Part shown: one piece after another, positions 1 to 64,000 of the stretch
How positions within the stretch are numbered: position 1 is the first letter of the stretch
Layout of the letters: every line of letters starts with the position of its first letter
Source: Moritella sp. 5
GTDB lineage: Bacteria > Pseudomonadota > Gammaproteobacteria > Enterobacterales > Moritellaceae
Assembly: GCF_018219455.1 (NCBI RefSeq)
Contig: NZ_CP056122.1
Span: 868,001-932,000, forward strand
Direction: 5' to 3'
DNA: 64,000 nucleotides
Translations under genes and position numbers: made by a program
The notes under the pieces: model-generated
The model's input: the letters and a program-made list of their open reading frames with translations, nothing else
What the model was told of the DNA's origin: nothing
Databases searched by the model: none

Positions 1-814
1 CAACTTTTGATGGATCTTTACCAGAGAATGCACCACCACCGTGACGCGCCATACCGCCGTATGTATCAACGATAATTTTACGACCAGTTAAACCACAGTC
101 ACCTACTGGACCACCGATAACGAAACGACCAGTTGGGTTAATGAAGAATTTAGTTTCTTTAGTTAACCATTGCTCGGGTAGTACTGGCTTGATGATTGTT
201 TCCATCACAGCTTCTACTAAATCTGCTTGTTTGATATCTTCAGAGTGTTGAGTTGAAAGCACAACTGCATCGATACCAACAATTTTGCCATCATCATAAG
301 CAAATGTGATTTGGCTTTTTGCATCTGGGCGTAACCAAGGAAGCGTACCACTTTTACGTACTTCAGCTTGGCGTTTAACCAGCTTGTGTGAATACGTAAT
401 CGGAGCTGGCATTAATTCTTCAGTTTCATTGTTTGCATAACCAAACATTAAACCTTGGTCACCAGCGCCTTGCTCTAGTGGATCATCACGGTCAACACCT
501 TGGTTGATGTCTGGAGATTGTTTACCAATTGTGTTTAATACGGCACAAGAGTCGGCGTCAAAACCCATTTCTGAGTTGATGTAACCGATTTCACGTACTG
601 TTTTACGGGTGATTTCTTCGATATCAACCCAAGCGTCAGTCGTTACTTCACCACCAACCATAACCATACCTGTTTTAACATAAGTCTCGCAGGCTACGCG
701 TGCTTTTGGGTCTTGAGCGATGATTGCATCAAGTACAGCATCGGAGATTTGGTCTGCAATTTTATCAGGATGACCTTCTGATACTGACTCAGAGGTAAAC
801 AAGTGTTTAGCCAT
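1..814 (-). CDS. metK: S-adenosylmethionine synthetase (partial, 3' end outside window)
   Basis: Makes S-adenosylmethionine from methionine and ATP in the cytoplasm. About 271 N-terminal residues of a usual ~384 lie in the window; the reading frame runs off the left edge. The start ATG (812-814) gives [18 protein letters not shown], with the family's GHPDK motif at residues 14-18. Further in, the GAGDQG motif and, near the window edge, the GGGAFSGKD glycine-rich segment are both intact. An operator-like run of three MetJ boxes lies about 60 bp upstream, which fits methionine-dependent repression. Identification is certain; only the C-terminal domain cannot be judged. Confidence 0.97.
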
Positions 815-870
815 AGTTTTAATTCTCTCTTAATTTAAACACAACCGACGTAATGTACGTTCATATGTGT

Positions 871-894
871 AGAAGTTTTAACATCTAGACGGCT
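871..894. promoter_or_regulatory. Candidate MetJ operator (three tandem met boxes)
   Basis: Three contiguous 8-mers, AGAAGTTT, TAACATCT and AGACGGCT, match the met-box consensus AGACGTCT at 6, 5 and 7 of 8 positions. The 8-mer before them (863-870) matches at 5. MetJ binds tandem 8-bp boxes in this register, and metK is a classic MetJ target, so the position just upstream of metK supports the call. This is prediction from sequence only. Confidence 0.6.
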
Positions 895-1130
895 ATTCTA
901 AACTAGTTTGCCTGTATTAAGATAGTCCTTGGATCATATTAATTTTGCAAATATGTTTAAAAGTACTATTTAAAGAGAATTTTTGTATATATATGTAATA
1001 AATAGTCAATATGAAGTAGCATAGGACGAAAGTATTAAAAGTATGAAGTGACGGGATTTTTTCAATGAGAGAAATTATTCGATCACTATCATTAAATGTA
1101 ACTACCACTCTTGCCATTGGGAATAATAAA

Positions 1131-1667
1131 GTGTCATTGAAAAAATCATTAGTTATCACTGCCGGGTTACTGGCTAGCTTTAGCAGTTCAGCATCAAACA
1201 TCTCACTTGCCTTCAATAACGATAATATTATTTTGGGCTATGATCTTGAAATGAAAGAAGCGCTAAAGCTAAAAGGTGACTTCCTACAGACTATCGACAA
1301 TGGTTATACCGCAGATACGGGCCTTTATGCATTTCAAGATGTTGGTTCAACATTCTTTGAACTTGGCGCGAAAGCTGTAAGAATGGATAACGATAATGGT
1401 GATGGTTATGCATTAGCATTTGGCGGTTTAGGTGGCTTACGTTTAACTCAAGAGTTTAGTGTAGAAGCTAAATTCCATTTCAGCCCTGAAATCCTTGCAT
1501 TTGGTGACACTGAAAATTACACGCAGTGGGTCTTTCGTGCTAACTACGAGTTAATGCCAACAGCAAGTCTCTTTGCTGAGTATAATCATACAACGGTTGA
1601 GTATAAAAATATGCCGGAAGAACGTCTAACAAGTGACTTTCTATTTGGTTTGAAATGGATATTCTAA
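1131..1667 (+). CDS. YfaZ-like outer membrane beta-barrel protein
   Basis: A small outer membrane protein of about 178 residues. I chose the GTG at 1131 because it gives a normal signal peptide (MSLKKSLVITAGLLASFSSSA) and has GGGA 8 nt upstream. An in-frame ATG at 1065 would add 22 residues ahead of the signal. The mature part alternates polar and hydrophobic residues, has barrel-like strands with Gly/Asn/Asp turns, and ends in Phe, the usual terminal residue for Bam-dependent barrels. The overall pattern resembles the YfaZ family, whose function is unknown. It is divergent from metK and convergent with the chloride transporter, sharing a terminator with it. Confidence 0.7.
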   Translation: MSLKKSLVITAGLLASFSSSASNISLAFNNDNIILGYDLEMKEALKLKGDFLQTIDNGYTADTGLYAFQDVGSTFFELGAKAVRMDNDNGDGYALAFGGLGGLRLTQEFSVEAKFHFSPEILAFGDTENYTQWVFRANYELMPTASLFAEYNHTTVEYKNMPEERLTSDFLFGLKWIF

Positions 1668-1694
1668 GCCGTTAGAGGCTTTGTAAATATCACG

Positions 1695-1722
1695 AAAAAA
1701 GCACCTAGTAGGGTGCTTTTTT
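1695..1722. terminator. Bidirectional rho-independent terminator (yfaZ-like / clc)
   Basis: Arms AAAAAAGCACC and GGTGCTTTTTT flank a 6-nt loop between two convergent genes. A and T runs on both sides let it work on either strand. Confidence 0.85.
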
Positions 1723-1743
1723 GTTTCTAGCTAAAATGTGGCA

Positions 1744-3189
1744 TTAAGTTGTAGTAGGGCGTGTTGTTGTTATCTCGTTATCTTCTACAGTGGGTTCTTT
1801 AGGTAACGATAGTTTTAATAATTCGGCATAAAGAGGCTTACCACCAAGAGCTTGTGCGACAAGCGTAGCGCCAAGACAAGTGATGAGTAAAGGCAGAATC
1901 AATTCATAGCTATCCGTCATTTCAACCACTAACACAATACCTGTCACGGGCGCTCTCACTGTCGCGGCAAATAATGCCCCCATCCCAGCTATCGCATATA
2001 CCGTTGGCTCGGCTACGAAGCTAGGAAATAGCTCGGCTGCAATAACGCCATAAGCAAGGCCAAATAAAGTACCTAGCGTTAACATTGGGGTAAACACACC
2101 GCCAGGTGCGCCCGAAGCAAAACAAGCGATAGTACCGAATAGGCGGATCACAAATAAGGCGACTAAAATAGCCCAAGTACTTGGCTCTTGAATCATCCTG
2201 ACCATTAAATCTCTACCGTTACCAGCGGTGTCAGGGACAAATGACTGTAATAAGGAAAACAGGCAACCAAAGAATACACCGGTAAGAATAATACGGTGCA
2301 TTTTATTATTTTGTTTACGTTTTAATAATTTTGTACTGTTTATTATCCAGCGATTAAAATACACGCCAATGACACCAAAAATGGACCCTAATAAAAGAAA
2401 TAGCCAAAGCGAGGTTAGCGCTGGAACGTCAAAATGCATGACAGGCATAACGGCTTCTTGGCCATGAAAAGCGCGCATCACAATGGTGGCAACTGCCGCT
2501 GCGAGAGTCACACATTTTATCGATGTCATGTTGTATCGAAAATGGGGACGCATTTCTTCAATAACAAATAAAATCCCGGCAAGTGGCGCATTAAATGCGG
2601 CTGCCAGTCCCGCCGCCGCACCTGCAGCAACAAGGATATGAGTGGCATTGGTATAACGCTTTGCTGTGTCTGCAAACATGCGCCCAATTGTGCCGCCGAT
2701 TTGAATCGACGGGCCCGCCCGACCAAAGATCATACCTGAGCTAATGGCTAATGTACCTGCGATAAATTTAACCGGCAATAAGCGACGCCAGCGAATGTCA
2801 TACATACCATCAAGCGCACCTTCGATATGGGTAATGCCACTGCCAGATGCTTCGGGGGCGAAGCGTAATGTTAGCCAAAATGAAAAACCAACTATAGCAC
2901 CACTGAGTATCATGATTAACAGTATATTCAGGCTTGGTGGCAGTGCTAAAGGATTGAACATTTGTAATCGTTGGGCGTCAGTCCATAGTACCGCAGCTTC
3001 AAATAGGGCGATGATTAAGCCTGTCATCCCGCCAACAAGCGCAGAAATAATAGGCAGCACAATGTAGTCGTGTTTGGCAGAAAGTAATTTTGGACTTGTA
3101 CGATGCTTACGCAGTGCAGTTTTGAAAAATTTTAAATTGGGCGATTTAGCCATTTTCATGTGCCGTTTGATACTGTGAAAAGAGTGCAA
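1744..3189 (-). CDS. ClC-family chloride transporter with Ala at the gating-glutamate position
   Basis: A 481-residue membrane protein of the ClC family, homologous to E. coli ClcA, which exchanges 2 Cl- for 1 H+. Signatures seen: GSGIT (residues 116-120, usually GSGIP), GRAGP (156-160, usually GREGP), IEEMRP with the internal proton glutamates (210-215), GGVFTP (363-368) and GGKPLY with the anion-gate Tyr454. Residue 158 is Ala (codon GCG, 2716-2718) where exchangers have the external gating Glu (Glu148 in ClcA). The start is a TTG with AGG just upstream; an ATG 10 codons later is an alternative. The gene stands alone, convergent with the YfaZ-like gene. Confidence 0.9.
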   Translation of the reverse strand: MHSFHSIKRHMKMAKSPNLKFFKTALRKHRTSPKLLSAKHDYIVLPIISALVGGMTGLIIALFEAAVLWTDAQRLQMFNPLALPPSLNILLIMILSGAIVGFSFWLTLRFAPEASGSGITHIEGALDGMYDIRWRRLLPVKFIAGTLAISSGMIFGRAGPSIQIGGTIGRMFADTAKRYTNATHILVAAGAAAGLAAAFNAPLAGILFVIEEMRPHFRYNMTSIKCVTLAAAVATIVMRAFHGQEAVMPVMHFDVPALTSLWLFLLLGSIFGVIGVYFNRWIINSTKLLKRKQNNKMHRIILTGVFFGCLFSLLQSFVPDTAGNGRDLMVRMIQEPSTWAILVALFVIRLFGTIACFASGAPGGVFTPMLTLGTLFGLAYGVIAAELFPSFVAEPTVYAIAGMGALFAATVRAPVTGIVLVVEMTDSYELILPLLITCLGATLVAQALGGKPLYAELLKLSLPKEPTVEDNEITTTRPTTT

Positions 3190-3617
3190 ATAACCTCATA
3201 TCGAGTAATCGCAATTACTGACGTATAACAGCATCGTTCGCGTTATCTACGATCATTGTATGATCGTTTTCTGCGAAGTTCGTTGTGGAGAATGAATGCG
3301 AAAACAGTATAACGAATAAACAGCTTCGATAGTATTTCTTTTTAGTTAGATGTCGTAAAAAAAAATTCCGATTAAAAATTATTATTTATGCACAAGGGTC
3401 ACATTCTTGTTAATAAAATCACAACGCAAGATTCGTTTGAGTGTTAACATGCCTTCACTCGAAAGTGGTTTGGGTTTGTCTAGAATGTTAATACCCTGAC
3501 GTGAACCTAAAATTCGATAAATCTAAATAAACTAAAAAAACTTGTTATACATAAGATAATTTTATGACAATATAACAGCTTAAAAGTATTTTAAATTAAT
3601 CTCAGCAGGAGCAAACT
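3190..3617. other. 428-bp intergenic region between clc and tkt
   Basis: AT-rich divergent intergenic region that must hold the promoters of the ClC gene and of tkt. I see no open frame with a ribosome site, no long inverted repeat and no clear -35/-10 pair that I would defend. Confidence 0.5.
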
Positions 3618-5606
3618 ATGCCATCTCGTCAAGAGCTAGCGAACGCGATTCGTGCCCTAAGTATGGACGCAGTTCAACAAGCAAATTCAGGCCATCCAGG
3701 CGCACCAATGGGCATGGCAGATATTGCCGAAGTATTATGGCGTAAGAACCTTAACCACAACCCAGCAAATCCAAACTGGGTTGACCGTGATCGCTTTATT
3801 CTTTCAAATGGTCATGGCTCAATGCTTATTTACTCACTGCTACACCTTACAGGCTATGCATTGCCAATTGAAGAGTTGAAAAACTTCCGTCAATTGCATT
3901 CAAAAACACCTGGTCACCCTGAATACGGCTACGCACCTGGTATTGAAACTACAACGGGTCCACTAGGCCAAGGTATCACTAATGCTGTTGGTATGGCGAT
4001 TGCTGAAAAAACATTAGCAGCACAGTTCAACAAACCAGAACATGAAATTGTTGATCACTACACTTATTCTTTCCTAGGTGATGGTTGCCTAATGGAAGGC
4101 ATCTCACATGAAGCATGTTCACTTGCTGGCACATTAGGCCTAGGCAAACTGGTTGCATTCTGGGATGACAACGGTATTTCAATTGACGGCGAAGTAGACG
4201 GCTGGTTCACAGACGATACTGTAAAACGTTTTGAAGCTTACGGTTGGCATGTTGTATCTGTAGATGGTCATAACCCTGCAGAAATCCAAGCGGCAATTGA
4301 AGCATCTAAAGCTGAAACATCACGTCCAAGCCTTATCTGTTGTAAAACAGTGATCGGTTTTGGTTCACCAAACAAAGAAGGTACTCATGGCTGTCATGGT
4401 GCTCCTCTTGGTGACGCTGAAATTATAGCTACACGTGAAAAACTAGGTTGGAAACACGCGGCATTCGAAATCCCTGCAGATATTTACTCTGAGTGGGATG
4501 CCAATGAAGCTGGCGCACAAGCAGAAGCTGCATGGAATGAAAAATTTGCGGCTTACCAAGCGGCATTCCCTGAACTAGCTGCAGAATACGCACGTCGTAC
4601 TTCTGGTGAATTACCAGCTGATTGGGAAACTAAAACGTCTGACTACATCAAACAGCTGCAAGCTGATTCTGCAAAAGTAGCAACACGTAAAGCATCACAA
4701 AACTGTATTGAAGAGTTCGGTGCAATGTTACCTGAGCTACTAGGTGGTTCAGCTGATTTAGCACCATCTAACTTAACAATGTGGTCTGGTACTAAAGCAA
4801 TCACTGCGGATGACGCATCTGGTAACTACCTACACTACGGTGTGCGTGAGTTTGGTATGACTGCAATCATCAACGGTATGTCTTTACACGGTGGCTTCAC
4901 AGCTTACGGTGCTACATTCCTGATGTTCATGGAATATGCGCGTAACGCAATGCGTATGGCTGCATTAATGAAAGTGCAAAACATCCAAGTTTATACGCAT
5001 GACTCAATCGGTCTAGGTGAAGATGGCCCAACTCACCAACCAGTAGAGCAAATTGCAAGCTTGCGTATGACACCAAACATGAGCGCATGGCGTCCATGTG
5101 ATTCTGTAGAATCAGCAGTTGCTTGGAAATATGCAATTGAACGCAAAGACGGTCCAACGGCATTAATCTTCAGCCGCCAAGGTCTAGCACCTATGCCACG
5201 TGATGAAGCACAATTAGCAAATGTTGCTAAAGGTGGTTACACGCTAGTAGATTGTGATGGCAAACCAGAGCTTATCCTTATCTCTACTGGTTCTGAAGTT
5301 GAACTTTGTACTAAAGCTGCTGCAGAACTTACTGCAAAAGGCCGTAAGGTACGTGTTGTATCTATGCCTGCTACAGACGTATTTGATAAGCAAGATGCTG
5401 CATACCGTGAATCTGTTCTACCGTCTGACGTTGTTAAACGTGTTGCGGTTGAAGCGGGTATTGCTGACTTCTGGCACAAATACACTGGCTTTAACGGCGC
5501 TATCATCGGCATGACTACATTCGGCGAATCAGCACCAGCTGAGCAACTGTTTGAAATGTTCGGTTTCACTGTTGCAAACGTTGTTGCGGCTGCCGAAGCT
5601 CTTTAA
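3618..5606 (+). CDS. tkt: Transketolase
   Basis: Thiamine-diphosphate enzyme of the non-oxidative pentose phosphate pathway. It moves two-carbon units between sugar phosphates and, with transaldolase (also in this window), makes ribose 5-phosphate and erythrose 4-phosphate. 662 residues, close to the ~663 of E. coli TktA. Seen: SGHPGAPMG near residue 24 with the active-site His, the cofactor motif GDGCLMEG (154-161) followed by DDNGISIDG (183-191), and [15 protein letters not shown] in the pyrimidine domain. AGGAG sits 6 nt before the ATG. A single-gene unit with its own terminator. Confidence 0.97.
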
Positions 5607-5660
5607 TTTAAATACCGTGTGCTGACAGACCGGGGCACACTGCTTTTAATTAGAGTAACG

Positions 5661-5688
5661 AAAAAAGAGCACCTAGGTGCTCTTTTTT
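5661..5688. terminator. Rho-independent terminator of tkt
   Basis: A perfect 28-bp palindrome built on GAGCACCTAGGTGCTC, with six A on one side and six T on the other. Placed 55 bp after the tkt stop; symmetric enough to act on both strands. Confidence 0.9.
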
Positions 5689-5720
5689 ATTTTTTGTGAT
5701 TGAGACTAAATTATAGATAC

Positions 5721-5748
5721 AAAAAAACCAGCATTACGCTGGTTTTTC
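5721..5748. terminator. Rho-independent terminator of panD
   Basis: Arms AAAACCAGC and GCTGGTTTT around ATTAC, with A/T runs outside, 25 bp past the panD stop on the minus strand. It stands next to the tkt terminator, so each convergent gene has its own. Confidence 0.85.
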
Positions 5749-5771
5749 ATTATTCCGTATCGATTTGCTAA

Positions 5772-6152
5772 CTAGGCAACTTGTACTGGAATATCGTTAC
5801 TTGTACGAACGATGTCATTAACTTGATCAAGATAAACAAGCGAAGGTTTGTGTTGTTTCGCTTCTTCATTGTCCATACGTACGTATGCACAGATAATGAT
5901 GCGATCGCCAACTGCTGCTTTACGTGCAGCAGCACCGTTCACTGAAATGATTTTCGAACCGCGTTCACCAGCGATAGCGTAAGTCGAAAAGCGCTCACCA
6001 TTATCAATGTTATAGATATCGATTGCTTCATACTCTAGGATCCCTGACGCATCAAGCATATCTTGATCGATTGCGCATGAACCTTCGTAGTTTAATTCTG
6101 CATGTGTTACACGCGCTTGGTGTAATTTACCTTTTAGCATTGTGGTTTGCAT
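5772..6152 (-). CDS. panD: Aspartate 1-decarboxylase precursor
   Basis: Decarboxylates aspartate to beta-alanine for pantothenate synthesis. The zymogen self-cleaves to form a pyruvoyl cofactor; the cleavage site YEGSC is present with Gly24-Ser25, exactly the family position. That numbering requires the ATG at 6152 (MQTTMLKGK, matching the E. coli MIRTMLQGK start) rather than the in-frame ATG at 6167. 126 residues, the usual length. It lies downstream of panC but separated by a 175-bp gap that contains a repeat element and an inverted repeat, so it may be transcribed separately. Confidence 0.95.
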
Positions 6153-6186
6153 TGTTCTAAAACCCATTCCATTAATAGTTTATGAA

Positions 6187-6231
6187 TATACCCAAGGTGT
6201 TGATTGTTCATCTTGGAGTCACTTAGGTATA
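6187..6231. repeat. Dispersed inverted-repeat element, copy 1 (degenerate)
   Basis: Begins TATACCCAAG and ends ACTTAGGTATA as an inverted copy; the right arm, read in reverse, continues as TGACTCCAAGATG. The same words occur at 48543-48567 and 52248-52326, so this looks like one family of short dispersed repeats. It lies just upstream of panD. Confidence 0.6.
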
Positions 6232-6283
6232 CATATATACCGTACAAAATATGTACCGGCGTCCATAGTAGCGTATTTGTTTA

Positions 6284-6325
6284 ATTAGCGCAATTGTACT
6301 AGTTGTTAGGTAGAATTGCGCTAAT
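6284..6325. repeat. 12-bp-arm inverted repeat after panC
   Basis: Perfect arms ATTAGCGCAATT and AATTGCGCTAAT separated by 18 bp, immediately past the panC stop. It could be a terminator or processing hairpin for the pan transcript, but there is no clear T run after it on the minus strand. Confidence 0.55.
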
Positions 6326-6327
6326 CG

Positions 6328-7179
6328 TTAGCGTAATTTAATCACTTTATTATCGATTAAACGTGCCTTTCCTAAGAATGCAGCCATTAAAACAACGGCT
6401 TGCTGACTGTTTGTAGTGAGACTAGCTAAAGTATCGGCATCAACTATATCAATCGCGTCGGTCTTAAAACCAGCTGCATTAAGCTGTGCGGTGGCTTGCG
6501 TGACTAATGCTTTGTTTGCTTGTTCATCAACAGAAACTTGATCTGCAATTGTCTGCATTACATCGGCTAAGAGTGGTGCAACAATACGTTCTTCAGCAGT
6601 TAACAGACCATTACGAGAGCTCATCGCCAAGCCTGACTCTTCACGTACAGTCGGTACGCCAACAATTTGAATCGGCATTGCAAGATCGTCGACCATATGA
6701 CGAATTAACGCTAATTGTTGGAAATCTTTTTCACCAAATAAAGCCACATCAGGTTGTACTAAATTAAATAGTTTAGCCACTATCGTCGATACACCGTTGA
6801 AATGACCCGGACGATGCGCGCCCTCAAGTACTTCAGAAATACCTGGTACTTGAATGAACGTTTGTGATGCTAAGCCGTTTGGGTATATGAGTTCAGGTGT
6901 TGGCGTAAATACTAAATCGGTATCAACACTTTGTAATGCGCGGCAATCTTGGTCTAATGTACGAGGATAAGCGGCTAAATCGGCAGCTTGGTTAAACTGC
7001 ATTGGATTAACAAATATACTGACTACAACACGGTCTGCGTATTTTTGCGCTTCTTTAACAAGGGCTAAATGACCATTATGTAAGTTACCCATAGTTGGCA
7101 CAAATGCGGTGGATAGACCAAGACGACGCCAAGCGATAACCTGCTCTTTAAGAACATCAATATTTGCAATAATATCCAT
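6328..7179 (-). CDS. panC: Pantothenate synthetase
   Basis: Joins pantoate and beta-alanine using ATP, through a pantoyl-adenylate. 283 residues, like E. coli PanC. The nucleotidyltransferase HIGH-type motif reads HNGH (residues 34-37, within [14 protein letters not shown]), and the KMSKS-like segment reads MSSRN near 184-188. The substrate-binding segments VNPMQFN and FGEKDFQQL are also intact. It follows panB by 105 bp on the same strand and is probably co-transcribed with it. No unusual features in the coding sequence. Confidence 0.97.
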
Positions 7180-7284
7180 ATATTAATTACCTAATAAAAT
7201 TGGTAGGGAATGTTGAAAAAGGGGGGCGTGCAAATCTTAACTATTTGCTTATAGCCCCTTTATCAATTTAAGAGTGCATGTGAA

Positions 7285-8079
7285 CTATGAGAACATGTGC
7301 TCATCGGCAGGAAAAGTCTGTGCGGCAACTTCATCGATATAAGCGATGATCGCGTTACGCATATCGCCTGTTTCAGCTAAAAAGTTCTTTGAAAATTTAG
7401 GTACAAAGCCTTTCGAAATACCGAATGCATCATGCATTACTAAGATTTGACCATCTGTATCGCGACCCGCGCCAATACCAATGACAGGGATAGTTAAGGC
7501 TTCAGAAATACGTTTTGCTAACGGTGCAGGGATACACTCTACAACTAATAGTTGGATGCCTGCAGCTTGTAATGAAAGTGCATGTTCGACCATTTCATCC
7601 GCTTTATCTTGTGCTCGGCCTTGTACTTTAAAACCGCCAAAAACGTGGACTGATTGTGGTGTTAAGCCAAGATGACCGCACACAGGGATACCGCGTTCTG
7701 TCAGTGCCGAAACACTCTCAACTAACCATTCACCACCTTCAACTTTAACCATGTTTGCACCCGCTTGCATGAGGGCTGTTGCATTGGTCAAGGTCTGTTC
7801 TTTGGTGGAATAACTCATAAATGGCATATCTGCGATAACCAGTGAGTTGGTCGCGCCTGCACGTACACAGCGGGTATGATAAGCAATATCTGTAACAGTA
7901 ACAGGTAGCGTATCATTGTGGCCTTGCAGTACCATGCCCATCGAATCGCCAACTAATAATACTGGCACTCCGGCTTCGTCAAATAATGCAGAAAAACTCG
8001 CATCATAAGCGGTAATACTGGCAAACTTTTGTCCTGCTTGTTTCATTTTAAGCAGTTTAGATACGGTAACTTTACTCAT
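7285..8079 (-). CDS. panB: 3-methyl-2-oxobutanoate hydroxymethyltransferase
   Basis: First committed step of pantothenate synthesis: adds a hydroxymethyl group from methylene-tetrahydrofolate to 2-oxoisovalerate, giving ketopantoate. 264 residues, the same length as the E. coli enzyme. Seen: DSMGMV with the Mg-binding Asp45, ADMPFMSY, and [12 protein letters not shown] toward the C-terminus. AAGGA stands 8 nt before the ATG. Only 18 bp separate it from folK upstream, so pcnB-folK-panB-panC read as one operon joining folate and pantothenate supply. Confidence 0.97.
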
Positions 8080-8097
8080 TATAAATCCTTCTTCACA

Positions 8098-8625
8098 TTA
8101 CTCTATGTTTTGATAAATAGCTAAGTCATTACGCGGACAGGCCTTAAGTAAGTCTGACAATACCTGACCACAGGGTAATTGTAATTGTGGTGCTATCTCT
8201 GCTAATGGGTAGAGTACAAATTCACGCTCTTTCATGCCGTAATGCGGCACAGTTAAACGGGGTGTACTCATGATGTAATCACCGTATAGTAAGATATCTA
8301 AATCGAGGGTTCTTGCTCCCCAATGTTCTTTACGTACACGGCCTTGCTCATTTTCAATCTGCTGTAGCGCATCAAGTAATTCAATTGGCGCTAAACGGGT
8401 GTCGACACAGGCAACCGCATTAATATAATCAGGTTGTTCTTGTGGTCCCATTGGCTTACTTGCATACAGGGATGATACCGAAATAAAACGACTTTCCGTT
8501 AGTGCCTCTAGCGTTGTTATCGCTTCTTTGGCTTGCGCTACTGGATCGGCAAGATTACTGCCGATCGCGATATAACAGCGGGTATAGTCTTGCTTGTTAA
8601 TATCATGTTTTTTTAGAGTTGACAT
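8098..8625 (-). CDS. folK: 2-amino-4-hydroxy-6-hydroxymethyldihydropteridine pyrophosphokinase
   Basis: Transfers pyrophosphate from ATP to 6-hydroxymethyl-7,8-dihydropterin in folate synthesis. The HPPK signature WGARTLDLDILLYGD is present, as is the N-terminal CYIAIGSNL. I place the start at the ATG at 8625 (MSTLKKHDINKQ), 4 nt past the pcnB stop; an in-frame ATG at 8637 would overlap the pcnB end. Either gives about 175-180 residues, close to the ~160 of E. coli FolK plus a short N-terminal tail. Translation is probably coupled to pcnB. Confidence 0.93.
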   Translation of the reverse strand: MSTLKKHDINKQDYTRCYIAIGSNLADPVAQAKEAITTLEALTESRFISVSSLYASKPMGPQEQPDYINAVACVDTRLAPIELLDALQQIENEQGRVRKEHWGARTLDLDILLYGDYIMSTPRLTVPHYGMKEREFVLYPLAEIAPQLQLPCGQVLSDLLKACPRNDLAIYQNIE

Positions 8626-8629
8626 ACTA

Positions 8630-10159
8630 TTAAGCATCACTTTCGTCCACAGGCTTTTTCTTTTTAGCGCGACGAGGACGTGTTTTTTTACCAACAGGTG
8701 CATTTAATTCTTTAATTAAGTTCTGACGGCCAGTGGCATTCGCAGTTTGGTAATCGCGCCACCATTGAGTTACTTCGACTAAGTCGCCACCTTGGATTTC
8801 TGCTCGCATTTCTAAGAAATCAAAACCTGCACGGAATTTTAAGTGTTCGAAGGCTTTTTCTGCGCGTTTGCCTTGGCGGCGTGGTAAACGGCCTTGTAAA
8901 TGCCAAATATCACGGATTGTTGAAGTAAAGCGACGTGGAATTGCAATACTCTTAATTTGGGAATCCAGCGCGTCATTCATTGCTAATAACAAAGCATCGC
9001 TGTAGTTAAGACCACTGTCAATAACGCGTTCTTCAGCCATAGCTTCCAGTGGATACCATAACATTGCGGCATATAAATAAGCGGGCGTTACACGTTTGCC
9101 AGCATTAATACGACGATCAGTATTGTCTAACGCAATTTGGATGAATTTATCACAGTTACTTGAACCGTCTTCATTTTGATACTTGCTAACAAGTGGGAAC
9201 AATGGTTGGAATAAACCATGTTCTTTCATTAGTTTGTAAGTGGCTAAACCGTGACCATTTAAGAATAGTTTTAATGTTTCTTCAAATAAACGGGCTGCGG
9301 GAATACTTTGTAGTAAGTTCGCCATGCGTTTAATTGGTTCCGCTGCATCTGGACTGATCTGCATATCTAGTTTTGCGGAAAAACGTACTGCACGTAACAT
9401 ACGTACTGGATCTTCACGGTAACGAGTCTCTGGATCACCAATTAAACGTAGTTGTTTACTTTGTAAATCGGCAAGGCCGCCAGCAAAGTCATAAACAGCA
9501 CGATCGGCAATGTTGTAGTAAAGTGCATTAACGGTAAAGTCACGACGTTCAGCATCTTCACTGATGGTGCCATAGACGTTATCACGTAACAACATGCCGC
9601 CATCGGACTGCTTTGATGTTTGTTGATTTTGTTCTTTTTCTTTTTCTTCTACGTGATGACCACGGAAGGTTGCAACTTCGATCATGTCACGGCCAAATAA
9701 GATGTGGGCAAGACGAAAGCGACGGCCAACTAAACGGCAGTTATGGAATAATTTTTTGATTTGTTCTGGCTCGGCATTGGTCGCGATATCAAAATCTTTT
9801 GGCTCTTGACCAATAAAAATATCACGCACACCACCCCCGACAAGGTAAGCTTGATAGCCTGACTTGTGTAAACGATAGAGCACTTTTAGGGCGTTTTCAC
9901 TAATTAAGTTATGGTTTATAGGGTGTTGACCCTTCTCCAATTTCAGTTCATTTAATCCCAAATTCTGTACATCTTGTTGTACTACTGGCCCAACTGCAGT
10001 ATTAGAATGCGTATCTTCAGGTGTTTTTTTACTCTGTGCATCACGATCTTTGCGTGTCTTTGACGCTGTTTCAGAGGCCGTTTCTTTCACATCTGATGTT
10101 TGATCTATCTGTTTTCTGCTTAGTATATTTTTACAGAATTTAGTGATTTGAGTGAAAAT
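8630..10159 (-). CDS. pcnB: Poly(A) polymerase I, probably starting at an ATT codon
   Basis: Adds 3' poly(A) tails to RNA and so promotes decay. Nucleotidyltransferase motifs YLVGGGVRD and PKDFDIATNA are intact, followed by the tRNA-nucleotidyltransferase-like fold (RRDFTVNALYYN, GDPETRYREDPVRMLRAVRF) and a basic C-terminal tail. The first ATG/GTG/TTG in frame is a GTG at 10090 without a ribosome site, but the frame stays open upstream and reads FTQITKFCKNILSR, which aligns with the E. coli N-terminus FTRVANFCRKVLSR directly after an ATT at 10157-10159. GAGG lies 6 nt before that ATT. E. coli pcnB is known to start at AUU, so I take ATT as the start, giving 509 residues. Confidence 0.9.
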   Translation of the reverse strand: MFTQITKFCKNILSRKQIDQTSDVKETASETASKTRKDRDAQSKKTPEDTHSNTAVGPVVQQDVQNLGLNELKLEKGQHPINHNLISENALKVLYRLHKSGYQAYLVGGGVRDIFIGQEPKDFDIATNAEPEQIKKLFHNCRLVGRRFRLAHILFGRDMIEVATFRGHHVEEKEKEQNQQTSKQSDGGMLLRDNVYGTISEDAERRDFTVNALYYNIADRAVYDFAGGLADLQSKQLRLIGDPETRYREDPVRMLRAVRFSAKLDMQISPDAAEPIKRMANLLQSIPAARLFEETLKLFLNGHGLATYKLMKEHGLFQPLFPLVSKYQNEDGSSNCDKFIQIALDNTDRRINAGKRVTPAYLYAAMLWYPLEAMAEERVIDSGLNYSDALLLAMNDALDSQIKSIAIPRRFTSTIRDIWHLQGRLPRRQGKRAEKAFEHLKFRAGFDFLEMRAEIQGGDLVEVTQWWRDYQTANATGRQNLIKELNAPVGKKTRPRRAKKKKPVDESDA

Positions 10160-10271
10160 GGTACACCTCGAATTAATAGTAAAATAGGTTGAATTATTTA
10201 TGCCGCCATATAATAGCGCTGCATTGATAAAATGACAAAGATTGTTGACGAAATTTAGTATTAATATTGCC

Positions 10272-11150
10272 TTATTGGCTTAATACGATTGATTTCTGTC
10301 TGGGTAGGTTTTTGACGGACCAATGTTCTGTACCCCATTGTAATAGGTGGGGGATAGATAGATCTTGAAGCTCGTTACACACGGGTAACCCTAAGAATCG
10401 GAATGCATCAATTAAGAGGGCTTTAGCCTGACTGATATCTAAGCCGGGCGCATGATTCTGTTTACTCAATTTAGAGCCATCGGCATTACTGACCAAAGGC
10501 AAATGTAAATATGATGGTGCTGGCTGTGAAAATTGTTCAAACAGGTATAATTGTCGCCCTGTTGGTTCAATTAAATCAGCGCCGCGAACCACTTGGGTGA
10601 TACCTTGGTAAATATCATCCACGACAACGGCAAGATTATAAGCAAAAAGGCCATCTTTACGATGAATAATAAAGTCTTCTGCAGCGAGTGCTTTCTCGAT
10701 ATCTATTTTACCATGTAACTCATCCATAAAATGATTAACTGGCACTGTTGTCGTTACCCGCAAGGCGGCATTATCTGCAGTAAGCTTTTTGTGCTTACAG
10801 TGTCCTTGATAAAAGACCCCTTGTGCTTGGATCTGTTTGCGGGTGCAATGACAGTAGTAGGTTAAACCTTGCTGGTTAAGCTGGGCAATGGCTTCTTGAT
10901 AAGCAGAACTGCGCTGGCTTTGATAGATAACATCACCATCCCAATGTAAACCAAAGGCATCGAGTGTTGTTAAGATATTCGCTGCAGCCCCTGTAATTTC
11001 TCTAGGGGGATCGAGATCTTCAATGCGCACTAACCAAGTACCTTGGTTAGATTTTGCTTGTAAATAGCTGCCAACAGCAGCGATCAGGGAACCAAAATGT
11101 AATGGTCCTGAAGGTGAGGGCGCAAAGCGTCCTACATAGCTATTGGACAT
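10272..11150 (-). CDS. gluQ: Glutamyl-Q tRNA(Asp) synthetase
   Basis: A truncated glutamyl-tRNA synthetase paralogue that attaches glutamate to queuosine in the anticodon of tRNA(Asp). 292 residues, about the size of E. coli GluQ/YadB and lacking the anticodon-binding domain of a full GluRS. Seen: HIGH-type motif in [13 protein letters not shown], zinc-site cysteines in YYCHCTRKQ and later GHC, and a KMSKS-type KLSKQNH. It follows dksA on the same strand, as in E. coli, though a hairpin terminator lies between them, so partial read-through is likely. Confidence 0.95.
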
Positions 11151-11182
11151 AAATAGGGTTCTTTAAATAAAAAAGGCTACAA

Positions 11183-11207
11183 ATAGAAAGAGGGCTAATA
11201 AGCCCTC
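11183..11207 (-). terminator. Probable terminator/attenuator between dksA and gluQ
   Basis: Arms GAGGGCT and AGCCCTC around a 4-nt loop, followed on the minus strand by TTTCTATTTG. The T run is interrupted, so termination may be partial, leaving some gluQ transcription from the dksA promoter. Confidence 0.6.
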
Positions 11208-11234
11208 AATAAAATAATGTCAGTTGAAAACTGA

Positions 11235-11678
11235 TTAGCCAACCATTTGCTTTTCTTTAATTTCAGCAAGCGTTTTGCAGTCAATACATTGGTCTGCAGT
11301 TGGTCGTGCTTCTAAACGACGGATACCAATTTCGATACCACAAGTGCCGCAAAAACCGAATTCATCATTTTCAATTAATTGAAGGGTTTTTTCGATTTTT
11401 TTGATTAGTTTACGTTCACGATCACGTGCTCGAAGTTCTAAGCTAAATTCTTCTTCCTGGGCTGCTCGATCTACAGGATCTGGGAAGTTTGACGCTTCAT
11501 CCTTCATATGAACCACTGTGCGATCAACTTCTTCACGTAGTTCATTTCGCCAAGCACTTAAAATGTTTTTAAAGTGTTCGCGTTGCTTCTCGCCCATGTA
11601 TTCTTCACCAGGCTGTTCTTGGTAAGCTTCAACACCTGCGATGGCTAAAACACCGAGTAATTTTTTCGCTTCAGGCAT
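11235..11678 (-). CDS. dksA: RNA polymerase-binding transcription factor DksA
   Basis: Binds in the secondary channel of RNA polymerase and works with ppGpp to control rRNA and amino-acid promoters. The start is the ATG at 11678, with AGGAGA 7 nt upstream, giving 147 residues (E. coli 151). Seen: coiled-coil tip with DPVDRA (Asp67 and Asp70, the catalytic acidic pair), the basic segment [13 protein letters not shown], and the four-cysteine zinc finger C110-x2-C113 and C131-x2-C134. Nothing unusual. Confidence 0.97.
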
Positions 11679-11832
11679 GCTATCTCTCCTAGTCCGCATT
11701 ACGCCATAATATTACAGAGCACTGCTAAGCAATATTTATGGGCGGTATAAATACCAGAAACACACAAACTGCGCAAACTAAACTGGCAAATTGTTCACCA
11801 TCACCCTCTTTTGGGTTAGTTTTGCTGTGACA

Positions 11833-12540
11833 TTAGTCACAGTTGAATGAAATTTGTTCTATCAACGTAATTTCGTGTTTTTCTATTGTACTCGCGTATG
11901 CAAATACTTCAACTCCTTGGTCAATTGCCTGCTTAACAAGATTACTATAGTCTTTATCTAAGTGTTTAGCAGGTTTTAGCGCCTTAATTCCGGTGTGCTG
12001 AATAACAAATAATAATACCGCTCGGTGTCCGTTTTTCTTTACAGTCATCAGCTCTCTTAGGTGTTTTTGTCCTCGGACACTGACAGTATCGGGAAAATAA
12101 CCACAGCCATTCTCTAATAAGCTGGCACTCTTCACTTCGATATAGCATTTACCGCGTTTAGTATCATCGAGTAAAATATCAATCCGGCTATTTTCATTAC
12201 CGTATTTCACTTCGGTGGTCAGATTTTCGTAGCCCGTTAGCTGTGATATAGCAGCCGATTGAATTGCTTCTTTGGCTAATTGGTTGGCTCTGGCTGTATT
12301 GATACAAATCAAATCGCCATTGGCTTTTTCGGTAAGCTCCCAAGAGCGTGAATATTTACGTTTTGGATTATCTGAGGTTGAGTACCAGATGGTATCGCCT
12401 GGGTCACCACAGCCCGTCATTGCTCCGGTATTAGCACAGTGAATAGTAACTTCTTCTCCATTTTCAAGAATGACATCGGCTAAAAATCGCTTGTAGCGTT
12501 TAATTAACGTGGCGGACTGTAAGGGCGTCGGATAATGCAT
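11833..12540 (-). CDS. sfsA: Sugar fermentation stimulation protein homologue SfsA
   Basis: A conserved DNA-binding or nuclease-like protein, first found in E. coli as raising maltose gene expression; its exact role is unsettled. The start chosen is ATG 12540 ([19 protein letters not shown]), which matches the E. coli start and gives 235 residues against 234; the longer frame to 12606 has no family support. Seen: [21 protein letters not shown] and the nuclease-like core SRIDILL followed by CYIEVKS (residues about 125-150). A 7-bp-arm inverted repeat, CTGTGAC/GTCACAG, overlaps the stop codon. Confidence 0.93.
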
Positions 12541-12652
12541 AATCAGCTCATTAGTTGGAAAACAGCCTAGAGCATAATAATTTTTGGAAAAGAAAGCCAT
12601 AGGCAACCAGAGGGTTACAACATCATGGCTGCCTATCGCAGTCGAAAGTTAA

Positions 12653-13912
12653 TTAGTTGAACTTAGACAGATCTCGTCGCCACTGTTTGTCTTCTTCACT
12701 CGCAGGTTTTTGCCATATTTGTTTTACATTGACGGTCAGTTGGCCATTAATCTCATTGGCATTGAGGGTGAATGTAAGCGGGTTAGCGATATTGGGCTGT
12801 GATAAAATCTGTTGGTCGTTAAATACTTGTTCGACAATACATATCGAGGTTTTATCTGGGCTGTCAGCATCACGAGCGAGTGGGTTATTACAGTTGTTCA
12901 TCAGATCCCCCCCATTAGGATAGAGCACTCCTAACATTTGATGCTGGCTACCAATTGAAATATCAAAATAGATTTTTTGACTGGCAAGGTAATTATAGAT
13001 GTTAGCCGACAGTATCGACGGTGCACGCTCTTTTTCGTTATAAAACCGGGACAGTTTTAAATACGTAGAGCTGCCACCGGGGGCTGTTGCATCGGCAGAG
13101 CGCACGTATTTATGTAATATACGCATATGGTGTATAGGGAGGGTCCAGCCAACTTGCACTTGGACTTTAACATTGCCATTATTCAGTTCTTCAACATTGG
13201 TGATGCGTGTTCGTACTTTGGTATTGAGAATAGGGTCAATGACTTCTGCGTCAATACTGTCTCGTACTTTTAATAACTGGGTTAGATTGAATTGCGGGCT
13301 ATGACCGTGAGCTGAAAACAGGCGCTTTACATCATCAAGTACCGATGTAAGCTGCATGATTTGATGGTCCTGTTGACGTATTAATCGTGCGCTTTGCTGC
13401 GTTGATATTTGTTGTTCAGCAATGGCTAATTTGATCTCACCTAAATTTTTTAAATTATTATCGAATTCGTTATCTAGGGTGATCAGACTTTTTTCTATCG
13501 TGGGACTGTTACGTAATATGGCGATGCTTTGACCAATGTAATGCTCATCGAATGTTGCCCGTATTTGCTGTACTACAAATATCTGACCTTTATATACGTC
13601 TTTATCTTTGACTATCTGCGGTTTGTTTTGTGGCGTAATTTTAATATAAGTGGCTTGAATAATAGGTACATATTGTTTGTAGTTAGTCAGGTTGACGGGC
13701 TTGTTCATTAATTGATAATTACGTACATTAAAGCTGGCTTTGATACGGGCTTTTTCTTGCATAATTTGTTTGGCACTGGCAATACTTTCGCCATTGGTGA
13801 GTTGATGGGTGATGGTATATGTTTCTGACCAAAATCCAATGTGAGCCATTACGGTATGGTTATAACTGAGTGTGAATAATAAGGATAAAAAAAGTGACGT
13901 AGATAGGCGCAT
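12653..13912 (-). CDS. Exported protein of unknown function
   Basis: I do not recognise the family. 419 residues with a clear signal peptide (residues 1-23, cleavage after VMA). After a charged helical stretch (SIASAKQIMQEKARIKASF) comes a predominantly beta-looking part, then a probable coiled coil at about 150-205 (many Gln, Ile and Leu), then a beta-rich C-terminal half. Two cysteine-bearing segments, NNCNNP and SICIVEQ, may form a disulfide in the periplasm. It occupies the place where E. coli has ligT/thpR, between sfsA and divergent hrpB. Probably periplasmic; no catalytic motif is visible. Confidence 0.75.
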   Translation of the reverse strand: MRLSTSLFLSLLFTLSYNHTVMAHIGFWSETYTITHQLTNGESIASAKQIMQEKARIKASFNVRNYQLMNKPVNLTNYKQYVPIIQATYIKITPQNKPQIVKDKDVYKGQIFVVQQIRATFDEHYIGQSIAILRNSPTIEKSLITLDNEFDNNLKNLGEIKLAIAEQQISTQQSARLIRQQDHQIMQLTSVLDDVKRLFSAHGHSPQFNLTQLLKVRDSIDAEVIDPILNTKVRTRITNVEELNNGNVKVQVQVGWTLPIHHMRILHKYVRSADATAPGGSSTYLKLSRFYNEKERAPSILSANIYNYLASQKIYFDISIGSQHQMLGVLYPNGGDLMNNCNNPLARDADSPDKTSICIVEQVFNDQQILSQPNIANPLTFTLNANEINGQLTVNVKQIWQKPASEEDKQWRRDLSKFN

Positions 13913-14025
13913 AGTAAATTCCTTTTGCTATTGCTTATAAATAATAGACTTAAATTTAATGAATGGTGTTTTTAGGGTAAAATTGAATTATTACTGATTA
14001 ATTTATTTTATTCTGAGAGGCCTTT

Positions 14026-16521
14026 GTGGCAGCGTTACCGATCACCGCCGTATTACCTGATTTATTTACGGCCTTAAAATCATCCAATCAAGTGATCTTA
14101 CAAGCGCCACCTGGTGCCGGTAAATCAACCTTATTACCACTTAAATTACTGCAAGAAAATATCTTTAGTGGTCGAATTTTAATGTTAGAACCAAGGCGTC
14201 TTGCTGCGCGAAATATTGCTATATTTATGGCCTCTCAGTTACAACAAAAAGTCGGAGAAGATGTTGGTTATCGTATGCGTGGTGATACTAAAGTGTCGAA
14301 ATCAACACGGTTGGAAGTGGTAACTGAAGGGATCTTAACTAGGATGATCCAGCAAGACCCGGAACTCAGCGATTATGATCTCATTATATTTGATGAATTT
14401 CACGAACGCTCACTCAATGCTGATATCGGTTTAGCATTTGCGCTCGAAGTGCAGCAAGGTTTACGCGATGATTTAAATTTATTAGTGATGTCGGCAACGC
14501 TCGACAGCGAAGGGCTACAGAAAATGTTGCCAGAGGCGAAACTATTGACGGCAGAAGGGCGTTGTTTCCCTGTTTCTTATAGTTATCACCCGATGAACTT
14601 ACAGCGTAGTACGATTAAGCAAGCGTTGCCGAGCGCGATAACCGCAACGGTTAAATTAGCGCTACAGCAGCAGGGTGGTAATATTCTGGTATTTTTACCT
14701 GGGGTGAGTGAAATTAAACGTTGCCAGCAACAGCTACAAGAATTAGTTAATGCGCATCTACAAATACTGCCCTTATATGGTCAATTAACGCAACAACAAC
14801 AACAGGCAGCAATTAATCCTATCGCCGCAGGGCACCGCAAGATTGTATTGGCGACCAATATAGCCGAAACCTCATTAACCATTGAAGGTATTTCGGTGGT
14901 GATTGATTCTGGCCTTGAGCGCCGAGTTAGCTTCTCCCCACGCTCGGGGGTCAGCAGATTGCAAACCAGACGCATAAGCCAAGCATCAGCAACTCAGCGA
15001 GCAGGGCGTGCGGGGCGTTTACAAGCAGGGCATTGTTATCGTTTATGGCGTGAAGAAGATCACAGCCGCTTAGATGCACAAATAGAACCAGAAATTATTG
15101 CCGCTGATTTAACTTCAACCTGTTTAGAGCTTAAGGTATGGGGGGTCAATAGTTTTACGGAACTGTCATTACTCGATCAACCTTCATTGGCAAATGTGCA
15201 ATATGCTGAATCGTTATTAACCGAACTTGGCGCTCTAGACGCGGGGAGTTGCAGTCAACATGGCCAAGCATTGGCTGAATTTGGTATGTCACCACGATTA
15301 GCACATATGCTGCTAACGGCAAAAGAGTGGGAAAGTGAACTGTCGGGTATTAGTTGGTTAGCCTGTCGGTTAATCGCATTACTTGAAGGCAGTGAACGCT
15401 TACCACTTGATTTGGATTTTGCATTGCAACAAATGACATCGGGGCAATTTAAACAAGCACAACGTCAAGCACTGCAGTGGGCACAACGCTTTAGCTTTGT
15501 GAAAAGCAGCAGTCAGTGCCGAAACACCAATGCTTATACCGGTTTGTTGTTAGCGTTAGCGTATCCAGACCGTATCGCACAGCGTCGTGATAATACAGGA
15601 CGAGGGCAAGACGTGCGTTATATGTTAAGCAACGGACTCGGGGTTAAATTGATGACGGATGCCAGTTTAGCCAGTGCCGAATTATGCATTGTCGCAGATC
15701 TGTCATTAACCGAACAAGGTGCCGATGCCATGGTGTATAACGCTTGTGAAGTTGATTTAGCGGAGTTACAAACTTGGTTACCGCAATTATTTAAGCCACA
15801 AGCATTTGTACAATGGGATTTAAAAGCCCAAAAATTGATTGCCGAGCAGCGTCAATGTTTAGGTAAGTTGGTATTATCTCGCCAGGTATTAACTGATATA
15901 ACGCCAGCACAAAAACAAACGGCAGTACTGACCGGTATCCGCAAAGCCGGGTTATCGGTATTACCTTGGAATGATCAAAGTAAAGCATTGCTCACCCGAT
16001 TACGTTGTGCGCATTTATGGTTAGCGGAAGTGGGTTTTGTTGATTACAGTGATGAAGCCTTAATTGACGATCTAGAAAACTGGTTACTGCCGTACTTAAC
16101 AGGCGTAACTGGGCCTGCGCAGATGAAAAAAATACCGTTAACAGATGCGTTGTTATCACGTTTGGAGTGGTCGCTACAGCAGCGCTTGGATAAAGAGTTA
16201 CCCACTCATTTCACCGTGCCGACTGGATCGAAAATAAAATTGCGTTATAACGATAACAGTGCACCGAGTTTACCTGTGCGTATTCAAGAGATGTTTGGTC
16301 AAGCCAATAAACCTGCCGTTGCCAATGGTCGGGTGCCTATTGTCATTGAATTACTGTCACCAGCGATGCGTCCGCTACAAATTACCCAAGATTTATTGGG
16401 CTTTTGGAGTGGCAGTTATGTCGAGGTTAAAAAAGAAATGAAAGGCCGATATCCGAAACATTATTGGCCAGATAATCCTTTGGAAGCGATGCCGACACGA
16501 CGTGTTAAAAAACATATGTAG
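14026..16521 (+). CDS. hrpB: ATP-dependent RNA helicase HrpB
   Basis: DEAH-type superfamily 2 helicase; its cellular role is poorly known. 831 residues, near the E. coli length. Walker A APPGAGKST (27-35), motif II as DEFH (123-126) within IIFDEFHERSLNADIGLAF, motif III SAT, and motif VI ASATQRAGRAGR are intact, followed by the HA2-like region and the HrpB-specific C-terminal domain. The start is GTG with GAGAGG 5 nt upstream. Downstream lies rlmF, 75 bp away on the same strand. In E. coli, mrcB follows hrpB; here it lies 5 kb further on. Confidence 0.95.
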   Translation: MAALPITAVLPDLFTALKSSNQVILQAPPGAGKSTLLPLKLLQENIFSGRILMLEPRRLAARNIAIFMASQLQQKVGEDVGYRMRGDTKVSKSTRLEVVTEGILTRMIQQDPELSDYDLIIFDEFHERSLNADIGLAFALEVQQGLRDDLNLLVMSATLDSEGLQKMLPEAKLLTAEGRCFPVSYSYHPMNLQRSTIKQALPSAITATVKLALQQQGGNILVFLPGVSEIKRCQQQLQELVNAHLQILPLYGQLTQQQQQAAINPIAAGHRKIVLATNIAETSLTIEGISVVIDSGLERRVSFSPRSGVSRLQTRRISQASATQRAGRAGRLQAGHCYRLWREEDHSRLDAQIEPEIIAADLTSTCLELKVWGVNSFTELSLLDQPSLANVQYAESLLTELGALDAGSCSQHGQALAEFGMSPRLAHMLLTAKEWESELSGISWLACRLIALLEGSERLPLDLDFALQQMTSGQFKQAQRQALQWAQRFSFVKSSSQCRNTNAYTGLLLALAYPDRIAQRRDNTGRGQDVRYMLSNGLGVKLMTDASLASAELCIVADLSLTEQGADAMVYNACEVDLAELQTWLPQLFKPQAFVQWDLKAQKLIAEQRQCLGKLVLSRQVLTDITPAQKQTAVLTGIRKAGLSVLPWNDQSKALLTRLRCAHLWLAEVGFVDYSDEALIDDLENWLLPYLTGVTGPAQMKKIPLTDALLSRLEWSLQQRLDKELPTHFTVPTGSKIKLRYNDNSAPSLPVRIQEMFGQANKPAVANGRVPIVIELLSPAMRPLQITQDLLGFWSGSYVEVKKEMKGRYPKHYWPDNPLEAMPTRRVKKHM

Positions 16522-16596
16522 GAAAGCAGCAATAGTTATTCGTAATCTGCTATTATCTCGCAGAGTTCGTTTCAGACAAATAAAAGAAGATTTATC

Positions 16597-17547
16597 ATGA
16601 CTAAAAAAATCGCTACATTGCATCCCCGTAATCCACATCAGGGACGTTATGATTTAACAGCCTTAGTTAAAACATACCCAGCGTTAAAAGCGTACATAAC
16701 GCTAAATCCTCGTGGAGAAGAAACGGTCGATTTTAGTGATGATAAAGCCGTCGTTTGCTTGAACAGTGCATTATTGGCCCATTTTTACCAAGTACCAAAT
16801 TGGCAGATTCCAACAGGTTATTTATGTCCGCCAATCCCTGGACGTGCGGATTACATTCACTATATTGCCGATCTACTGGCAGAAATGAATAATGGTGACG
16901 TACCAACAGGTAAGCGTGTTAAAGCGTTAGACATTGGTACTGGCGCTAACTGTATTTATCCTATTCTTGGTCATCGCAGCTATGGCTGGGGTTTTGTGGG
17001 TACTGATATTGATACGGTAGCAGCAAAAACAGCGAATGTGATCGTGCAAGCAAACCCAAGCTTAAATAAAGCGATTAAGATTGTATTGAAAAAAACGCCA
17101 GGTAGTACCTTTAAAGGCGTCATTAAATATAACGACAAATATGCGGTGACAGTTTGTAATCCGCCGTTCCATGCATCAATGGAAGATGCCGCAGCAGGTA
17201 CTGAGCGTAAGATTAACAACCTGCACAAAGGTAAGGCTGCGCCAGCCAATACCACGAAGTTGAATTTCGGTGGTCAGAACACTGAGCTTTGGTGTGAAGG
17301 TGGCGAATTACGCTTTGTTAAAGACATGGCGAAAGAAAGTAAAGATTTCGCTGAACAAGTATGTTGGTTCACAAGTCTTATTTCAAAGGGTGAGCATATC
17401 GAAGAGCTTGAACAACATTTATACACGTTAGGTGCAAAACAAATCCGCGTGATCCCTATGTCGCAAGGTCAAAAAATCAGTCGTATATTAGCGTGGAGCT
17501 TTATGGATACTGATGAGCAACTGCAATGGGCTACCGATAACTGGTAG
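16597..17547 (+). CDS. rlmF: 23S rRNA (adenine-1618-N6)-methyltransferase
   Basis: Methylates A1618 of 23S rRNA using S-adenosylmethionine. 316 residues. Seen: SAM-binding motif I ALDIGTGANCIYPILG, motif for the adenosine (FVGTDIDTVA), and the N6-adenine catalytic motif as NPPF in VTVCNPPFHAS near residue 189. The N-terminal KIATLHPRNPHQGRYD is typical of RlmF (YbiN). Terminated by a strong hairpin just after the stop. Confidence 0.95.
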   Translation: MTKKIATLHPRNPHQGRYDLTALVKTYPALKAYITLNPRGEETVDFSDDKAVVCLNSALLAHFYQVPNWQIPTGYLCPPIPGRADYIHYIADLLAEMNNGDVPTGKRVKALDIGTGANCIYPILGHRSYGWGFVGTDIDTVAAKTANVIVQANPSLNKAIKIVLKKTPGSTFKGVIKYNDKYAVTVCNPPFHASMEDAAAGTERKINNLHKGKAAPANTTKLNFGGQNTELWCEGGELRFVKDMAKESKDFAEQVCWFTSLISKGEHIEELEQHLYTLGAKQIRVIPMSQGQKISRILAWSFMDTDEQLQWATDNW

Positions 17548-17573
17548 TCGACGTTATATTTAGGTAGATTAAT

Positions 17574-17601
17574 ACGGCAAGCATCGCGCTTGCCGTTTTT
17601 A
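17574..17601 (+). terminator. Rho-independent terminator of rlmF
   Basis: Arms ACGGCAAGC and GCTTGCCGT around a 5-nt loop, followed by TTTTA. Starts 27 bp after the rlmF stop. Confidence 0.88.
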
Positions 17602-17632
17602 TATCTGAGGGTACTTTGCTTAAGGTAAATAT

Positions 17633-17923
17633 ATGTTGGTATGGTTAGGTTACAGTTATTTAGTATTGAGTATCATTACCCTATTAGTATATGGTAAAGA
17701 TAAATGGGCGGCTAAACGGCAGGGATGGCGTACACCAGAGCGTACATTACACTTGTTGGCGCTGTTCGGTGGCTGGCCTGGTGCGCTCGTCGGGCAAAAA
17801 CTATTTTTTCATAAAAAAAGTAAAATCAGTTTCAAACGTATTTTTTGGTTAACGGTTGCTGGTAATGTATTAATTGTATTCGGAATTTTTCAAATTGATC
17901 CGAGTTATGTGATTGTTGGTTAG
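17633..17923 (+). CDS. DUF1294 family membrane protein
   Basis: A 96-residue inner membrane protein. Three hydrophobic segments (about residues 2-19, 36-52 and 72-87) frame the conserved core DKWAAKRQGWRTPERTLH and LALFGGWPGALVGQ, which are the DUF1294 hallmarks. Family function is unknown. In many bacteria the same domain is fused behind a cold-shock domain; here it stands alone. It has its own short upstream region after the rlmF terminator and precedes the M23 peptidase gene by 137 bp. Confidence 0.85.
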   Translation: MLVWLGYSYLVLSIITLLVYGKDKWAAKRQGWRTPERTLHLLALFGGWPGALVGQKLFFHKKSKISFKRIFWLTVAGNVLIVFGIFQIDPSYVIVG

Positions 17924-18060
17924 TTTTAGATACTAAATTTTTTGCCTGATTTACACATATTTACGTTATCTATACTATGCCTTTGTTTTGTTGTGTTATA
18001 CCATTTCGGCCTTATTATGCTAATTACTGCTATTTTGAACGAAGACTAGGTATTCATTAA

Positions 18061-19485
18061 ATGTCGTCAATTAAAAAAAATAAATTACAGTTAGTGCTAA
18101 CGTGGGTGCTATTAACAAGTGTATTACTTTTCATTGTCGCGTTATTACCAGTGACAGATAAAGTCGATGACAGTAATGATATCAGCGTCAGTGCTAATTC
18201 TGTTACCGCTGAAATTACGGATGTATCGAAAGACAAAATAGCCACGTTACCATCTGAATCATCGCCACAAGCAGTATTACCTGATCCCGCTGCGACCGCG
18301 ATGCCTGCGGGGACGTTACTTACTGATGATCCTCGTTCACCACTTTACGAAGCAAGCGCTGCTAACGCGACGATTACTGAATTGGCCGTTGCAGAAATCG
18401 CTGAGGATCTTGCAAAGTCTTATCCAAAAACCATTAACTACGTGATTAAAAAGGGTGACACCTTAGGGGCTATTTTTGAGCAATTAGATTTAAGTCAAAC
18501 GAGTTTATATCAAATACTGGAAGTAGATTTAAACGTTCTGGCGTTAGATAGCATTAAACCCGGACAAACCTTAGTATTCACCGAGTTTGAAGGCGAATTA
18601 ACGCGTTTGGAATTACAAGTAAGTCTTGGTCATCAAGTCGTTTATAAGCGTTTAGGTGAGAGCGGTTTCGAGTTTGAAGAGATAAATGTTGAAGGTGAAT
18701 GGCGAGACCATAGTTACATAGGTACCGTTGAAAATAGCTTTTCTGGTTCGGCAAAGCAAGCAGGACTATCGTTATTTGAAGCACAATTCATTGCGACGTT
18801 ATTAAAAGATAAAATTAATTTTAGTCGAGATTTACGCAGCGGAGATACCTTTAAAGTCTTAGTGTCTCGTCAATATATTGGAGATAAACTCACAGGTGAA
18901 AATCGTATTGATGCGGTAAGTATTAATAATCGTAATCGTGACATTAGTGCCTATTTGTATGAAGGTAGTTATTATGACGAAGCAGGTCTGAGTATTGAAC
19001 GCGCTTTTGTGCGTCGTCCTGTTAGCAGTAAATATCGTATATCATCAAGCTTTAATCCAAGGCGTGTACACCCAGTGACAGGTTTATTACGTCCGCATAA
19101 CGGTACCGATTTTGCGACGCCAATTGGTACCCCTGTGTATGCAACGGGTGATGGTATTGTGTCGCGAGTGGTTAATCATAAGTATGCAGGACTGTATATT
19201 GAAATCTCAAATGGTCAAACATTCCGTACTCGTTTTTTACACTTAAGTAAGGCGCTGGTGAGAAAAGGTCAACGAATAAAACGTGGACAAAAAATTGCGT
19301 TATCGGGTAATAGTGGCCGTGTTACTGGACCTCATTTACATTACGAGCTACACATACGTGGCCGTGCCGTTAATGCGATGACTGCGGACATACCTATTGC
19401 GTCGGCAATTGATAAACGTCAACAAGCGGCATTTAAACTGGCGTTAAATGGCTATCATGCAGCTTGGGAGCAAGCTAAAAGCTAA
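18061..19485 (+). CDS. M23 family peptidoglycan endopeptidase (MepM-like)
   Basis: 474-residue envelope peptidase, inner-membrane anchored by the hydrophobic segment at 13-30 after a lysine-rich start. A LysM/OapA-like segment ([18 protein letters not shown], about 125-142) precedes the M23 LytM domain near 320-450. Zinc-site residues are present: His in RPHNGTDF with its Asp four residues later, and HLHYEL. With intact ligands it is likely an active DD-endopeptidase that cleaves cross-links during wall growth, as MepM does in E. coli. Its 3' end overlaps convergent arfB by 11 bp. Confidence 0.9.
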
Positions 19486-19888
19486 CTTTACCGCGCATAT
19501 TTTTGGTTTTACCACGCTGAGTTTTAGTGTCCATACGTTTCTTTTTGGCATTGCGACTCGGCTTGGTAGCACGACGTGCCTTTTGGATCACGGTCGCCTG
19601 CTTAATCAATTCAACTAAACGTTCAAATGCCACCTGTTTGTTATAATCCTGACTACGTGATTCTTGCGATTTAATGATGATCACACCATCTTTGGTAATG
19701 CGATGATCACTTAACGCTAATAACCTCTCTTTATAAAATTCGGGTAGTGAAGACGCCTTAATATCAAAACGTAAATGGATCGCCGTTGATACTTTATTGA
19801 CGTTTTGACCACCGGCGCCTTGTGCGCGGATGGCTTGAATATCAATTTCTGAATCGGGAATTGATACATTGCTAGAGATGAAAACCAT
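19475..19888 (-). CDS. arfB: Alternative ribosome-rescue factor ArfB (peptidyl-tRNA hydrolase)
   Basis: Releases ribosomes stalled on mRNAs without a stop codon. 137 residues (E. coli ArfB/YaeJ 140). The GGQ catalytic motif is in [20 protein letters not shown], and the long basic C-terminal tail ([20 protein letters not shown]), which enters the empty mRNA channel, is present. The 3' end overlaps the M23 peptidase gene by 11 bp tail to tail, so neither has room for its own terminator. Confidence 0.95.
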
Positions 19889-20060
19889 TGATAAACCTTG
19901 GTGTTATATTACAGTACGATATTGGGCAGACAGATGCTGTGTTATTGATGAGTAACTGCTAGCGTCTGGTTTTAGATACACCTATGATACGCGAGTTTGT
20001 GGCTATTGTTAATTTTCAATTACCACACGCTATTATTTGCAACTCGGTTAGAGAATATTT

Positions 20061-20555
20061 ATGGACATCATTCGACCAGTCAAAGTGACGGATGCTCACG
20101 CGTTATCAGCGTTATTTTCGCAACTGAATAACGAAACGCCGTTTATGGCCATGGGTGAGAAAAATAGTGCGACTGAACTCAGCGAGCACCTGGCGTTATT
20201 TATCAATTCAGCAACCCAAGTACTCTATGTCATAGAACGAGATAATTATAAACTGATCGGTTTTGCGATAGGCATAACAGGTTATATTAGTGGTGATAGT
20301 CAGACCGCATCTTTGGTTATTGGTATTCAGCAAGCGAGTATCGGTTTGGGGCTCGGCAGAAAATTATTGGCACACGTAGAAGAGTGGGCACGCCTGTCTA
20401 AATTAAAACAACTAGAATTAACCGTCATGATAGCCAATGAAAACGCGATAGTATTTTATAAAAACAATGGCTTTAAGCAATTAGTATCAAAGCAGCAAGC
20501 TATGATTGACGACCTTACTGAAAATGAATTATATATGGTAAAGCCGTTAATTTAG
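20061..20555 (+). CDS. GNAT family N-acetyltransferase
   Basis: 164-residue acetyltransferase of the GNAT fold. The acetyl-CoA loop is seen as GIQQASIGLGLGRKLL (Q/R-x-x-G-x-G/A type), and the C-terminal NENAIVFYKNNGFK matches the conserved GNAT strand. The substrate cannot be told from sequence. It is followed 16 bp later by a LysE/RhtB exporter, so the two may be co-expressed; amino-acid or amine handling is a possible link but is inference. Confidence 0.85.
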   Translation: MDIIRPVKVTDAHALSALFSQLNNETPFMAMGEKNSATELSEHLALFINSATQVLYVIERDNYKLIGFAIGITGYISGDSQTASLVIGIQQASIGLGLGRKLLAHVEEWARLSKLKQLELTVMIANENAIVFYKNNGFKQLVSKQQAMIDDLTENELYMVKPLI

Positions 20556-20571
20556 ATTTAAGGAAGCGCAG

Positions 20572-21210
20572 ATGGATATTGGTTACTGGGTAATGTTTCT
20601 TACCGCATCACTGGCATTAAATATGACGCCGGGTCCGGATCTGATATTTGTACTAACTAAGACGGTTAGCCATGGTCGTAAAACGGGCGTTGTTGCCGCT
20701 GTAGGGGTTTGCTCTGGTGCTTTGGTGCACGTAGCTGCCGCAGCATTAGGTTTATCTGCGATCATCGTGTCTTCCGCTTATGCTTTTATGCTCATTAAAA
20801 TCATTGGAGTGGGTTATCTTATTTATTTGGCTTGGCAGGCATTCACTGCATCTGGTGGTATTGAATTAACAGCCACTGGCCATACTGATGGTGACTCATC
20901 ATCGCAAATGTCGCATTGGAAAATATTCAAACAAGGGGTATTAATCGATGTCCTCAACCCCAAGGCTGCGATCTTTTTCATGGCTTTTTTACCACAGTTT
21001 GTGCGTGAAGGGCATGGTTCGATCTCAACGCAATTATTGTTATTGGGTTTGATTGTGGTGATTGGTGCATTTGTGGTGGAACTCGGTTATATCTTTGTTG
21101 CCCATCGCTTAACCAAAAAAGTAAAAGGTAACCAAAGTTTTACGCTGTGGCTTAATCGGACGGTTGGCGCTGTTTTTGTGGGGCTTGGGATCAAACTCGC
21201 TGCTACATAA
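20572..21210 (+). CDS. LysE/RhtB family amino-acid exporter
   Basis: 212-residue inner membrane exporter with about six transmembrane segments. Family features are the N-terminal LNMTPGPDLIFVLTKTVSHGRKTG segment (in two parts here: MTPGPDLIFV and SHGRKTG), GVGYLIYLAWQAF, and LNPKAAIFFMAFLPQF. RhtB-type proteins export homoserine, threonine or related compounds; the substrate here is not known. AAGGA lies 8 nt before the ATG. Downstream of the acetyltransferase gene in a likely two-gene unit. Confidence 0.9.
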   Translation: MDIGYWVMFLTASLALNMTPGPDLIFVLTKTVSHGRKTGVVAAVGVCSGALVHVAAAALGLSAIIVSSAYAFMLIKIIGVGYLIYLAWQAFTASGGIELTATGHTDGDSSSQMSHWKIFKQGVLIDVLNPKAAIFFMAFLPQFVREGHGSISTQLLLLGLIVVIGAFVVELGYIFVAHRLTKKVKGNQSFTLWLNRTVGAVFVGLGIKLAAT

Positions 21211-21343
21211 TCAGGTAGTTAAAATACCCTTCTGCAAGAGTTGAGTTCGGGGGAGCGAACAGGGTAAACTAACGATTCTTTTTTTACGCTATTTTATCTA
21301 ATCGTATTAGACTGTATTAATGCAATTTCTAGGACCCTTTCCA

Positions 21344-23575
21344 TTGGCTAAACGTCCCGTAAGTGATGACACAAAAAAAACTGTCAACAAACGAAAAACA
21401 CCAGCAAAACCTGCGGCAAAAAAAACAACTAAGAAATCTACCGCTAAAAAAACCACGAAACGAAAAACGAAAAAGGCAACAAGTCGTACTTGGACTCGCA
21501 GTATTGCCATTTTCCTGTTTAAATTTAGTTTGGCTTTTTCGGCTCTTTTTGTTCTCTATGGTATGTATTTAGACAGTAAGATCCAAACGCGATTTTCTGG
21601 CCCTATCTGGAAGACCCCTGCGCAGATATACGCACGCAGTTTAGAACTAAAACCAGGGATGTTTTTACCACATGATAAATTGGTCGAGGAACTGGTTTTA
21701 CTCAATTATTTAAAAGTAGCAAAACCACGTACTGCAGGGCAATTCTCAATATCGGCGACTAAAGTCGAATTACTGCGTCGAAGTTTTACTTATCTTGATG
21801 GAACAGAACCTAATAAAGCCTTGTTTCTTACCTTTGCTGATAACCGATTAGTCAGTATCCGTGATCAAAATACCGGTAAATATCTTAATTCAGTTAATCT
21901 TGATCCTATGCTGCTTGATACACTGCAAGCACCGAACCAAGAAGATCGTATCTTGGTTGAGTTACAAGATTATCCACAATTATTAATTGATACCTTATTA
22001 TTGGTGGAAGATCGAAACTTTTACCATCATAACGGCGTATCGCCTCTTGCTATTATCCGTGCTGCGTTTGCTAATATGAATGCAGGACGAACTGTACAGG
22101 GAGGAAGTACGCTGACTCAGCAGTTAGTTAAAAACTTTTTCTTAACCCGTCAGCGCAGTTATTGGCGTAAATTCAACGAAGCGTATATGGCAATATTGAT
22201 TAACTATCGTTTAAGTAAGGATGTGGTATTAAGCGGCTACCTTAACGAGGTTTATTTAGGCCAAAACTACAGTGATGGTGTATATGGTTTTGGTTTAGCT
22301 AGCTACTTTTATTTTGGCAGACCAGTACCGGAACTGAGCATAGACCAAATGGCGTTTTTGGTTGCCGTTGTTAAAGGACCGTCGTTTTATGATCCGTGGC
22401 GCTACCCTGAACGTGCACTTGAGCGTCGTGATATGATCATTCGTTTATTATCCAAGAATGGTAAGATCAGTACCGCTGAATATCGTGCCGCGATTACTAG
22501 ACCGCTGGGTATTATTCCACGTGGGCACATGAGTACCACGAAAGCACCTGCGTTTTTATCGTTATTACGCCGTGAGTTAAAAAGCACGTTTGGTGATGCG
22601 CTTTATGATCAATCTGGGTTAAAAATATTTACCAGTTTGGACCCGCTTGCACAACGTGCGGCAGAAACAGCGATCACGACAAGTCTGCCTCGATTGGAAA
22701 AGGCACGTCATATTTCTGGATTAGAAACCGCCATGGTAGTGACCGACCGCCAATATGGTCGGGTTACCGCAATTGTTGGTGGCCGCAACACGCAATATGC
22801 CGGTTTTAACCGTGCGCTGGATGCTTCTCGTTCGATTGGTTCTGTGGTGAAACCCGCTATTTATTTAACTGCATTTGAAAAGGGTTATGACCTTAACTCA
22901 CCGCTAGAAGATAAACCGCTGCGATTAAATAACCAGTACGGTAATAACTGGCAGCCAAAAAATTATGATCGTAAATACCGTGGAGAAGTCCCGTTATACC
23001 AAGCCTTAATGCAATCGCTTAACGTACCTACGGTTAATTTAGGCATGGCTCTGGGTGTGGATAATGTGATTAAAAGTTTAAAACGTCTAGGCGTTGAGAA
23101 AGTTGATAATCACTATCCATCGATGTTATTGGGGGCATTAAATATGTCACCATTCCAAGTATCACAAATGTATCAAACGATTGCTACAGCGGGGGAATAT
23201 CATAAATTAACAAGTCTGGTTGCGGTGGTCGATGAAGACGGTGATTTAGTCTATCAGCAAAGCCTAAAAGGCCAGCGCCGTTTTGATCGTAAAGATACAG
23301 ACCTGACTATTTATAATATGACGCTGGTGGCAAAAAAAGGCACTGCTCGACGGTTAAGCTGGCAATTTCCAGGTATTAACTTTGCTGGTAAAACCGGTTC
23401 GACCGATAAGTTACGTGACAGCTGGTTTGTCGGTTTAGATAATCGTGATGTGGTCACTGTTTGGGTGGGACGTGATGATAATAAAACCTCAACCTTGACT
23501 GGCTCGAGTGGAGCGTTAACTGTATTTGGTGATTATATGAAACTACGTAGTGCAGATAGCTTAGTGGTGGATTAG
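21344..23575 (+). CDS. mrcB: Bifunctional penicillin-binding protein 1b
   Basis: Polymerises and cross-links peptidoglycan from the outer face of the inner membrane. A Lys-rich cytoplasmic tail (about 1-50) and one membrane segment (about 53-75) precede a UB2H-like domain, the GT51 transglycosylase (EDRNFYHH with the catalytic Glu, GGSTLTQQLVKN) and the transpeptidase with SIGSVVKP (SxxK), SLN (SxN) and KTGSTD (KTG). I favour the TTG at 21344, with AGGA 9 nt upstream, over an ATG at 21320 without a ribosome site. About 743 residues. Confidence 0.95.
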   Translation: MAKRPVSDDTKKTVNKRKTPAKPAAKKTTKKSTAKKTTKRKTKKATSRTWTRSIAIFLFKFSLAFSALFVLYGMYLDSKIQTRFSGPIWKTPAQIYARSLELKPGMFLPHDKLVEELVLLNYLKVAKPRTAGQFSISATKVELLRRSFTYLDGTEPNKALFLTFADNRLVSIRDQNTGKYLNSVNLDPMLLDTLQAPNQEDRILVELQDYPQLLIDTLLLVEDRNFYHHNGVSPLAIIRAAFANMNAGRTVQGGSTLTQQLVKNFFLTRQRSYWRKFNEAYMAILINYRLSKDVVLSGYLNEVYLGQNYSDGVYGFGLASYFYFGRPVPELSIDQMAFLVAVVKGPSFYDPWRYPERALERRDMIIRLLSKNGKISTAEYRAAITRPLGIIPRGHMSTTKAPAFLSLLRRELKSTFGDALYDQSGLKIFTSLDPLAQRAAETAITTSLPRLEKARHISGLETAMVVTDRQYGRVTAIVGGRNTQYAGFNRALDASRSIGSVVKPAIYLTAFEKGYDLNSPLEDKPLRLNNQYGNNWQPKNYDRKYRGEVPLYQALMQSLNVPTVNLGMALGVDNVIKSLKRLGVEKVDNHYPSMLLGALNMSPFQVSQMYQTIATAGEYHKLTSLVAVVDEDGDLVYQQSLKGQRRFDRKDTDLTIYNMTLVAKKGTARRLSWQFPGINFAGKTGSTDKLRDSWFVGLDNRDVVTVWVGRDDNKTSTLTGSSGALTVFGDYMKLRSADSLVVD

Positions 23576-23647
23576 CGTTCGGAGCCTCTAGTCTCAATGA
23601 TTTAGAGGCAATATTAGGCAGCCCAATTGCATATTCAGCAACCAAGC

Positions 23648-24073
23648 TTAAGCATTTACGACTCTATTTTGTAATACAAAAACTCTGGCGTGATCGTAAA
23701 TCAAGTTAAACATAAACGCATAGATAGTAATAAAAATAGTCACGCCTAAATCCATGACGAAGGCTTGCCACAAGCTGACGTCTAAAATATAAGCCATAAC
23801 GGGAATAGTGAAAAATAATAAACCTGCTTCAAATAAAATGACGTGAACAATACGCAACGAGAATGAGCGTTTGGCTTTGCTTCCCTTTGCAAAACGGTCA
23901 AAAGACCGATTGAATAAATAGTTCCAGACCATGGCGATGCTGGCGATAACTATCATTGTCTCTGATAATGAGTCAATATCATGATCTGTGAACAAGACTA
24001 AACCTATGATCGATAATGTGACAGCCAGTACTTCAAATAACACCGCTTGAATGACTCTTTCTATCGTTCCCAT
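23648..24073 (-). CDS. PACE family multidrug efflux protein
   Basis: 141-residue membrane protein of four transmembrane helices in two tandem bacterial transmembrane-pair repeats. The first repeat has ERVIQAVLFE with the conserved Glu14 (equivalent to the proton-linked Glu15 of AceI) and VWNYLFNRSFDR; the second has RIVHVILFEAGLLF and FNLIYDHAR. PACE proteins export chlorhexidine, acriflavine and, in AceI, short diamines. Divergent from a LysR regulator across 134 bp holding a palindromic candidate operator, the arrangement usual for aceI/aceR pairs. Confidence 0.9.
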   Translation of the reverse strand: MGTIERVIQAVLFEVLAVTLSIIGLVLFTDHDIDSLSETMIVIASIAMVWNYLFNRSFDRFAKGSKAKRSFSLRIVHVILFEAGLLFFTIPVMAYILDVSLWQAFVMDLGVTIFITIYAFMFNLIYDHARVFVLQNRVVNA

Positions 24074-24158
24074 GAATTACCTCTCTTATAAAATATTTAT
24101 TAACATATACAGAAGTGGCGATTATGACAGGATGGACGGATAAAAAAAGTTAACAGCC

Positions 24159-24173
24159 ATCACGAATAGTGAT
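24159..24173. promoter_or_regulatory. Candidate LysR-type regulator binding site
   Basis: The 15-bp inverted repeat ATCACGAATAGTGAT fits the LysR-family T-N11-A pattern (ATC-N9-GAT). It lies 35 bp before the LysR gene start and 86 bp before the divergent PACE gene, where such regulators bind to control both. Not tested. Confidence 0.55.
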
Positions 24174-24207
24174 AGCTTAAATCAAATACTTTCAGTTTTG
24201 AGTAACT

Positions 24208-25116
24208 ATGTACAGCTTTGAACAACTAAACGTTTTTGTCACAGTATGTGAACAGGGGTCTTTTTCGGCTGCGGCACGTAAACTGAAACGTGCTCAGTCA
24301 GGCGTAAGCCAAGCGATTGCTAATTTAGAAATAACAATTAATCAAGAATTGTTCAATCGTGAAAAGAATATACCTGTGTTAACTGAAAACGGAAAGGCAT
24401 TACTGCCGATTGCGAAATCAATACTGCACCAACAGAAATATTTTGACCAAAAAGTTGAGTCTTTAACGAAAGAATATGAGCATGAGCTGGTGATTGCGGT
24501 AGATGAAAGTTTAATGAATAATGAGTTGTTACAAATACTGGCTCCTCTTGCAGATCAATTTCCCATCACTAATTTCGATATAATAACGACGTCTACCTTT
24601 GATGTCGAAGAATTGGTTCAAAAAGGTAAAGCACAAGTGGGTATCGTTTATGCTGATAGTGAATTGAAGGTAGATATGGATTTTTTTCTGCTTGGTCAAG
24701 CTCGATTTTTGACGATCGCATCACCAAATCACGAATTGACAAGGCTACCTATAGTGCAAGATTCTGATTTAAAAAGGTATCGCCAATGCGTACATCGAAG
24801 TGCTAAACAAAAAGAGCTTTGGTTTAGTTACGGTATCAGCGCTATGATTTGGTATGCAAATACGCATCAAACCCTTGTAGAGCTAGTGCATAATGGTATT
24901 GGATGGGCAAATGTACCTGAGTTACTCGTAAAGAAAAATATCCAACAAGGGAAAATAGTCTCTTTACCTGTTGCGCATGAGTACAACGGTTGGCTAACAC
25001 CTATTGGATGTTTAGTCTCTCGAAGTCGTTCTTCTGGACCTGTATTAGCAAGTGTAACTGACTTATTACAGCGCTATTGTTTTGTTGATGAACATTGGGA
25101 ATTAAGGGCGTCATAG
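24208..25116 (+). CDS. LysR family transcriptional regulator (probable PACE pump regulator)
   Basis: 302 residues. The N-terminal winged helix-turn-helix spans about residues 1-60 (VTVCEQGSFSAAARKLKRAQSGVSQAIA), and the effector domain follows. The C-terminal half lacks any clue to a specific ligand. Divergent from the PACE efflux gene, with a T-N11-A palindrome between them; by analogy with AceR/AceI of Acinetobacter it probably activates the pump in response to its substrate. That role is inference from position. Confidence 0.9.
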   Translation: MYSFEQLNVFVTVCEQGSFSAAARKLKRAQSGVSQAIANLEITINQELFNREKNIPVLTENGKALLPIAKSILHQQKYFDQKVESLTKEYEHELVIAVDESLMNNELLQILAPLADQFPITNFDIITTSTFDVEELVQKGKAQVGIVYADSELKVDMDFFLLGQARFLTIASPNHELTRLPIVQDSDLKRYRQCVHRSAKQKELWFSYGISAMIWYANTHQTLVELVHNGIGWANVPELLVKKNIQQGKIVSLPVAHEYNGWLTPIGCLVSRSRSSGPVLASVTDLLQRYCFVDEHWELRAS

Positions 25117-25214
25117 ATAATAAAAAGCGAGGCCTCTTTCTATTACTATGATGAGTAAGAGAGAAAGACTTCGCCTTGTTATCTATCTGGGTTTGTCAGT
25201 CGTATTAAATCGAC

Positions 25215-25889
25215 TTAGAAGTGACCTTCAAAACCAACAAATACACCGTCAATGGTTGCATCAGCTTTCACGTCATCAACCTTAAAATCAAGTTGTTGGA
25301 TACGGTAACCAGCACGGATAGACCAATCAAGTACGTAACCCGGGTTTAATTTGAAAGCAAGACCAATTTCAGCATCGCCGTATACATCACCCGTGATACC
25401 AATCGCATTTACCATTGCAAAGGCTTTCAGTGGGAACATAGGTAAGCCAACTTCAGCGTAAGCATAACCCATAGGTAATGGACCTGAGAATGACACATCC
25501 GTCGAACCACTTTCGAAAGAACCGTCCAGTTGACGCCATGTTAGACCTGCATCTAGCGACACAATGTCATTGTCTAAGAATTCATAGTACAGAGTGAAAT
25601 CAATCGTTTTAAGGTTAATGTTTTCACCCGCTGAAGAACCTTCAACATCTACATTTGAGAAACTAACTGCAGCATTTGGAATGAGTGGAATTGGATGTTC
25701 AAATTTCACATACATACGGTAGTTGTAAGTATCTTCATAACTAGTAACTGCAGATTCATTTTTATATGTAATCGTTCCATCAACGCCTGATTGCCATACG
25801 TCAGCACCAAAATAGGTACCAAGCATATCAGCAGCTGCGCCGTTCGAAAAACCGGTAAGAAGAGTTAGTGCAAGTAGTTGTTTTTTCAT
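25215..25889 (-). CDS. Outer membrane protein, TIGR04219 family
   Basis: About 224 residues. The start is ATG 25889 (MKKQLLALTLLTGFSNGAAA, a clean signal peptide with cleavage after AAA), with GGA 7 nt upstream; the open frame to 25952 lacks support. The mature part begins DMLGTYFGADVWQSGVDG, the typical start of the TIGR04219 outer membrane family, shows barrel-like alternating strands and ends in Phe (FVGFEGHF). Function unknown. Single gene, between the lysR gene and hemL. Confidence 0.85.
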   Translation of the reverse strand: MKKQLLALTLLTGFSNGAAADMLGTYFGADVWQSGVDGTITYKNESAVTSYEDTYNYRMYVKFEHPIPLIPNAAVSFSNVDVEGSSAGENINLKTIDFTLYYEFLDNDIVSLDAGLTWRQLDGSFESGSTDVSFSGPLPMGYAYAEVGLPMFPLKAFAMVNAIGITGDVYGDAEIGLAFKLNPGYVLDWSIRAGYRIQQLDFKVDDVKADATIDGVFVGFEGHF

Positions 25890-26197
25890 AATGAGTCCAT
25901 GTTCATCTGTGTAATTTGTCGCGCAACAGTAACAGCAAGCGTCCCTAGTCAATAAGTATTAGTCAAAACCTAGTTATTTCCTAACACTATTAACTGGCAG
26001 TTAATACTTTCGGCCTGTGGGGGAAAAAGTTTAGCGCTAATATTAATCTTTACAAAGCCGTTTGCATGCAGTTGTTTTTGGAGGCTATTATACATTTTAC
26101 AGTTAAATTATCATGTTTAATGACCTATTTATGTTATTTAAACCAAAGTAGCTTAACTTGTTTTTGGCTGGTACTTTTACTCGGTAAAAAAAAGACA
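25890..26197. other. Intergenic region upstream of the TIGR04219 gene
   Basis: About 300 bp between the outer membrane gene and the hemL terminator. It must contain the outer membrane gene's promoter. I see no open frame with a ribosome site and no notable repeat. Confidence 0.5.
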
Positions 26198-26222
26198 CAA
26201 AAAAGCCCTAAAAATAGGGCTT
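26198..26222 (-). terminator. Rho-independent terminator of hemL
   Basis: On the minus strand, arms AAGCCCTA and TAGGGCTT flank a short T-rich loop and are followed by a run of T. About 50 bp after the hemL stop. Confidence 0.85.
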
Positions 26223-26272
26223 AACAAAATGATGAAAATGGTACTCTTATCATACTTTTAGGTGCGAAATTG

Positions 26273-27556
26273 TTACGCTAGTTTAGCAAAACAACGTTCA
26301 GCCGCTTCAATTGTTGTTTCAATATCGGCACTGGTATGCGCAGTTGATAAGAAACCGGCTTCAAATGCAGACGGTGCAAGGTAAACACCTTCAGCTAACA
26401 TTAAGTGGAAGAATTGCTTGAAGCGTTCAGTATCACACTTACATACAGCTTCAAAACCAGTGACTTCAGCTTGGTCGGTAAAGAAGAAACCAAACATACC
26501 GCCAACGTAGTTTACAGCCAATGCGATGTTTTGACGTGCAGCTGCCGCTTTTAGGCCTTCTGCTAATTGTTTGGTGCTTGCGCTTAATTGCGCAGCCACT
26601 TCTGGCTTATCAATTTCGGTTAATGCAGCAAGACCTGCCGCCATTGCAATTGGGTTACCCGACAATGTACCCGCTTGGTATACCGGACCCGTTGGAGCAA
26701 TATGTTGCATGATTTCAAGTTTACCGCCAAACGCGCCAACTGGCATGCCGCCGCCGATTACTTTACCTAATGTCGTTAGGTCTGGTTCTACTTGGTAGTG
26801 TGCTTGTGCACAGCCCGTTGCAACACGGAAACCTGTCATTACTTCATCAAAGATAAGCACTGCATTGTATTTATCACAAATGCTACGCAGTCCTTGTAGG
26901 AAACCTGCTTGTGGTGGAATGCAGTTCATGTTGCCCGCAACAGGTTCTACAATGATACAAGAGATGTCTTCTGGGTATTCAGAGAATAGCGATTCAACCG
27001 ATGCTAAATCATTGAACGTTGCTGTCAGTGTATGCTTAGCAAAATCAGCTGGAATACCTGGTGAGCTTGGTTGACCTAAGGTTAATGCGCCAGAACCTGC
27101 TTTAACCAGTAGTGAGTCAGCATGGCCGTGGTAGCAACCTTCAAATTTTAAGATCTTGTCACGATTTGTGTAACCACGCGCTAGGCGGATTGCACTCATT
27201 GTTGCTTCTGTACCTGAACTAACCATGCGTATTTGTGCCATAGAAGGCACCATCGCTTGTACTTTCTGTGCCATGATCACTTCGATTTCGGTTGGTGCAC
27301 CAAAACTTAATCCGTTTTCAACCGCCGCTAATACAGCAGATTTGATTGCTGGATGGTTATGACCCAAAATCATCGGCCCCCACGAACCAACATAATCAAT
27401 ATAGGCATTGCCGTCTACATCATAGATACGCGCGCCTTCGGCACGTTGAATAAAGAGTGGGCTACCACCAACGCCATTGAATGCGCGCACTGGTGAGTTA
27501 ACACCACCAGGAATAATAGCTTGAGCTTGCGTGAAAAGTTGGCTTGATTTAGACAT
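26273..27556 (-). CDS. hemL: Glutamate-1-semialdehyde 2,1-aminomutase
   Basis: PLP enzyme that makes 5-aminolevulinate, the first dedicated haem precursor, in the C5 pathway. 427 residues from ATG 27556 (MSKSSQLF), with AGGA 6 nt upstream; an in-frame TTG two codons earlier is not needed. Seen: [44 protein letters not shown] and the PLP lysine in [16 protein letters not shown] near residue 265. In E. coli hemL is next to clcA and erpA; here erpA is close but the ClC gene is 24 kb away. Confidence 0.97.
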
Positions 27557-27588
27557 TTGCAATCCTTTTTATCTACAGTCAGAGACAA

Positions 27589-27619
27589 TATAGTAAGAAA
27601 TAGTAAGAAAAATAGTAGA
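27589..27619. repeat. Short tandem repeat upstream of hemL
   Basis: Two copies of the 10-mer ATAGTAAGAA followed by a shortened copy (AATAGTAGAA), within the hemL leader region. Possibly incidental in AT-rich DNA. Confidence 0.4.
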
Positions 27620-27769
27620 AATATTTTAGGCCGTTATTATACCTGTTCAGGGGGTTAAACGTAGCTTTTTTACATTTTTAGCGACTTGCACTTAAGTTGC
27701 CTTTGTTTTCGTCAGTATAATCGTTAAAATAGCGTTTTATTTTTATGCTTTATCACGAAAAAGGCTGAC

Positions 27770-28465
27770 ATGTTTAAGATTATTAAACCACGTTACATCG
27801 TATTATTAGCGCTCGCTATATTATTAGGTTATGGCTTTTCTTATTTAAAAGGCATGGAGTCAGCAGCAAACATAATCATGAAAGATGATGAAATTTTACG
27901 GCTCAGTAGTGACTTAGCGGAAACGAGTAAGATCAAAGCACAAGTTGAAGTTGAACTACAGACCTCGCAAATATTAGTGGACCAACTAACCGAGCAGCAA
28001 CGTATTCTATTTAATGAAAATGCTGAGTTAAAGCGTGAGTTAGTTTTTTATCGACGAATCATGGCGCCGGAAGACGTCATTAATGGCGTGAAATTAGAAA
28101 GCCTGACATTTATTCCCGAAGTCAGCGAGGATTATTACTTTATGCAACTTGTATTAATGCAGGTACAAAAGAAAAAGCGCCACATTAAAGCCTCTGCTGA
28201 TTTATTTTTTTACGGTAGCCTAGATGGAGAACCAGTGGAGTACCGTTGGAATGAATTAGTGGATAAAAAACAACAAAAATTAAGTTTCTCATTTCGTTAT
28301 TTCCAAGTGGTGGAAGGATCAATTAAGTTTCCGTTGGGGTTTGTACCCGAGCGCGTTGCATTTGTGGGGAAGGTAAAGGGGAATCGTTGGAATTCTGGCG
28401 TTAACTTAAAACAAAGTTTTGATTGGAGTGCAGTATTACAAACCAGTGACTCTATCTCTGGGTAA
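27770..28465 (+). CDS. DUF6776-like membrane-anchored protein
   Basis: 231 residues. One N-terminal membrane segment (about 9-25), then a coiled coil (about 38-100, with heptad-like Leu, Glu and Gln: LSSDLAETSKIKAQVEVEL), then a beta-rich domain facing the periplasm. The layout and the segment ending in FYRRIMAPED resemble the DUF6776 family of gammaproteobacteria. Function unknown; topology suggests an envelope structural or scaffold role. It lies 109 bp before erpA on the same strand and is divergent from hemL. Confidence 0.7.
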   Translation: MFKIIKPRYIVLLALAILLGYGFSYLKGMESAANIIMKDDEILRLSSDLAETSKIKAQVEVELQTSQILVDQLTEQQRILFNENAELKRELVFYRRIMAPEDVINGVKLESLTFIPEVSEDYYFMQLVLMQVQKKKRHIKASADLFFYGSLDGEPVEYRWNELVDKKQQKLSFSFRYFQVVEGSIKFPLGFVPERVAFVGKVKGNRWNSGVNLKQSFDWSAVLQTSDSISG

Positions 28466-28573
28466 TCACCTACCATTGCAGTGCTAGGTAAATGCATTAA
28501 GAAACGATAGTTGACGGAATTAGTCAGGTATTAGATAATTGAATGTATAAATCGAGTTTAAGTGAGAGCAGAT

Positions 28574-29002
28574 ATGGAATTATTTACAGACGTTGGTGCA
28601 ACTCAGGCTGATAATAATGTTGTTGAACAAGCTGTTACACCTGTCGCTGTGGAAGCAAGTGCAGATGATATGGCATTACCAATTCACTTTAGTGATGCAG
28701 CGGCAGCAAGAGTAAAAGAATTGATCACTGAAGAAGAAAACTTAGCGCTTAAATTACGTGTGTACGTTACAGGTGGTGGTTGTTCTGGTTTCTCTTATGG
28801 TTTTACATTTGATGAAAAAATTAACTTTGGTGACACTGTCATTGAAAAGAACAGTGTGACTATGGTTGTAGACTCAATGAGTCTACAATATTTGGTTGAT
28901 GGAACAGTTGATTATATTGATGGCTTAGAAGGTTCACGTTTCCTCGTAAACAACCCGAACGCAACAACAACATGTGGTTGTGGTTCAAGCTTCTCAATCT
29001 AA
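28574..29002 (+). CDS. erpA: Iron-sulfur cluster insertion protein ErpA
   Basis: A-type carrier that delivers Fe-S clusters, needed for isoprenoid synthesis enzymes in E. coli. The three ligand cysteines are intact: Cys70 in TGGGCSGF, and Cys134 and Cys136 in [12 protein letters not shown]. The start is ATG 28574, with GAGAG 5 nt upstream; a GTG 12 nt earlier is weaker. The protein has about 30 residues (acidic, Val/Ala-rich) before the point where E. coli ErpA (114 residues) begins, [13 protein letters not shown]. The rest aligns closely. Confidence 0.95.
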
Positions 29003-29100
29003 GTTTTAGTTTATTCTTCTGATAACCGAAGCTCTGTCATTGTCAGCCAGCTTGATTAGGATGAAATACAATTTCATAGTCAAGTTAGCATTAAAATTCA

Positions 29101-29138
29101 GATAATAAAAAAGGGACCGAGGTCCCTTTTTTATTATC
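29101..29138. terminator. Bidirectional terminator with 18-bp perfect arms (erpA / dsbB-like)
   Basis: Two perfect 18-bp arms around a GA centre, with core AAGGGACC / GGTCCCTT and A/T-rich outer parts. The right end overlaps the last codons of the minus-strand DsbB-like gene (stop at 29134-29136), so part of the hairpin is coding. Confidence 0.9.
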
Positions 29139-29682
29139 TGAATAGCCAGTAACTTACAGGGTCACCTGGGCATTCGTATGGTCCACATTCGGCGAATGCA
29201 TTCAGCATGTTTGATGCTGTTATGAGGATTACTGCGATAATAGCTATTTTAGCTATACCAGTCTGCATTGAAAAAGGTACGTATTTAACTTTTTCATATT
29301 GAGCAGAGAAAGCCATCATTATAGCTGTTCCAGCTATGATTACAGCAAAAGTAATAAATGCCCAAGTATAAAAATGTATGCCTAAGAAAGGAGCACCATA
29401 GTGTGGCGTTCCTGGAATTACGTGTAGAGATACTTGACGTAATGCGACTGCTGCACCTAAAAGTGCACCTGCAAGCATAGCGCTATAATGTATCATTCGA
29501 GGGCCAAAAATTATATTACATAATAAGCCGAACAACACAGCGATAAAGCCAACACGTTGCAATAAACAAAGAGGGCAAGCTAGTATGTTTTCTGCAATTT
29601 GTGAATAAAATGCAAATCCAAGTACTAATGACAATGCAATAGCACCAAGGGCATTTAACTGGCGAGATAGATTATTAGTCAT
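29134..29682 (-). CDS. DsbB-family disulfide bond formation protein (non-canonical)
   Basis: 182-residue inner membrane protein with about five transmembrane helices. The quinone-proximal CxxC is present as Cys36-Pro-Leu-Cys39 followed by LLQRVGF. E. coli DsbB carries its second cysteine pair in the second periplasmic loop, but that loop here (RQVSLHVIPGTPHYGAPF) has none. Instead Cys166 and Cys171 (ECGPYECPGDP) come after the fifth helix, at the C-terminus. Probably a DsbB-like thiol oxidase with a different exit route to its partner. Its ribosome site (AGGA) lies inside the stop region of the 51-residue gene just upstream. Confidence 0.85.
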   Translation of the reverse strand: MTNNLSRQLNALGAIALSLVLGFAFYSQIAENILACPLCLLQRVGFIAVLFGLLCNIIFGPRMIHYSAMLAGALLGAAVALRQVSLHVIPGTPHYGAPFLGIHFYTWAFITFAVIIAGTAIMMAFSAQYEKVKYVPFSMQTGIAKIAIIAVILITASNMLNAFAECGPYECPGDPVSYWLFR

Positions 29683-29690
29683 TATTTATC

Positions 29691-29846
29691 CTAAAGTAAA
29701 ATTTGTAGCGTGTCAGTTGCATGATGTGAAAACCAAAATGCGCTCACGAGCAATGAAAATATAAATCCATAGAATGACCATACCCGCTTCCCTTTTAATG
29801 CGAACACCATGCTCACTAGGTATAGGGCAAAGATTAATGCCATCAT
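29691..29846 (-). CDS. Small membrane protein, DUF5993-like, paired with the DsbB homologue
   Basis: A 51-residue gene. It starts with two ATG codons (29846 and 29843), has AAGG 9 nt upstream and ends with TAG at 29691-29693, 8 nt before the DsbB-like start. The product is strongly hydrophobic with two probable membrane segments (MMALIFALYLVSMVFAL and WSFYGFIFSLLVSAFWF) split by GKR, and ends in the conserved-looking SHHATDTLQILL. This matches my recollection of DUF5993 proteins, which sit next to DsbB-family genes. Gene spacing suggests translational coupling. Function unknown; a subunit or assembly partner of the oxidase is possible. Confidence 0.75.
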   Translation of the reverse strand: MMALIFALYLVSMVFALKGKRVWSFYGFIFSLLVSAFWFSHHATDTLQILL

Positions 29847-30002
29847 AATTAATTACCTTAAAATGTATTTTTGAATAACTTTCGTGAATATACTCGTTCA
29901 AGTCAAAGTTTTCAACATTAAAGTATGTTAAATGGTTGGGTTGTGTGTATCAATTATCATATTTGTGAAGAATCTACGTGTCGACGAAAGCGACAGTATT
30001 AA

Positions 30003-30389
30003 TTATTTTATCTTGAATGCGCGCCAAACCAATAATAACCAAGACAACATCAGGCCGCTGCCACCAAAAGGCGTGATGCTACTTAGCCATTTCTCACCCG
30101 TTAAGGCATACAAGATTAAGCTACCACTGAACGTAATAATACTCATCAATTGTAGTCCCGCGATCCAATTAAATCGTCCTGCGATAAACTTATTATCCAA
30201 TAAAGCCAAAAATAACAGGCTTAAAGTATGAATAAATAAATAGTCTCGTGCCGTCGCAAAATTGGCAACACCGTTATTCAGTACCAGTTGAGAGTGCCAT
30301 AGATGCGCTCCTAGTGTACCGACAAGAATATTGGTAAACATTAATAATGAGCCGATGATAAGGAAATACTTGAGTCTGTTGTTCTGCAT
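30003..30389 (-). CDS. DUF423 family membrane protein (YgdD-like)
   Basis: 128-residue inner membrane protein with four transmembrane segments. Typical DUF423 features are the N-terminal GTLGAHLWHS, the central FATARDYLFIHTLSLLFLALL and C-terminal ITPFGGSGLMLSWLLL. The family is widespread and without a known function. Single gene on the minus strand, 156 bp after the small dsbB-associated gene in genome order and divergent from the porin. Confidence 0.9.
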   Translation of the reverse strand: MQNNRLKYFLIIGSLLMFTNILVGTLGAHLWHSQLVLNNGVANFATARDYLFIHTLSLLFLALLDNKFIAGRFNWIAGLQLMSIITFSGSLILYALTGEKWLSSITPFGGSGLMLSWLLLVWRAFKIK

Positions 30390-30601
30390 GGTGTGGTTAC
30401 CTTTGATAAGTCGAAAAACATAATTTGTTGTAATGCGTAATACTTACGTTGTTGTAATGCGTAATAAAGTTGTCATTTATCTTACATTTTTTGTTCATGT
30501 TTATCACACATCTTTGTCATATTTCATCCTTAGAATTAACCTGAATTTAAAGTAACTACTCAACAAAATCTTTTATATTTTTTAATGGGATGGAATTCAA
30601 A

Positions 30602-31576
30602 ATGAAAAAAACATTACTTGCACTTGTATTACCAAGCTTATTCGCATCAACTGTTGGCGCAGCTGAAGTTTATAGCGATAAGGGTCAATCAGTTAACGTC
30701 TACGGTCGTGCTTATGCAGGTCATGACTTTAGCGGTGAAGACAAAAATGCTAATTATGGTAATGATTCTTACATACGTATTGGCGCTAAATTAAAATCAG
30801 ACATCTCTGACTCACTATCGGCATTTGGTCGTTATGAACTACAGTGGGATCTCGCGGATGGCGAGAAACAAGAAAAAACGAAAACCCGCTTAGCGTATAT
30901 TGGTCTTAAGAGTGAAGTTGGTGCATTCAGCTTCGGTCGTCAATATGGTGCGGTTTCATTAGTATCAGATATTACTGATACGGCTTATACCAATGCATAT
31001 GGTGGTAATCTGGGTGTCGGTACAGACCACGATGGTACAGGTCGTGATAATAGCTTATTAAAATACAGTAATAAATTTGGCGGACTACAATTAGATTCGT
31101 CATATCGTTTTGATGATAACCAAGATGATTCAAAAAGTGATGCCGCTTATGGTTTAGGCGCTGCATATACACTTGATTTCGGCTTAACACTTGCTGCAGG
31201 TTATAACGCAAGTTCTCCAACTGATGATTATGATGCATCAATCTTCTTAGTGGGTGCTAGCTATGAAACGGGTCCTGTTAAATTCGCTGCTACGTACTCT
31301 CAAGGTTCTGAATTCTTAGCTGAAGGTGAAGATCATACTGGTTACGAATTAACGGCTGAATACAAGATAAATAAACAATTACGTGCGCAAATTTTGTATA
31401 ACGCACAAGAAACTGAAGACACAAAATCATCGGCTAAAGCAGACTCTGTTGATGACCTCGTATTCGGTGTCCGTTATGACTTCAACAAAAGCTTCCGTAC
31501 TGTTGCAGAATACCGGATTAATGGCATTAAAGGTATGGATGACGATTTCCACCTCGCTGCACGTTACAGCTTCTAA
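30602..31576 (+). CDS. Gram-negative porin (OmpC/OmpU-like)
   Basis: Outer membrane general porin, 324 residues. The start is ATG 30602, with GGA 7 nt upstream; it yields a signal peptide MKKTLLALVLPSLFASTVGA cleaved before AEVYSDKG. The mature N-terminus VNVYGRAYAGHDF, the strand TRLAYIGLKSEVGAFSFGRQYG and the L3-like segment fit trimeric 16-strand porins; it ends in Phe (HLAARYSF). Single gene with a strong terminator; its upstream 200 bp is AT-rich and probably holds regulated promoters. Confidence 0.92.
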   Translation: MKKTLLALVLPSLFASTVGAAEVYSDKGQSVNVYGRAYAGHDFSGEDKNANYGNDSYIRIGAKLKSDISDSLSAFGRYELQWDLADGEKQEKTKTRLAYIGLKSEVGAFSFGRQYGAVSLVSDITDTAYTNAYGGNLGVGTDHDGTGRDNSLLKYSNKFGGLQLDSSYRFDDNQDDSKSDAAYGLGAAYTLDFGLTLAAGYNASSPTDDYDASIFLVGASYETGPVKFAATYSQGSEFLAEGEDHTGYELTAEYKINKQLRAQILYNAQETEDTKSSAKADSVDDLVFGVRYDFNKSFRTVAEYRINGIKGMDDDFHLAARYSF

Positions 31577-31617
31577 TTGCTAAATTAGCCTCGCTAAATT
31601 AAGATTTTTGAATGCGC

Positions 31618-31651
31618 AAAAGCGGCTAACCTTCGGGTTAACCGCTTTTTT
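31618..31651 (+). terminator. Rho-independent terminator of the porin gene
   Basis: Arms AAAAGCGGCTAACC and GGTTAACCGCTTTT (one mismatch) closed by a TTCG tetraloop and followed by T residues. Confidence 0.88.
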
Positions 31652-31769
31652 GTATTCAGTTCTCTATCTAGTTCATATTCAAAGCGTAAGCTGGTTGTGT
31701 ATAGCTTGAAAACAGTTGATAATGGCTGCAAATTTCTAGTTTGGCCTTTTAGTAAGGTAGGTAAAGATA

Positions 31770-32045
31770 ATGCAGCAATTGGACTTAAGTCGCTACGCTT
31801 GCCCTTTACCACTTATTAAAGTGAAGCTATGGTTAAAGCAAGCTGAGCTTGGCACCGAAATCATCGTATTACTGACCGATCCTGGTTCTCGTCAAGATAT
31901 ACCTAAATTTTTAATCAGTACTGGTCAAGACGTCGCTGAGTTAGAAAACTCGCCATTAATGCTACGTATTAAGGTGACGAAGCTAACGCCGCATTTATCC
32001 CTAACACAGCACAACACTCAATTTAAAGGCAATAATAATTTATGA
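31770..32045 (+). CDS. TusA/SirA-family sulfur-carrier protein
   Basis: 91 residues. The catalytic CPxP motif is at Cys11-Pro12-Leu13-Pro14 (SRYACPLPLIKVKLWL), as in TusA. The following beta-alpha-beta-alpha-beta pattern (IIVLLTDPGSRQDIPKFL) is typical. Such proteins relay persulfide sulfur; E. coli TusA serves tRNA 2-thiouridine, but this one may be a different paralogue. The stop overlaps the start of the downstream permease gene (ATGA), so the two are translationally coupled. Confidence 0.88.
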   Translation: MQQLDLSRYACPLPLIKVKLWLKQAELGTEIIVLLTDPGSRQDIPKFLISTGQDVAELENSPLMLRIKVTKLTPHLSLTQHNTQFKGNNNL

Positions 32046-33103
32046 TCTCTGTCGTATCTCGCTGGTATCAGGAACGTTTTTCTGACCCGCATGCCGTCAC
32101 TTTATTTCTCCTGTTAGTATTTGGCTTTTCGGTTATTTATTTTATTGGCGGATTAATTACACCTTTCTTAGTCGCTGTTGTGTTAGCTTATTTACTGGAT
32201 TGGCCATTAATACAGTTAATGCGTTTAGGGTTATCCAGAACTTGGGCCACGGTGATCATTCTAATGTTATTTGTCACCATGATGGTGATGCTCACATTGG
32301 GCTTGGTACCAACCGTATGGCATCAAGGTGTGAACCTGGTTAAAGCGATGCCAACGATGCTTAAGGAAGGTCAGGAATTCTTACTGATGTTGCCGAAAGA
32401 AAATCCAGATGTATTTAACGAAGAATTAATCAAAGCGGCGTTACTGACTTTGCAGGAACATATCGTCGGGTCTGGTGAAGCGATTGTTAGCGCTTCTTTT
32501 GCGTCGTTATTTGATCTTGCCGCGATCTTGATCTACTCAATTTTAGTACCGCTATTAGTGTTCTTTATGCTTAAAGATAAGCGTATTTTGGTGAACAGTT
32601 TAGTTAAAATATTACCACAAAATCGTCGGCTGGCGATGGAAGTTTGGACCGAAATGAATGGTCAAATTACGAATTATATTCGTGGTAAGGTATTTGAAAT
32701 TATCATTGTTGGTTTTAGCACTTGGTTGGTGTTCTTCTTTACCGATTTACAATATGCGGCGCTGCTCGCTGTATTGGTTGGTTTCTCGGTATTAATTCCT
32801 TACATTGGTGCTGCCGCTGTGACCGTTCCTGTGATAGTCGTGGGTTTATTCCAGTGGGGATTAACGCCAGAGTTCACTTATATGATGATTGCTTATGGGG
32901 TTGTTCAGGCACTTGATGGTAATTTGTTGGTGCCAATTTTGTTCTCTGAAGCGGTGAATCTACACCCTATCGCAATCATTATGTCGGTATTATTATTTGG
33001 TGGTTTGTGGGGGTTCTGGGGCGTGTTTTTTGCGATCCCATTAGCGACCTTAGTGAAAGCTGTGTTTAACGCGTGGCCTAAACGAATCGCTGAAGAAGTT
33101 TAA
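32042..33103 (+). CDS. AI-2E/PerM-family membrane permease
   Basis: 353-residue inner membrane protein of the AI-2E transporter (UPF0118) family, close to E. coli PerM. About seven to eight transmembrane segments are visible, with a central soluble region (residues about 95-150). The conserved LVPLLVFFMLKDKR and VLVGFSVLIPYIGAAAV segments are present. The substrate is unknown; members have been linked to quorum-signal export or sodium/proton exchange. Four-nucleotide overlap with the TusA-like gene. Confidence 0.88.
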   Translation: MISVVSRWYQERFSDPHAVTLFLLLVFGFSVIYFIGGLITPFLVAVVLAYLLDWPLIQLMRLGLSRTWATVIILMLFVTMMVMLTLGLVPTVWHQGVNLVKAMPTMLKEGQEFLLMLPKENPDVFNEELIKAALLTLQEHIVGSGEAIVSASFASLFDLAAILIYSILVPLLVFFMLKDKRILVNSLVKILPQNRRLAMEVWTEMNGQITNYIRGKVFEIIIVGFSTWLVFFFTDLQYAALLAVLVGFSVLIPYIGAAAVTVPVIVVGLFQWGLTPEFTYMMIAYGVVQALDGNLLVPILFSEAVNLHPIAIIMSVLLFGGLWGFWGVFFAIPLATLVKAVFNAWPKRIAEEV

Positions 33104-33111
33104 TATTATAC

Positions 33112-33144
33112 CCAGTCAATAGCGCTTAAAGGGCTATTGACTGG
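33112..33144 (+). terminator. Probable hairpin terminator of the tusA-like/perM operon
   Basis: Perfect 12-bp arms CCAGTCAATAGC and GCTATTGACTGG around 9 nt, 9 bp after the stop. The tail (CTTACTCTTTTC) is only partly T-rich, so it may be a stabilising or rho-assisted hairpin. Confidence 0.55.
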
Positions 33145-33341
33145 CTTACTCTTTTCTTGAAGTTTTCGGTTGATATGCGGTTAATCGTGGTTGAGCATGG
33201 TCACTGAATTTCCCATCTAGAAATGACTAACATCAAATTGTCTCGTGAGGTGAGGCGCTATAATCACGCCTTCAAAATCACGATATTCTCAGTTTAAACT
33301 TCCCTTATTGTTCTGAGTTGGTCTCTTTATGAGTAAAAATT

Positions 33342-33614
33342 ATGAGTCAAAAACCTAATCTCTCTATAGCAATGATAAATCTTATTGAAGAAGTGCGTGG
33401 CGTTTTTCCTTTCTATGCACCAGAGGCCAGTATTTGTGGTGACTCTTGCGAAGGCTGTCCGAAAAAATTATTAGAATTAGTCGATAGTGAACTTTGCTAT
33501 TGGGAAGACCAAGTCAGGCAGGGCACAGCCCCGACATTTGATGAATTAAACCGTGTTGGTAAATTGTGCAAAAATGTCAGGCGTGGCTTGAAGCGTAATG
33601 GATTGGTTGATTAG
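33342..33614 (+). CDS. Small Cys-rich protein of unknown function
   Basis: 90 residues, no signal or membrane segment. Not recognised. The CGDSCEGCPKK segment (Cys32, Cys36 and Cys39) with further cysteines at Cys52 (LCYW) and Cys75 suggests a metal or Fe-S site. The C-terminal half is helical and basic at its end (LCKNVRRGLKRNGLVD). A small cytoplasmic regulator or metal-binding protein is possible. It ends 10 bp before the convergent secreted-protein gene. Confidence 0.7.
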   Translation: MSQKPNLSIAMINLIEEVRGVFPFYAPEASICGDSCEGCPKKLLELVDSELCYWEDQVRQGTAPTFDELNRVGKLCKNVRRGLKRNGLVD

Positions 33615-33624
33615 GTTCTTATAT

Positions 33625-34023
33625 TTAATTGCTTGATAAAATACTCAATATTGGAAATTTATGTTCTCCAAATGAGACTGTTATTGACTGTGTTTCTCGA
33701 CCTCTAAAGTTTAATTTATATTGAAGTGGGCTCATGCGGCTACCGTCAGCAAATAAAGCGATTAAGTGTTCATTATTAAACTCTCGATTACCGGATGATA
33801 AATTAGTGAGTGTAATTACAGCCCAGCGTTCGCCAACGTCATTACTCATGAGTACATAGTTAACGATTTCGAAGTCACCTCTTTTGGGGTCAACATTATA
33901 ATCGTTTGGGAAAGCGAGTTGGATATTTTGTGATATTGCACGGTCAACTGTTAGAGCTTCGTTGTCTTCAGCTTGAGCGAACCAAGATATCAATATTAAA
34001 ACTGGAAGTAGAAATTTAAACAC
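33625..34023 (-). CDS. Small exported protein of unknown function
   Basis: 132 residues with a signal peptide (MFKFLLPVLILISWFAQA, cleavage before EDNEAL). The mature part is beta-rich with the block VGERWAVITLTNLSSGNREF, like a small immunoglobulin-type fold, and lacks cysteines. Not recognised. Probably periplasmic. It is convergent with the Cys-rich gene and on the same strand as the metalloprotease upstream, but 268 bp apart. Confidence 0.65.
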   Translation of the reverse strand: MFKFLLPVLILISWFAQAEDNEALTVDRAISQNIQLAFPNDYNVDPKRGDFEIVNYVLMSNDVGERWAVITLTNLSSGNREFNNEHLIALFADGSRMSPLQYKLNFRGRETQSITVSFGEHKFPILSILSSN

Positions 34024-34207
34024 GCAGACTTCTCCTGAAATATAGTATTTGTATTAAGGAAGCCCTATTTATCAAGATAGATTTGAAAACGAGTGCATTC
34101 CTGTGATGTATTTTTAATTGTTAATTAAAAATATACAGCTGATTCTATGGGGATTTTAATTTAGGGCAAGGAATAAAGATTATTTTTCTAAGTGGGCTGG
34201 TTGATGA

Positions 34208-34242
34208 GTAAACTTAACCTTTTAATCTAAGGCTAAGTTTAC
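34208..34242. repeat. Inverted repeat downstream of the metalloprotease gene
   Basis: Arms GTAAACTTAACCTT and AAGGCTAAGTTTAC (one mismatch) separated by 7 bp. It stands about 50 bp after the metalloprotease stop. No T run follows on the minus strand; it may be a weak terminator. Confidence 0.5.
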
Positions 34243-34291
34243 GGTCTCATCACTGTAAGTTATCGCTAGCAGGTGGATACTCATAATATTG

Positions 34292-36241
34292 TTATTGCGA
34301 ATAGGCTCTAATTTCACCAACATTAATATATTGATCTGTCTGCTCTAGACGTATATATCTCGCGTTAACTGCACTAAAGCCTGTATCTGAATCAAAAAAC
34401 CACCTTGGACTATCATCTAATATGGTTGACCATATTTCATTTCTATCTTGATCTAATACAGACAGTGAAGCGCCGATAGTTCTGTATTGATACCCATTAT
34501 GTCGATTTTCTAACACGATCGCGCCTAGGTTTTGTTCTGTTTCTAAATCAATTTCGAGCCATTGCAGACCTTGATTTTGAGTGACAGCCATCGTATTCGT
34601 TTTACCATCGACTAAGTTACTGGTTGGCCTGCCTTCACTATAAATAGATGAAGCTGTAACGGTTTTATTCAATGCTACATTGATAGGTGCCGCTGGTAAA
34701 GGAGGCTGTTCAGGAAGTGTGCCTGGCAGGGTGTCTTCTTTATAAACCGCTAACTCCATAAAAGTTAAATGCTTGTTAGTATTATTTATTTTTATATATC
34801 TAACATCATTGCCATTGAAACCACTAATCGTGGAATTAAACACCCATTGGGATTGGTTTACTAACGGTAATGATTTCCACACTTCTATTTTATTTTCATC
34901 GAGTAATGATAAAGTAACGCCCTTCGCCCTGCTACTTTTATATGATCTATTATATAGAACAACAGACCCGATATTGGTGGCGGTTTCTAAATCGACTTCT
35001 AGCCATTGATCTCGCCCCTTACTTGTTGCCGTATGTTCTGACATCTTACCGTCGGTTAAATAGCTGGCGGGTCTGTTAGTTTCAGCTTGAGATGAAGCGG
35101 TTACTGGCTTGTGCAATGCTAAGTTAGTTAAACCAGTAGGTAAAATATAGCTAATCAACTGGTCCTCATCCTGTATATCCGCACTGAGCAGTACTTTTTT
35201 ATTAAAATCGATGTGTGGCAGCAAATCTATATTAATTTCGTCATTACTTATTGTGGCACTTCTTACTATGCTATTTGTATAAATTAGATCAATATTTTCA
35301 AGGGTGTAGATAATGTCATGTGAGTAAGCTTTAAATTTCCCTTCATTATAATACCAATACACTTTGGCATCTTCGAGTGGCATAACATCATCAACTATTT
35401 CGTTATTGGCTCTTAAGTCAATCACATAGTTCTGTACATAGTCATCCCAGCCATAAGCCATACCACTGCTATGGCTAAAACCATTGGAGTGTGCGCGCTC
35501 GTGAGAAAGAATACGGTATACGCCAATTTGACTTCTATCGGCATTAAACCTAGGTAAAGGCCAGTTGATTGATAGCCAGGTATTACTCGCAACCCCAGCG
35601 GACCCTGATTGGTTAACCCTATATTCTAATTGTTCCTCGGTTGTCACGACTCTACGCCATTTATCATAAGCGGATTCAGGTGCCTCACCACGAATATATT
35701 TGAAGTAACCAAAATAATCGTGTTTAGTTTGTTTTTTACTGTAAATTTTTCTTAAACCCGTTTGCATCAAGGTATAGCTGTAAATATCTTCATCGGTAGC
35801 ATCATCCGTATATCTAGACACATTTGGTTGATACAAAGTCACAGGGTCTAGAAAAACCACTACATCAGTTTGGCTTAGTTCGTCGAGTGCAACATCGATC
35901 GAATGAAACGGTAAAATAGTTTGTGAAATGGATCTAGGCGTATCATTAATAAGTACAGCTAATTGCGTTAAACTACGCGGCGTTGAGTTGTTAATACGCA
36001 AAAATGGAGTCGGATGAATTGTAGTGTCGGTAATAATATCGACTGTAATGTCTGAAAATTTATATCCGTTTCGGGCAGTGAAAATTTCACGATTAGATAA
36101 TGTCTTAAAGCTTACTGAGTCAATAACTTGGGTGTTTATTTCTCCTGCAACATCAAGCTTATTGGCTGAGTTAGCTAAGGCATCAAAACAGAAGAGTGGT
36201 AAGGTCAGTAACAGAGTTCCTACTTCAAATTTTCTCATCAT
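34292..36241 (-). CDS. Secreted HExxH metalloprotease with two discoidin (F5/8 type C) domains
   Basis: About 649 residues from ATG 36241, chosen because AGGGA lies 5 nt upstream and a signal peptide follows (MMRKFEVGTLLLTLPLFCFD). A zinc motif HERAHSNGFSH (His247, Glu248, His251, His257) fits HExxHxxGxxH, and GMAY four residues later could be a Met-turn, as in metzincins. Two discoidin-like repeats follow at about 377-515 and 522-649, each opening with ALxKxVTASS and containing a QWLEVDLE/QWLEIDLE strand. Likely an extracellular protease that binds glycans or cell surfaces. No close family match from memory. Confidence 0.8.
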   Translation of the reverse strand: MMRKFEVGTLLLTLPLFCFDALANSANKLDVAGEINTQVIDSVSFKTLSNREIFTARNGYKFSDITVDIITDTTIHPTPFLRINNSTPRSLTQLAVLINDTPRSISQTILPFHSIDVALDELSQTDVVVFLDPVTLYQPNVSRYTDDATDEDIYSYTLMQTGLRKIYSKKQTKHDYFGYFKYIRGEAPESAYDKWRRVVTTEEQLEYRVNQSGSAGVASNTWLSINWPLPRFNADRSQIGVYRILSHERAHSNGFSHSSGMAYGWDDYVQNYVIDLRANNEIVDDVMPLEDAKVYWYYNEGKFKAYSHDIIYTLENIDLIYTNSIVRSATISNDEINIDLLPHIDFNKKVLLSADIQDEDQLISYILPTGLTNLALHKPVTASSQAETNRPASYLTDGKMSEHTATSKGRDQWLEVDLETATNIGSVVLYNRSYKSSRAKGVTLSLLDENKIEVWKSLPLVNQSQWVFNSTISGFNGNDVRYIKINNTNKHLTFMELAVYKEDTLPGTLPEQPPLPAAPINVALNKTVTASSIYSEGRPTSNLVDGKTNTMAVTQNQGLQWLEIDLETEQNLGAIVLENRHNGYQYRTIGASLSVLDQDRNEIWSTILDDSPRWFFDSDTGFSAVNARYIRLEQTDQYINVGEIRAYSQ

Positions 36242-36951
36242 TAAATTCCCTTTTTTATGATACAAATTAGTGACGTTTATATCGTCATGTATTCATATGG
36301 TAGTACCTATTATTGGATGTGGTTGTGTATTACTTCTAATTCACTAAAATAGAGATGCCTTCCCGTTGGTTTGTGATTTGTGTCACTTTAGTAGTACCTA
36401 ACAGCGTGAAATATCTCTTTACTTATATAAGTCGTAGACATAAAAATTAGAAATTTAATTCGTGTTAAATTATAACCAGGTGGCATGTAAAAGTATTAAA
36501 CTACAAGGGTTTACGTAGCAGTGTTGATGTTTTAGCTATTTTTATAAATCGATATAAATCACATTTCAATTTTTATAATGGCAAGGTATTTTACATTTTC
36601 AGGATATTGAAAGGCAAGCGTAAGCTTATTTTATTGTTAGTTTTACTGTAATCGAACTGAATAAAGGACGCGATTATGGCATTACTCATCACTTACTCAA
36701 TGATTGTCTAATCTAGTATTACTTTAAAGTATGGCTTACTGGTTTTGCAGATTGTAAGTTCGCGTTTACAGAACGTTTACAGAGTATTACACTGCTTTAC
36801 GATGCTTTATATTTCATGTATATCAATGACTTAGATTTTCCATGAATTAGTTCCACCTCGGATGGGTTAAACAGGGGTTAGTACCAAAAAGACGATTTTG
36901 TGATTTTACTGTATGGTGCCCTTTTTTTATAAAATCTTATTGGTTTATTTT
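36242..36951. other. Long AT-rich intergenic region upstream of the RCC1-repeat lipoprotein
   Basis: About 700 bp. No protein-sized frame on either strand. The only item with a ribosome site is an 11-codon frame at 36676-36711 (AAGGA 7 nt before its ATG). A direct repeat CGTTTACAGA occurs twice near 36770-36790. It probably holds the promoters of the two flanking divergent genes. Confidence 0.5.
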
Positions 36952-38361
36952 ATGACTTTAAAACGAGTATTAGTGGCAGGTGTATTGGTATCATCTTTAT
37001 TTGGTTGTGGTAGCAGTGGTAGCAGTGGTAGCAGTGGTAGCAGTGGTACCAGTGATAGTAGCAGTAGCAGTAGCAGCAGCAGTGGTACCAGTGATAGCAG
37101 TAGCAGCAGTGGTGCTGAGGTTGTGACTCTAACTCAAGTAATTGATATTTCTTCTACGGGTTCAGCCTTTGCTGCATTAAGAAGTGATGGGTCTGTAGTG
37201 ACTTGGGGGAGTAGTGAATCTGGCGGAGATTCATCCTCTGTAGATGCCTCTGAGCTAACAAATGTTAAATCTATTTTCTCTAGCCAAGGCGGGGTTTTTG
37301 CCGCGTTAAAGAATGATGGCAGAGTTGTTACTTGGGGGCACGATAGGGCTGGTGGTGATTCATCTTCTGTAGATGCTGATGAGTTAACGAATGTGAAATC
37401 TATTTTCTCTAATTATTGGGCTTTTGCCGCGTTAAAGAATGATGGCAGTGTTGTTACTTGGGGGCACGATATGGCTGGTGGTGATTCATCCTATGTAGAT
37501 TTAACAAATGTGAAATCTATTTTTTCGACTGGACTTGCTTTTGCAGCATTAAAAAATAATGGCTCTGTCGTTACTTGGGGAGATGATAATGCCGGCAGTA
37601 ATTCTTCCTCTGTTGCTGATGAGTTAAGTGCAGGTGTGAAATCTATTTTCTTTAACGGAGCCGCTTTTGCCGCATTAAAAGATGATGGTTCTGTGGTGAC
37701 TTGGGGTCATAAAGACTTCGGTAGTAATTCAGAAGAGGTAAAAGCTAAGCTAACAAATGTGAAATCTATTTCTTCTACTGATAGAGCCTTTGCAGCGTTA
37801 AGAAAAGATGGCTCTGTGGTGACTTGGGGCGAGCGAAGTCAAGGTGGTAATTCAACCTCTGTCGCTAATAAGTTAAAAGATGTGCAATTTATTTTCTCTA
37901 ACGAGAGTGCCTTTGCAGCGTTAAGAAAAGACGGCTCAGTGGTTACTTGGGGTGATAAAGAGAGTGGAGGTGATCTTGATGCCGATGAGTTAACGAATGT
38001 GAAATCTATTTTCTCTAATGATTGGGCTTTTGCGGCAATAAAAGAAGATGGAACCGTGGTAACTTGGGGTAATGATGAGCGTGGAGGTAATTCTTCTTCT
38101 GTAGATTTAACGAATGTGAAATCTATTTTCTCTACTGGTAGAGCCTTTGCGGCAATAAAAGAAGATGGCTCAGTCGTGGCTTGGGGTGATGATGAGCGTG
38201 GAGGTTGTTCTGATGCACCTTTAACGAATGTGAAATCGATTTTCTCTACTCAGGGTGCCTTTGCAGCGTTAAAAAATGATGGCTCAGTGGTTACTTGGGG
38301 TGATCAGGATTTCGGCGGTGATTCTAGCGGTGTTATAGAAGCGCTAAATTCTAAGTCTTAA
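36952..38361 (+). CDS. Lipoprotein with ten RCC1-like repeats
   Basis: About 469 residues from ATG 36952, chosen because it gives a lipoprotein signal MTLKRVLVAGVLVSSLFGC with lipobox LFGC; an ATG at 36913 adds 13 residues with no better site. A Gly/Ser/Thr/Asp linker (about 20-55) leads to ten copies of a ~36-40-residue unit with core FAALKNDGSVVTWG and a second element LTNVKSIFS, typical of RCC1-like beta-propeller or bacterial leucine-rich-like tandem surface proteins. Ends with a strong terminator. Probably a surface-exposed binding protein; ligand unknown. Confidence 0.8.
   Translation: MTLKRVLVAGVLVSSLFGCGSSGSSGSSGSSGTSDSSSSSSSSSGTSDSSSSSGAEVVTLTQVIDISSTGSAFAALRSDGSVVTWGSSESGGDSSSVDASELTNVKSIFSSQGGVFAALKNDGRVVTWGHDRAGGDSSSVDADELTNVKSIFSNYWAFAALKNDGSVVTWGHDMAGGDSSYVDLTNVKSIFSTGLAFAALKNNGSVVTWGDDNAGSNSSSVADELSAGVKSIFFNGAAFAALKDDGSVVTWGHKDFGSNSEEVKAKLTNVKSISSTDRAFAALRKDGSVVTWGERSQGGNSTSVANKLKDVQFIFSNESAFAALRKDGSVVTWGDKESGGDLDADELTNVKSIFSNDWAFAAIKEDGTVVTWGNDERGGNSSSVDLTNVKSIFSTGRAFAAIKEDGSVVAWGDDERGGCSDAPLTNVKSIFSTQGAFAALKNDGSVVTWGDQDFGGDSSGVIEALNSKS
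37009..37112 (+). repeat. Ser/Gly-codon tandem repeat in the lipoprotein linker
   Basis: Four perfect copies of the 9-mer GGTAGCAGT (37009-37044), then degenerate AGC/AGT/GGT/ACC units. All units are multiples of 3, so slippage would change linker length but not frame. Confidence 0.85.
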
Positions 38362-38398
38362 TATAGTATTTGGTTTTATTTGTATTGAAACTGTAAAT

Positions 38399-38425
38399 AA
38401 AAGACCTCCTTACAGGAGGTCTTTT
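38399..38425. terminator. Bidirectional terminator (lipoprotein / RND permease)
   Basis: Arms AAAAGACCTCC and GGAGGTCTTTT around TTACA between convergent genes. Confidence 0.88.
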
Positions 38426-38451
38426 ATATTAAATGACTTCTTTTATTTTAA

Positions 38452-41400
38452 CTATTTTTTACCACCAAAAAGCCTGACGACTAGTACAAAAAACATAGGT
38501 ACAAATAGTGTCCCTATGAATGTTGAAACCAGCATACCACCAAGTACAGCAGTACCAATTGAGTGCTGAGCAACAGAACCAACTCCAGAAGCAATAACCA
38601 GTGGTACAACCCCTAAACCAAATGCCATTGACGTCATAATAATCGGTCTTAATCTTAATTTAACCGCTTGCGCAACTGACGCAATCAGATCGCCATTTTC
38701 TTCATACTGTTGTTTCGCAAATTCAACAATCAAAATCGCATTTTTTGCCGTTAATGCCATTGTCGTTATAATGGCAACTTTGAAGAATAAGTCATCATTA
38801 ATTCCCCTTAGCCATATTGCAACAAAAGCACCTAATACACCAAAAGGCACCGCTAATATAACTGAAAAAGGAATAGTCCAACTTTCATATAGCGCTGCTA
38901 ATACAAGAAATACAAATAATCCAGAGAGTGCATAAAGCCATATAGTTAAAGAACCAGACTCTTTTTCTTCTAAAGCACTCCCTGTCCATTGGACATCATA
39001 GCCAGGTGGTAATTGAGCAAGTATATCTTCAACCGCATTAATTGCCTCTCCGGAACTATATCCATTACCAACCTGAGTTGATATTTCAAGTGCTAATTTA
39101 CCATTAAAATTAACATAGGTTGATAGTGCACTGGTAAACTTACCTGACGTAAACTCTTTAAAGGAAACCATTTCACCAAGGGTGTTTTTAACGTACCACT
39201 GCATGAGTCCATCGGGGTCCATTCTATAATCATTTTCACCCATTACAATAACAGGACGTATTTGATTATGATCTAGATAGTCATTCACTCTCAAGCTAGC
39301 TTGTACAATATTAATCGTTGAATCAATACGACTTATCGGAATATTTAATGCGTTCAACTTATCTTGATCTAGAGTTATTTGATAAATATTATCTTTTTGG
39401 TCTCCACCACTACTCACTCGTAGTTCCTGAAGCGCAGGATAATTAGCAGCCAGGTCAAAAAATTGCTGTTTAGCATCCAGCAATCTGTCTGGCCCTTGCC
39501 CACTAGAATCAACTAATGCGAACTCAACACCATCAGATGATCCACCAAGGTCAAGTTCTGGGAGGGTAAATGCAAAAACATTGGCATTTTTAATCGATGC
39601 ACCAAATGTCATAATCCGTTGTACTACAGACTCCGCTTTTAGATCATCAGAGTTTCGCTGCTTAATATCTTTGAGCTTGATATAGGCTAATGCAGAAGTT
39701 CCATTAAATCCCGTTAAATCCCCGAAGTCGGCTACCGCTGGATCTTGAGAAATGAATTGTCCCAGTTTTGCTGATACTTCTCGCGCTTGTGCTATCGTGG
39801 TGTTCGGTTTCATATTACCAATAGTAATAATGGTATCCGATTCTTCATTTTCGATGAGCGTACTTGGTATCGTATTAGCAAAATAAGCACTGAGTCCGAT
39901 ACACAATAAAAATAATAATGAAAAAACAGCACTACGTTTAATAATTGTAATAGTCATTGCTTCATATTTTTTGCTTAACGTATTAAATCCTTTATTAAAC
40001 CAACCGAAAAACCCTTTGCTATGATCACCTGTTGATGGTTTTAGTAAAGTTGCACACAATACGGGGGTCAATGTCATCGCAACAACCACGGATAAAAGCA
40101 TCGCTGTTATCAACGTGATTGAAAATTGCTGAAAAATAACCCCGACACTACCGGGCATAAAGGCCATCGGCATAAATACGGCAGAAATAGATAAACCAAT
40201 ACCGATTAATGCTGAGGATATCTCGTCCATTGATTGTTTCGTTGCTTGATATGGTGTTAGCTGTTGTTCATGCATCAAACGTTCTACGTTTTCAACAACG
40301 ACAATAGCATCATCAACTAACAAACCAATCGCAAGTATTAATGCATACATGGTAAAAGTGTTTATTGAGAAGCCCAATAAATAAATAATTGATAAAGTAC
40401 CAAGTAATACGATTGGTACGGCAATCGATGGAATTAACGTTGCTCTTACACTTTGTAAGAAGAGGTACATTACTAGAAAAACTAAAACGACGGCTTCAAC
40501 TAAGGTACTTAATACATTACCTAATTGCGCTTTAATTTTAGGCGAGTTCTGTTTAAGGAATGTAAGCTCCATTCCTTGGGGCAATTGAGGTTGTAACCGT
40601 TCGACTAAGGCCTTAAGTTTAGCCTCCATATCTATAATATTGGTCCCATTTTCAGGATAAACCATCACGACACCCATAGGTTTACCCTTAGGTGTTGCTT
40701 TTCTAAATAAACGGAGCTGGTTAATATAATTATCATAACCAACTTCGATACGGGCCACATCTTTAAGTTTTACTTGCCCACCTTTCTTATCATTTTTAAC
40801 GACGATATTACCGAATTCAGCAGGCGTTTTTAATAAATTCCGAACATTCACTTTTATGAGTAACTGTTGATCTTTCTTTGTTGGTGACTCACCAAAATAA
40901 CCCGATGCAACTTGGCTATTCTGTGTTTGTATATGGGACACAATATCAGATGGAGATAATTTGAAACGAGCAAGTTTTAAAGGGTCTAACCAAATGCGCA
41001 TTGCATGCTTAGGAGATACTCCATGTACACGGGCAACACCCGGTACCCGACTAATATCGTCGATGAGCACTGTATTGATGTACTTACCAATATCACCATA
41101 GCTATTTTCTGTGGTTGATGTTAATGCTAATAGAGTAGAAAAAGATTTACCCGTTTGACTAACATTAATCCCTTCACTTCTGACACTATCAGGTAGCTGA
41201 TAGGTAATACCCTGGACTTTATTCTGTATGTCCATATAGGCTTTTTCAGGCTCAACGCCAACGTTAAAATAAACTGCAATGTTTACATTACCATCGTTAG
41301 TAGAGGAGGAACTAAAATATCGCATTCCCTCAATACCCGTTAAGTTCTGCTCTATTTTTGACGTGACACTATTTTTAACCGCATCCGCAGAAGCACCGCG

Positions 41401-41547
41401 ATATTGGGTTGATATAGTGATAACTGGCGGGTTTAGTGACGGATAAAGAGTAACCGCCAGCTTATTAAAGGCTAATAGGCCAAGTAACATTATAAGTATG
41501 GAAATAACCCAAGCAAATACCGGTCTGTCTAAGAAAAAACGTGCCAT
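38452..41547 (-). CDS. RND family efflux permease (HAE1 type)
   Basis: 1031-residue inner membrane proton-driven pump of the AcrB/MexB type. Twelve membrane segments in two halves with large periplasmic domains. The proton-relay residues are seen: Asp-Asp in GLLVDDAIVVVENVERLM near 405-410, and Lys in ALTAKNAILIVEFAKQQ near 940. Start ARFFLDRPVFAWVISI is typical. The gene overlaps the upstream adaptor stop by one base (TAATG). No outer membrane channel is encoded beside it, so it must use a TolC encoded elsewhere. Substrates cannot be inferred. Confidence 0.95.
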   Translation of the reverse strand: MARFFLDRPVFAWVISILIMLLGLLAFNKLAVTLYPSLNPPVITISTQYRGASADAVKNSVTSKIEQNLTGIEGMRYFSSSSTNDGNVNIAVYFNVGVEPEKAYMDIQNKVQGITYQLPDSVRSEGINVSQTGKSFSTLLALTSTTENSYGDIGKYINTVLIDDISRVPGVARVHGVSPKHAMRIWLDPLKLARFKLSPSDIVSHIQTQNSQVASGYFGESPTKKDQQLLIKVNVRNLLKTPAEFGNIVVKNDKKGGQVKLKDVARIEVGYDNYINQLRLFRKATPKGKPMGVVMVYPENGTNIIDMEAKLKALVERLQPQLPQGMELTFLKQNSPKIKAQLGNVLSTLVEAVVLVFLVMYLFLQSVRATLIPSIAVPIVLLGTLSIIYLLGFSINTFTMYALILAIGLLVDDAIVVVENVERLMHEQQLTPYQATKQSMDEISSALIGIGLSISAVFMPMAFMPGSVGVIFQQFSITLITAMLLSVVVAMTLTPVLCATLLKPSTGDHSKGFFGWFNKGFNTLSKKYEAMTITIIKRSAVFSLLFLLCIGLSAYFANTIPSTLIENEESDTIITIGNMKPNTTIAQAREVSAKLGQFISQDPAVADFGDLTGFNGTSALAYIKLKDIKQRNSDDLKAESVVQRIMTFGASIKNANVFAFTLPELDLGGSSDGVEFALVDSSGQGPDRLLDAKQQFFDLAANYPALQELRVSSGGDQKDNIYQITLDQDKLNALNIPISRIDSTINIVQASLRVNDYLDHNQIRPVIVMGENDYRMDPDGLMQWYVKNTLGEMVSFKEFTSGKFTSALSTYVNFNGKLALEISTQVGNGYSSGEAINAVEDILAQLPPGYDVQWTGSALEEKESGSLTIWLYALSGLFVFLVLAALYESWTIPFSVILAVPFGVLGAFVAIWLRGINDDLFFKVAIITTMALTAKNAILIVEFAKQQYEENGDLIASVAQAVKLRLRPIIMTSMAFGLGVVPLVIASGVGSVAQHSIGTAVLGGMLVSTFIGTLFVPMFFVLVVRLFGGKK

Positions 41548-42710
41548 TATTTAGCCTCTTCTTTTTCTATTGTGGCTGTATTTTTGGGTAGTTCACTAAT
41601 AATCACTTTTGAGCCGGGCCTAATTTTGACAAGGCCATTCACAATCACTTTATCATTTTCTTTCAATCCCGATGTTACCCGCCAATGATTATTGAACGAT
41701 TGCGCGACACTAATTACTCGCTGTTCAGCTTCGGATGCATCGTTAACAATATACACTGCTGGTCGGCTCTGAGAATCAAAAAATACTGCTTTCTGTGGCA
41801 CTAAAATCGCTTTGGGATCTGTACCAACATTTAATAATGTATGGACAAACATGCCTGGAAGAATATTTTTATCGGCGTTATCAAACTTCGCTTTTAAGTG
41901 CACAGTACCTGTATTTTGATCGACGAATATATCAGAAAAAAGTAGCACTCCTTTTTCCATATAAGGGGTACCATCACTGAGCACAATGTCAACTGTGGCA
42001 TTTTTATTTAATTTTAATTTACCACTCGCAATCTCGCGCTTAAACTTTAAAAATTCATCACTCGATTGACTCATTGTTACTTTAATTGGATCGATTTGTT
42101 GAATAATAGCTAAGGGTTGTGCCTGATTAAGCTGAACTAGTGCCCCTTCAGTAAAATAAGATTCCCCAATAATGCCTGATATTGGCGCTTTAACGTGCGT
42201 ATAAGCAAGCTGTATTTGTGATCTATTCACATTGGCTTTTTGTACATCAACATTTGCCTGCGATTTTTTATAATTAAGTAATGCTGAATCGTAATCTTTT
42301 TTACTTGTGACGCTTTTCGTTAGCAACAACTTTTGCCGCTTGTATTCATTGAACGCAGTGTTCATCGATGCGGTCGCACTTTCTAAATTAGCATTTGCAC
42401 TGGTTAATTCAGCTTGATAAATATCGGAGCGAATAGTATATAAAGAATCACCTGCTGTGACCTTACCACCTTCTTTAAAGTTCACAGATTCAATAATACC
42501 GCCAATTTGAGGACGAACTTCAGAAATTTTATTCGCTTGGCTACGACCCGGTAATTGAACTAGAATAGCTTGCTCTGTCGGCTTAATTGTAATGATATCG
42601 ACCGCGATAGGTGGCGGTGCAGACTGATCCGGAGATCGTGTCTTATCATCGCAGCCTAAAACAAAAATGCTAAGCACTAACGCTGCTAATAGGTTACGCG
42701 TTTTAGTCAC
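41547..42710 (-). CDS. RND efflux periplasmic adaptor (membrane fusion protein)
   Basis: 387-residue lipoprotein adaptor of the AcrA type. Signal and lipobox end in VLGC, giving Cys20 as the acylated residue. The barrel-sandwich/lipoyl halves are seen in VRPQIGGIIESVNFKEGGKV and YTHVKAPISGIIGESYF, with an alpha-hairpin between (about 95-160). It links the pump to an outer membrane channel. Operon with the RND permease, first gene; no local regulator is visible. Confidence 0.93.
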   Translation of the reverse strand: MTKTRNLLAALVLSIFVLGCDDKTRSPDQSAPPPIAVDIITIKPTEQAILVQLPGRSQANKISEVRPQIGGIIESVNFKEGGKVTAGDSLYTIRSDIYQAELTSANANLESATASMNTAFNEYKRQKLLLTKSVTSKKDYDSALLNYKKSQANVDVQKANVNRSQIQLAYTHVKAPISGIIGESYFTEGALVQLNQAQPLAIIQQIDPIKVTMSQSSDEFLKFKREIASGKLKLNKNATVDIVLSDGTPYMEKGVLLFSDIFVDQNTGTVHLKAKFDNADKNILPGMFVHTLLNVGTDPKAILVPQKAVFFDSQSRPAVYIVNDASEAEQRVISVAQSFNNHWRVTSGLKENDKVIVNGLVKIRPGSKVIISELPKNTATIEKEEAK

Positions 42711-42910
42711 TATGTACTCCAGTTATTTTTTATTATGTATTAAATTACGAGGTTGAAAATGAGCGGTAAACGATTAAACCTGCTACAGCGGTATCCATAC
42801 CTTCAAGGCTGGTTGGATAGTATTAAAGGCAATTAGTTCAGGAGCGGATAGAATTTAGTACCTTAGTTAGGTAATAACGTAAGGTTTAAGGTTAAGTATA
42901 CCTAAATGAT

Positions 42911-42960
42911 AAAAAGCCAATAAACAGGAGTCATTATATCCTCAATATCTATTGGCTTTG
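42911..42960 (-). terminator. Terminator of bcp with long loop
   Basis: On the minus strand, arms AAAGCCAATA and TATTGGCTTT are separated by about 28 nt that can form an inner stem (GGATATAATGACTCC region), followed by TTTTTAT. The 5' arm is part of the tandem repeat next to it. Confidence 0.65.
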
Positions 42961-42992
42961 TATTGGCTTTGTATTGGTTTTGTATTGTTTTG
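42950..42992. repeat. 11-bp tandem repeat after bcp
   Basis: Two perfect copies of TATTGGCTTTG followed by TATTGGTTTTG and a shortened TATTGTTTTG. Each perfect copy could pair with the single AAAAGCCAATA at 42912-42922. Confidence 0.8.
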
Positions 42993-43020
42993 TAAACTAA
43001 TCGTAGATTAGATTAACCGA

Positions 43021-43530
43021 TTATTTAGCGGCTAAATAATCCAATACTACTTGGTGATGGTCTTTAGTCTTAAATTTGCTGTAGTCACCTTCTAATGGCA
43101 CAGCTTTTAGCGATGCAGAAGTGAATACATGTTCAATAACACCTTGTTCATCGATTAAGAAAGACAGACGGTGAATACCATCAAATTCTTTACCCATGAA
43201 TTTTTTCAGGCCCCAGATGCCGAACTCGTCTGCGACTGCATGGTCTGGATCTGAAAGTAGACTAAAGTTTAATTCATCACGAACACTGAATTTAGTTAGG
43301 CGAACCACTTCATCTGGACTAATGCCAACGACTTCTACATTTAACGCCGTTAATGCTGTGATATGATCACGTATCTTTTGCGCTTGTGTTGTGCAACCCG
43401 GTGTCATTGCTTTTGGATAGAAATAAGCTAGGACTTTTTTGCCTGCGAATGAATCAAGAGAAATGCTTTCATTATGTTGGTTGATCAGAGTAAACGATGG
43501 TGCTTTATCACCAGACTTTAAAGTTTGCAT
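43021..43530 (-). CDS. bcp: Thioredoxin-dependent peroxiredoxin (Bcp/PrxQ), single-Cys type
   Basis: Reduces hydroperoxides using a peroxidatic cysteine. 169 residues. The motif YFYPKAMTPGCTTQA has Cys46; the resolving cysteine found five residues later in E. coli Bcp is replaced by Gln51, and the protein has no other cysteine, so the oxidised form must be reduced directly or by another thiol. The rest (VVGISPDEVVRLTKFSVRDELNFSLLSDP) is typical. In E. coli it is next to gcvR-dapA; here a 4.4-kb accessory segment separates them. Confidence 0.92.
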   Translation of the reverse strand: MQTLKSGDKAPSFTLINQHNESISLDSFAGKKVLAYFYPKAMTPGCTTQAQKIRDHITALTALNVEVVGISPDEVVRLTKFSVRDELNFSLLSDPDHAVADEFGIWGLKKFMGKEFDGIHRLSFLIDEQGVIEHVFTSASLKAVPLEGDYSKFKTKDHHQVVLDYLAAK

Positions 43531-43664
43531 GAATATGAGTCCTAACTATTAATAAATCGTATGTGGCTATTGTGCGGGAGTTTTTGCATCTCGACAAGGG
43601 GCTATTGGCAATCGACATTAGCGTATTAATAAAACAGTGATAAATATTATTTAATGAGGTAACA

Positions 43665-44147
43665 GTGCAAACATTGACGCAATTGTGGACTCTGCTTAAT
43701 CGTTTGAACCGGTTTAGTTTTAAAGTTAACGCTGACAATGAATCCGTTACGGGTTGGCAAGGTGAAGGGCAGGGCTTAATTAAACGCCGCAGTAGTGGTG
43801 AAACAGAACCGAGCAAGCCTGAATCGGGTGCCATTGTTGAAACTATCGAGCGTGGCGATTACTACGTATCAGCCGATCGTAAAGTACCCATGCACAATCA
43901 ATATTTGTGGCAATTCGAGGGCGACTATATTCGGTTAACCCATTTACGATTTGGCTGGGATAAACCGGTATTTTTGTTTGATATTATTGAAAATGGCCAA
44001 GGTGAATTAGTCACGCGTCAGTCACATCAATGCGCGGCAGATAATTACGATGCCTCGTTTGCATTATCCCCAGACAGTCTTGTGATGCAGTGGCGTATTC
44101 AGGGGCCTAAGAAGCGTGAAGTTTTAGATTATATTTATTCGGTATAA
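43665..44147 (+). CDS. DUF6314-like protein of unknown function
   Basis: 160 residues, no signal peptide. Start GTG with GAGG 6 nt upstream. A lipocalin/calycin-like beta pattern with YLWQFEGDYIRLTHLRFGW and QSHQCAADNYDASFAL toward the end resembles, from memory, the DUF6314 family; the match is loose. Single cysteine (SHQCAADN). Function unknown. Divergent from bcp, first gene of the accessory segment. Confidence 0.6.
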   Translation: MQTLTQLWTLLNRLNRFSFKVNADNESVTGWQGEGQGLIKRRSSGETEPSKPESGAIVETIERGDYYVSADRKVPMHNQYLWQFEGDYIRLTHLRFGWDKPVFLFDIIENGQGELVTRQSHQCAADNYDASFALSPDSLVMQWRIQGPKKREVLDYIYSV

Positions 44148-44418
44148 TGTTCATTCTCGCGTTAGCTTTTTATTGTTTAGATCTATAATCATGTGTTTAA
44201 AACATACTCTATTTATAATGTAACTACTTGTTAGGTTTCATGAACTAAAAAATTATAAAATCCAATCCAATTACAATCGCACCTCCAAAGTGGTACGAGC
44301 TCTTTATGAGATGAATTTTACCGCTACCGCATCACTAAATAACAATGTATTAATAATAAGGTTTTGTATTTATACGGTTTTTTATTTTTAATTAACAGCA
44401 TTGTAAATGGAGTTTATA

Positions 44419-46956
44419 ATGAAAAAATATTTCTTGTTAATTGTTGTAGGTTTGATGGCTATCGGATTTGCTCAGGCAGACGGTATAGCATCAAAAAGCC
44501 AATTATCTATAGTCAATACTCAGCATCCACAGTTATCACAGATGCAGGATGTAACCGAACGTCCCCCAATGACATTACCTGAGCTGACAACCTATCCTCG
44601 CCTAAAGCGGTTTACTATGTTGTCGGATGCAGCAATACCAAATATTAATGAAAGTTGTTCCGTAACTGAATTTAGCAGCCGAACAGGCAGGAGTTTGAGC
44701 GATTACGTGACTGGGATTTCCAGCGACTGTATTAATAAACAATTTTCTGTAACTGACTCCGATGCAGCCAATATTTTTAATGAAAATAATATGCTCACAA
44801 TTATGAATTCTTTCCGTTCAGCGAGTAGCTGTTACAAGGGCAATAACGATAATAACATTCTTAATTTAGTGATGTTCTTAAGGGCAGGTTACTACGTTCA
44901 ATATTATCAACGTGATGCTGTAGGTGAGTACTCTGATGCTATTAAACAGTCGTCTTTGAGCGCATTAGATGAATTTTTCAAAAATGAACATTTTACTGAT
45001 GTAACAGATGAACATGGTAAAGTGCTTTCTGAAGTATTAACACTGGTGGACAGTTCCGGTCACAATGCCGATTTTATTGATATTGTGAAAGATATATTGG
45101 TACGTTTTGATAATAGCTGGAATGATTCACGTAATATGAGTGCGTCGATTAACTCGGTATTTACTGTCCTATGGCGGGGCCAATGGACAGATGATTTTGC
45201 TGAACACCTTGCAAGAGATAGTAGTATTGTCGATACCCTCAAAGTGTTTATTGATAAACAGGACTATCTTATCGGCACCGATCATGAGTATTTAGTCAAT
45301 AATGCGACTAAAGAGCTAGGGCGGATGCTTAAGTATGCACCTTCAGTACAAAATAAGGTAAAACCTTACTTACTTGAATTACTCCGTCATAATAGTATGA
45401 GTGGTCGCGGAAGCGGTATCTGGTTAGCCGCTGCAGAAATGGTGGACTATTACGGTAATTGTGAAGAATACAATATCTGTGGTTATAAAAAACAATTGGA
45501 GCAACAAGTCCTTTCTATAAGTTATACATGTAGTCCGACAATTCAGATCCGTGCTCAGTCTATGAATCAGGATGAGCTAAAGCAGTCATGTGAACAAATG
45601 GCGAAGGAAGAGATTTATTTCCACGCAAAACTTAATACGGGTTATCAGCCAGTGACGGATGATCATAATTCGGCACTGGAAGTGGTGATCTTCAATGATT
45701 CTGCTAATTATAAACAGTACGCAGGCACTTTTTTTGGTATTGGCACTGATAACGGTGGCATGTATCTAGAAGGCGAACCTTCTACTCCTAATAATCAAGC
45801 GCGTTTTATCGCCTATGAAGCGGATTGGATCACAGATCGCTTTGAGGTCTGGAACCTTAAGCACGAGTATGTTCATTATCTTGATGGGCGATACAATATT
45901 AAAGGTAACTTTAACGATTCAACAAAAGAATCGACTATCTGGTGGATTGAAGGCCTTGCTGAGTATATATCGCACGGGGATGATAATAGTGATGCAGTTG
46001 AAGTTGGTAAGAACAATAATTATCAATTAAATGAATTATTTATGAATGATTACAACAGTGGTCAGGAAAGAGTTTACCGTGGTGGTTATCTAGCCGTTCG
46101 TTATATGTTTGAAAAACATGCTGCGGAAGTTAACAATATTTTGAATGAATTACGGCAAGGTAACTTCAGTAACTACGCCAGTTATATGTTATCTATTGGT
46201 GACATTTATAATTCAGATTTTAGTTATTGGTTGACGGAAGTTGGCAATAGTAATAGCGGTGGTAATAACAATAATGGTGGTAATAGCATAGGCGCGTGTA
46301 TTACTCCTGAACAAGCGAATGGTACTTTAAGTCTTAATACACCTATCTGTGGTCTGTCTGGTACTGATTTAGCTTATTATTACTATTATGTAGAAGAAGC
46401 TGGCACTTTGTATTTTTCTACACAGGGTGGCAGCGGTAATGCTGATCTTTATTTTAGTGACAGCTCATGGGCAACTGATACTAATTATACTTTATCGTCG
46501 GTACAACAAGGGAATAATGAGCTGATCAGAGTGGATGCTTCTGCAGGTTGGGTATACTTGACGGTCAAAGGAGAACCCGATTTTTCCCATATAAAATTAA
46601 TGGTTAGTAATATTAACCCTCAGTTACCAGTTAACACTTGCACCGCTAGCGAAGACACTGATGGTACGTTAACGGCAGGCCAAGCGGTTTGTGTTACCTC
46701 TGAACACCCCGAATACTTTGCTTACTATGTCGAAGATGATTCGACGCTGTTTTTTAGTACTGAAGGTGGTGAAGGTGATGTAAATCTTTATTATAGTGGC
46801 GTTACTTGGGCATCAAAAGATAGCTATCAACAATCCTCAACCAATAGTGGTAATCGTGAAGAAATTACAGTGCATGCCAGTAAAGGCTGGGCATATCTCA
46901 CTTTAGATGCCGCGGAAGCATACAGAAATGTGAGAGTAAAGGTTTCAACCTATTAG
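44419..46956 (+). CDS. M9-family (collagenase-like) secreted metalloprotease
   Basis: 845 residues from ATG 44419 (GGAG 7 nt upstream), with signal peptide MKKYFLLIVVGLMAIGFAQA. A helical activator-like region (about 100-390) precedes the peptidase domain with the gluzincin motif HEYVHYLDGRYN (His482, Glu483, His486) and a downstream Glu in WWIEGLAEYISHG, the third ligand arrangement of M9 collagenases. After an Asn/Gly/Ser-rich linker come two bacterial pre-peptidase (PPC-like) domains, each opening with a Cys-bearing segment. Likely secreted to digest collagen or other matrix protein. No regulator next to it. Confidence 0.87.
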   Translation: MKKYFLLIVVGLMAIGFAQADGIASKSQLSIVNTQHPQLSQMQDVTERPPMTLPELTTYPRLKRFTMLSDAAIPNINESCSVTEFSSRTGRSLSDYVTGISSDCINKQFSVTDSDAANIFNENNMLTIMNSFRSASSCYKGNNDNNILNLVMFLRAGYYVQYYQRDAVGEYSDAIKQSSLSALDEFFKNEHFTDVTDEHGKVLSEVLTLVDSSGHNADFIDIVKDILVRFDNSWNDSRNMSASINSVFTVLWRGQWTDDFAEHLARDSSIVDTLKVFIDKQDYLIGTDHEYLVNNATKELGRMLKYAPSVQNKVKPYLLELLRHNSMSGRGSGIWLAAAEMVDYYGNCEEYNICGYKKQLEQQVLSISYTCSPTIQIRAQSMNQDELKQSCEQMAKEEIYFHAKLNTGYQPVTDDHNSALEVVIFNDSANYKQYAGTFFGIGTDNGGMYLEGEPSTPNNQARFIAYEADWITDRFEVWNLKHEYVHYLDGRYNIKGNFNDSTKESTIWWIEGLAEYISHGDDNSDAVEVGKNNNYQLNELFMNDYNSGQERVYRGGYLAVRYMFEKHAAEVNNILNELRQGNFSNYASYMLSIGDIYNSDFSYWLTEVGNSNSGGNNNNGGNSIGACITPEQANGTLSLNTPICGLSGTDLAYYYYYVEEAGTLYFSTQGGSGNADLYFSDSSWATDTNYTLSSVQQGNNELIRVDASAGWVYLTVKGEPDFSHIKLMVSNINPQLPVNTCTASEDTDGTLTAGQAVCVTSEHPEYFAYYVEDDSTLFFSTEGGEGDVNLYYSGVTWASKDSYQQSSTNSGNREEITVHASKGWAYLTLDAAEAYRNVRVKVSTY

Positions 46957-47327
46957 CATAGTCTGAATTTTTATGTTTATGATTCCTCGCTTAATGAAGA
47001 GGAGCTTGCATATATTTTAAATATTTTTAGCCGTACGAATAATAAATTGGGAGTTAAAGGTTAGGCTGGTTTAAGAAATAGTTTTTTGGCGGATAAAATA
47101 AGCAGGCCTAAATTTCGTATTGAGAGTATGTATTAGTTGATATTTACATTTAAACTGGACTTGGTAGTTGTTTATTTTGGTAGGTTCGAATTGTGTAGAT
47201 TTATCTATTTAAGTGGTGGTGTCTACTAGTCTTTCATAATACCTATCCTATAGTTGTAAATAGCAATGATTATCACTACACTTCTTGTTGTTTGGCATTT
47301 TTGGCCTAGATTCGATGACAAGGAAGT
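46957..47327. other. Intergenic region between collagenase and PepSY genes
   Basis: 371 bp, AT-rich. Contains the Fur-like site near its right end. No clear terminator for the collagenase gene (only a weak CCTC/GAGG hairpin near 46985-47010) and no open frame with a ribosome site. Confidence 0.5.
47262..47280. promoter_or_regulatory. Candidate Fur box
   Basis: The core AATGATTATCA, read on the minus strand TGATAATCATT, matches 11 consecutive bases of the 19-bp Fur consensus; 13 of 19 overall. It lies about 50 bp before the PepSY gene, where repression by Fe-Fur would act. Confidence 0.55.
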
Positions 47328-47894
47328 ATGATGAAAAAAGTAAATTGGAAGCGGGTCAACCGTAAAACGCACTATTGGGGAGCGGCAATTATCGCGCTGC
47401 CTATATTGGTTGTGCTGATTAGTGGATTATTACTGCAAGTAAAAAAAGAATTCACTTGGGTTCAACCCGCGAGCATGAAAGGGGAAGGCAAAGTGCCGCA
47501 ATTATCTTTTCAACAAATATTAGATATCGCTAGCACAGTACCTGAAGCAGAGATTCATGGTTGGAAAAACGTAAGTCGTATGGATGTTAGGCCTTCTAAA
47601 GGGATTGTGAAAGTAAAGGCTAAAAATAAAATTGAAATTCAAATTGATAATATCAGCGGTAAGATCTTGCAAGTTGAGTATCGACGTTCAGACCTAATTG
47701 AATCGTTACACGATGGTTCATTTTTTCATGAACATGCTAAATTATGGCTATTTTTACCTGCTGCCGTGATTTTACTGATACTGTGGATAACCGGGATATA
47801 TATGTTCTTAATGCCGTATATATTGAGACGTAAAAATCGTAAGAAGTTGGAAGTAAGGGACGTGAATCTAAACTTGTCATCATCGATGAATTAA
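47328..47894 (+). CDS. PepSY-domain membrane protein
   Basis: 188 residues: a transmembrane helix (about 17-38) after a basic start (NWKRVNRKTHYWGAAI), a periplasmic PepSY-like domain (about 60-125), and a second helix (about 140-162) followed by a basic tail. KLWLFLPAAVILLILWITG is typical of PepSY-associated TM proteins. Some family members are tied to siderophore reduction or iron uptake, which the Fur-like site just upstream supports. Start ATG with AAGGA upstream; an ATG one codon later is equally possible. Confidence 0.85.
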   Translation: MMKKVNWKRVNRKTHYWGAAIIALPILVVLISGLLLQVKKEFTWVQPASMKGEGKVPQLSFQQILDIASTVPEAEIHGWKNVSRMDVRPSKGIVKVKAKNKIEIQIDNISGKILQVEYRRSDLIESLHDGSFFHEHAKLWLFLPAAVILLILWITGIYMFLMPYILRRKNRKKLEVRDVNLNLSSSMN

Positions 47895-47926
47895 TATGTT
47901 GTACCGTCTGAGATAATAAGATTAGG

Positions 47927-47961
47927 CGCGGTTAGTATATTTGCGATTAACCGCGTTTTTT
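47927..47961 (+). terminator. Terminator of the PepSY gene
   Basis: Arms CGCGGTTA and TAACCGCG around 13 nt, followed by TTTTTT. It ends at the 3' end of the convergent gcvR gene (stop at 47964). Confidence 0.85.
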
Positions 47962-47963
47962 GT

Positions 47964-48503
47964 TTAAGATGTTGTTGTTTTACTTTCAACAATGAATTGA
48001 TAATCGGCATCTAAATACAGGCACAGACTTGCAAGTTCGGCTTCTAATTGCACAAGATCGCAGCCATGTGTAGTATTTAAAGTGAAATTAGCTTTTAACA
48101 CGTCCGAACTTTTATCACTGCTTAATACTTCTGAGCGTAATCCCGCTAAATTAAGATTATTCTTGGTAAAGAATAAGGTGAACTGTTCGATAAGACCTGT
48201 TGAATCAGGGATTGTCACTTCTACTTCAATAGTATGAGCGTAACTAATCGGTTCGTGATGCTCGGTGCGTTTCATCATGGTGATTAAATCGAGTTCTTGG
48301 CTCTTTAATGGCAAGCTTGATTCAAGTTGGATCATGGCATTCCATTCGCCAGACAGAAGCATCATCAAGGTAAATTCATTACCAAAAATAGCCAATTTGC
48401 TATCAACGATATTACAGCCGCAATTACTTACGTGTCCAATCAGTTTATGTACGATACCGGGACTGTTGCTGCCAAGGGCGGTGATAACTAAATTTTGCGT
48501 CAT
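47964..48503 (-). CDS. gcvR: Glycine cleavage system transcriptional repressor GcvR
   Basis: 179 residues with two tandem ACT domains (about 1-80 and 90-175): VITALGSNSPGIVHKLIGHV and VEVTIPDSTGLIEQFTLFF. In E. coli GcvR binds the activator GcvA and, with glycine, lifts repression of gcvTHP. Divergent from dapA, as in E. coli. No DNA-binding motif is present, as expected for a protein that acts through GcvA. Confidence 0.92.
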   Translation of the reverse strand: MTQNLVITALGSNSPGIVHKLIGHVSNCGCNIVDSKLAIFGNEFTLMMLLSGEWNAMIQLESSLPLKSQELDLITMMKRTEHHEPISYAHTIEVEVTIPDSTGLIEQFTLFFTKNNLNLAGLRSEVLSSDKSSDVLKANFTLNTTHGCDLVQLEAELASLCLYLDADYQFIVESKTTTS

Positions 48504-48542
48504 TTTCTTCCTGATAAATTAAGGTAAACAAGTAGAGCATGA

Positions 48543-48567
48543 TATACCCAAGCAACTTCAAGATGCA
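48543..48567. repeat. Dispersed repeat element, copy 2 (half element)
   Basis: TATACCCAAGCAACTTCAAG followed by ATGCA, matching one arm of the element at 52248-52326 almost exactly; no opposing arm is found nearby. It lies in the gcvR-dapA divergent gap. Confidence 0.7.
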
Positions 48568-48692
48568 ACAATCCGTAAGCTTATCAACCAGCATATTGAT
48601 GTTGTCATGCATATAGCCAAAATATGCTTGCGGCAACCGACTGGTACTATTACTATGCCACGTGTTTTATAGTTAGTTATCACAAGGCCAAT

Positions 48693-49571
48693 ATGTTAAC
48701 AGGTAATATCGTCGCACTTATTACTCCTATGCTCGACAACGGAGACGTCGATCTTTGCTCTTTACAAGGTTTAGTTGAATATCATATCCAGAGCAATACT
48801 TCAGCGCTTGTAGTGTTAGGTACCACTGGCGAGTCGTGCACATTTACCCAAGATGAGCACCTTTCCGTGGTTAAAGAAGTTCTGGACATGGCGCAAGGTC
48901 GTATCGCTATTATTGCTGGTTCAGGGTCAAACAGTACCCGAAACGCCATTACATTAAGTCAAGAATTACACAAACTAGGCGTAACTGCCGGACTTTGTGT
49001 CACGCCTTATTATAATAAGCCAACCCAAGAAGGCTTATACCAGCATTACAAAGCGATAACAGAAGCCTGTGATTTACCTCAGATTTTGTATAATGTACCG
49101 AGTCGTACAGGTTGTGACATTAGTGATGAGATCGTGATTAGATTAGCGGAACTTAATGCTATTATAGGTATCAAAGATGCTACCGGTGATTTAATGCGTT
49201 TGACTCAGCTTAAGCCTTGCCTACCGGATGATTTTTTACTATATAGTGGGGATGATGCAACGGGCTGTGAGTTTATGTTGCAAGGTGGTAACGGGGTTAT
49301 TTCTGTTACCAGTAATGTGGCTGCGGATGCCATGAGCCGTATGTGCGGGTTTGCATTAGCGGGACTGCGCGAAGAAGCGACTGAAATTAACAATAAATTA
49401 ATGCGTTTACACCAAGATTTATTTGTCGAAGCTAACCCAATCCCGGTAAAATGGGCGTGCAAACAGTTATCTTTGACGACAACGGCTAATTTACGGTTAC
49501 CATTAATTGAATTAGATCAGCAATATCATGCTCAAGTGAGTGCGGCACTCGCGCTTGCAGTGGACGCATAA
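48693..49571 (+). CDS. dapA: 4-hydroxy-tetrahydrodipicolinate synthase
   Basis: Condenses pyruvate with aspartate semialdehyde, the entry step to lysine and diaminopimelate. 292 residues, the same length as E. coli DapA, from ATG 48693 (MLTGNIVALITPM) with AAGG 5 nt upstream; the longer frame to 48624 is not supported. Seen: TTGESCTF, the Tyr of PYYNKPTQEGLYQHY, and the Schiff-base lysine in IIGIKDATGDL near residue 161. Followed 27 bp later by bamC, as in E. coli. Confidence 0.96.
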   Translation: MLTGNIVALITPMLDNGDVDLCSLQGLVEYHIQSNTSALVVLGTTGESCTFTQDEHLSVVKEVLDMAQGRIAIIAGSGSNSTRNAITLSQELHKLGVTAGLCVTPYYNKPTQEGLYQHYKAITEACDLPQILYNVPSRTGCDISDEIVIRLAELNAIIGIKDATGDLMRLTQLKPCLPDDFLLYSGDDATGCEFMLQGGNGVISVTSNVAADAMSRMCGFALAGLREEATEINNKLMRLHQDLFVEANPIPVKWACKQLSLTTTANLRLPLIELDQQYHAQVSAALALAVDA

Positions 49572-49598
49572 ATTTTTGAATTAGGGAATATTAATACT

Positions 49599-50723
49599 AT
49601 GACTATGTCATCAACAGGTCACCGCTTGACTATCGCGAAGCGTTATAGCGTTATCGCGTGTGCTATTTTAGTCAGTGCTTGTTCAGGAACAGATACAAGA
49701 CGTCAAGCAAATCAAGAATTTGAATATTTAAATCAAACAGTCAAACCAGAGTTGGTGATTGCAGACGGACTTGATGCGCCTTTGTATACACAGCGTTTTG
49801 ATGTGCCTGAATTAGCCGAAGGGACTGAAGATTACCCTATGGGTAAGGCTGTTGATGTACGTTCTCCGGTACAAATATTGGCGTTATCACCATTAGTACG
49901 TGTTCAAGAAGGCAGTGAAAATGTCACGGTTTGGTTTAATAGCCGTAGTTCACAAGATGATATTTCTGCGCAGGTCTGGACATTGTTAGCGAATTTCTTA
50001 GCCGATAAAAAAGTCGCTATTGCTAAACTCGATGACGTGAATCATACACTAGAAACTGATTGGTTAATTAACCAAGAAACGTTTGATGAATTTAGAGAAG
50101 TATCTGAATACGAATTAAAGCAACGTTATAAGTTCACGCTATTAACGGGGGTAAATAAACGTACTGTGGGTCTGCAAGTGGACTTGATTGACCATGAAGA
50201 ACGTTTAGATGGTACTAAGGTTGATAACGTATTAAGTAAAGGCGATAGCCGTCGTTTTGCTGTTCAAATGTTAAACCTACTTAATATCTATTACGAAATT
50301 GATCGTATTGAGGGTAAAAACAAAGAAACTGAACAGCAAAAAGCATCGAAACTTAAAATTGATTTTGTTGATCAGAAACACCCTGTTATTACATTGAATA
50401 TTCCGTTTGATGATGCTTGGAAATTATTACCAATGGTATTAAACAAAGTAGGAATGACGGTTGAAGATGAAGATAAACTTGCAGCCACGATGTTAATAAG
50501 CTTTGACGAACAAACTGATGATTATTGGATTGACAATAAGATCACACGCGTGACATTAGCGGAAGATGATTACCGCATTCAAGTCGGTGAAATTAATGGG
50601 CATACTTCAATTGCTTTCTTTGGTGACGATAAGCAACCTTTGTCAGCTGAAGTGATGAGCCAATTATTTATTAGTTTGAAAGATGCGGCAGATGTATTAC
50701 GTGCCGAGAAAGCGGCTGAATAA
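49599..50723 (+). CDS. bamC: Outer membrane protein assembly factor BamC
   Basis: Lipoprotein of the BAM complex that inserts outer membrane proteins. 374 residues (E. coli BamC 344). Lipobox ILVSAC gives the acylated cysteine near residue 28. The N-terminal segment YLNQTVKPELVIADGLDAP matches the conserved unstructured lasso that contacts BamD, and two helix-grip domains follow (about 100-220 and 255-370). Co-transcribed with dapA. The gene ends at a strong symmetric terminator. Confidence 0.94.
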   Translation: MTMSSTGHRLTIAKRYSVIACAILVSACSGTDTRRQANQEFEYLNQTVKPELVIADGLDAPLYTQRFDVPELAEGTEDYPMGKAVDVRSPVQILALSPLVRVQEGSENVTVWFNSRSSQDDISAQVWTLLANFLADKKVAIAKLDDVNHTLETDWLINQETFDEFREVSEYELKQRYKFTLLTGVNKRTVGLQVDLIDHEERLDGTKVDNVLSKGDSRRFAVQMLNLLNIYYEIDRIEGKNKETEQQKASKLKIDFVDQKHPVITLNIPFDDAWKLLPMVLNKVGMTVEDEDKLAATMLISFDEQTDDYWIDNKITRVTLAEDDYRIQVGEINGHTSIAFFGDDKQPLSAEVMSQLFISLKDAADVLRAEKAAE

Positions 50724-50758
50724 TCGCACTTACACACCTTGCGTGTTAGTCATTGAAT

Positions 50759-50797
50759 AAAAAAGGGCCTATTGTATCAGTACATAGGCCCTTTTTA
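50759..50797. terminator. Bidirectional terminator (bamC / DUF2897 gene)
   Basis: Arms AAAAAGGGCCTAT and ATAGGCCCTTTTT around 11 nt between convergent genes, with A/T runs outside. Confidence 0.9.
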
Positions 50798-50842
50798 TTA
50801 CGATGTTGTTATAGGTAATCGTGACATAGCAGTTACTGAATG

Positions 50843-51103
50843 TTATTTGTCTGTGTCTTTCTTGTCGTTATCTGGCATTGGTTTTTTATCGTATTCGTTA
50901 CGGTATTCATTGTTATATTCTTGCAGCTCGTCTTCATCATCCGCCAATGCTTTGGCATTTTCACCAGCATCAAGATGTAAGCTTTTGTTAAATTGGTGTT
51001 CAATTTCTTCTGGTATCTTCATTTTCATGTTTGCGGTATATTTTAACGCCATGATCGACCCTATAATAAAACCTAAGGCCACTAGAATAATGAGCCAAAC
51101 CAT
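50843..51103 (-). CDS. DUF2897 family small membrane protein
   Basis: 86 residues from ATG 51103, which has AGGAGG 5 nt upstream; the frame to 51166 overlaps the neighbour and lacks a site. The product starts MVWLIILVALGFIIGSIMAL (one membrane helix), followed by KYTANMKMKIPEE, the DUF2897 hallmark, and a highly charged tail rich in Asp, Glu, Asn and Lys. Function unknown. Third gene of a minus-strand unit with the M15 peptidase and the Rdx protein. Confidence 0.85.
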   Translation of the reverse strand: MVWLIILVALGFIIGSIMALKYTANMKMKIPEEIEHQFNKSLHLDAGENAKALADDEDELQEYNNEYRNEYDKKPMPDNDKKDTDK

Positions 51104-51162
51104 AAATCCTCCTGTTGTTATGCGAGCGTTATCTAATCGTAATTGAGCGTTGTTGCTCGATA

Positions 51163-51867
51163 TCAATTGGGTGCTGAAACGTTACTTATGTACTGGGTAT
51201 AAATACGTTCTATATTCGTTAAAACAGCTGTTTTACCATGAATGTCCGCATTGCGGATAGTGTCGATGACTAGCGCTAATGTGTATTCTTTTTGTGCATC
51301 TACTGCGATGGGTAAGTAACTTAAATGCCAAGGCTCGCGTGATACGCCGCCGAGATCTTGTTGATAGGGGCGATAGAAACCACAGTCGGCAATATTGTCA
51401 TCTAGCCAAGCAGAAAAAGATGCTAAATAGCCCCCTTCGTCATATTCTTGTGGAACCAGTTGTAATTGATAACCCTGAGGTAACGCGCTGTAGTCACAGA
51501 CATCTATTTCAGTCCCCCAATGATGGCGGCTTGCGCCGGGTAGCATCGACCAACGTAATATAGCGAATACTTTTTCTTCTTCACTAAGTATAGCTGGATT
51601 TAATGGCTGACTGTCATGATCCAGAATGGGTCTTAGGCCACTAAATTTATTATTCCAAATATGCAGTTGTTGTTCAAAAGAGCGAAAACTCGATACTACA
51701 TCGAGATTGAATCCTGCGTGTTTTGCCCGCACTTGTAACTGTTGAAATGCCGCTAATACTTGCTGGTGGATAAGCTTAGGCTGTGACGGTAGTTCAATCA
51801 CATGACTTTGCACTTGTCCTGTTAATTCAAGTTCAGTCAATGGGGGGTGGACTATTGATGTTGTCAT
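51163..51867 (-). CDS. M15 family D-alanyl-D-alanine carboxypeptidase
   Basis: 234 residues with the VanY/M15B zinc site: SRHHWGTEIDVCD (His and Asp ligands) and EPWHLSY (third His and catalytic region); SSFRSFEQQLHIWN is the usual preceding motif. No signal peptide is visible, so it may act in the cytoplasm on recycled muropeptides, as LdcA-type enzymes do, or be exported in another way. It starts 3 bp after the Rdx gene ends, showing operon structure. Confidence 0.88.
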   Translation of the reverse strand: MTTSIVHPPLTELELTGQVQSHVIELPSQPKLIHQQVLAAFQQLQVRAKHAGFNLDVVSSFRSFEQQLHIWNNKFSGLRPILDHDSQPLNPAILSEEEKVFAILRWSMLPGASRHHWGTEIDVCDYSALPQGYQLQLVPQEYDEGGYLASFSAWLDDNIADCGFYRPYQQDLGGVSREPWHLSYLPIAVDAQKEYTLALVIDTIRNADIHGKTAVLTNIERIYTQYISNVSAPN

Positions 51868-51870
51868 TGA

Positions 51871-52161
51871 CTATATTACCGTTCGGTCATTGTGGCCGAG
51901 GTCGCGTTCTGGGGCGATAATGTCACGAACTCGTTGTTTTAATACTTTGGCTTCGGGGAAACCGCCGTCTTGTTTACGTTCCCAAATCAGTTGCTGATTG
52001 CAATGGATCTCAAAGCGACCGCCTGTGTCTGGGTGTAAGCTTATTTTACTTATCTCTTCACCAAAGGTATGCAGGAGTTCTTGTGTTAGCCAGGTAGAGC
52101 GCAACATCCAGTTACACTGTCGGCAATAGTAAATATCAATTTCAGCTTTGATCTCTGACAC
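51871..52161 (-). CDS. SelT/SelW/SelH (Rdx) family protein with CxxC
   Basis: 96 residues of the thioredoxin-like Rdx family. The redox motif is Cys13-Arg-Gln-Cys16 (IDIYYCRQCNWMLRSTWLTQ) with cysteine where selenoprotein members have selenocysteine, and SLHPDTGGRFEI and DGGFPEAKVLKQRVRDII complete the family pattern. Role in redox control is inferred from the family. First gene of the unit leading to the M15 peptidase. Confidence 0.9.
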   Translation of the reverse strand: MSEIKAEIDIYYCRQCNWMLRSTWLTQELLHTFGEEISKISLHPDTGGRFEIHCNQQLIWERKQDGGFPEAKVLKQRVRDIIAPERDLGHNDRTVI

Positions 52162-52247
52162 AAGTAAGGTCCTCTTTTATTAATATTACTTATCCTAGCG
52201 TACTATTACTTATCTTAACGTCAATAGTTGCTGGTGGATATGATTTT

Positions 52248-52326
52248 TATACCCAAGTGACTTCATGTCTTAAAGATACTCTTCATTCGATTTTCTGGTC
52301 GTGCATCTTGAAGTCGCTTGGGTATA
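52248..52326. repeat. Dispersed inverted-repeat element, copy 3 (full)
   Basis: 79-bp element bounded by TATACCCAAGTGACTTCATG and its inverted match CTTGAAGTCGCTTGGGTATA (20 bp, two mismatches). The same sequence recurs at 48543 and, degenerated, at 6187. It lies between the Rdx gene and the pseudouridine synthase. An open frame through it to the pseudouridine synthase is an artefact. Confidence 0.8.
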
Positions 52327-52376
52327 TTGCTTATTTAGGGTACACTTCGGCCTCATTTTCAGCATCGGTTTTTTTA

Positions 52377-53057
52377 ATGTATAGCATTTTATTTCAGAAT
52401 AACGATTTCTTGGTTATCAACAAAGCAGCGGGCATTGGTTTTCATGATGAAGACGGCGTTGATGGTATTTGTTCTATTGTCAGAAAGGATATTGGCAGAT
52501 TAGTTTTTCCAGTACACCGTCTAGACAAAGTGACATCAGGATTGTTGTTACTGGCTAAATCATCAGAAGCGGCTGCTAAATTAGCGAAGTTATTTGAATT
52601 GCACGAAATCCAAAAGTATTACTTGGGTGTTATCGATAGCAAACCAAAGAAAAAACAAGGTTTAGTGAAAGGCGATATGGAACGTTCACGTCGCAGCATG
52701 TGGCGCTTAACTAAAACGCTAACTAGCCCTGCTGTTACGCAGTTCTTTACGCAAAGCATCGGTGATGGCAAGCGTTTAGTGGTATTAAAACCACACACAG
52801 GTAAGACGCACCAGTTACGCGTTGCATTAAACAGCCTAGGTAGCCCTATTTGCGGTGATCCGCTGTATCAAAGTGCTGATGCTTGGAAATACGATCGTGC
52901 TTACTTACACGCTTATTGCTTACAGTTTACCCTTGATGGTGAAGACTTTAGTTTTGTTGCTGACGAATTCAGTGGTAAAGAGTTTGATACTGCTGCATGT
53001 AAAGAAGCATTAGTTGCTTATGCACAGCCTGAGACTTTAGCTTGGCCAAAAGTATAA
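52377..53057 (+). CDS. RluA-family pseudouridine synthase
   Basis: About 226 residues from ATG 52377 (MYSILFQNNDFLVINKAAG); the frame is open further up only because it passes through the repeat element. The catalytic motif HRLDKVTSGLLLLAK with its Asp and the downstream PHTGKTHQLRVAL are typical of RluA-type enzymes. It looks like the short TIGR01621-type branch without an S4 domain. The RNA target is unknown. Convergent with the transaldolase gene. Confidence 0.9.
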   Translation: MYSILFQNNDFLVINKAAGIGFHDEDGVDGICSIVRKDIGRLVFPVHRLDKVTSGLLLLAKSSEAAAKLAKLFELHEIQKYYLGVIDSKPKKKQGLVKGDMERSRRSMWRLTKTLTSPAVTQFFTQSIGDGKRLVVLKPHTGKTHQLRVALNSLGSPICGDPLYQSADAWKYDRAYLHAYCLQFTLDGEDFSFVADEFSGKEFDTAACKEALVAYAQPETLAWPKV

Positions 53058-53080
53058 TCACTTTTTAGACTGACTAAATA

Positions 53081-53130
53081 AAAAACGGCCAACGTAGTAC
53101 TCTTTATCGAGTAATGCGTTGGCCGTTTTT
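53081..53130. terminator. Bidirectional terminator (pseudouridine synthase / tal)
   Basis: Perfect 14-bp arms AAAAACGGCCAACG and CGTTGGCCGTTTTT with a 22-nt loop that itself carries ACTC/GAGT. Confidence 0.9.
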
Positions 53131-53157
53131 GTTAGCAACTAAAAAGCTGTATTCAAA

Positions 53158-54105
53158 TTAGAATAAGTCAGCAATCATCGCTTCTAGTTTGTTTTGGTCA
53201 ATAGCGAAGTTACGGATACCTTCAGCTAGTTTTTCAACTGCCATTGGGTCTTGGCTGTGATCCCAACGGAATGCTGCTTCAGTTAGCTTCGCTTTTGGTG
53301 CGACTTGTTCAACTTCTGAGAATAGAGCTTGTGTTACAGGCTCTGAAGAGTTTTGTAGTTCTTCTAATAGCTGTGGTGCAATTGTTAGACGATCACAACC
53401 AGCAAGGGCTAGGATCTCACCTGTGTTACGGAAGCTTGCGCCCATAACAACCGTGTTATAACCCGATGCTTTGTAGTAGTTGTAAATAGTGCTTACCGAG
53501 ATAACACCTGGATCGTTAGCGCCTTCATATGTTTCGCCCGTTTTCGCTTTGTGCCAATCCATGATACGGCCAACGAAAGGAGAGATTAGGAATACGCCTG
53601 CTTCAGCACATGCTTGCGCTTGTGCGAAAGAGAATAGTAATGTTAAGTTACAGTTGATGCCCATTGCTTCAAGTTGTTCTGCTGCGCGGATACCTTCCCA
53701 AGTCGACGCTAATTTGATCAGGATGTTTTCTTTTTCAATACCGACTGCTTTATATAATTCGATCAGTAATAACGCTTGTTTCACACTTGCTTCAGTGTCA
53801 TAAGAAAGGCGCGCGTCAACTTCTGTCGAGATACGACCTGGAATTGTCGTTAAGATCTCTTTACCAATTAATACAGCAAGTTTGTCACATGCAAGCGCTA
53901 CTTGTGTTTCTGGCGTTGCATTTTCTTTAGCGTAAGCAATTGCTTGTGCTACTAATGGTTGATAAGCCGGTAATGCAGCTGCTTTTAAGATAAGTGATGG
54001 ATTTGTCGTCGCATCTTGAGGCTGGTATAATTTAATTGCGTCCACATCGCCTGTATCTGCAACAATAGTGGTTAATTTACTTAGCTGTTCTAACTGGTTA
54101 CTCAT
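53158..54105 (-). CDS. tal: Transaldolase
   Basis: Moves a dihydroxyacetone unit between sedoheptulose 7-phosphate and glyceraldehyde 3-phosphate. 315 residues (E. coli TalB 317). Seen: [13 protein letters not shown] with the active-site Asp near 17-30, the Schiff-base Lys in [12 protein letters not shown] near residue 130, and [12 protein letters not shown]. It complements the transketolase at 3.6 kb in the same pathway and yields erythrose 4-phosphate, substrate of the divergently placed aroF. Confidence 0.96.
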
Positions 54106-54391
54106 TATTTTATTTCCACAATTATATTATTGATCGGTGTAAGGGCTTACGTCACTATCATTAATATTGATTATAATGTCAATACTATAAAACTAGACTG
54201 CTGCAAACCTGACTGCTTGCGAATCTTAGCTTTAATGAAATAGCGGTAATTTCTGAGTTGTATCTTAGCATAACTTTCATTCGAAAGTATGTAGGCTTTC
54301 ATCACGTTTTTTATACAAAAATATTACTTGCAATCACATTCTGCTACGGTATGTTATTTGTATATAATAAATAGGATATATGAGCAACGTA

Positions 54392-55459
54392 ATGGAAAAA
54401 GACACTTTAAATAATGTGCATATTTGTTCTGAACAAGTATTGATGACACCTTCCGAGTTAAAAGTTAAATTACCTATTTCGAATCATGCCCTTGGCTATA
54501 TACAAACGGCCCGTGAAACGATTGTTAATATTATCGCTGGTAAAGATAAACGTTTACTCGTGGTGTGTGGTCCTTGCTCAATTCATGATGATAAAGCCGC
54601 GTTAGAATATGCTCACAAATTAAAAGCTCTGCATGACGAATTAGGCGATCAGCTGTATATCGTGATGCGGGTGTACTTTGAAAAACCACGTACAACAGTT
54701 GGCTGGAAAGGCGCAATTAATGACCCACACATGGATGGTTCATTTGATGTTGAAACGGGTTTAATCAATGCGCGTAAATTATTAATTACGCTTGCTGAAA
54801 TGGAGATCCCAACAGCAACAGAAGCACTTGATCCGATTAGTCCACAATACCTTGCTGAGCTATTTTCTTGGTCTGCGATTGGTGCACGTACTACTGAGTC
54901 ACAAACTCACCGTGAAATGGCTTCAGGCCTTTCAATGCCTGTTGGTTTTAAAAATGGTACTGATGGCAGCTTATCAACCGCAATCAATGCGATGAAGTCG
55001 GCGTCACATTCACATCGTTTTATGGGTATTAATCAAGACGGTCAAGTTGCATTACTCCAAACTCAGGGGAATCCTGATGGTCACGTGATCTTACGTGGTG
55101 GTAAGCAACCAAATTATGACTCAGTTGCTGTTGCATTAGCAGAGCAAGACATGGTCAAAGCGGGTTTACGCCCAAGCTTGATGGTTGATTGCAGTCATGC
55201 TAACTCAAATAAAAACCACGAATTACAGCCATTAGTGGCTAAAAATGTGATTCACCAGATCCAAGAAGGCAATAAGTCGATTATCGGTGTCATGATTGAA
55301 AGTCACTTAAAGGGTGGTAACCAATCGTCAGAACAACCGATTGAAGATATGGTATACGGTGTCTCGGTGACGGATGCATGTATAGACTGGGATACGACAG
55401 ATACATTATTACGTGAAACAGCAATTGAATTAAGTGGCTGTTTAGCTAAAAGAACATAG
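54392..55459 (+). CDS. aroF: 3-deoxy-7-phosphoheptulonate synthase, AroF type
   Basis: DAHP synthase, first step of aromatic amino-acid synthesis from erythrose 4-phosphate and PEP. I start at ATG 54392 (MEKDTLNNVHICSEQVLMTP), which aligns with the E. coli AroF start MQKDALNNVHI; an ATG 12 nt earlier has AGGA only 3 nt before it. 355 residues (E. coli AroF 356). Seen: VVCGPCSIHD, RVYFEKPRTTVGWKG, SAIGARTTESQTHRE and DCSHANSNK. The tyrA gene follows 61 bp later. I found no clear TyrR box upstream. Confidence 0.95.
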   Translation: MEKDTLNNVHICSEQVLMTPSELKVKLPISNHALGYIQTARETIVNIIAGKDKRLLVVCGPCSIHDDKAALEYAHKLKALHDELGDQLYIVMRVYFEKPRTTVGWKGAINDPHMDGSFDVETGLINARKLLITLAEMEIPTATEALDPISPQYLAELFSWSAIGARTTESQTHREMASGLSMPVGFKNGTDGSLSTAINAMKSASHSHRFMGINQDGQVALLQTQGNPDGHVILRGGKQPNYDSVAVALAEQDMVKAGLRPSLMVDCSHANSNKNHELQPLVAKNVIHQIQEGNKSIIGVMIESHLKGGNQSSEQPIEDMVYGVSVTDACIDWDTTDTLLRETAIELSGCLAKRT

Positions 55460-55520
55460 TCTGTAGGTCGTACATATCTAAGTAAATAGTACGACAAGGA
55501 CGTCATGAGGTGCATGGTCA

Positions 55521-56654
55521 GTGGAACTAGATCCGTTAGGTAAGTTAAGAGATAAAATAGATGATGTTGACCAGCAGTTGGTCGACTTATTAGCGCAACG
55601 ATTAGCGTTAGTGGCTGAGGTCGGTGAAATAAAAAGTGAGCATGGCTTACCTATTTATGTACCTGAACGTGAAACCGCGATGTTGGGAAAACGACGTGAA
55701 GAAGCGGAAGAAAAAGGTGTGCCTGGAGATCTGATTGAAGATGTACTGCGTCGTGTTATGCGTGAGTCGTATGCATCTGAAAAAGACTCAGGTTTCAAAA
55801 CCGTAAAACCAGATTTGGGTCGTATTGTGGTTATCGGTGGTGCGGGTAAGTTGGGTATGCTGTTTGTGCGTATGTTCCGCCTGTCTGGTTATCAGGTTGA
55901 TATTCTTGAGCAAGGTGATTGGGATAATGCTGACACTTTATTTGCCAATGCAGGGCTTGTGGTTGTCTCGGTACCCATTAATCTAACTGAAACTATTATT
56001 GCGAAGTTAGGCCGTTTACCCCCAAATTGTGTATTGGCTGATCTCACCAGTATTAAGAATAAGCCGTTGCAATCGATGCTGAATGCGCACGAAGGCCCTG
56101 TTGTCGGTTTACATCCGATGTTTGGCCCTGATGTTGGTAATTTGGCGAAGCAAGTTATTGTGTGTTGTGATGGCCGTGGTAAAGAGCAATACCAGTGGCT
56201 GTTAGAGCAAATGCAGATCTGGGGTGCGCGTATTTATGATGTTGATTCTAAGCAACATGATGAAGCGATGACTTTGATCCAAGCCTTACGTCACTTTACA
56301 ACGTTTGTATATGGCGCACATTTGGCAGAAGAAAATCCAGATTTACAGCAATTACTGGACCTGAGTTCGCCAATTTATCGTTTAGAATTAGCTATGGTGG
56401 GGCGTCTGTTTGCACAGGACCCAACGTTATATGCAGACATTATTTTAGCGTCAGAGAATAATGTGGCGATGATCCGCCGTTATGCAGAGCGTTTCATGCA
56501 AGCTGCCGAGATGTTAGAGCGTAACGATAAAGAGGGCTTCATCCGTTCGTTCGAAATGGTATCAGATTGGTTTGGTGATTATTCAACGCAATTCTTGCAA
56601 GAAAGCCGCAACCTATTGTTACAAGCAAATGATAATCGCCAGTTCTTTGGGTAG
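55521..56654 (+). CDS. tyrA: Bifunctional chorismate mutase / prephenate dehydrogenase
   Basis: Two steps of tyrosine synthesis in one protein. 377 residues (E. coli 373), GTG start. The N-terminal chorismate mutase helix ([19 protein letters not shown], about 10-28) is followed by the NAD-binding [18 protein letters not shown] near 102-119 and dehydrogenase motifs LHPMFGPDV and [14 protein letters not shown]. Operon with aroF; convergent with pheA. Tyrosine probably feeds back on both AroF and TyrA, as in E. coli. Confidence 0.96.
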
Positions 56655-56695
56655 ATAATGACGCAATAGTCTAATTAATATTTTTGAAGGCAAAT

Positions 56696-56725
56696 AAAAA
56701 GAGCATCTCGATGATGCTCTTTTTT
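56696..56725. terminator. Bidirectional terminator (tyrA / pheA)
   Basis: Arms AAAAAGAGCATC and GATGCTCTTTTT around TCGAT, between two convergent aromatic amino-acid genes. Confidence 0.9.
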
Positions 56726-56791
56726 ATGTGTCATTTAATGTATTTAAACTACAATCGTGCACTTATAAATGACATTAATGAACTGATATAA

Positions 56792-57958
56792 TTATAGTAG
56801 TTCTTCAGGTACATCTGTAGCGGTAACATCTTCACTCGGATAACAACCTAATACTTTTAGTTGGTTGGTAATACGGGTAAGTTGTTTAATTACATTTTGC
56901 ATTTTTTCGGATTGTAAATTAGCTACGACATCAATATAGAACATTTCCTCCCAAGGGTTACCTTGGATAGGGCGTGATTCTAATTTCGTCATATTGACGT
57001 TTTGTTCGCGTAATACTAACAAGGCTTCTACTAAGCAACCCGCTTGTTGGCCTGTAGACATTGTGAAGGTGGTTTTTGCTGGTATTTGTACCGCCACATC
57101 AACGGGCTTGCGTGCCACAACAATAAAGCGGCTGTAGTTTTCAGTTTGATTTGCTAAACCGGTGCGAATAGGTTGTAAACCGTACAGCTCACCACCGGTA
57201 ATACTGCCAATTGCAGCGATATTTTCGCTGTTAAGCTCTTTTACTTTTGCCATTGCTGCTGATGAGCTGTCCACAAATTCAATTTTAATGTGTGGGTGTG
57301 CACTTAAAAACAATGAACACTGCGCAAACGGTTGTGGATGGGCATAGATGGTTTCAATTTTTGACAAATCAGTATCACAAGTAGTGATTAAACTGTGTTC
57401 AATTGGCTGTGTTAGTTCACCAACAATCGATAGCGTTGTGTGTTGCAATAGATCGTAAACATCATTAATGCTGCCTGAAGAGGTATTTTCAATCGGTAGC
57501 ATGCCGTAGTCAGCTTGACCTTTTTCTACAGCTGTGATGATTTGTTGGAATGTCGGGAAGCCTAATTCTACTAAGCGGTCATCTTGACGCGCAAAGTATT
57601 TTTTACACGCGAGGTTTGAATAAGAGCCTTTGTCACCTAGAAAAGCAACGCGTGCGACTGATACCGCGGCATTTGGATTTTTAATTTCTTGTAAAAAAGC
57701 TTGCTGTAATAGTACTGAATCTTCAAGAACTGTATGGTAAATGTTCATGATGTAATTGCTATCTAGACCAAGTTCACGACCTTGATTAATTAAACGCACT
57801 AGTAGTTGTTGCTCACGATCTTGATCGCGTACTGGTTTGCTCGTCGATTGCTTGCTTTTTGCCACTTCAATGGCTAATTCTCTGCGTTCGGATAATAGTT
57901 TTAATAAATTATTATCAAGCGTGGTAATGCGAGTTCTAATATCGTTGAGGTCTGCCAT
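56792..57958 (-). CDS. pheA: Bifunctional chorismate mutase / prephenate dehydratase
   Basis: Two steps of phenylalanine synthesis. 388 residues (E. coli 386). Chorismate mutase helix (LNDIRTRITTLDNNLLKLLSER), dehydratase TRN-type region (YGMLPIENTSSGSINDVYDLL), and a C-terminal ACT domain with GCLVEAL and ESRPIQG, the Phe-binding motifs (GALV and ESRP in E. coli). Between raiA and pheA lies a promoter-like sequence, but no leader peptide rich in Phe codons was found, so attenuation of the pheL type seems absent. Confidence 0.96.
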   Translation of the reverse strand: MADLNDIRTRITTLDNNLLKLLSERRELAIEVAKSKQSTSKPVRDQDREQQLLVRLINQGRELGLDSNYIMNIYHTVLEDSVLLQQAFLQEIKNPNAAVSVARVAFLGDKGSYSNLACKKYFARQDDRLVELGFPTFQQIITAVEKGQADYGMLPIENTSSGSINDVYDLLQHTTLSIVGELTQPIEHSLITTCDTDLSKIETIYAHPQPFAQCSLFLSAHPHIKIEFVDSSSAAMAKVKELNSENIAAIGSITGGELYGLQPIRTGLANQTENYSRFIVVARKPVDVAVQIPAKTTFTMSTGQQAGCLVEALLVLREQNVNMTKLESRPIQGNPWEEMFYIDVVANLQSEKMQNVIKQLTRITNQLKVLGCYPSEDVTATDVPEELL

Positions 57959-58039
57959 GAAATAGGATCCTTGTGCGTACTCTATAAGGTTATTTGGATA
58001 TATGTCTAATAGTGCACATTTATTTATAATTGATTGCTT

Positions 58040-58068
58040 AATTTATTTATCTAGCGGGGCAAAGTCAA
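58040..58068 (-). promoter_or_regulatory. Candidate sigma-70 promoter of pheA
   Basis: On the minus strand, TTGACT (58063-58068) and TAAATT (58040-58045) are separated by exactly 17 bp, about 80 bp before the pheA start and just past the raiA terminator. Confidence 0.6.
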
Positions 58069-58093
58069 GGTGTCTGGAGCAAACTACAGAAAT

Positions 58094-58124
58094 AAAAAAG
58101 CGCAGTCTTATGCTGCGCTTTTTT
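58094..58124. terminator. Terminator of raiA
   Basis: Arms AAAAAAGCGCAG and CTGCGCTTTTTT around 7 nt. It lies between raiA and pheA. Unlike the E. coli pheA attenuator, no Phe-rich leader precedes it, so I read it as the raiA terminator. Confidence 0.8.
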
Positions 58125-58170
58125 GTTGTTCCTCTAATAAAGAGAGAATCAGGAAATTTTAGTCTTCGTG

Positions 58171-58557
58171 TTAATATTCTGCGAGCTCTAATTCATCGTC
58201 AGAAATTTTTTCAACAGGGAGTTCTTCACCACTAATTACACCTGCGCGACACTGCTCTTTACCGCTTTTATGCGCGGAGTGTTTCTCGCTGTATTTATTT
58301 AATTGACGCTCTAGCTTTTGGCCTAAAATCGTAATAGCAGCGTAAAGATCTTCTCCTTCAGAAACTGCGAGTAATTGGCCTTGAGGAAGATGAATGCTAG
58401 CCTCAATTTTTTTAACGTTATTCTTGTCTTTCGTAATCGTTACGTGCGGATTAATCATTGGAATATTGAAGCGTTCTAACTTCGCATATTTCATCGCAAG
58501 TTTTTCTTGCATAGGAGCCGTAACTTTAATTTCTTTACTGGTTATTTCAAATGTCAT
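58171..58557 (-). CDS. raiA: Ribosome-associated translation inhibitor RaiA (HPF family)
   Basis: Binds the 30S decoding region in stationary phase or cold and blocks translation. 128 residues from ATG 58557, which has AAGGAG 6 nt upstream; the ATG at 58563 directly abuts that site and cannot use it. Seen: the N-terminal FEITSKEIKVTAPMQEKLAMK strand-helix (in parts: FEITSKEIKV, MQEKLAMKYAKLER), NPHVTITKD, and AAITILGQKLERQLNKY. The acidic tail is longer than in E. coli. Upstream of pheA, as in E. coli. Confidence 0.93.
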   Translation of the reverse strand: MTFEITSKEIKVTAPMQEKLAMKYAKLERFNIPMINPHVTITKDKNNVKKIEASIHLPQGQLLAVSEGEDLYAAITILGQKLERQLNKYSEKHSAHKSGKEQCRAGVISGEELPVEKISDDELELAEY

Positions 58558-58791
58558 AGACATCTCCTTGTGTAATACCCTTAAATTGGTTCAACTTCAG
58601 AATACGACTTTCAGGTTTAAATAAAGTGATCTGGATCACATTTAATAATTTAGTTTTTGAAAGCCCTTAAAAATGTGACGTATTAAGCATTTATAAGCAT
58701 TTATGTTAAATTCGTTGTCTTCTACTTCATGCTTAGGCATTATGCCTAGTCCTATTGACAATAAAATTAAATAATTACTGATATCAATATT

Positions 58792-60657
58792 ATGATTAAT
58801 AAATGTAATATGACGACTTTAAGTGATGAGCTTGTTGCAGATGCTACACACCTTGACCATGTGTTATTACAGTTAAGTGTCATAGATTGGTGTGGTCACG
58901 ATGAGTTTATTTTATTTGTCGATAAGCTTGTTAATGAAACTCAAAAAACATTAAATATTGTCGATGTAAACATCCATTTATTTACGGACGTTTTTACTGG
59001 CGTGATGCTATTATTACCACGCCATATATCAATACTAGATCTTGATACAGGATTCAGTATCGCTGAGGCTTTACAACTTAATAACGGTTTAATAGTTACC
59101 CAACCAATTGATAATAAAAGTAATGAGTTTAGTTTTATTAATTTGGTTTCCCCCTTGTTTAAAGGCGATAAATTAATTGGTACAATTAATTTTAAAGGCT
59201 TGCAAGTACGCGATAGTACGTCAACCTTAATCACCTCTTTTTGTCAATCTGTTGCTATTTTAGTACAGCGTAATCTACGGTTAATGGATAACGAATTACA
59301 GTGTGCATTATCGGTAGAAACAGCGAGTCAATCGCAACTACAATTCCACAGTCTAGCCTTTTTTGATGCGCTAACAGGATTAGCTAATCGTCGCTTACTT
59401 AATCAAAAAATTGATACGCATTATGAAGCAGCAATCAATAATCAGGTCATTGGTGCATTATTATTTATTGATTTGGATTATTTCAAAGCTATTAATGATT
59501 CGCTAGGTCATGCCGTCGGAGATGAAATATTAGTCGAAGTTGCTCAGCGATTAAGAGAAATACAACGAGATCAAGATTTAATTTCTCGCTTAGGAGGGGA
59601 TGAGTTTGTCATCTTGTTACCTGATTTGTCTGAAAATCCAATGCATGCCGAACAACACGCCAATCTATTCGCTGAACAATTAATCGAGCGCATTTCCCAG
59701 CCTTATTTATATAAGGGGCAAGCTTTGTATATCGGAGCCAGTATTGGTGTAACGTTATTTCCAAGTAAAGACCAAGAAACGGCTGATTTGTTAAAGCAAG
59801 CGGATACGGCCATGTATCAAGCTAAATCAAATGGCCGAAAAAAAGTCACTTTCTTTGATGTGAAAATGCAACGTAAAGCAGATAAGCGTTTGTATATTTA
59901 CAATTGCCTGAAAAGTGCAATTGCTAAGAATGAATTGTTTTTGCATTACCAACCGCAACATATGGTGCAAAGTGGCGAGATTATTGGTGTTGAAGCGTTA
60001 GTGCGTTGGCATTTAGGCGGCAAACAACAAATATCTCCTGCCGAATTTATTCCGATTGCCGAGGAAACCGATCTTATTATTGATATCGGTATATGGGTAC
60101 TACAGGCCGCGTGCGGTCAATTTGTTGAATGGCAATTACAAGGCGTTAATGTACCGCAATTATCTGTGAACGTGAGCACCCGACAATTTCATGATAATAA
60201 CTTTGTTGATTCAGTATTGATGGTATTGGATGAGACTGGTATGGATCCGATGCAACTCAACTTAGAGATCACCGAGTCTGTGGTTATTGAGCATGCAGAA
60301 GACGCTATCCGTAAAATGACCGACTTGAAAAATATTGGCGTGAGCTTTGCTGTGGATGATTTTGGTGTGGGTTATTCGTCGTTAAGTTACTTAAAACGTT
60401 TGCCAGCGAATGAGCTGAAAATTGATCGCTCATTTATTCAAGGTATACCTTATAACGTGTCCGACATGGCGATTGTGGAAGCAGTATTGGCAATGGCAAA
60501 ACACATGGGTTTTAATGTGACAGCTGAAGGGGTTGAAAGCCGCCAGCAGCTTGAATTTTTACAAGGCCAGCAATGCAGTTTTTACCAAGGTTTTTATGCG
60601 AGTAAGCCACTCACAGGCGAAAACCTCGCGCTTTATGTTCGACGCCTGCAAGGATAG
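58792..60657 (+). CDS. GGDEF-EAL domain protein with N-terminal GAF-like sensor
   Basis: 621 residues. About 1-170 looks like a GAF-type sensor (no membrane segment). GGDEF is at 268-272 (RLGGDEFVILL) with the preceding FFDALTGLANRRLLNQ, so the cyclase site looks intact. The EAL motif near 400 (IGVEALVRWHL) is followed by LNLEITESVV, DDFGVGYSSLSYL and the catalytic-looking ELKIDRSFI, so phosphodiesterase activity also appears possible. Which activity dominates cannot be read from the sequence. Single gene between raiA and yejA. Confidence 0.92.
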   Translation: MINKCNMTTLSDELVADATHLDHVLLQLSVIDWCGHDEFILFVDKLVNETQKTLNIVDVNIHLFTDVFTGVMLLLPRHISILDLDTGFSIAEALQLNNGLIVTQPIDNKSNEFSFINLVSPLFKGDKLIGTINFKGLQVRDSTSTLITSFCQSVAILVQRNLRLMDNELQCALSVETASQSQLQFHSLAFFDALTGLANRRLLNQKIDTHYEAAINNQVIGALLFIDLDYFKAINDSLGHAVGDEILVEVAQRLREIQRDQDLISRLGGDEFVILLPDLSENPMHAEQHANLFAEQLIERISQPYLYKGQALYIGASIGVTLFPSKDQETADLLKQADTAMYQAKSNGRKKVTFFDVKMQRKADKRLYIYNCLKSAIAKNELFLHYQPQHMVQSGEIIGVEALVRWHLGGKQQISPAEFIPIAEETDLIIDIGIWVLQAACGQFVEWQLQGVNVPQLSVNVSTRQFHDNNFVDSVLMVLDETGMDPMQLNLEITESVVIEHAEDAIRKMTDLKNIGVSFAVDDFGVGYSSLSYLKRLPANELKIDRSFIQGIPYNVSDMAIVEAVLAMAKHMGFNVTAEGVESRQQLEFLQGQQCSFYQGFYASKPLTGENLALYVRRLQG

Positions 60658-60825
60658 CTTGGTGTCATTTACAACGTGTAGGTTATAACCCTAATGTAAT
60701 AAATATGGATATAAGGTGAACATTTTTGTCTCTTTCGCATCTATATCCTTGTTAGTTACAGTTAAATGCTATTATTTTAGTAAGTAAATTGAATGACTAC
60801 TTTTATCGGGCAAAGGGATCTAGCC

Positions 60826-62640
60826 ATGAATAAATCGTTTAGTGCTGCATTATTATTTCTTATCTTTTCATTATCGACTCAAGCCGCTACCGCTGTTACG
60901 ATCGCGGCTCTACGCTCTTCAATTGCAATGCATGGCGAGCCTGCTTACGGTAAAGACTTTACCCATTTCGATTATGTTAACTTAACGGCGCCGCGCGAAG
61001 GTACGTTACGACGTGCTGCTATGGGCAGTTTTGATAACTTTAATGGTTATATCGTTAAAGGCGTCTCGGGGAGTGGTACCGGATACTTATTTGATACCTT
61101 GATGCAGCAAAGTAGCGATGAAGCATTTACTTTATATGGTCTGGTGGCTGAATACATAGAAGTGCCAGAGGATCGTAGTTGGGTTCGTTTTCATTTAAAT
61201 CCCAAGGCTCGATTTTCTGATGGGTCTGAGTTAACCGCAGCGGATGTGAAATTTACCTTTGATATATTGATAGAGAAAGGTGTTCCGCAATTACGCGCGC
61301 AATACAAAGACGTCACCAGTGTTGAAATCGAAAGTAAATCCGTTATTAAATTTAATTTAAAAGACAACAAGAATAAAGGGTTAGCCTTAATATTGGCCAA
61401 ATTACCTGTGTTTTCTGAGAAAGACTGGCAAGGTAAAGATTTTGCGAAAGCGACATTTAATGTACCACTCGGTTCCGGGCCTTATACGGTGAAGGCATTT
61501 GATGCGGGTCGTAGTATTGAATACCTGCGTAATGATAATTATTGGGCGAAAGACTTACCCGTCAATCGCGGCCGTTATAACTTTAAACATATTATTTTTG
61601 ATTATTACAAAGATGGCAGTATTGCTTTTGAAGCATTTAAAGCCGGTGACGTTGATTTTAGAGCTGAGAATATCTCTAAACAATGGGCGACGGGTTATCA
61701 AGGTAAGCAATTTACTTCTGGTCACATTATCAAAGAAGAGATTCAACATCAGAACCCACAAGGTATGCAGGCATTTTGGTTTAATTTACGTAAAGACAAA
61801 TTTAAAGACCCAAATGTACGTAAAGCATTAGGCTTAATGTTTGATTTTGAATGGACGAATAGAACGTTATTTTATGGTGCGTATAAGCGCTCGGATAGTT
61901 TCTTTAGTAATTCAGAACTCGCAGCAGGCGGTATCCCTGAAGCGGACGAATTAGCTCTGCTTACGCCTTTTAAAGCACAATTACCTGCAGAGTTATTCAC
62001 CCAAGTTTATACACTCGATAAAACCAAAGGCGATGGCCGAATTCGTAAGCAACAACGCCAAGCGATTAGCTTGTTGAAGAAAGCGGGTTGGGCATTAAAA
62101 GCGGGTAAAATGGTGGATACTAACGGTAAACAATTAAGTTTGGAGTTTTTGGTTTATAGCCCATCATTTGAACGTATTATTCAGCCATTTCGTAAAAATT
62201 TACAACGTATCGGTGTCGCCTCTGAGATCCGTATTGTTGATGTGTCGCAGTATGTGAATCGGTTAAATAATTTTGATTTTGATATCTATACCTTGATACA
62301 AGCACAAAGCCTCTCTCCAGGTAATGAACAGCTAAGTATGTGGGGCAGCGAGTTTGCCAATGTACCTGGTACGCTCAATCGTATTGGCTTACAAGATCCG
62401 GTTGTCGATGCGTTGGTGGCTAAGGTGATTAATGCCGCAGACCGTGACAGTTTGATTACTGCGACGAAAGCGCTTGATCGGGTTTTATTGTGGAAAAATT
62501 TGGTGATCCCGCAATGGCACATTAGCAGTTACCGCGTAGCATATTGGCAGCAAATACAGCGTCCGACACAGTTACCTAAGTATGGTTTAGCCATTGATAG
62601 CTGGTGGCAAAAAGACAGCGCTAGCAGTAAAGGGTACTAG
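60826..62640 (+). CDS. yejA: ABC transporter oligopeptide-binding protein YejA
   Basis: Periplasmic binding protein of the YejABEF importer, which in E. coli carries peptides and microcin C. About 604 residues from ATG 60826 (GGGA 8 nt upstream), with signal peptide MNKSFSAALLFLIFSLSTQA. The SBP_bac_5 pattern is clear: an FTFDILIEKG segment, NPQGMQAFWFNLRKDKFKDP and DPNVRKALGLMFDF. Followed 4 bp later by yejB on the same strand. Confidence 0.93.
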   Translation: MNKSFSAALLFLIFSLSTQAATAVTIAALRSSIAMHGEPAYGKDFTHFDYVNLTAPREGTLRRAAMGSFDNFNGYIVKGVSGSGTGYLFDTLMQQSSDEAFTLYGLVAEYIEVPEDRSWVRFHLNPKARFSDGSELTAADVKFTFDILIEKGVPQLRAQYKDVTSVEIESKSVIKFNLKDNKNKGLALILAKLPVFSEKDWQGKDFAKATFNVPLGSGPYTVKAFDAGRSIEYLRNDNYWAKDLPVNRGRYNFKHIIFDYYKDGSIAFEAFKAGDVDFRAENISKQWATGYQGKQFTSGHIIKEEIQHQNPQGMQAFWFNLRKDKFKDPNVRKALGLMFDFEWTNRTLFYGAYKRSDSFFSNSELAAGGIPEADELALLTPFKAQLPAELFTQVYTLDKTKGDGRIRKQQRQAISLLKKAGWALKAGKMVDTNGKQLSLEFLVYSPSFERIIQPFRKNLQRIGVASEIRIVDVSQYVNRLNNFDFDIYTLIQAQSLSPGNEQLSMWGSEFANVPGTLNRIGLQDPVVDALVAKVINAADRDSLITATKALDRVLLWKNLVIPQWHISSYRVAYWQQIQRPTQLPKYGLAIDSWWQKDSASSKGY

Positions 62641-62644
62641 GTAA

Positions 62645-63736
62645 ATGTGGAGCTATATATTGCGTCGTTGTTTGTTAATGATCCCGACACTGTTGGGTAT
62701 TATCACTCTTAATTTTATTATCATCCAAGCAGCGCCGGGTGGGCCTGTTGAGCAGTCGTTAGCTAAATTACAAGGAATAGAATCGTCAGCAACCAGTCGT
62801 GTTGACGGTAATAGTCAGGGTGAAGTGAAAGTTAATTTAAATCATGACAGTGGTAACCAGTATCGTGGTGCACAAGGTATTGATCCTGAATATATAAAAG
62901 AGTTAGAACGGTTATATGGATTTGATAAGCCTTTGTATGAACGCTATTGGTTGATGCTTAAAAGTTATTTACGATTTGATTTTGGCGATAGTTTTTTTCG
63001 CGATAGCTCTGTTATTGATCTGGTATTGGATAAGTTACCTGTATCTATTTCATTAGGCTTGTGGACCACGATCTTGGTGTATCTTATTTCGATACCTTTG
63101 GGGATAAAGAAAGCCATCTCACACGGTTCATCATTTGACGTGTGGAGTTCGAGTGCTGTGGTGATTGGTTTTGCGATACCTAATTTTTTGTTTGCGTTAT
63201 TACTCATTGTGGTATTTGCGGGCGGCAGCTATTTTGATTGGTTCCCCTTACGTGGGCTCACTTCTGCTAACTTCGATGAATTAACGACCTTCGAGCAAAT
63301 TAAAGATTATTTCTGGCATTTAACCTTACCTATTGTGGCCTCAGTGATCAGCAGTTTTGCTACTTTAACCTTGCTGACCAAAAATACATTTTTAGATGAA
63401 ATTAATAAGCAATATGTGGTCACGGCGAGAGCCAAAGGATTGACCGAAAATCAGGTGTTATACGGACATGTATTTCGTAATGCCATGCTGTTAGTGATCG
63501 CGGGATTACCGGCTGCGCTTATCAGTATTTTCTTTACGGGTTCTTTGATGATTGAAATTATTTTCTCGTTAGATGGGCTTGGGTTATTGGGTTTTGAGTC
63601 GGTGATTAATCGCGATTATCCGGTGGTGTTTGGTACCTTGTATATTTTTACGCTAATGGGACTGATTATTAAGTTAATCAGTGATGTTACTTATATGTTG
63701 ATTGACCCACGAATTAATTTTGAGGCGCAATCATAA
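62645..63736 (+). CDS. yejB: ABC transporter permease YejB
   Basis: 363-residue inner membrane permease. Starts [20 protein letters not shown], with the usual N-terminal helix, and has a long periplasmic loop (about 35-95). The EAA-type coupling motif reads [20 protein letters not shown] near 258-277. The stop overlaps the yejE start (TAATG), so translation is coupled. Works with YejA, YejE and the ATPase YejF. Confidence 0.93.
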
Positions 63737-64000
63737 TGGGCTGGATCGCAACGTGGCATCGCATTAAACAAAATCCGATGAATCTAAATCGTTGGCAAAC
63801 CTTTAAACATAATAAACGCGGTTATTGGTCGCTATGGTTGTTCAGTGGGTTATTCTTATTGAGCTTATGTGCCGATATTATTGCGAATGATAAGCCGTTA
63901 TTAGTACGCTATAACGAAAGTTATTACTTACCTATTTTATATAATTATAGCGAGTTGGAATTTGGTGGTGAACTCGATATTCCCGCAGATTATCGTGATG
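63736..64000 (+). CDS. yejE: ABC transporter permease YejE (partial, 3' end outside window)
   Basis: About 88 N-terminal residues; the frame runs off the right edge. Starts [20 protein letters not shown], with the first membrane helix WLFSGLFLLSLCADIIA at about 36-52 and the periplasmic ELEFGGELDIPADYRD. These match the YejE N-terminus. Overlaps yejB by one base. Confidence 0.9.
   Translation, partial: MGWIATWHRIKQNPMNLNRWQTFKHNKRGYWSLWLFSGLFLLSLCADIIANDKPLLVRYNESYYLPILYNYSELEFGGELDIPADYRD

Follow-up and report, generated by a model that had tools for sequence, protein, structure and literature searches.

The AUU start codon of Escherichia coli pcnB, the gene of poly(A) polymerase I (PAP I), was reportedly described by Binns and Masters in 2002, as later papers cite it. 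This start helps to keep PAP I low, according to the accessible part of PMC9764084 (citing Binns & Masters 2002), which also describes the E. coli pcnB ribosome site as poor. The accessible sections of PMC11760895 cite the toxicity of excess PAP I, although by its authors' own account the cultures of that study seemed to speak against it. For infC, discrimination by IF3 against the AUU start is stated in the available portion of PMC9410913. The AUU start of pcnB is thus known for E. coli; its conservation over the order, with losses, may be unreported. Our searches of the open-access literature gave no earlier report of this order-wide conservation, and Binns & Masters 2002 may discuss relatives.

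The window (the whole stretch of DNA analysed, 64 000 nucleotides) carries on its minus strand dksA, gluQRS, pcnB and folK, the gene order of E. coli A3 (Table 1). Genes were named by homology, and pcnB by family models. The pcnB product scores 510.1 bits against TIGR01942, above the cutoff of 305.65, and matches the Pfam PolyA_pol, RNA-binding and Arg-rich C-terminal domains (PF01743, PF12627, PF12626), each above cutoff. The stricter PcnB equivalog model, NF008634 (PRK11623), is still the top-scoring model, but its 618.7 bits fall below the cutoff of 702. Judged by these family models the gene is pcnB, though not filed under NF008634. The folK open reading frame as listed (8098–8703) shares 74 nt with the 3′ end of pcnB; the true folK start is probably further in.

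Table 1. Features of the pcnB locus in the window (positions counted from the first nucleotide of the window).
Feature	Positions	Strand	Basis
pcnB CDS (poly(A) polymerase I), read from ATT	8630..10159	-	509 codons + stop; TIGR01942, PF01743, PF12627, PF12626
ATT (AUU), near-certain start codon of pcnB	10157..10159	-	ATT in 11/11 genus genomes; aligned with the E. coli A3 RefSeq CDS start
Shine-Dalgarno-like GAGGTG	10164..10169	-	4 nt before the start codon; sequence and duplex energy
Leader: first 15 codons, M(I)FTQITKFCKNILSR	10115..10159	-	conserved cationic amphipathic N-terminal helix by computation
GTG, first conventional in-frame start, judged not the start	10088..10090	-	no ribosome-site-like match; GTG lost in 3/11
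gluQRS, upstream neighbour of pcnB	10272..11150	-	ORF end 112 nt ahead of ATT; upstream of pcnB in E. coli A3 too

Read on the minus strand from 10170 to 10157, the sequence is C-GAGGTG-TACC-ATT. The pcnB frame is open through ATT (10159–10157) and GTG (10090–10088) down to the stop at 8630, and there is no ATG, GTG or TTG from the upstream stop to GTG 10090. The peptide read from ATT is (I)FTQITKFCKNILSR. An earlier, sequence-only reading of this DNA had proposed an ATT start in a frame that stays open upstream of the GTG, 23 codons before it, with GAGG ending 6 nt ahead of the ATT and an N-terminus that aligns with E. coli PcnB. Each of these points was borne out: a longer match, GAGGTG, ends 4 nt before the ATT, and the peptide read from this codon aligns with FTRVANFC of E. 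coli. The computed duplex energy of this GAGGTG with the 16S tail is −9.8 kcal/mol. The window gene thus combines an AUU at the position aligned with that of E. coli, a frame free of conventional starts up to the upstream stop and a ribosome site at a workable distance. To gauge chance, all positions of the 173 anchored loci of the order (see below) were considered: of 369 187, 154 have GAGGTG at this spacing of 4 nt, and the pcnB start site accounts for 75 of the 154. A search of the family gave one genus with 11 genomes, that of the window, and ATT follows GAGGTG in all 11.

Between 10125 and 10205 (∼ 45 nt upstream to 30 nt downstream of the ATT) the DNA is near-identical in the 11 genus genomes, third codon positions included, a pattern that could reflect constraint acting on the RNA itself. 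In computed folds the start region of the mRNA is about as accessible as elsewhere, neither exceptionally open nor exceptionally closed (mean unpaired 0.50 versus 0.46 in control windows). A start hidden by mRNA structure was rejected, as the folding comparison gave no sign of it. A promoter-like site at 10238–10210 was also rejected; with five matches in the region versus 3.2 in shuffles it is not evidence. Within GAGGTG lies an out-of-frame GTG, which as a mini-ORF closes after at most eight codons in 47 of 76 genes (a raw count with no chance baseline).

Two other starts were weighed. GTG 10090 is the earliest conventional in-frame start, and were it the true one, the conserved stretch above it would be an untranslated leader. 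No ribosome-site-like match was found before this GTG, in agreement with the sequence-only reading. The aligned codon is GTG in eight of the 11 genus genomes, GGG in two and GCA in one. Furthermore, the stretch above aligns across families as a protein motif, behind GAGGTG-N4-ATT, and 12 of the 173 anchored order genes lack any ATG, GTG or TTG from the upstream stop to 28 codons before the conserved core. Loss of the reading frame between ATT and GTG in relatives, which would speak against the ATT, was looked for and not found. GTG 10090 was rejected on its missing ribosome site and its loss within the genus, and as a start we regard it as highly improbable. The other alternative, that translation begins farther upstream in frame and the ATT is an internal isoleucine codon, would be in keeping with the window frame, which has no stop in the 40 codons above the ATT. 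However, this upstream frame is not kept in relatives: a stop lies 17 codons above the ATT in a genome of the same genus (L011), three codons above in one other family (L055) and one codon above in others (L108, L127; the start of L108 is placed to within one codon). ATT is also far commoner at this site than among internal isoleucine codons. A start above the ATT was rejected since the upstream frame is not conserved, and we consider it the least probable of the readings discussed here. On comparative grounds it is close to certain that pcnB starts at the ATT, given ATT in 11/11 genus genomes, the losses of the GTG, the unkept upstream frame, the peptide alignment with E. coli and the CDS of E. 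coli A3. The prediction that automatic annotation would cut 23 residues is correct as frame arithmetic but does not hold in general: in E. coli A3, RefSeq places the start of the pcnB CDS at the ATT, which shows that annotation can retain the extension. Gene callers restricted to ATG, GTG and TTG would lose the conserved N-terminal leader.

A search of the order (295 genomes) gave 283 matches at 1e-60. To span the families, 5′ ends were read in 176 genomes, namely G028 and 175 of the 283, with 108 matched genomes unread. A core motif anchored 173 of the 176 genes, and start assignment, helix analysis and tree are based on these 173 (L052, L167 and L177, without that motif, were left out). In 76 of the 176 pcnB genes, from 11 of 26 families, an in-frame codon follows GAGGTG at a spacing of exactly 4 nt; the set comprises 75 of the 173 anchored genes and L052, and L089, L099 and L140 entered it after the search range was widened. 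The codon itself was not part of the search condition, and it is ATT in 72 genes and ATC in four, with ATG in none and no others. Within these genes, internal isoleucine is encoded by ATT 263, ATC 294 and ATA 32 times (45% ATT), from which ∼ 33 of 76 would be expected to be ATT; the excess at the start has a Fisher p of 9e-19, kinship ignored. The spacer is less conserved, and a pyrimidine (C or T) immediately precedes the start in 76/76. The claim that the codon is kept across a large evolutionary distance thus stands.

A wider assignment relied on a motif for the first residues and on hand-written rules, which shifted the motif call by one codon in families f6, f11, f12, f14 and f20. Starts were assigned in 163 of the 173 genes: ATT 112, ATC 14, ATG 33 (30 of them by a fallback rule), GTG 2, ACT 1 and CTT 1; ten genes have no assigned start. 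For ACT and CTT, the start has probably been misplaced. ATT or ATC accounts for 126 of the 163 assigned starts, in 18 families.

The same pattern is seen among named organisms. GAGGTG-N4 occurs in 34 of 80 named loci, followed by ATT in 31 and ATC in three; the remaining 46 have ATT or ATC behind another site, or ATG, or no clear call. Because some genomes are represented among both named and unnamed loci, the two sets of counts are not additive. E. coli, Aeromonas caviae and Proteus mirabilis have GAGGTG-N4-ATT, the GAGGTG-N4 loci include Shewanella, Oceanisphaera, Tolumonas, Xenorhabdus, Serratia, Citrobacter, Ferrimonas and Schmidhempelia, and an ATC start is found in Photobacterium marinum, Brenneria izbisi and Lonsdalea quercina. 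The alignment suggested by the sequence-only reading, of the window's genus with Shewanella and Vibrio, confirmed a conserved ATT in the genus (11/11) and in Shewanella (GAGGTG-N4-ATT in 4/4) but not in Vibrio, where three of four named loci have ATG and a different N-terminus and V. comitans gave no clear call. The site energies of the three ATG Vibrio loci are −1.7, −3.1 and −5.8 (the last V. sagamiensis). Since the genus and Shewanella keep the ATT and Vibrio does not, the codon is old and widely kept, yet not universal. ATG behind a weak site is seen in three Marinobacter loci, whose N-terminus is basic and of a comparable type. In E. coli, 5374 of 5426 genomes matched; across the 81 nt that surround the start, 5361 of the 5374 show at least 99% identity and 13 show 95–99%; in one of these 13, which was inspected, the difference lies in the spacer and the ATT is intact.

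Some records stood out for other reasons. L287, titled Chryseobacterium sp. 18061, has a Citrobacter-like pcnB start and is probably a mislabelled or contaminated contig. Two pcnB-bearing records of the plasmid collection, L188 (Aeromonas caviae, 4.9 Mb) and L189 (Proteus mirabilis, 4.1 Mb), are, judging by their size, apparently chromosomes that were entered as plasmids.

Outside the order, 46 of 48 genes of the class could be anchored, and eight of the 46 (L182, L200, L202, L206, L209, L215, L224, L225) have no ATG, GTG or TTG from the upstream stop to 28 codons before the conserved core. As read, these genes must use another start codon, barring a start in the following stretch or a sequence error. 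L182 has GGAGGTG ahead of an ATT. Non-AUG pcnB starts may therefore be older than the order.

We propose the following explanation, which we hold with a probability of about 0.87. The GAGGUG ribosome site would pick out the AUU as the start of pcnB. As carried over from E. coli infC, initiator tRNA would pair poorly with AUU and IF3 would reject such complexes, so that few ribosomes commit and a low ceiling is set on PAP I. Initiation would accordingly be weak, and the protein level low, in the window's organism. The arrangement would be old in the order and maintained by purifying selection, and the codons between the AUU and the false GTG start would encode a cationic amphipathic leader helix. 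Judging from the identity of the codon, limitation of PAP I synthesis by IF3-disfavoured initiation is its most likely function.

Selection on the weak start itself has good support, short of proof. A single base change would give AUG, but AUG occurs in none of the 76 GAGGTG-N4 genes, whereas ATC occurs in four. The start could also be real and its weakness unselected, persisting by inertia or through compensation by the ribosome site. AUU has indeed been lost in some lineages: ATG starts are found in most Vibrio-type genes, in family f7 and in three genomes of 1.0–1.2 Mb, mostly with a weak ribosome site, which indicates that AUU is dispensable there. Moreover, the tree (from 125 columns, and poorly resolved) requires no more than about eight switches between AUG and non-AUG starts, and much of the ATT count is therefore explained by common ancestry. 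The ribosome sites bear on both views. The median duplex energy is −9.7 for the 112 ATT genes, −7.05 for the 14 ATC genes and −1.1 for the 33 ATG genes (30 by the fallback rule). Sites of neighbouring genes (gluQRS, panB and dksA, where readable) reach −5 or below in 60% of 25 cases in ATG genomes versus 44% of 73 in ATT/ATC genomes, the best-scoring nearby start being taken, which flatters the neighbours. Moderate sites are present in two f6 genes with ATG and in individual other ATG genes. With kinship removed, the contrast between codon and ribosome site comes down to one independent pair on supported branches (eight on the whole tree) and is not significant. The remark in the accessible text of PMC9764084 that the E. 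coli site is poor conflicts with the strong computed energy of the same GAGGTG, and energy alone may mislead. The trade-off between start codon and ribosome site is a pattern worth testing, not a rule. On balance we find persistence without selection rather improbable and favour a selected weak start. That a codon one base away from AUG has remained AUU or AUC in 18 families offers good evidence from nature that low initiation is what is selected, and the AUU, AUC and AUG lineages form a comparative set for asking why PAP I must be scarce.

The leader motif aligns across families. In the genus the leader has a mean hydrophobic moment of 0.65 (z 2.9 versus shuffles of the same residues) and a net charge of +3. 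A cationic amphipathic helix was computed after the ATT in each of the 18 ATT/ATC families, with family-mean z values of 1.5 to 3.4 versus shuffles and a net charge of about +2 to +7; scores of genes found by the motif are partly selected, as the motif model was trained on the GAGGTG set. The helix is absent from the means of 11 ATG genes of f21 (z −0.35) and of three genes from the 1.0–1.2 Mb genomes of f18 (z −0.79). It is kept in three ATG genes of f20 (z 1.6) and two GTG genes of f14 (z 2.0), so its presence does not depend on the codon alone. The solved structures from E. coli align with the query only from residue 75 onwards and do not cover the leader. A start at the GTG would cut off the codons of this conserved helix. 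A role of the PcnB leader at the membrane or with RNase E is suggested by analogy.

In the genome of the window (G000), infC (locus L253) has an apparent ATA start, 7 nt behind GGAGG. Both E. coli AUU-start genes, pcnB and infC, are thus apparently non-AUG in this genome, with different codons. A search for infC matched in 36 of 37 genomes and returned 30 loci, whose starts, read by eye, appear to be ATT in 19 and ATA in eight, with no clear call in three. G050 and G069 have ATT in infC but ATG in pcnB (pcnB by the fallback rule), so the two starts can change independently. As pcnB and infC are both non-AUG over much of the order, we speculate that they form an old two-gene sensor of initiation stringency. 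Free IF3 and the supply of 30S subunits would set the level of PAP I and couple RNA decay to translation capacity, and the leader helix would put the enzyme at the membrane beside RNase E. We regard this extension as unlikely, if conceivable.

Among described systems the window gene most resembles E. coli pcnB. The two genes are orthologous and share an aligned AUU, GAGGTG at equal distance, an FTRVANFC-type N-terminus and the order dksA-gluQRS-pcnB-folK. They differ in six of the 10 residues after the start and in the linker, which is longer in the window gene (105 codons from the start to the conserved LVGGG, versus 63 or so in a near relative of E. coli). AUU initiation of E. coli pcnB is reported in citing papers, and that of the window gene is predicted from sequence. 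Non-AUG initiation is shared with infC (IF3; AUU or AUA start), which, in the sources as available, feeds back on its own product, whereas pcnB makes no initiation factor. Staphylococcus cvfC1 (AUU) and ccpN (AUA) likewise combine a conserved weak start with an extended Shine-Dalgarno sequence, and there this lowers the yield (PMC13009471, in its accessible part), but they are unrelated genes of another phylum. In Streptomyces sigR, a GTC start is repressed by IF3 (PMC5472188, from the sections available); gene, codon and phylum are different, but a rare start codon again acts as a control point for IF3.
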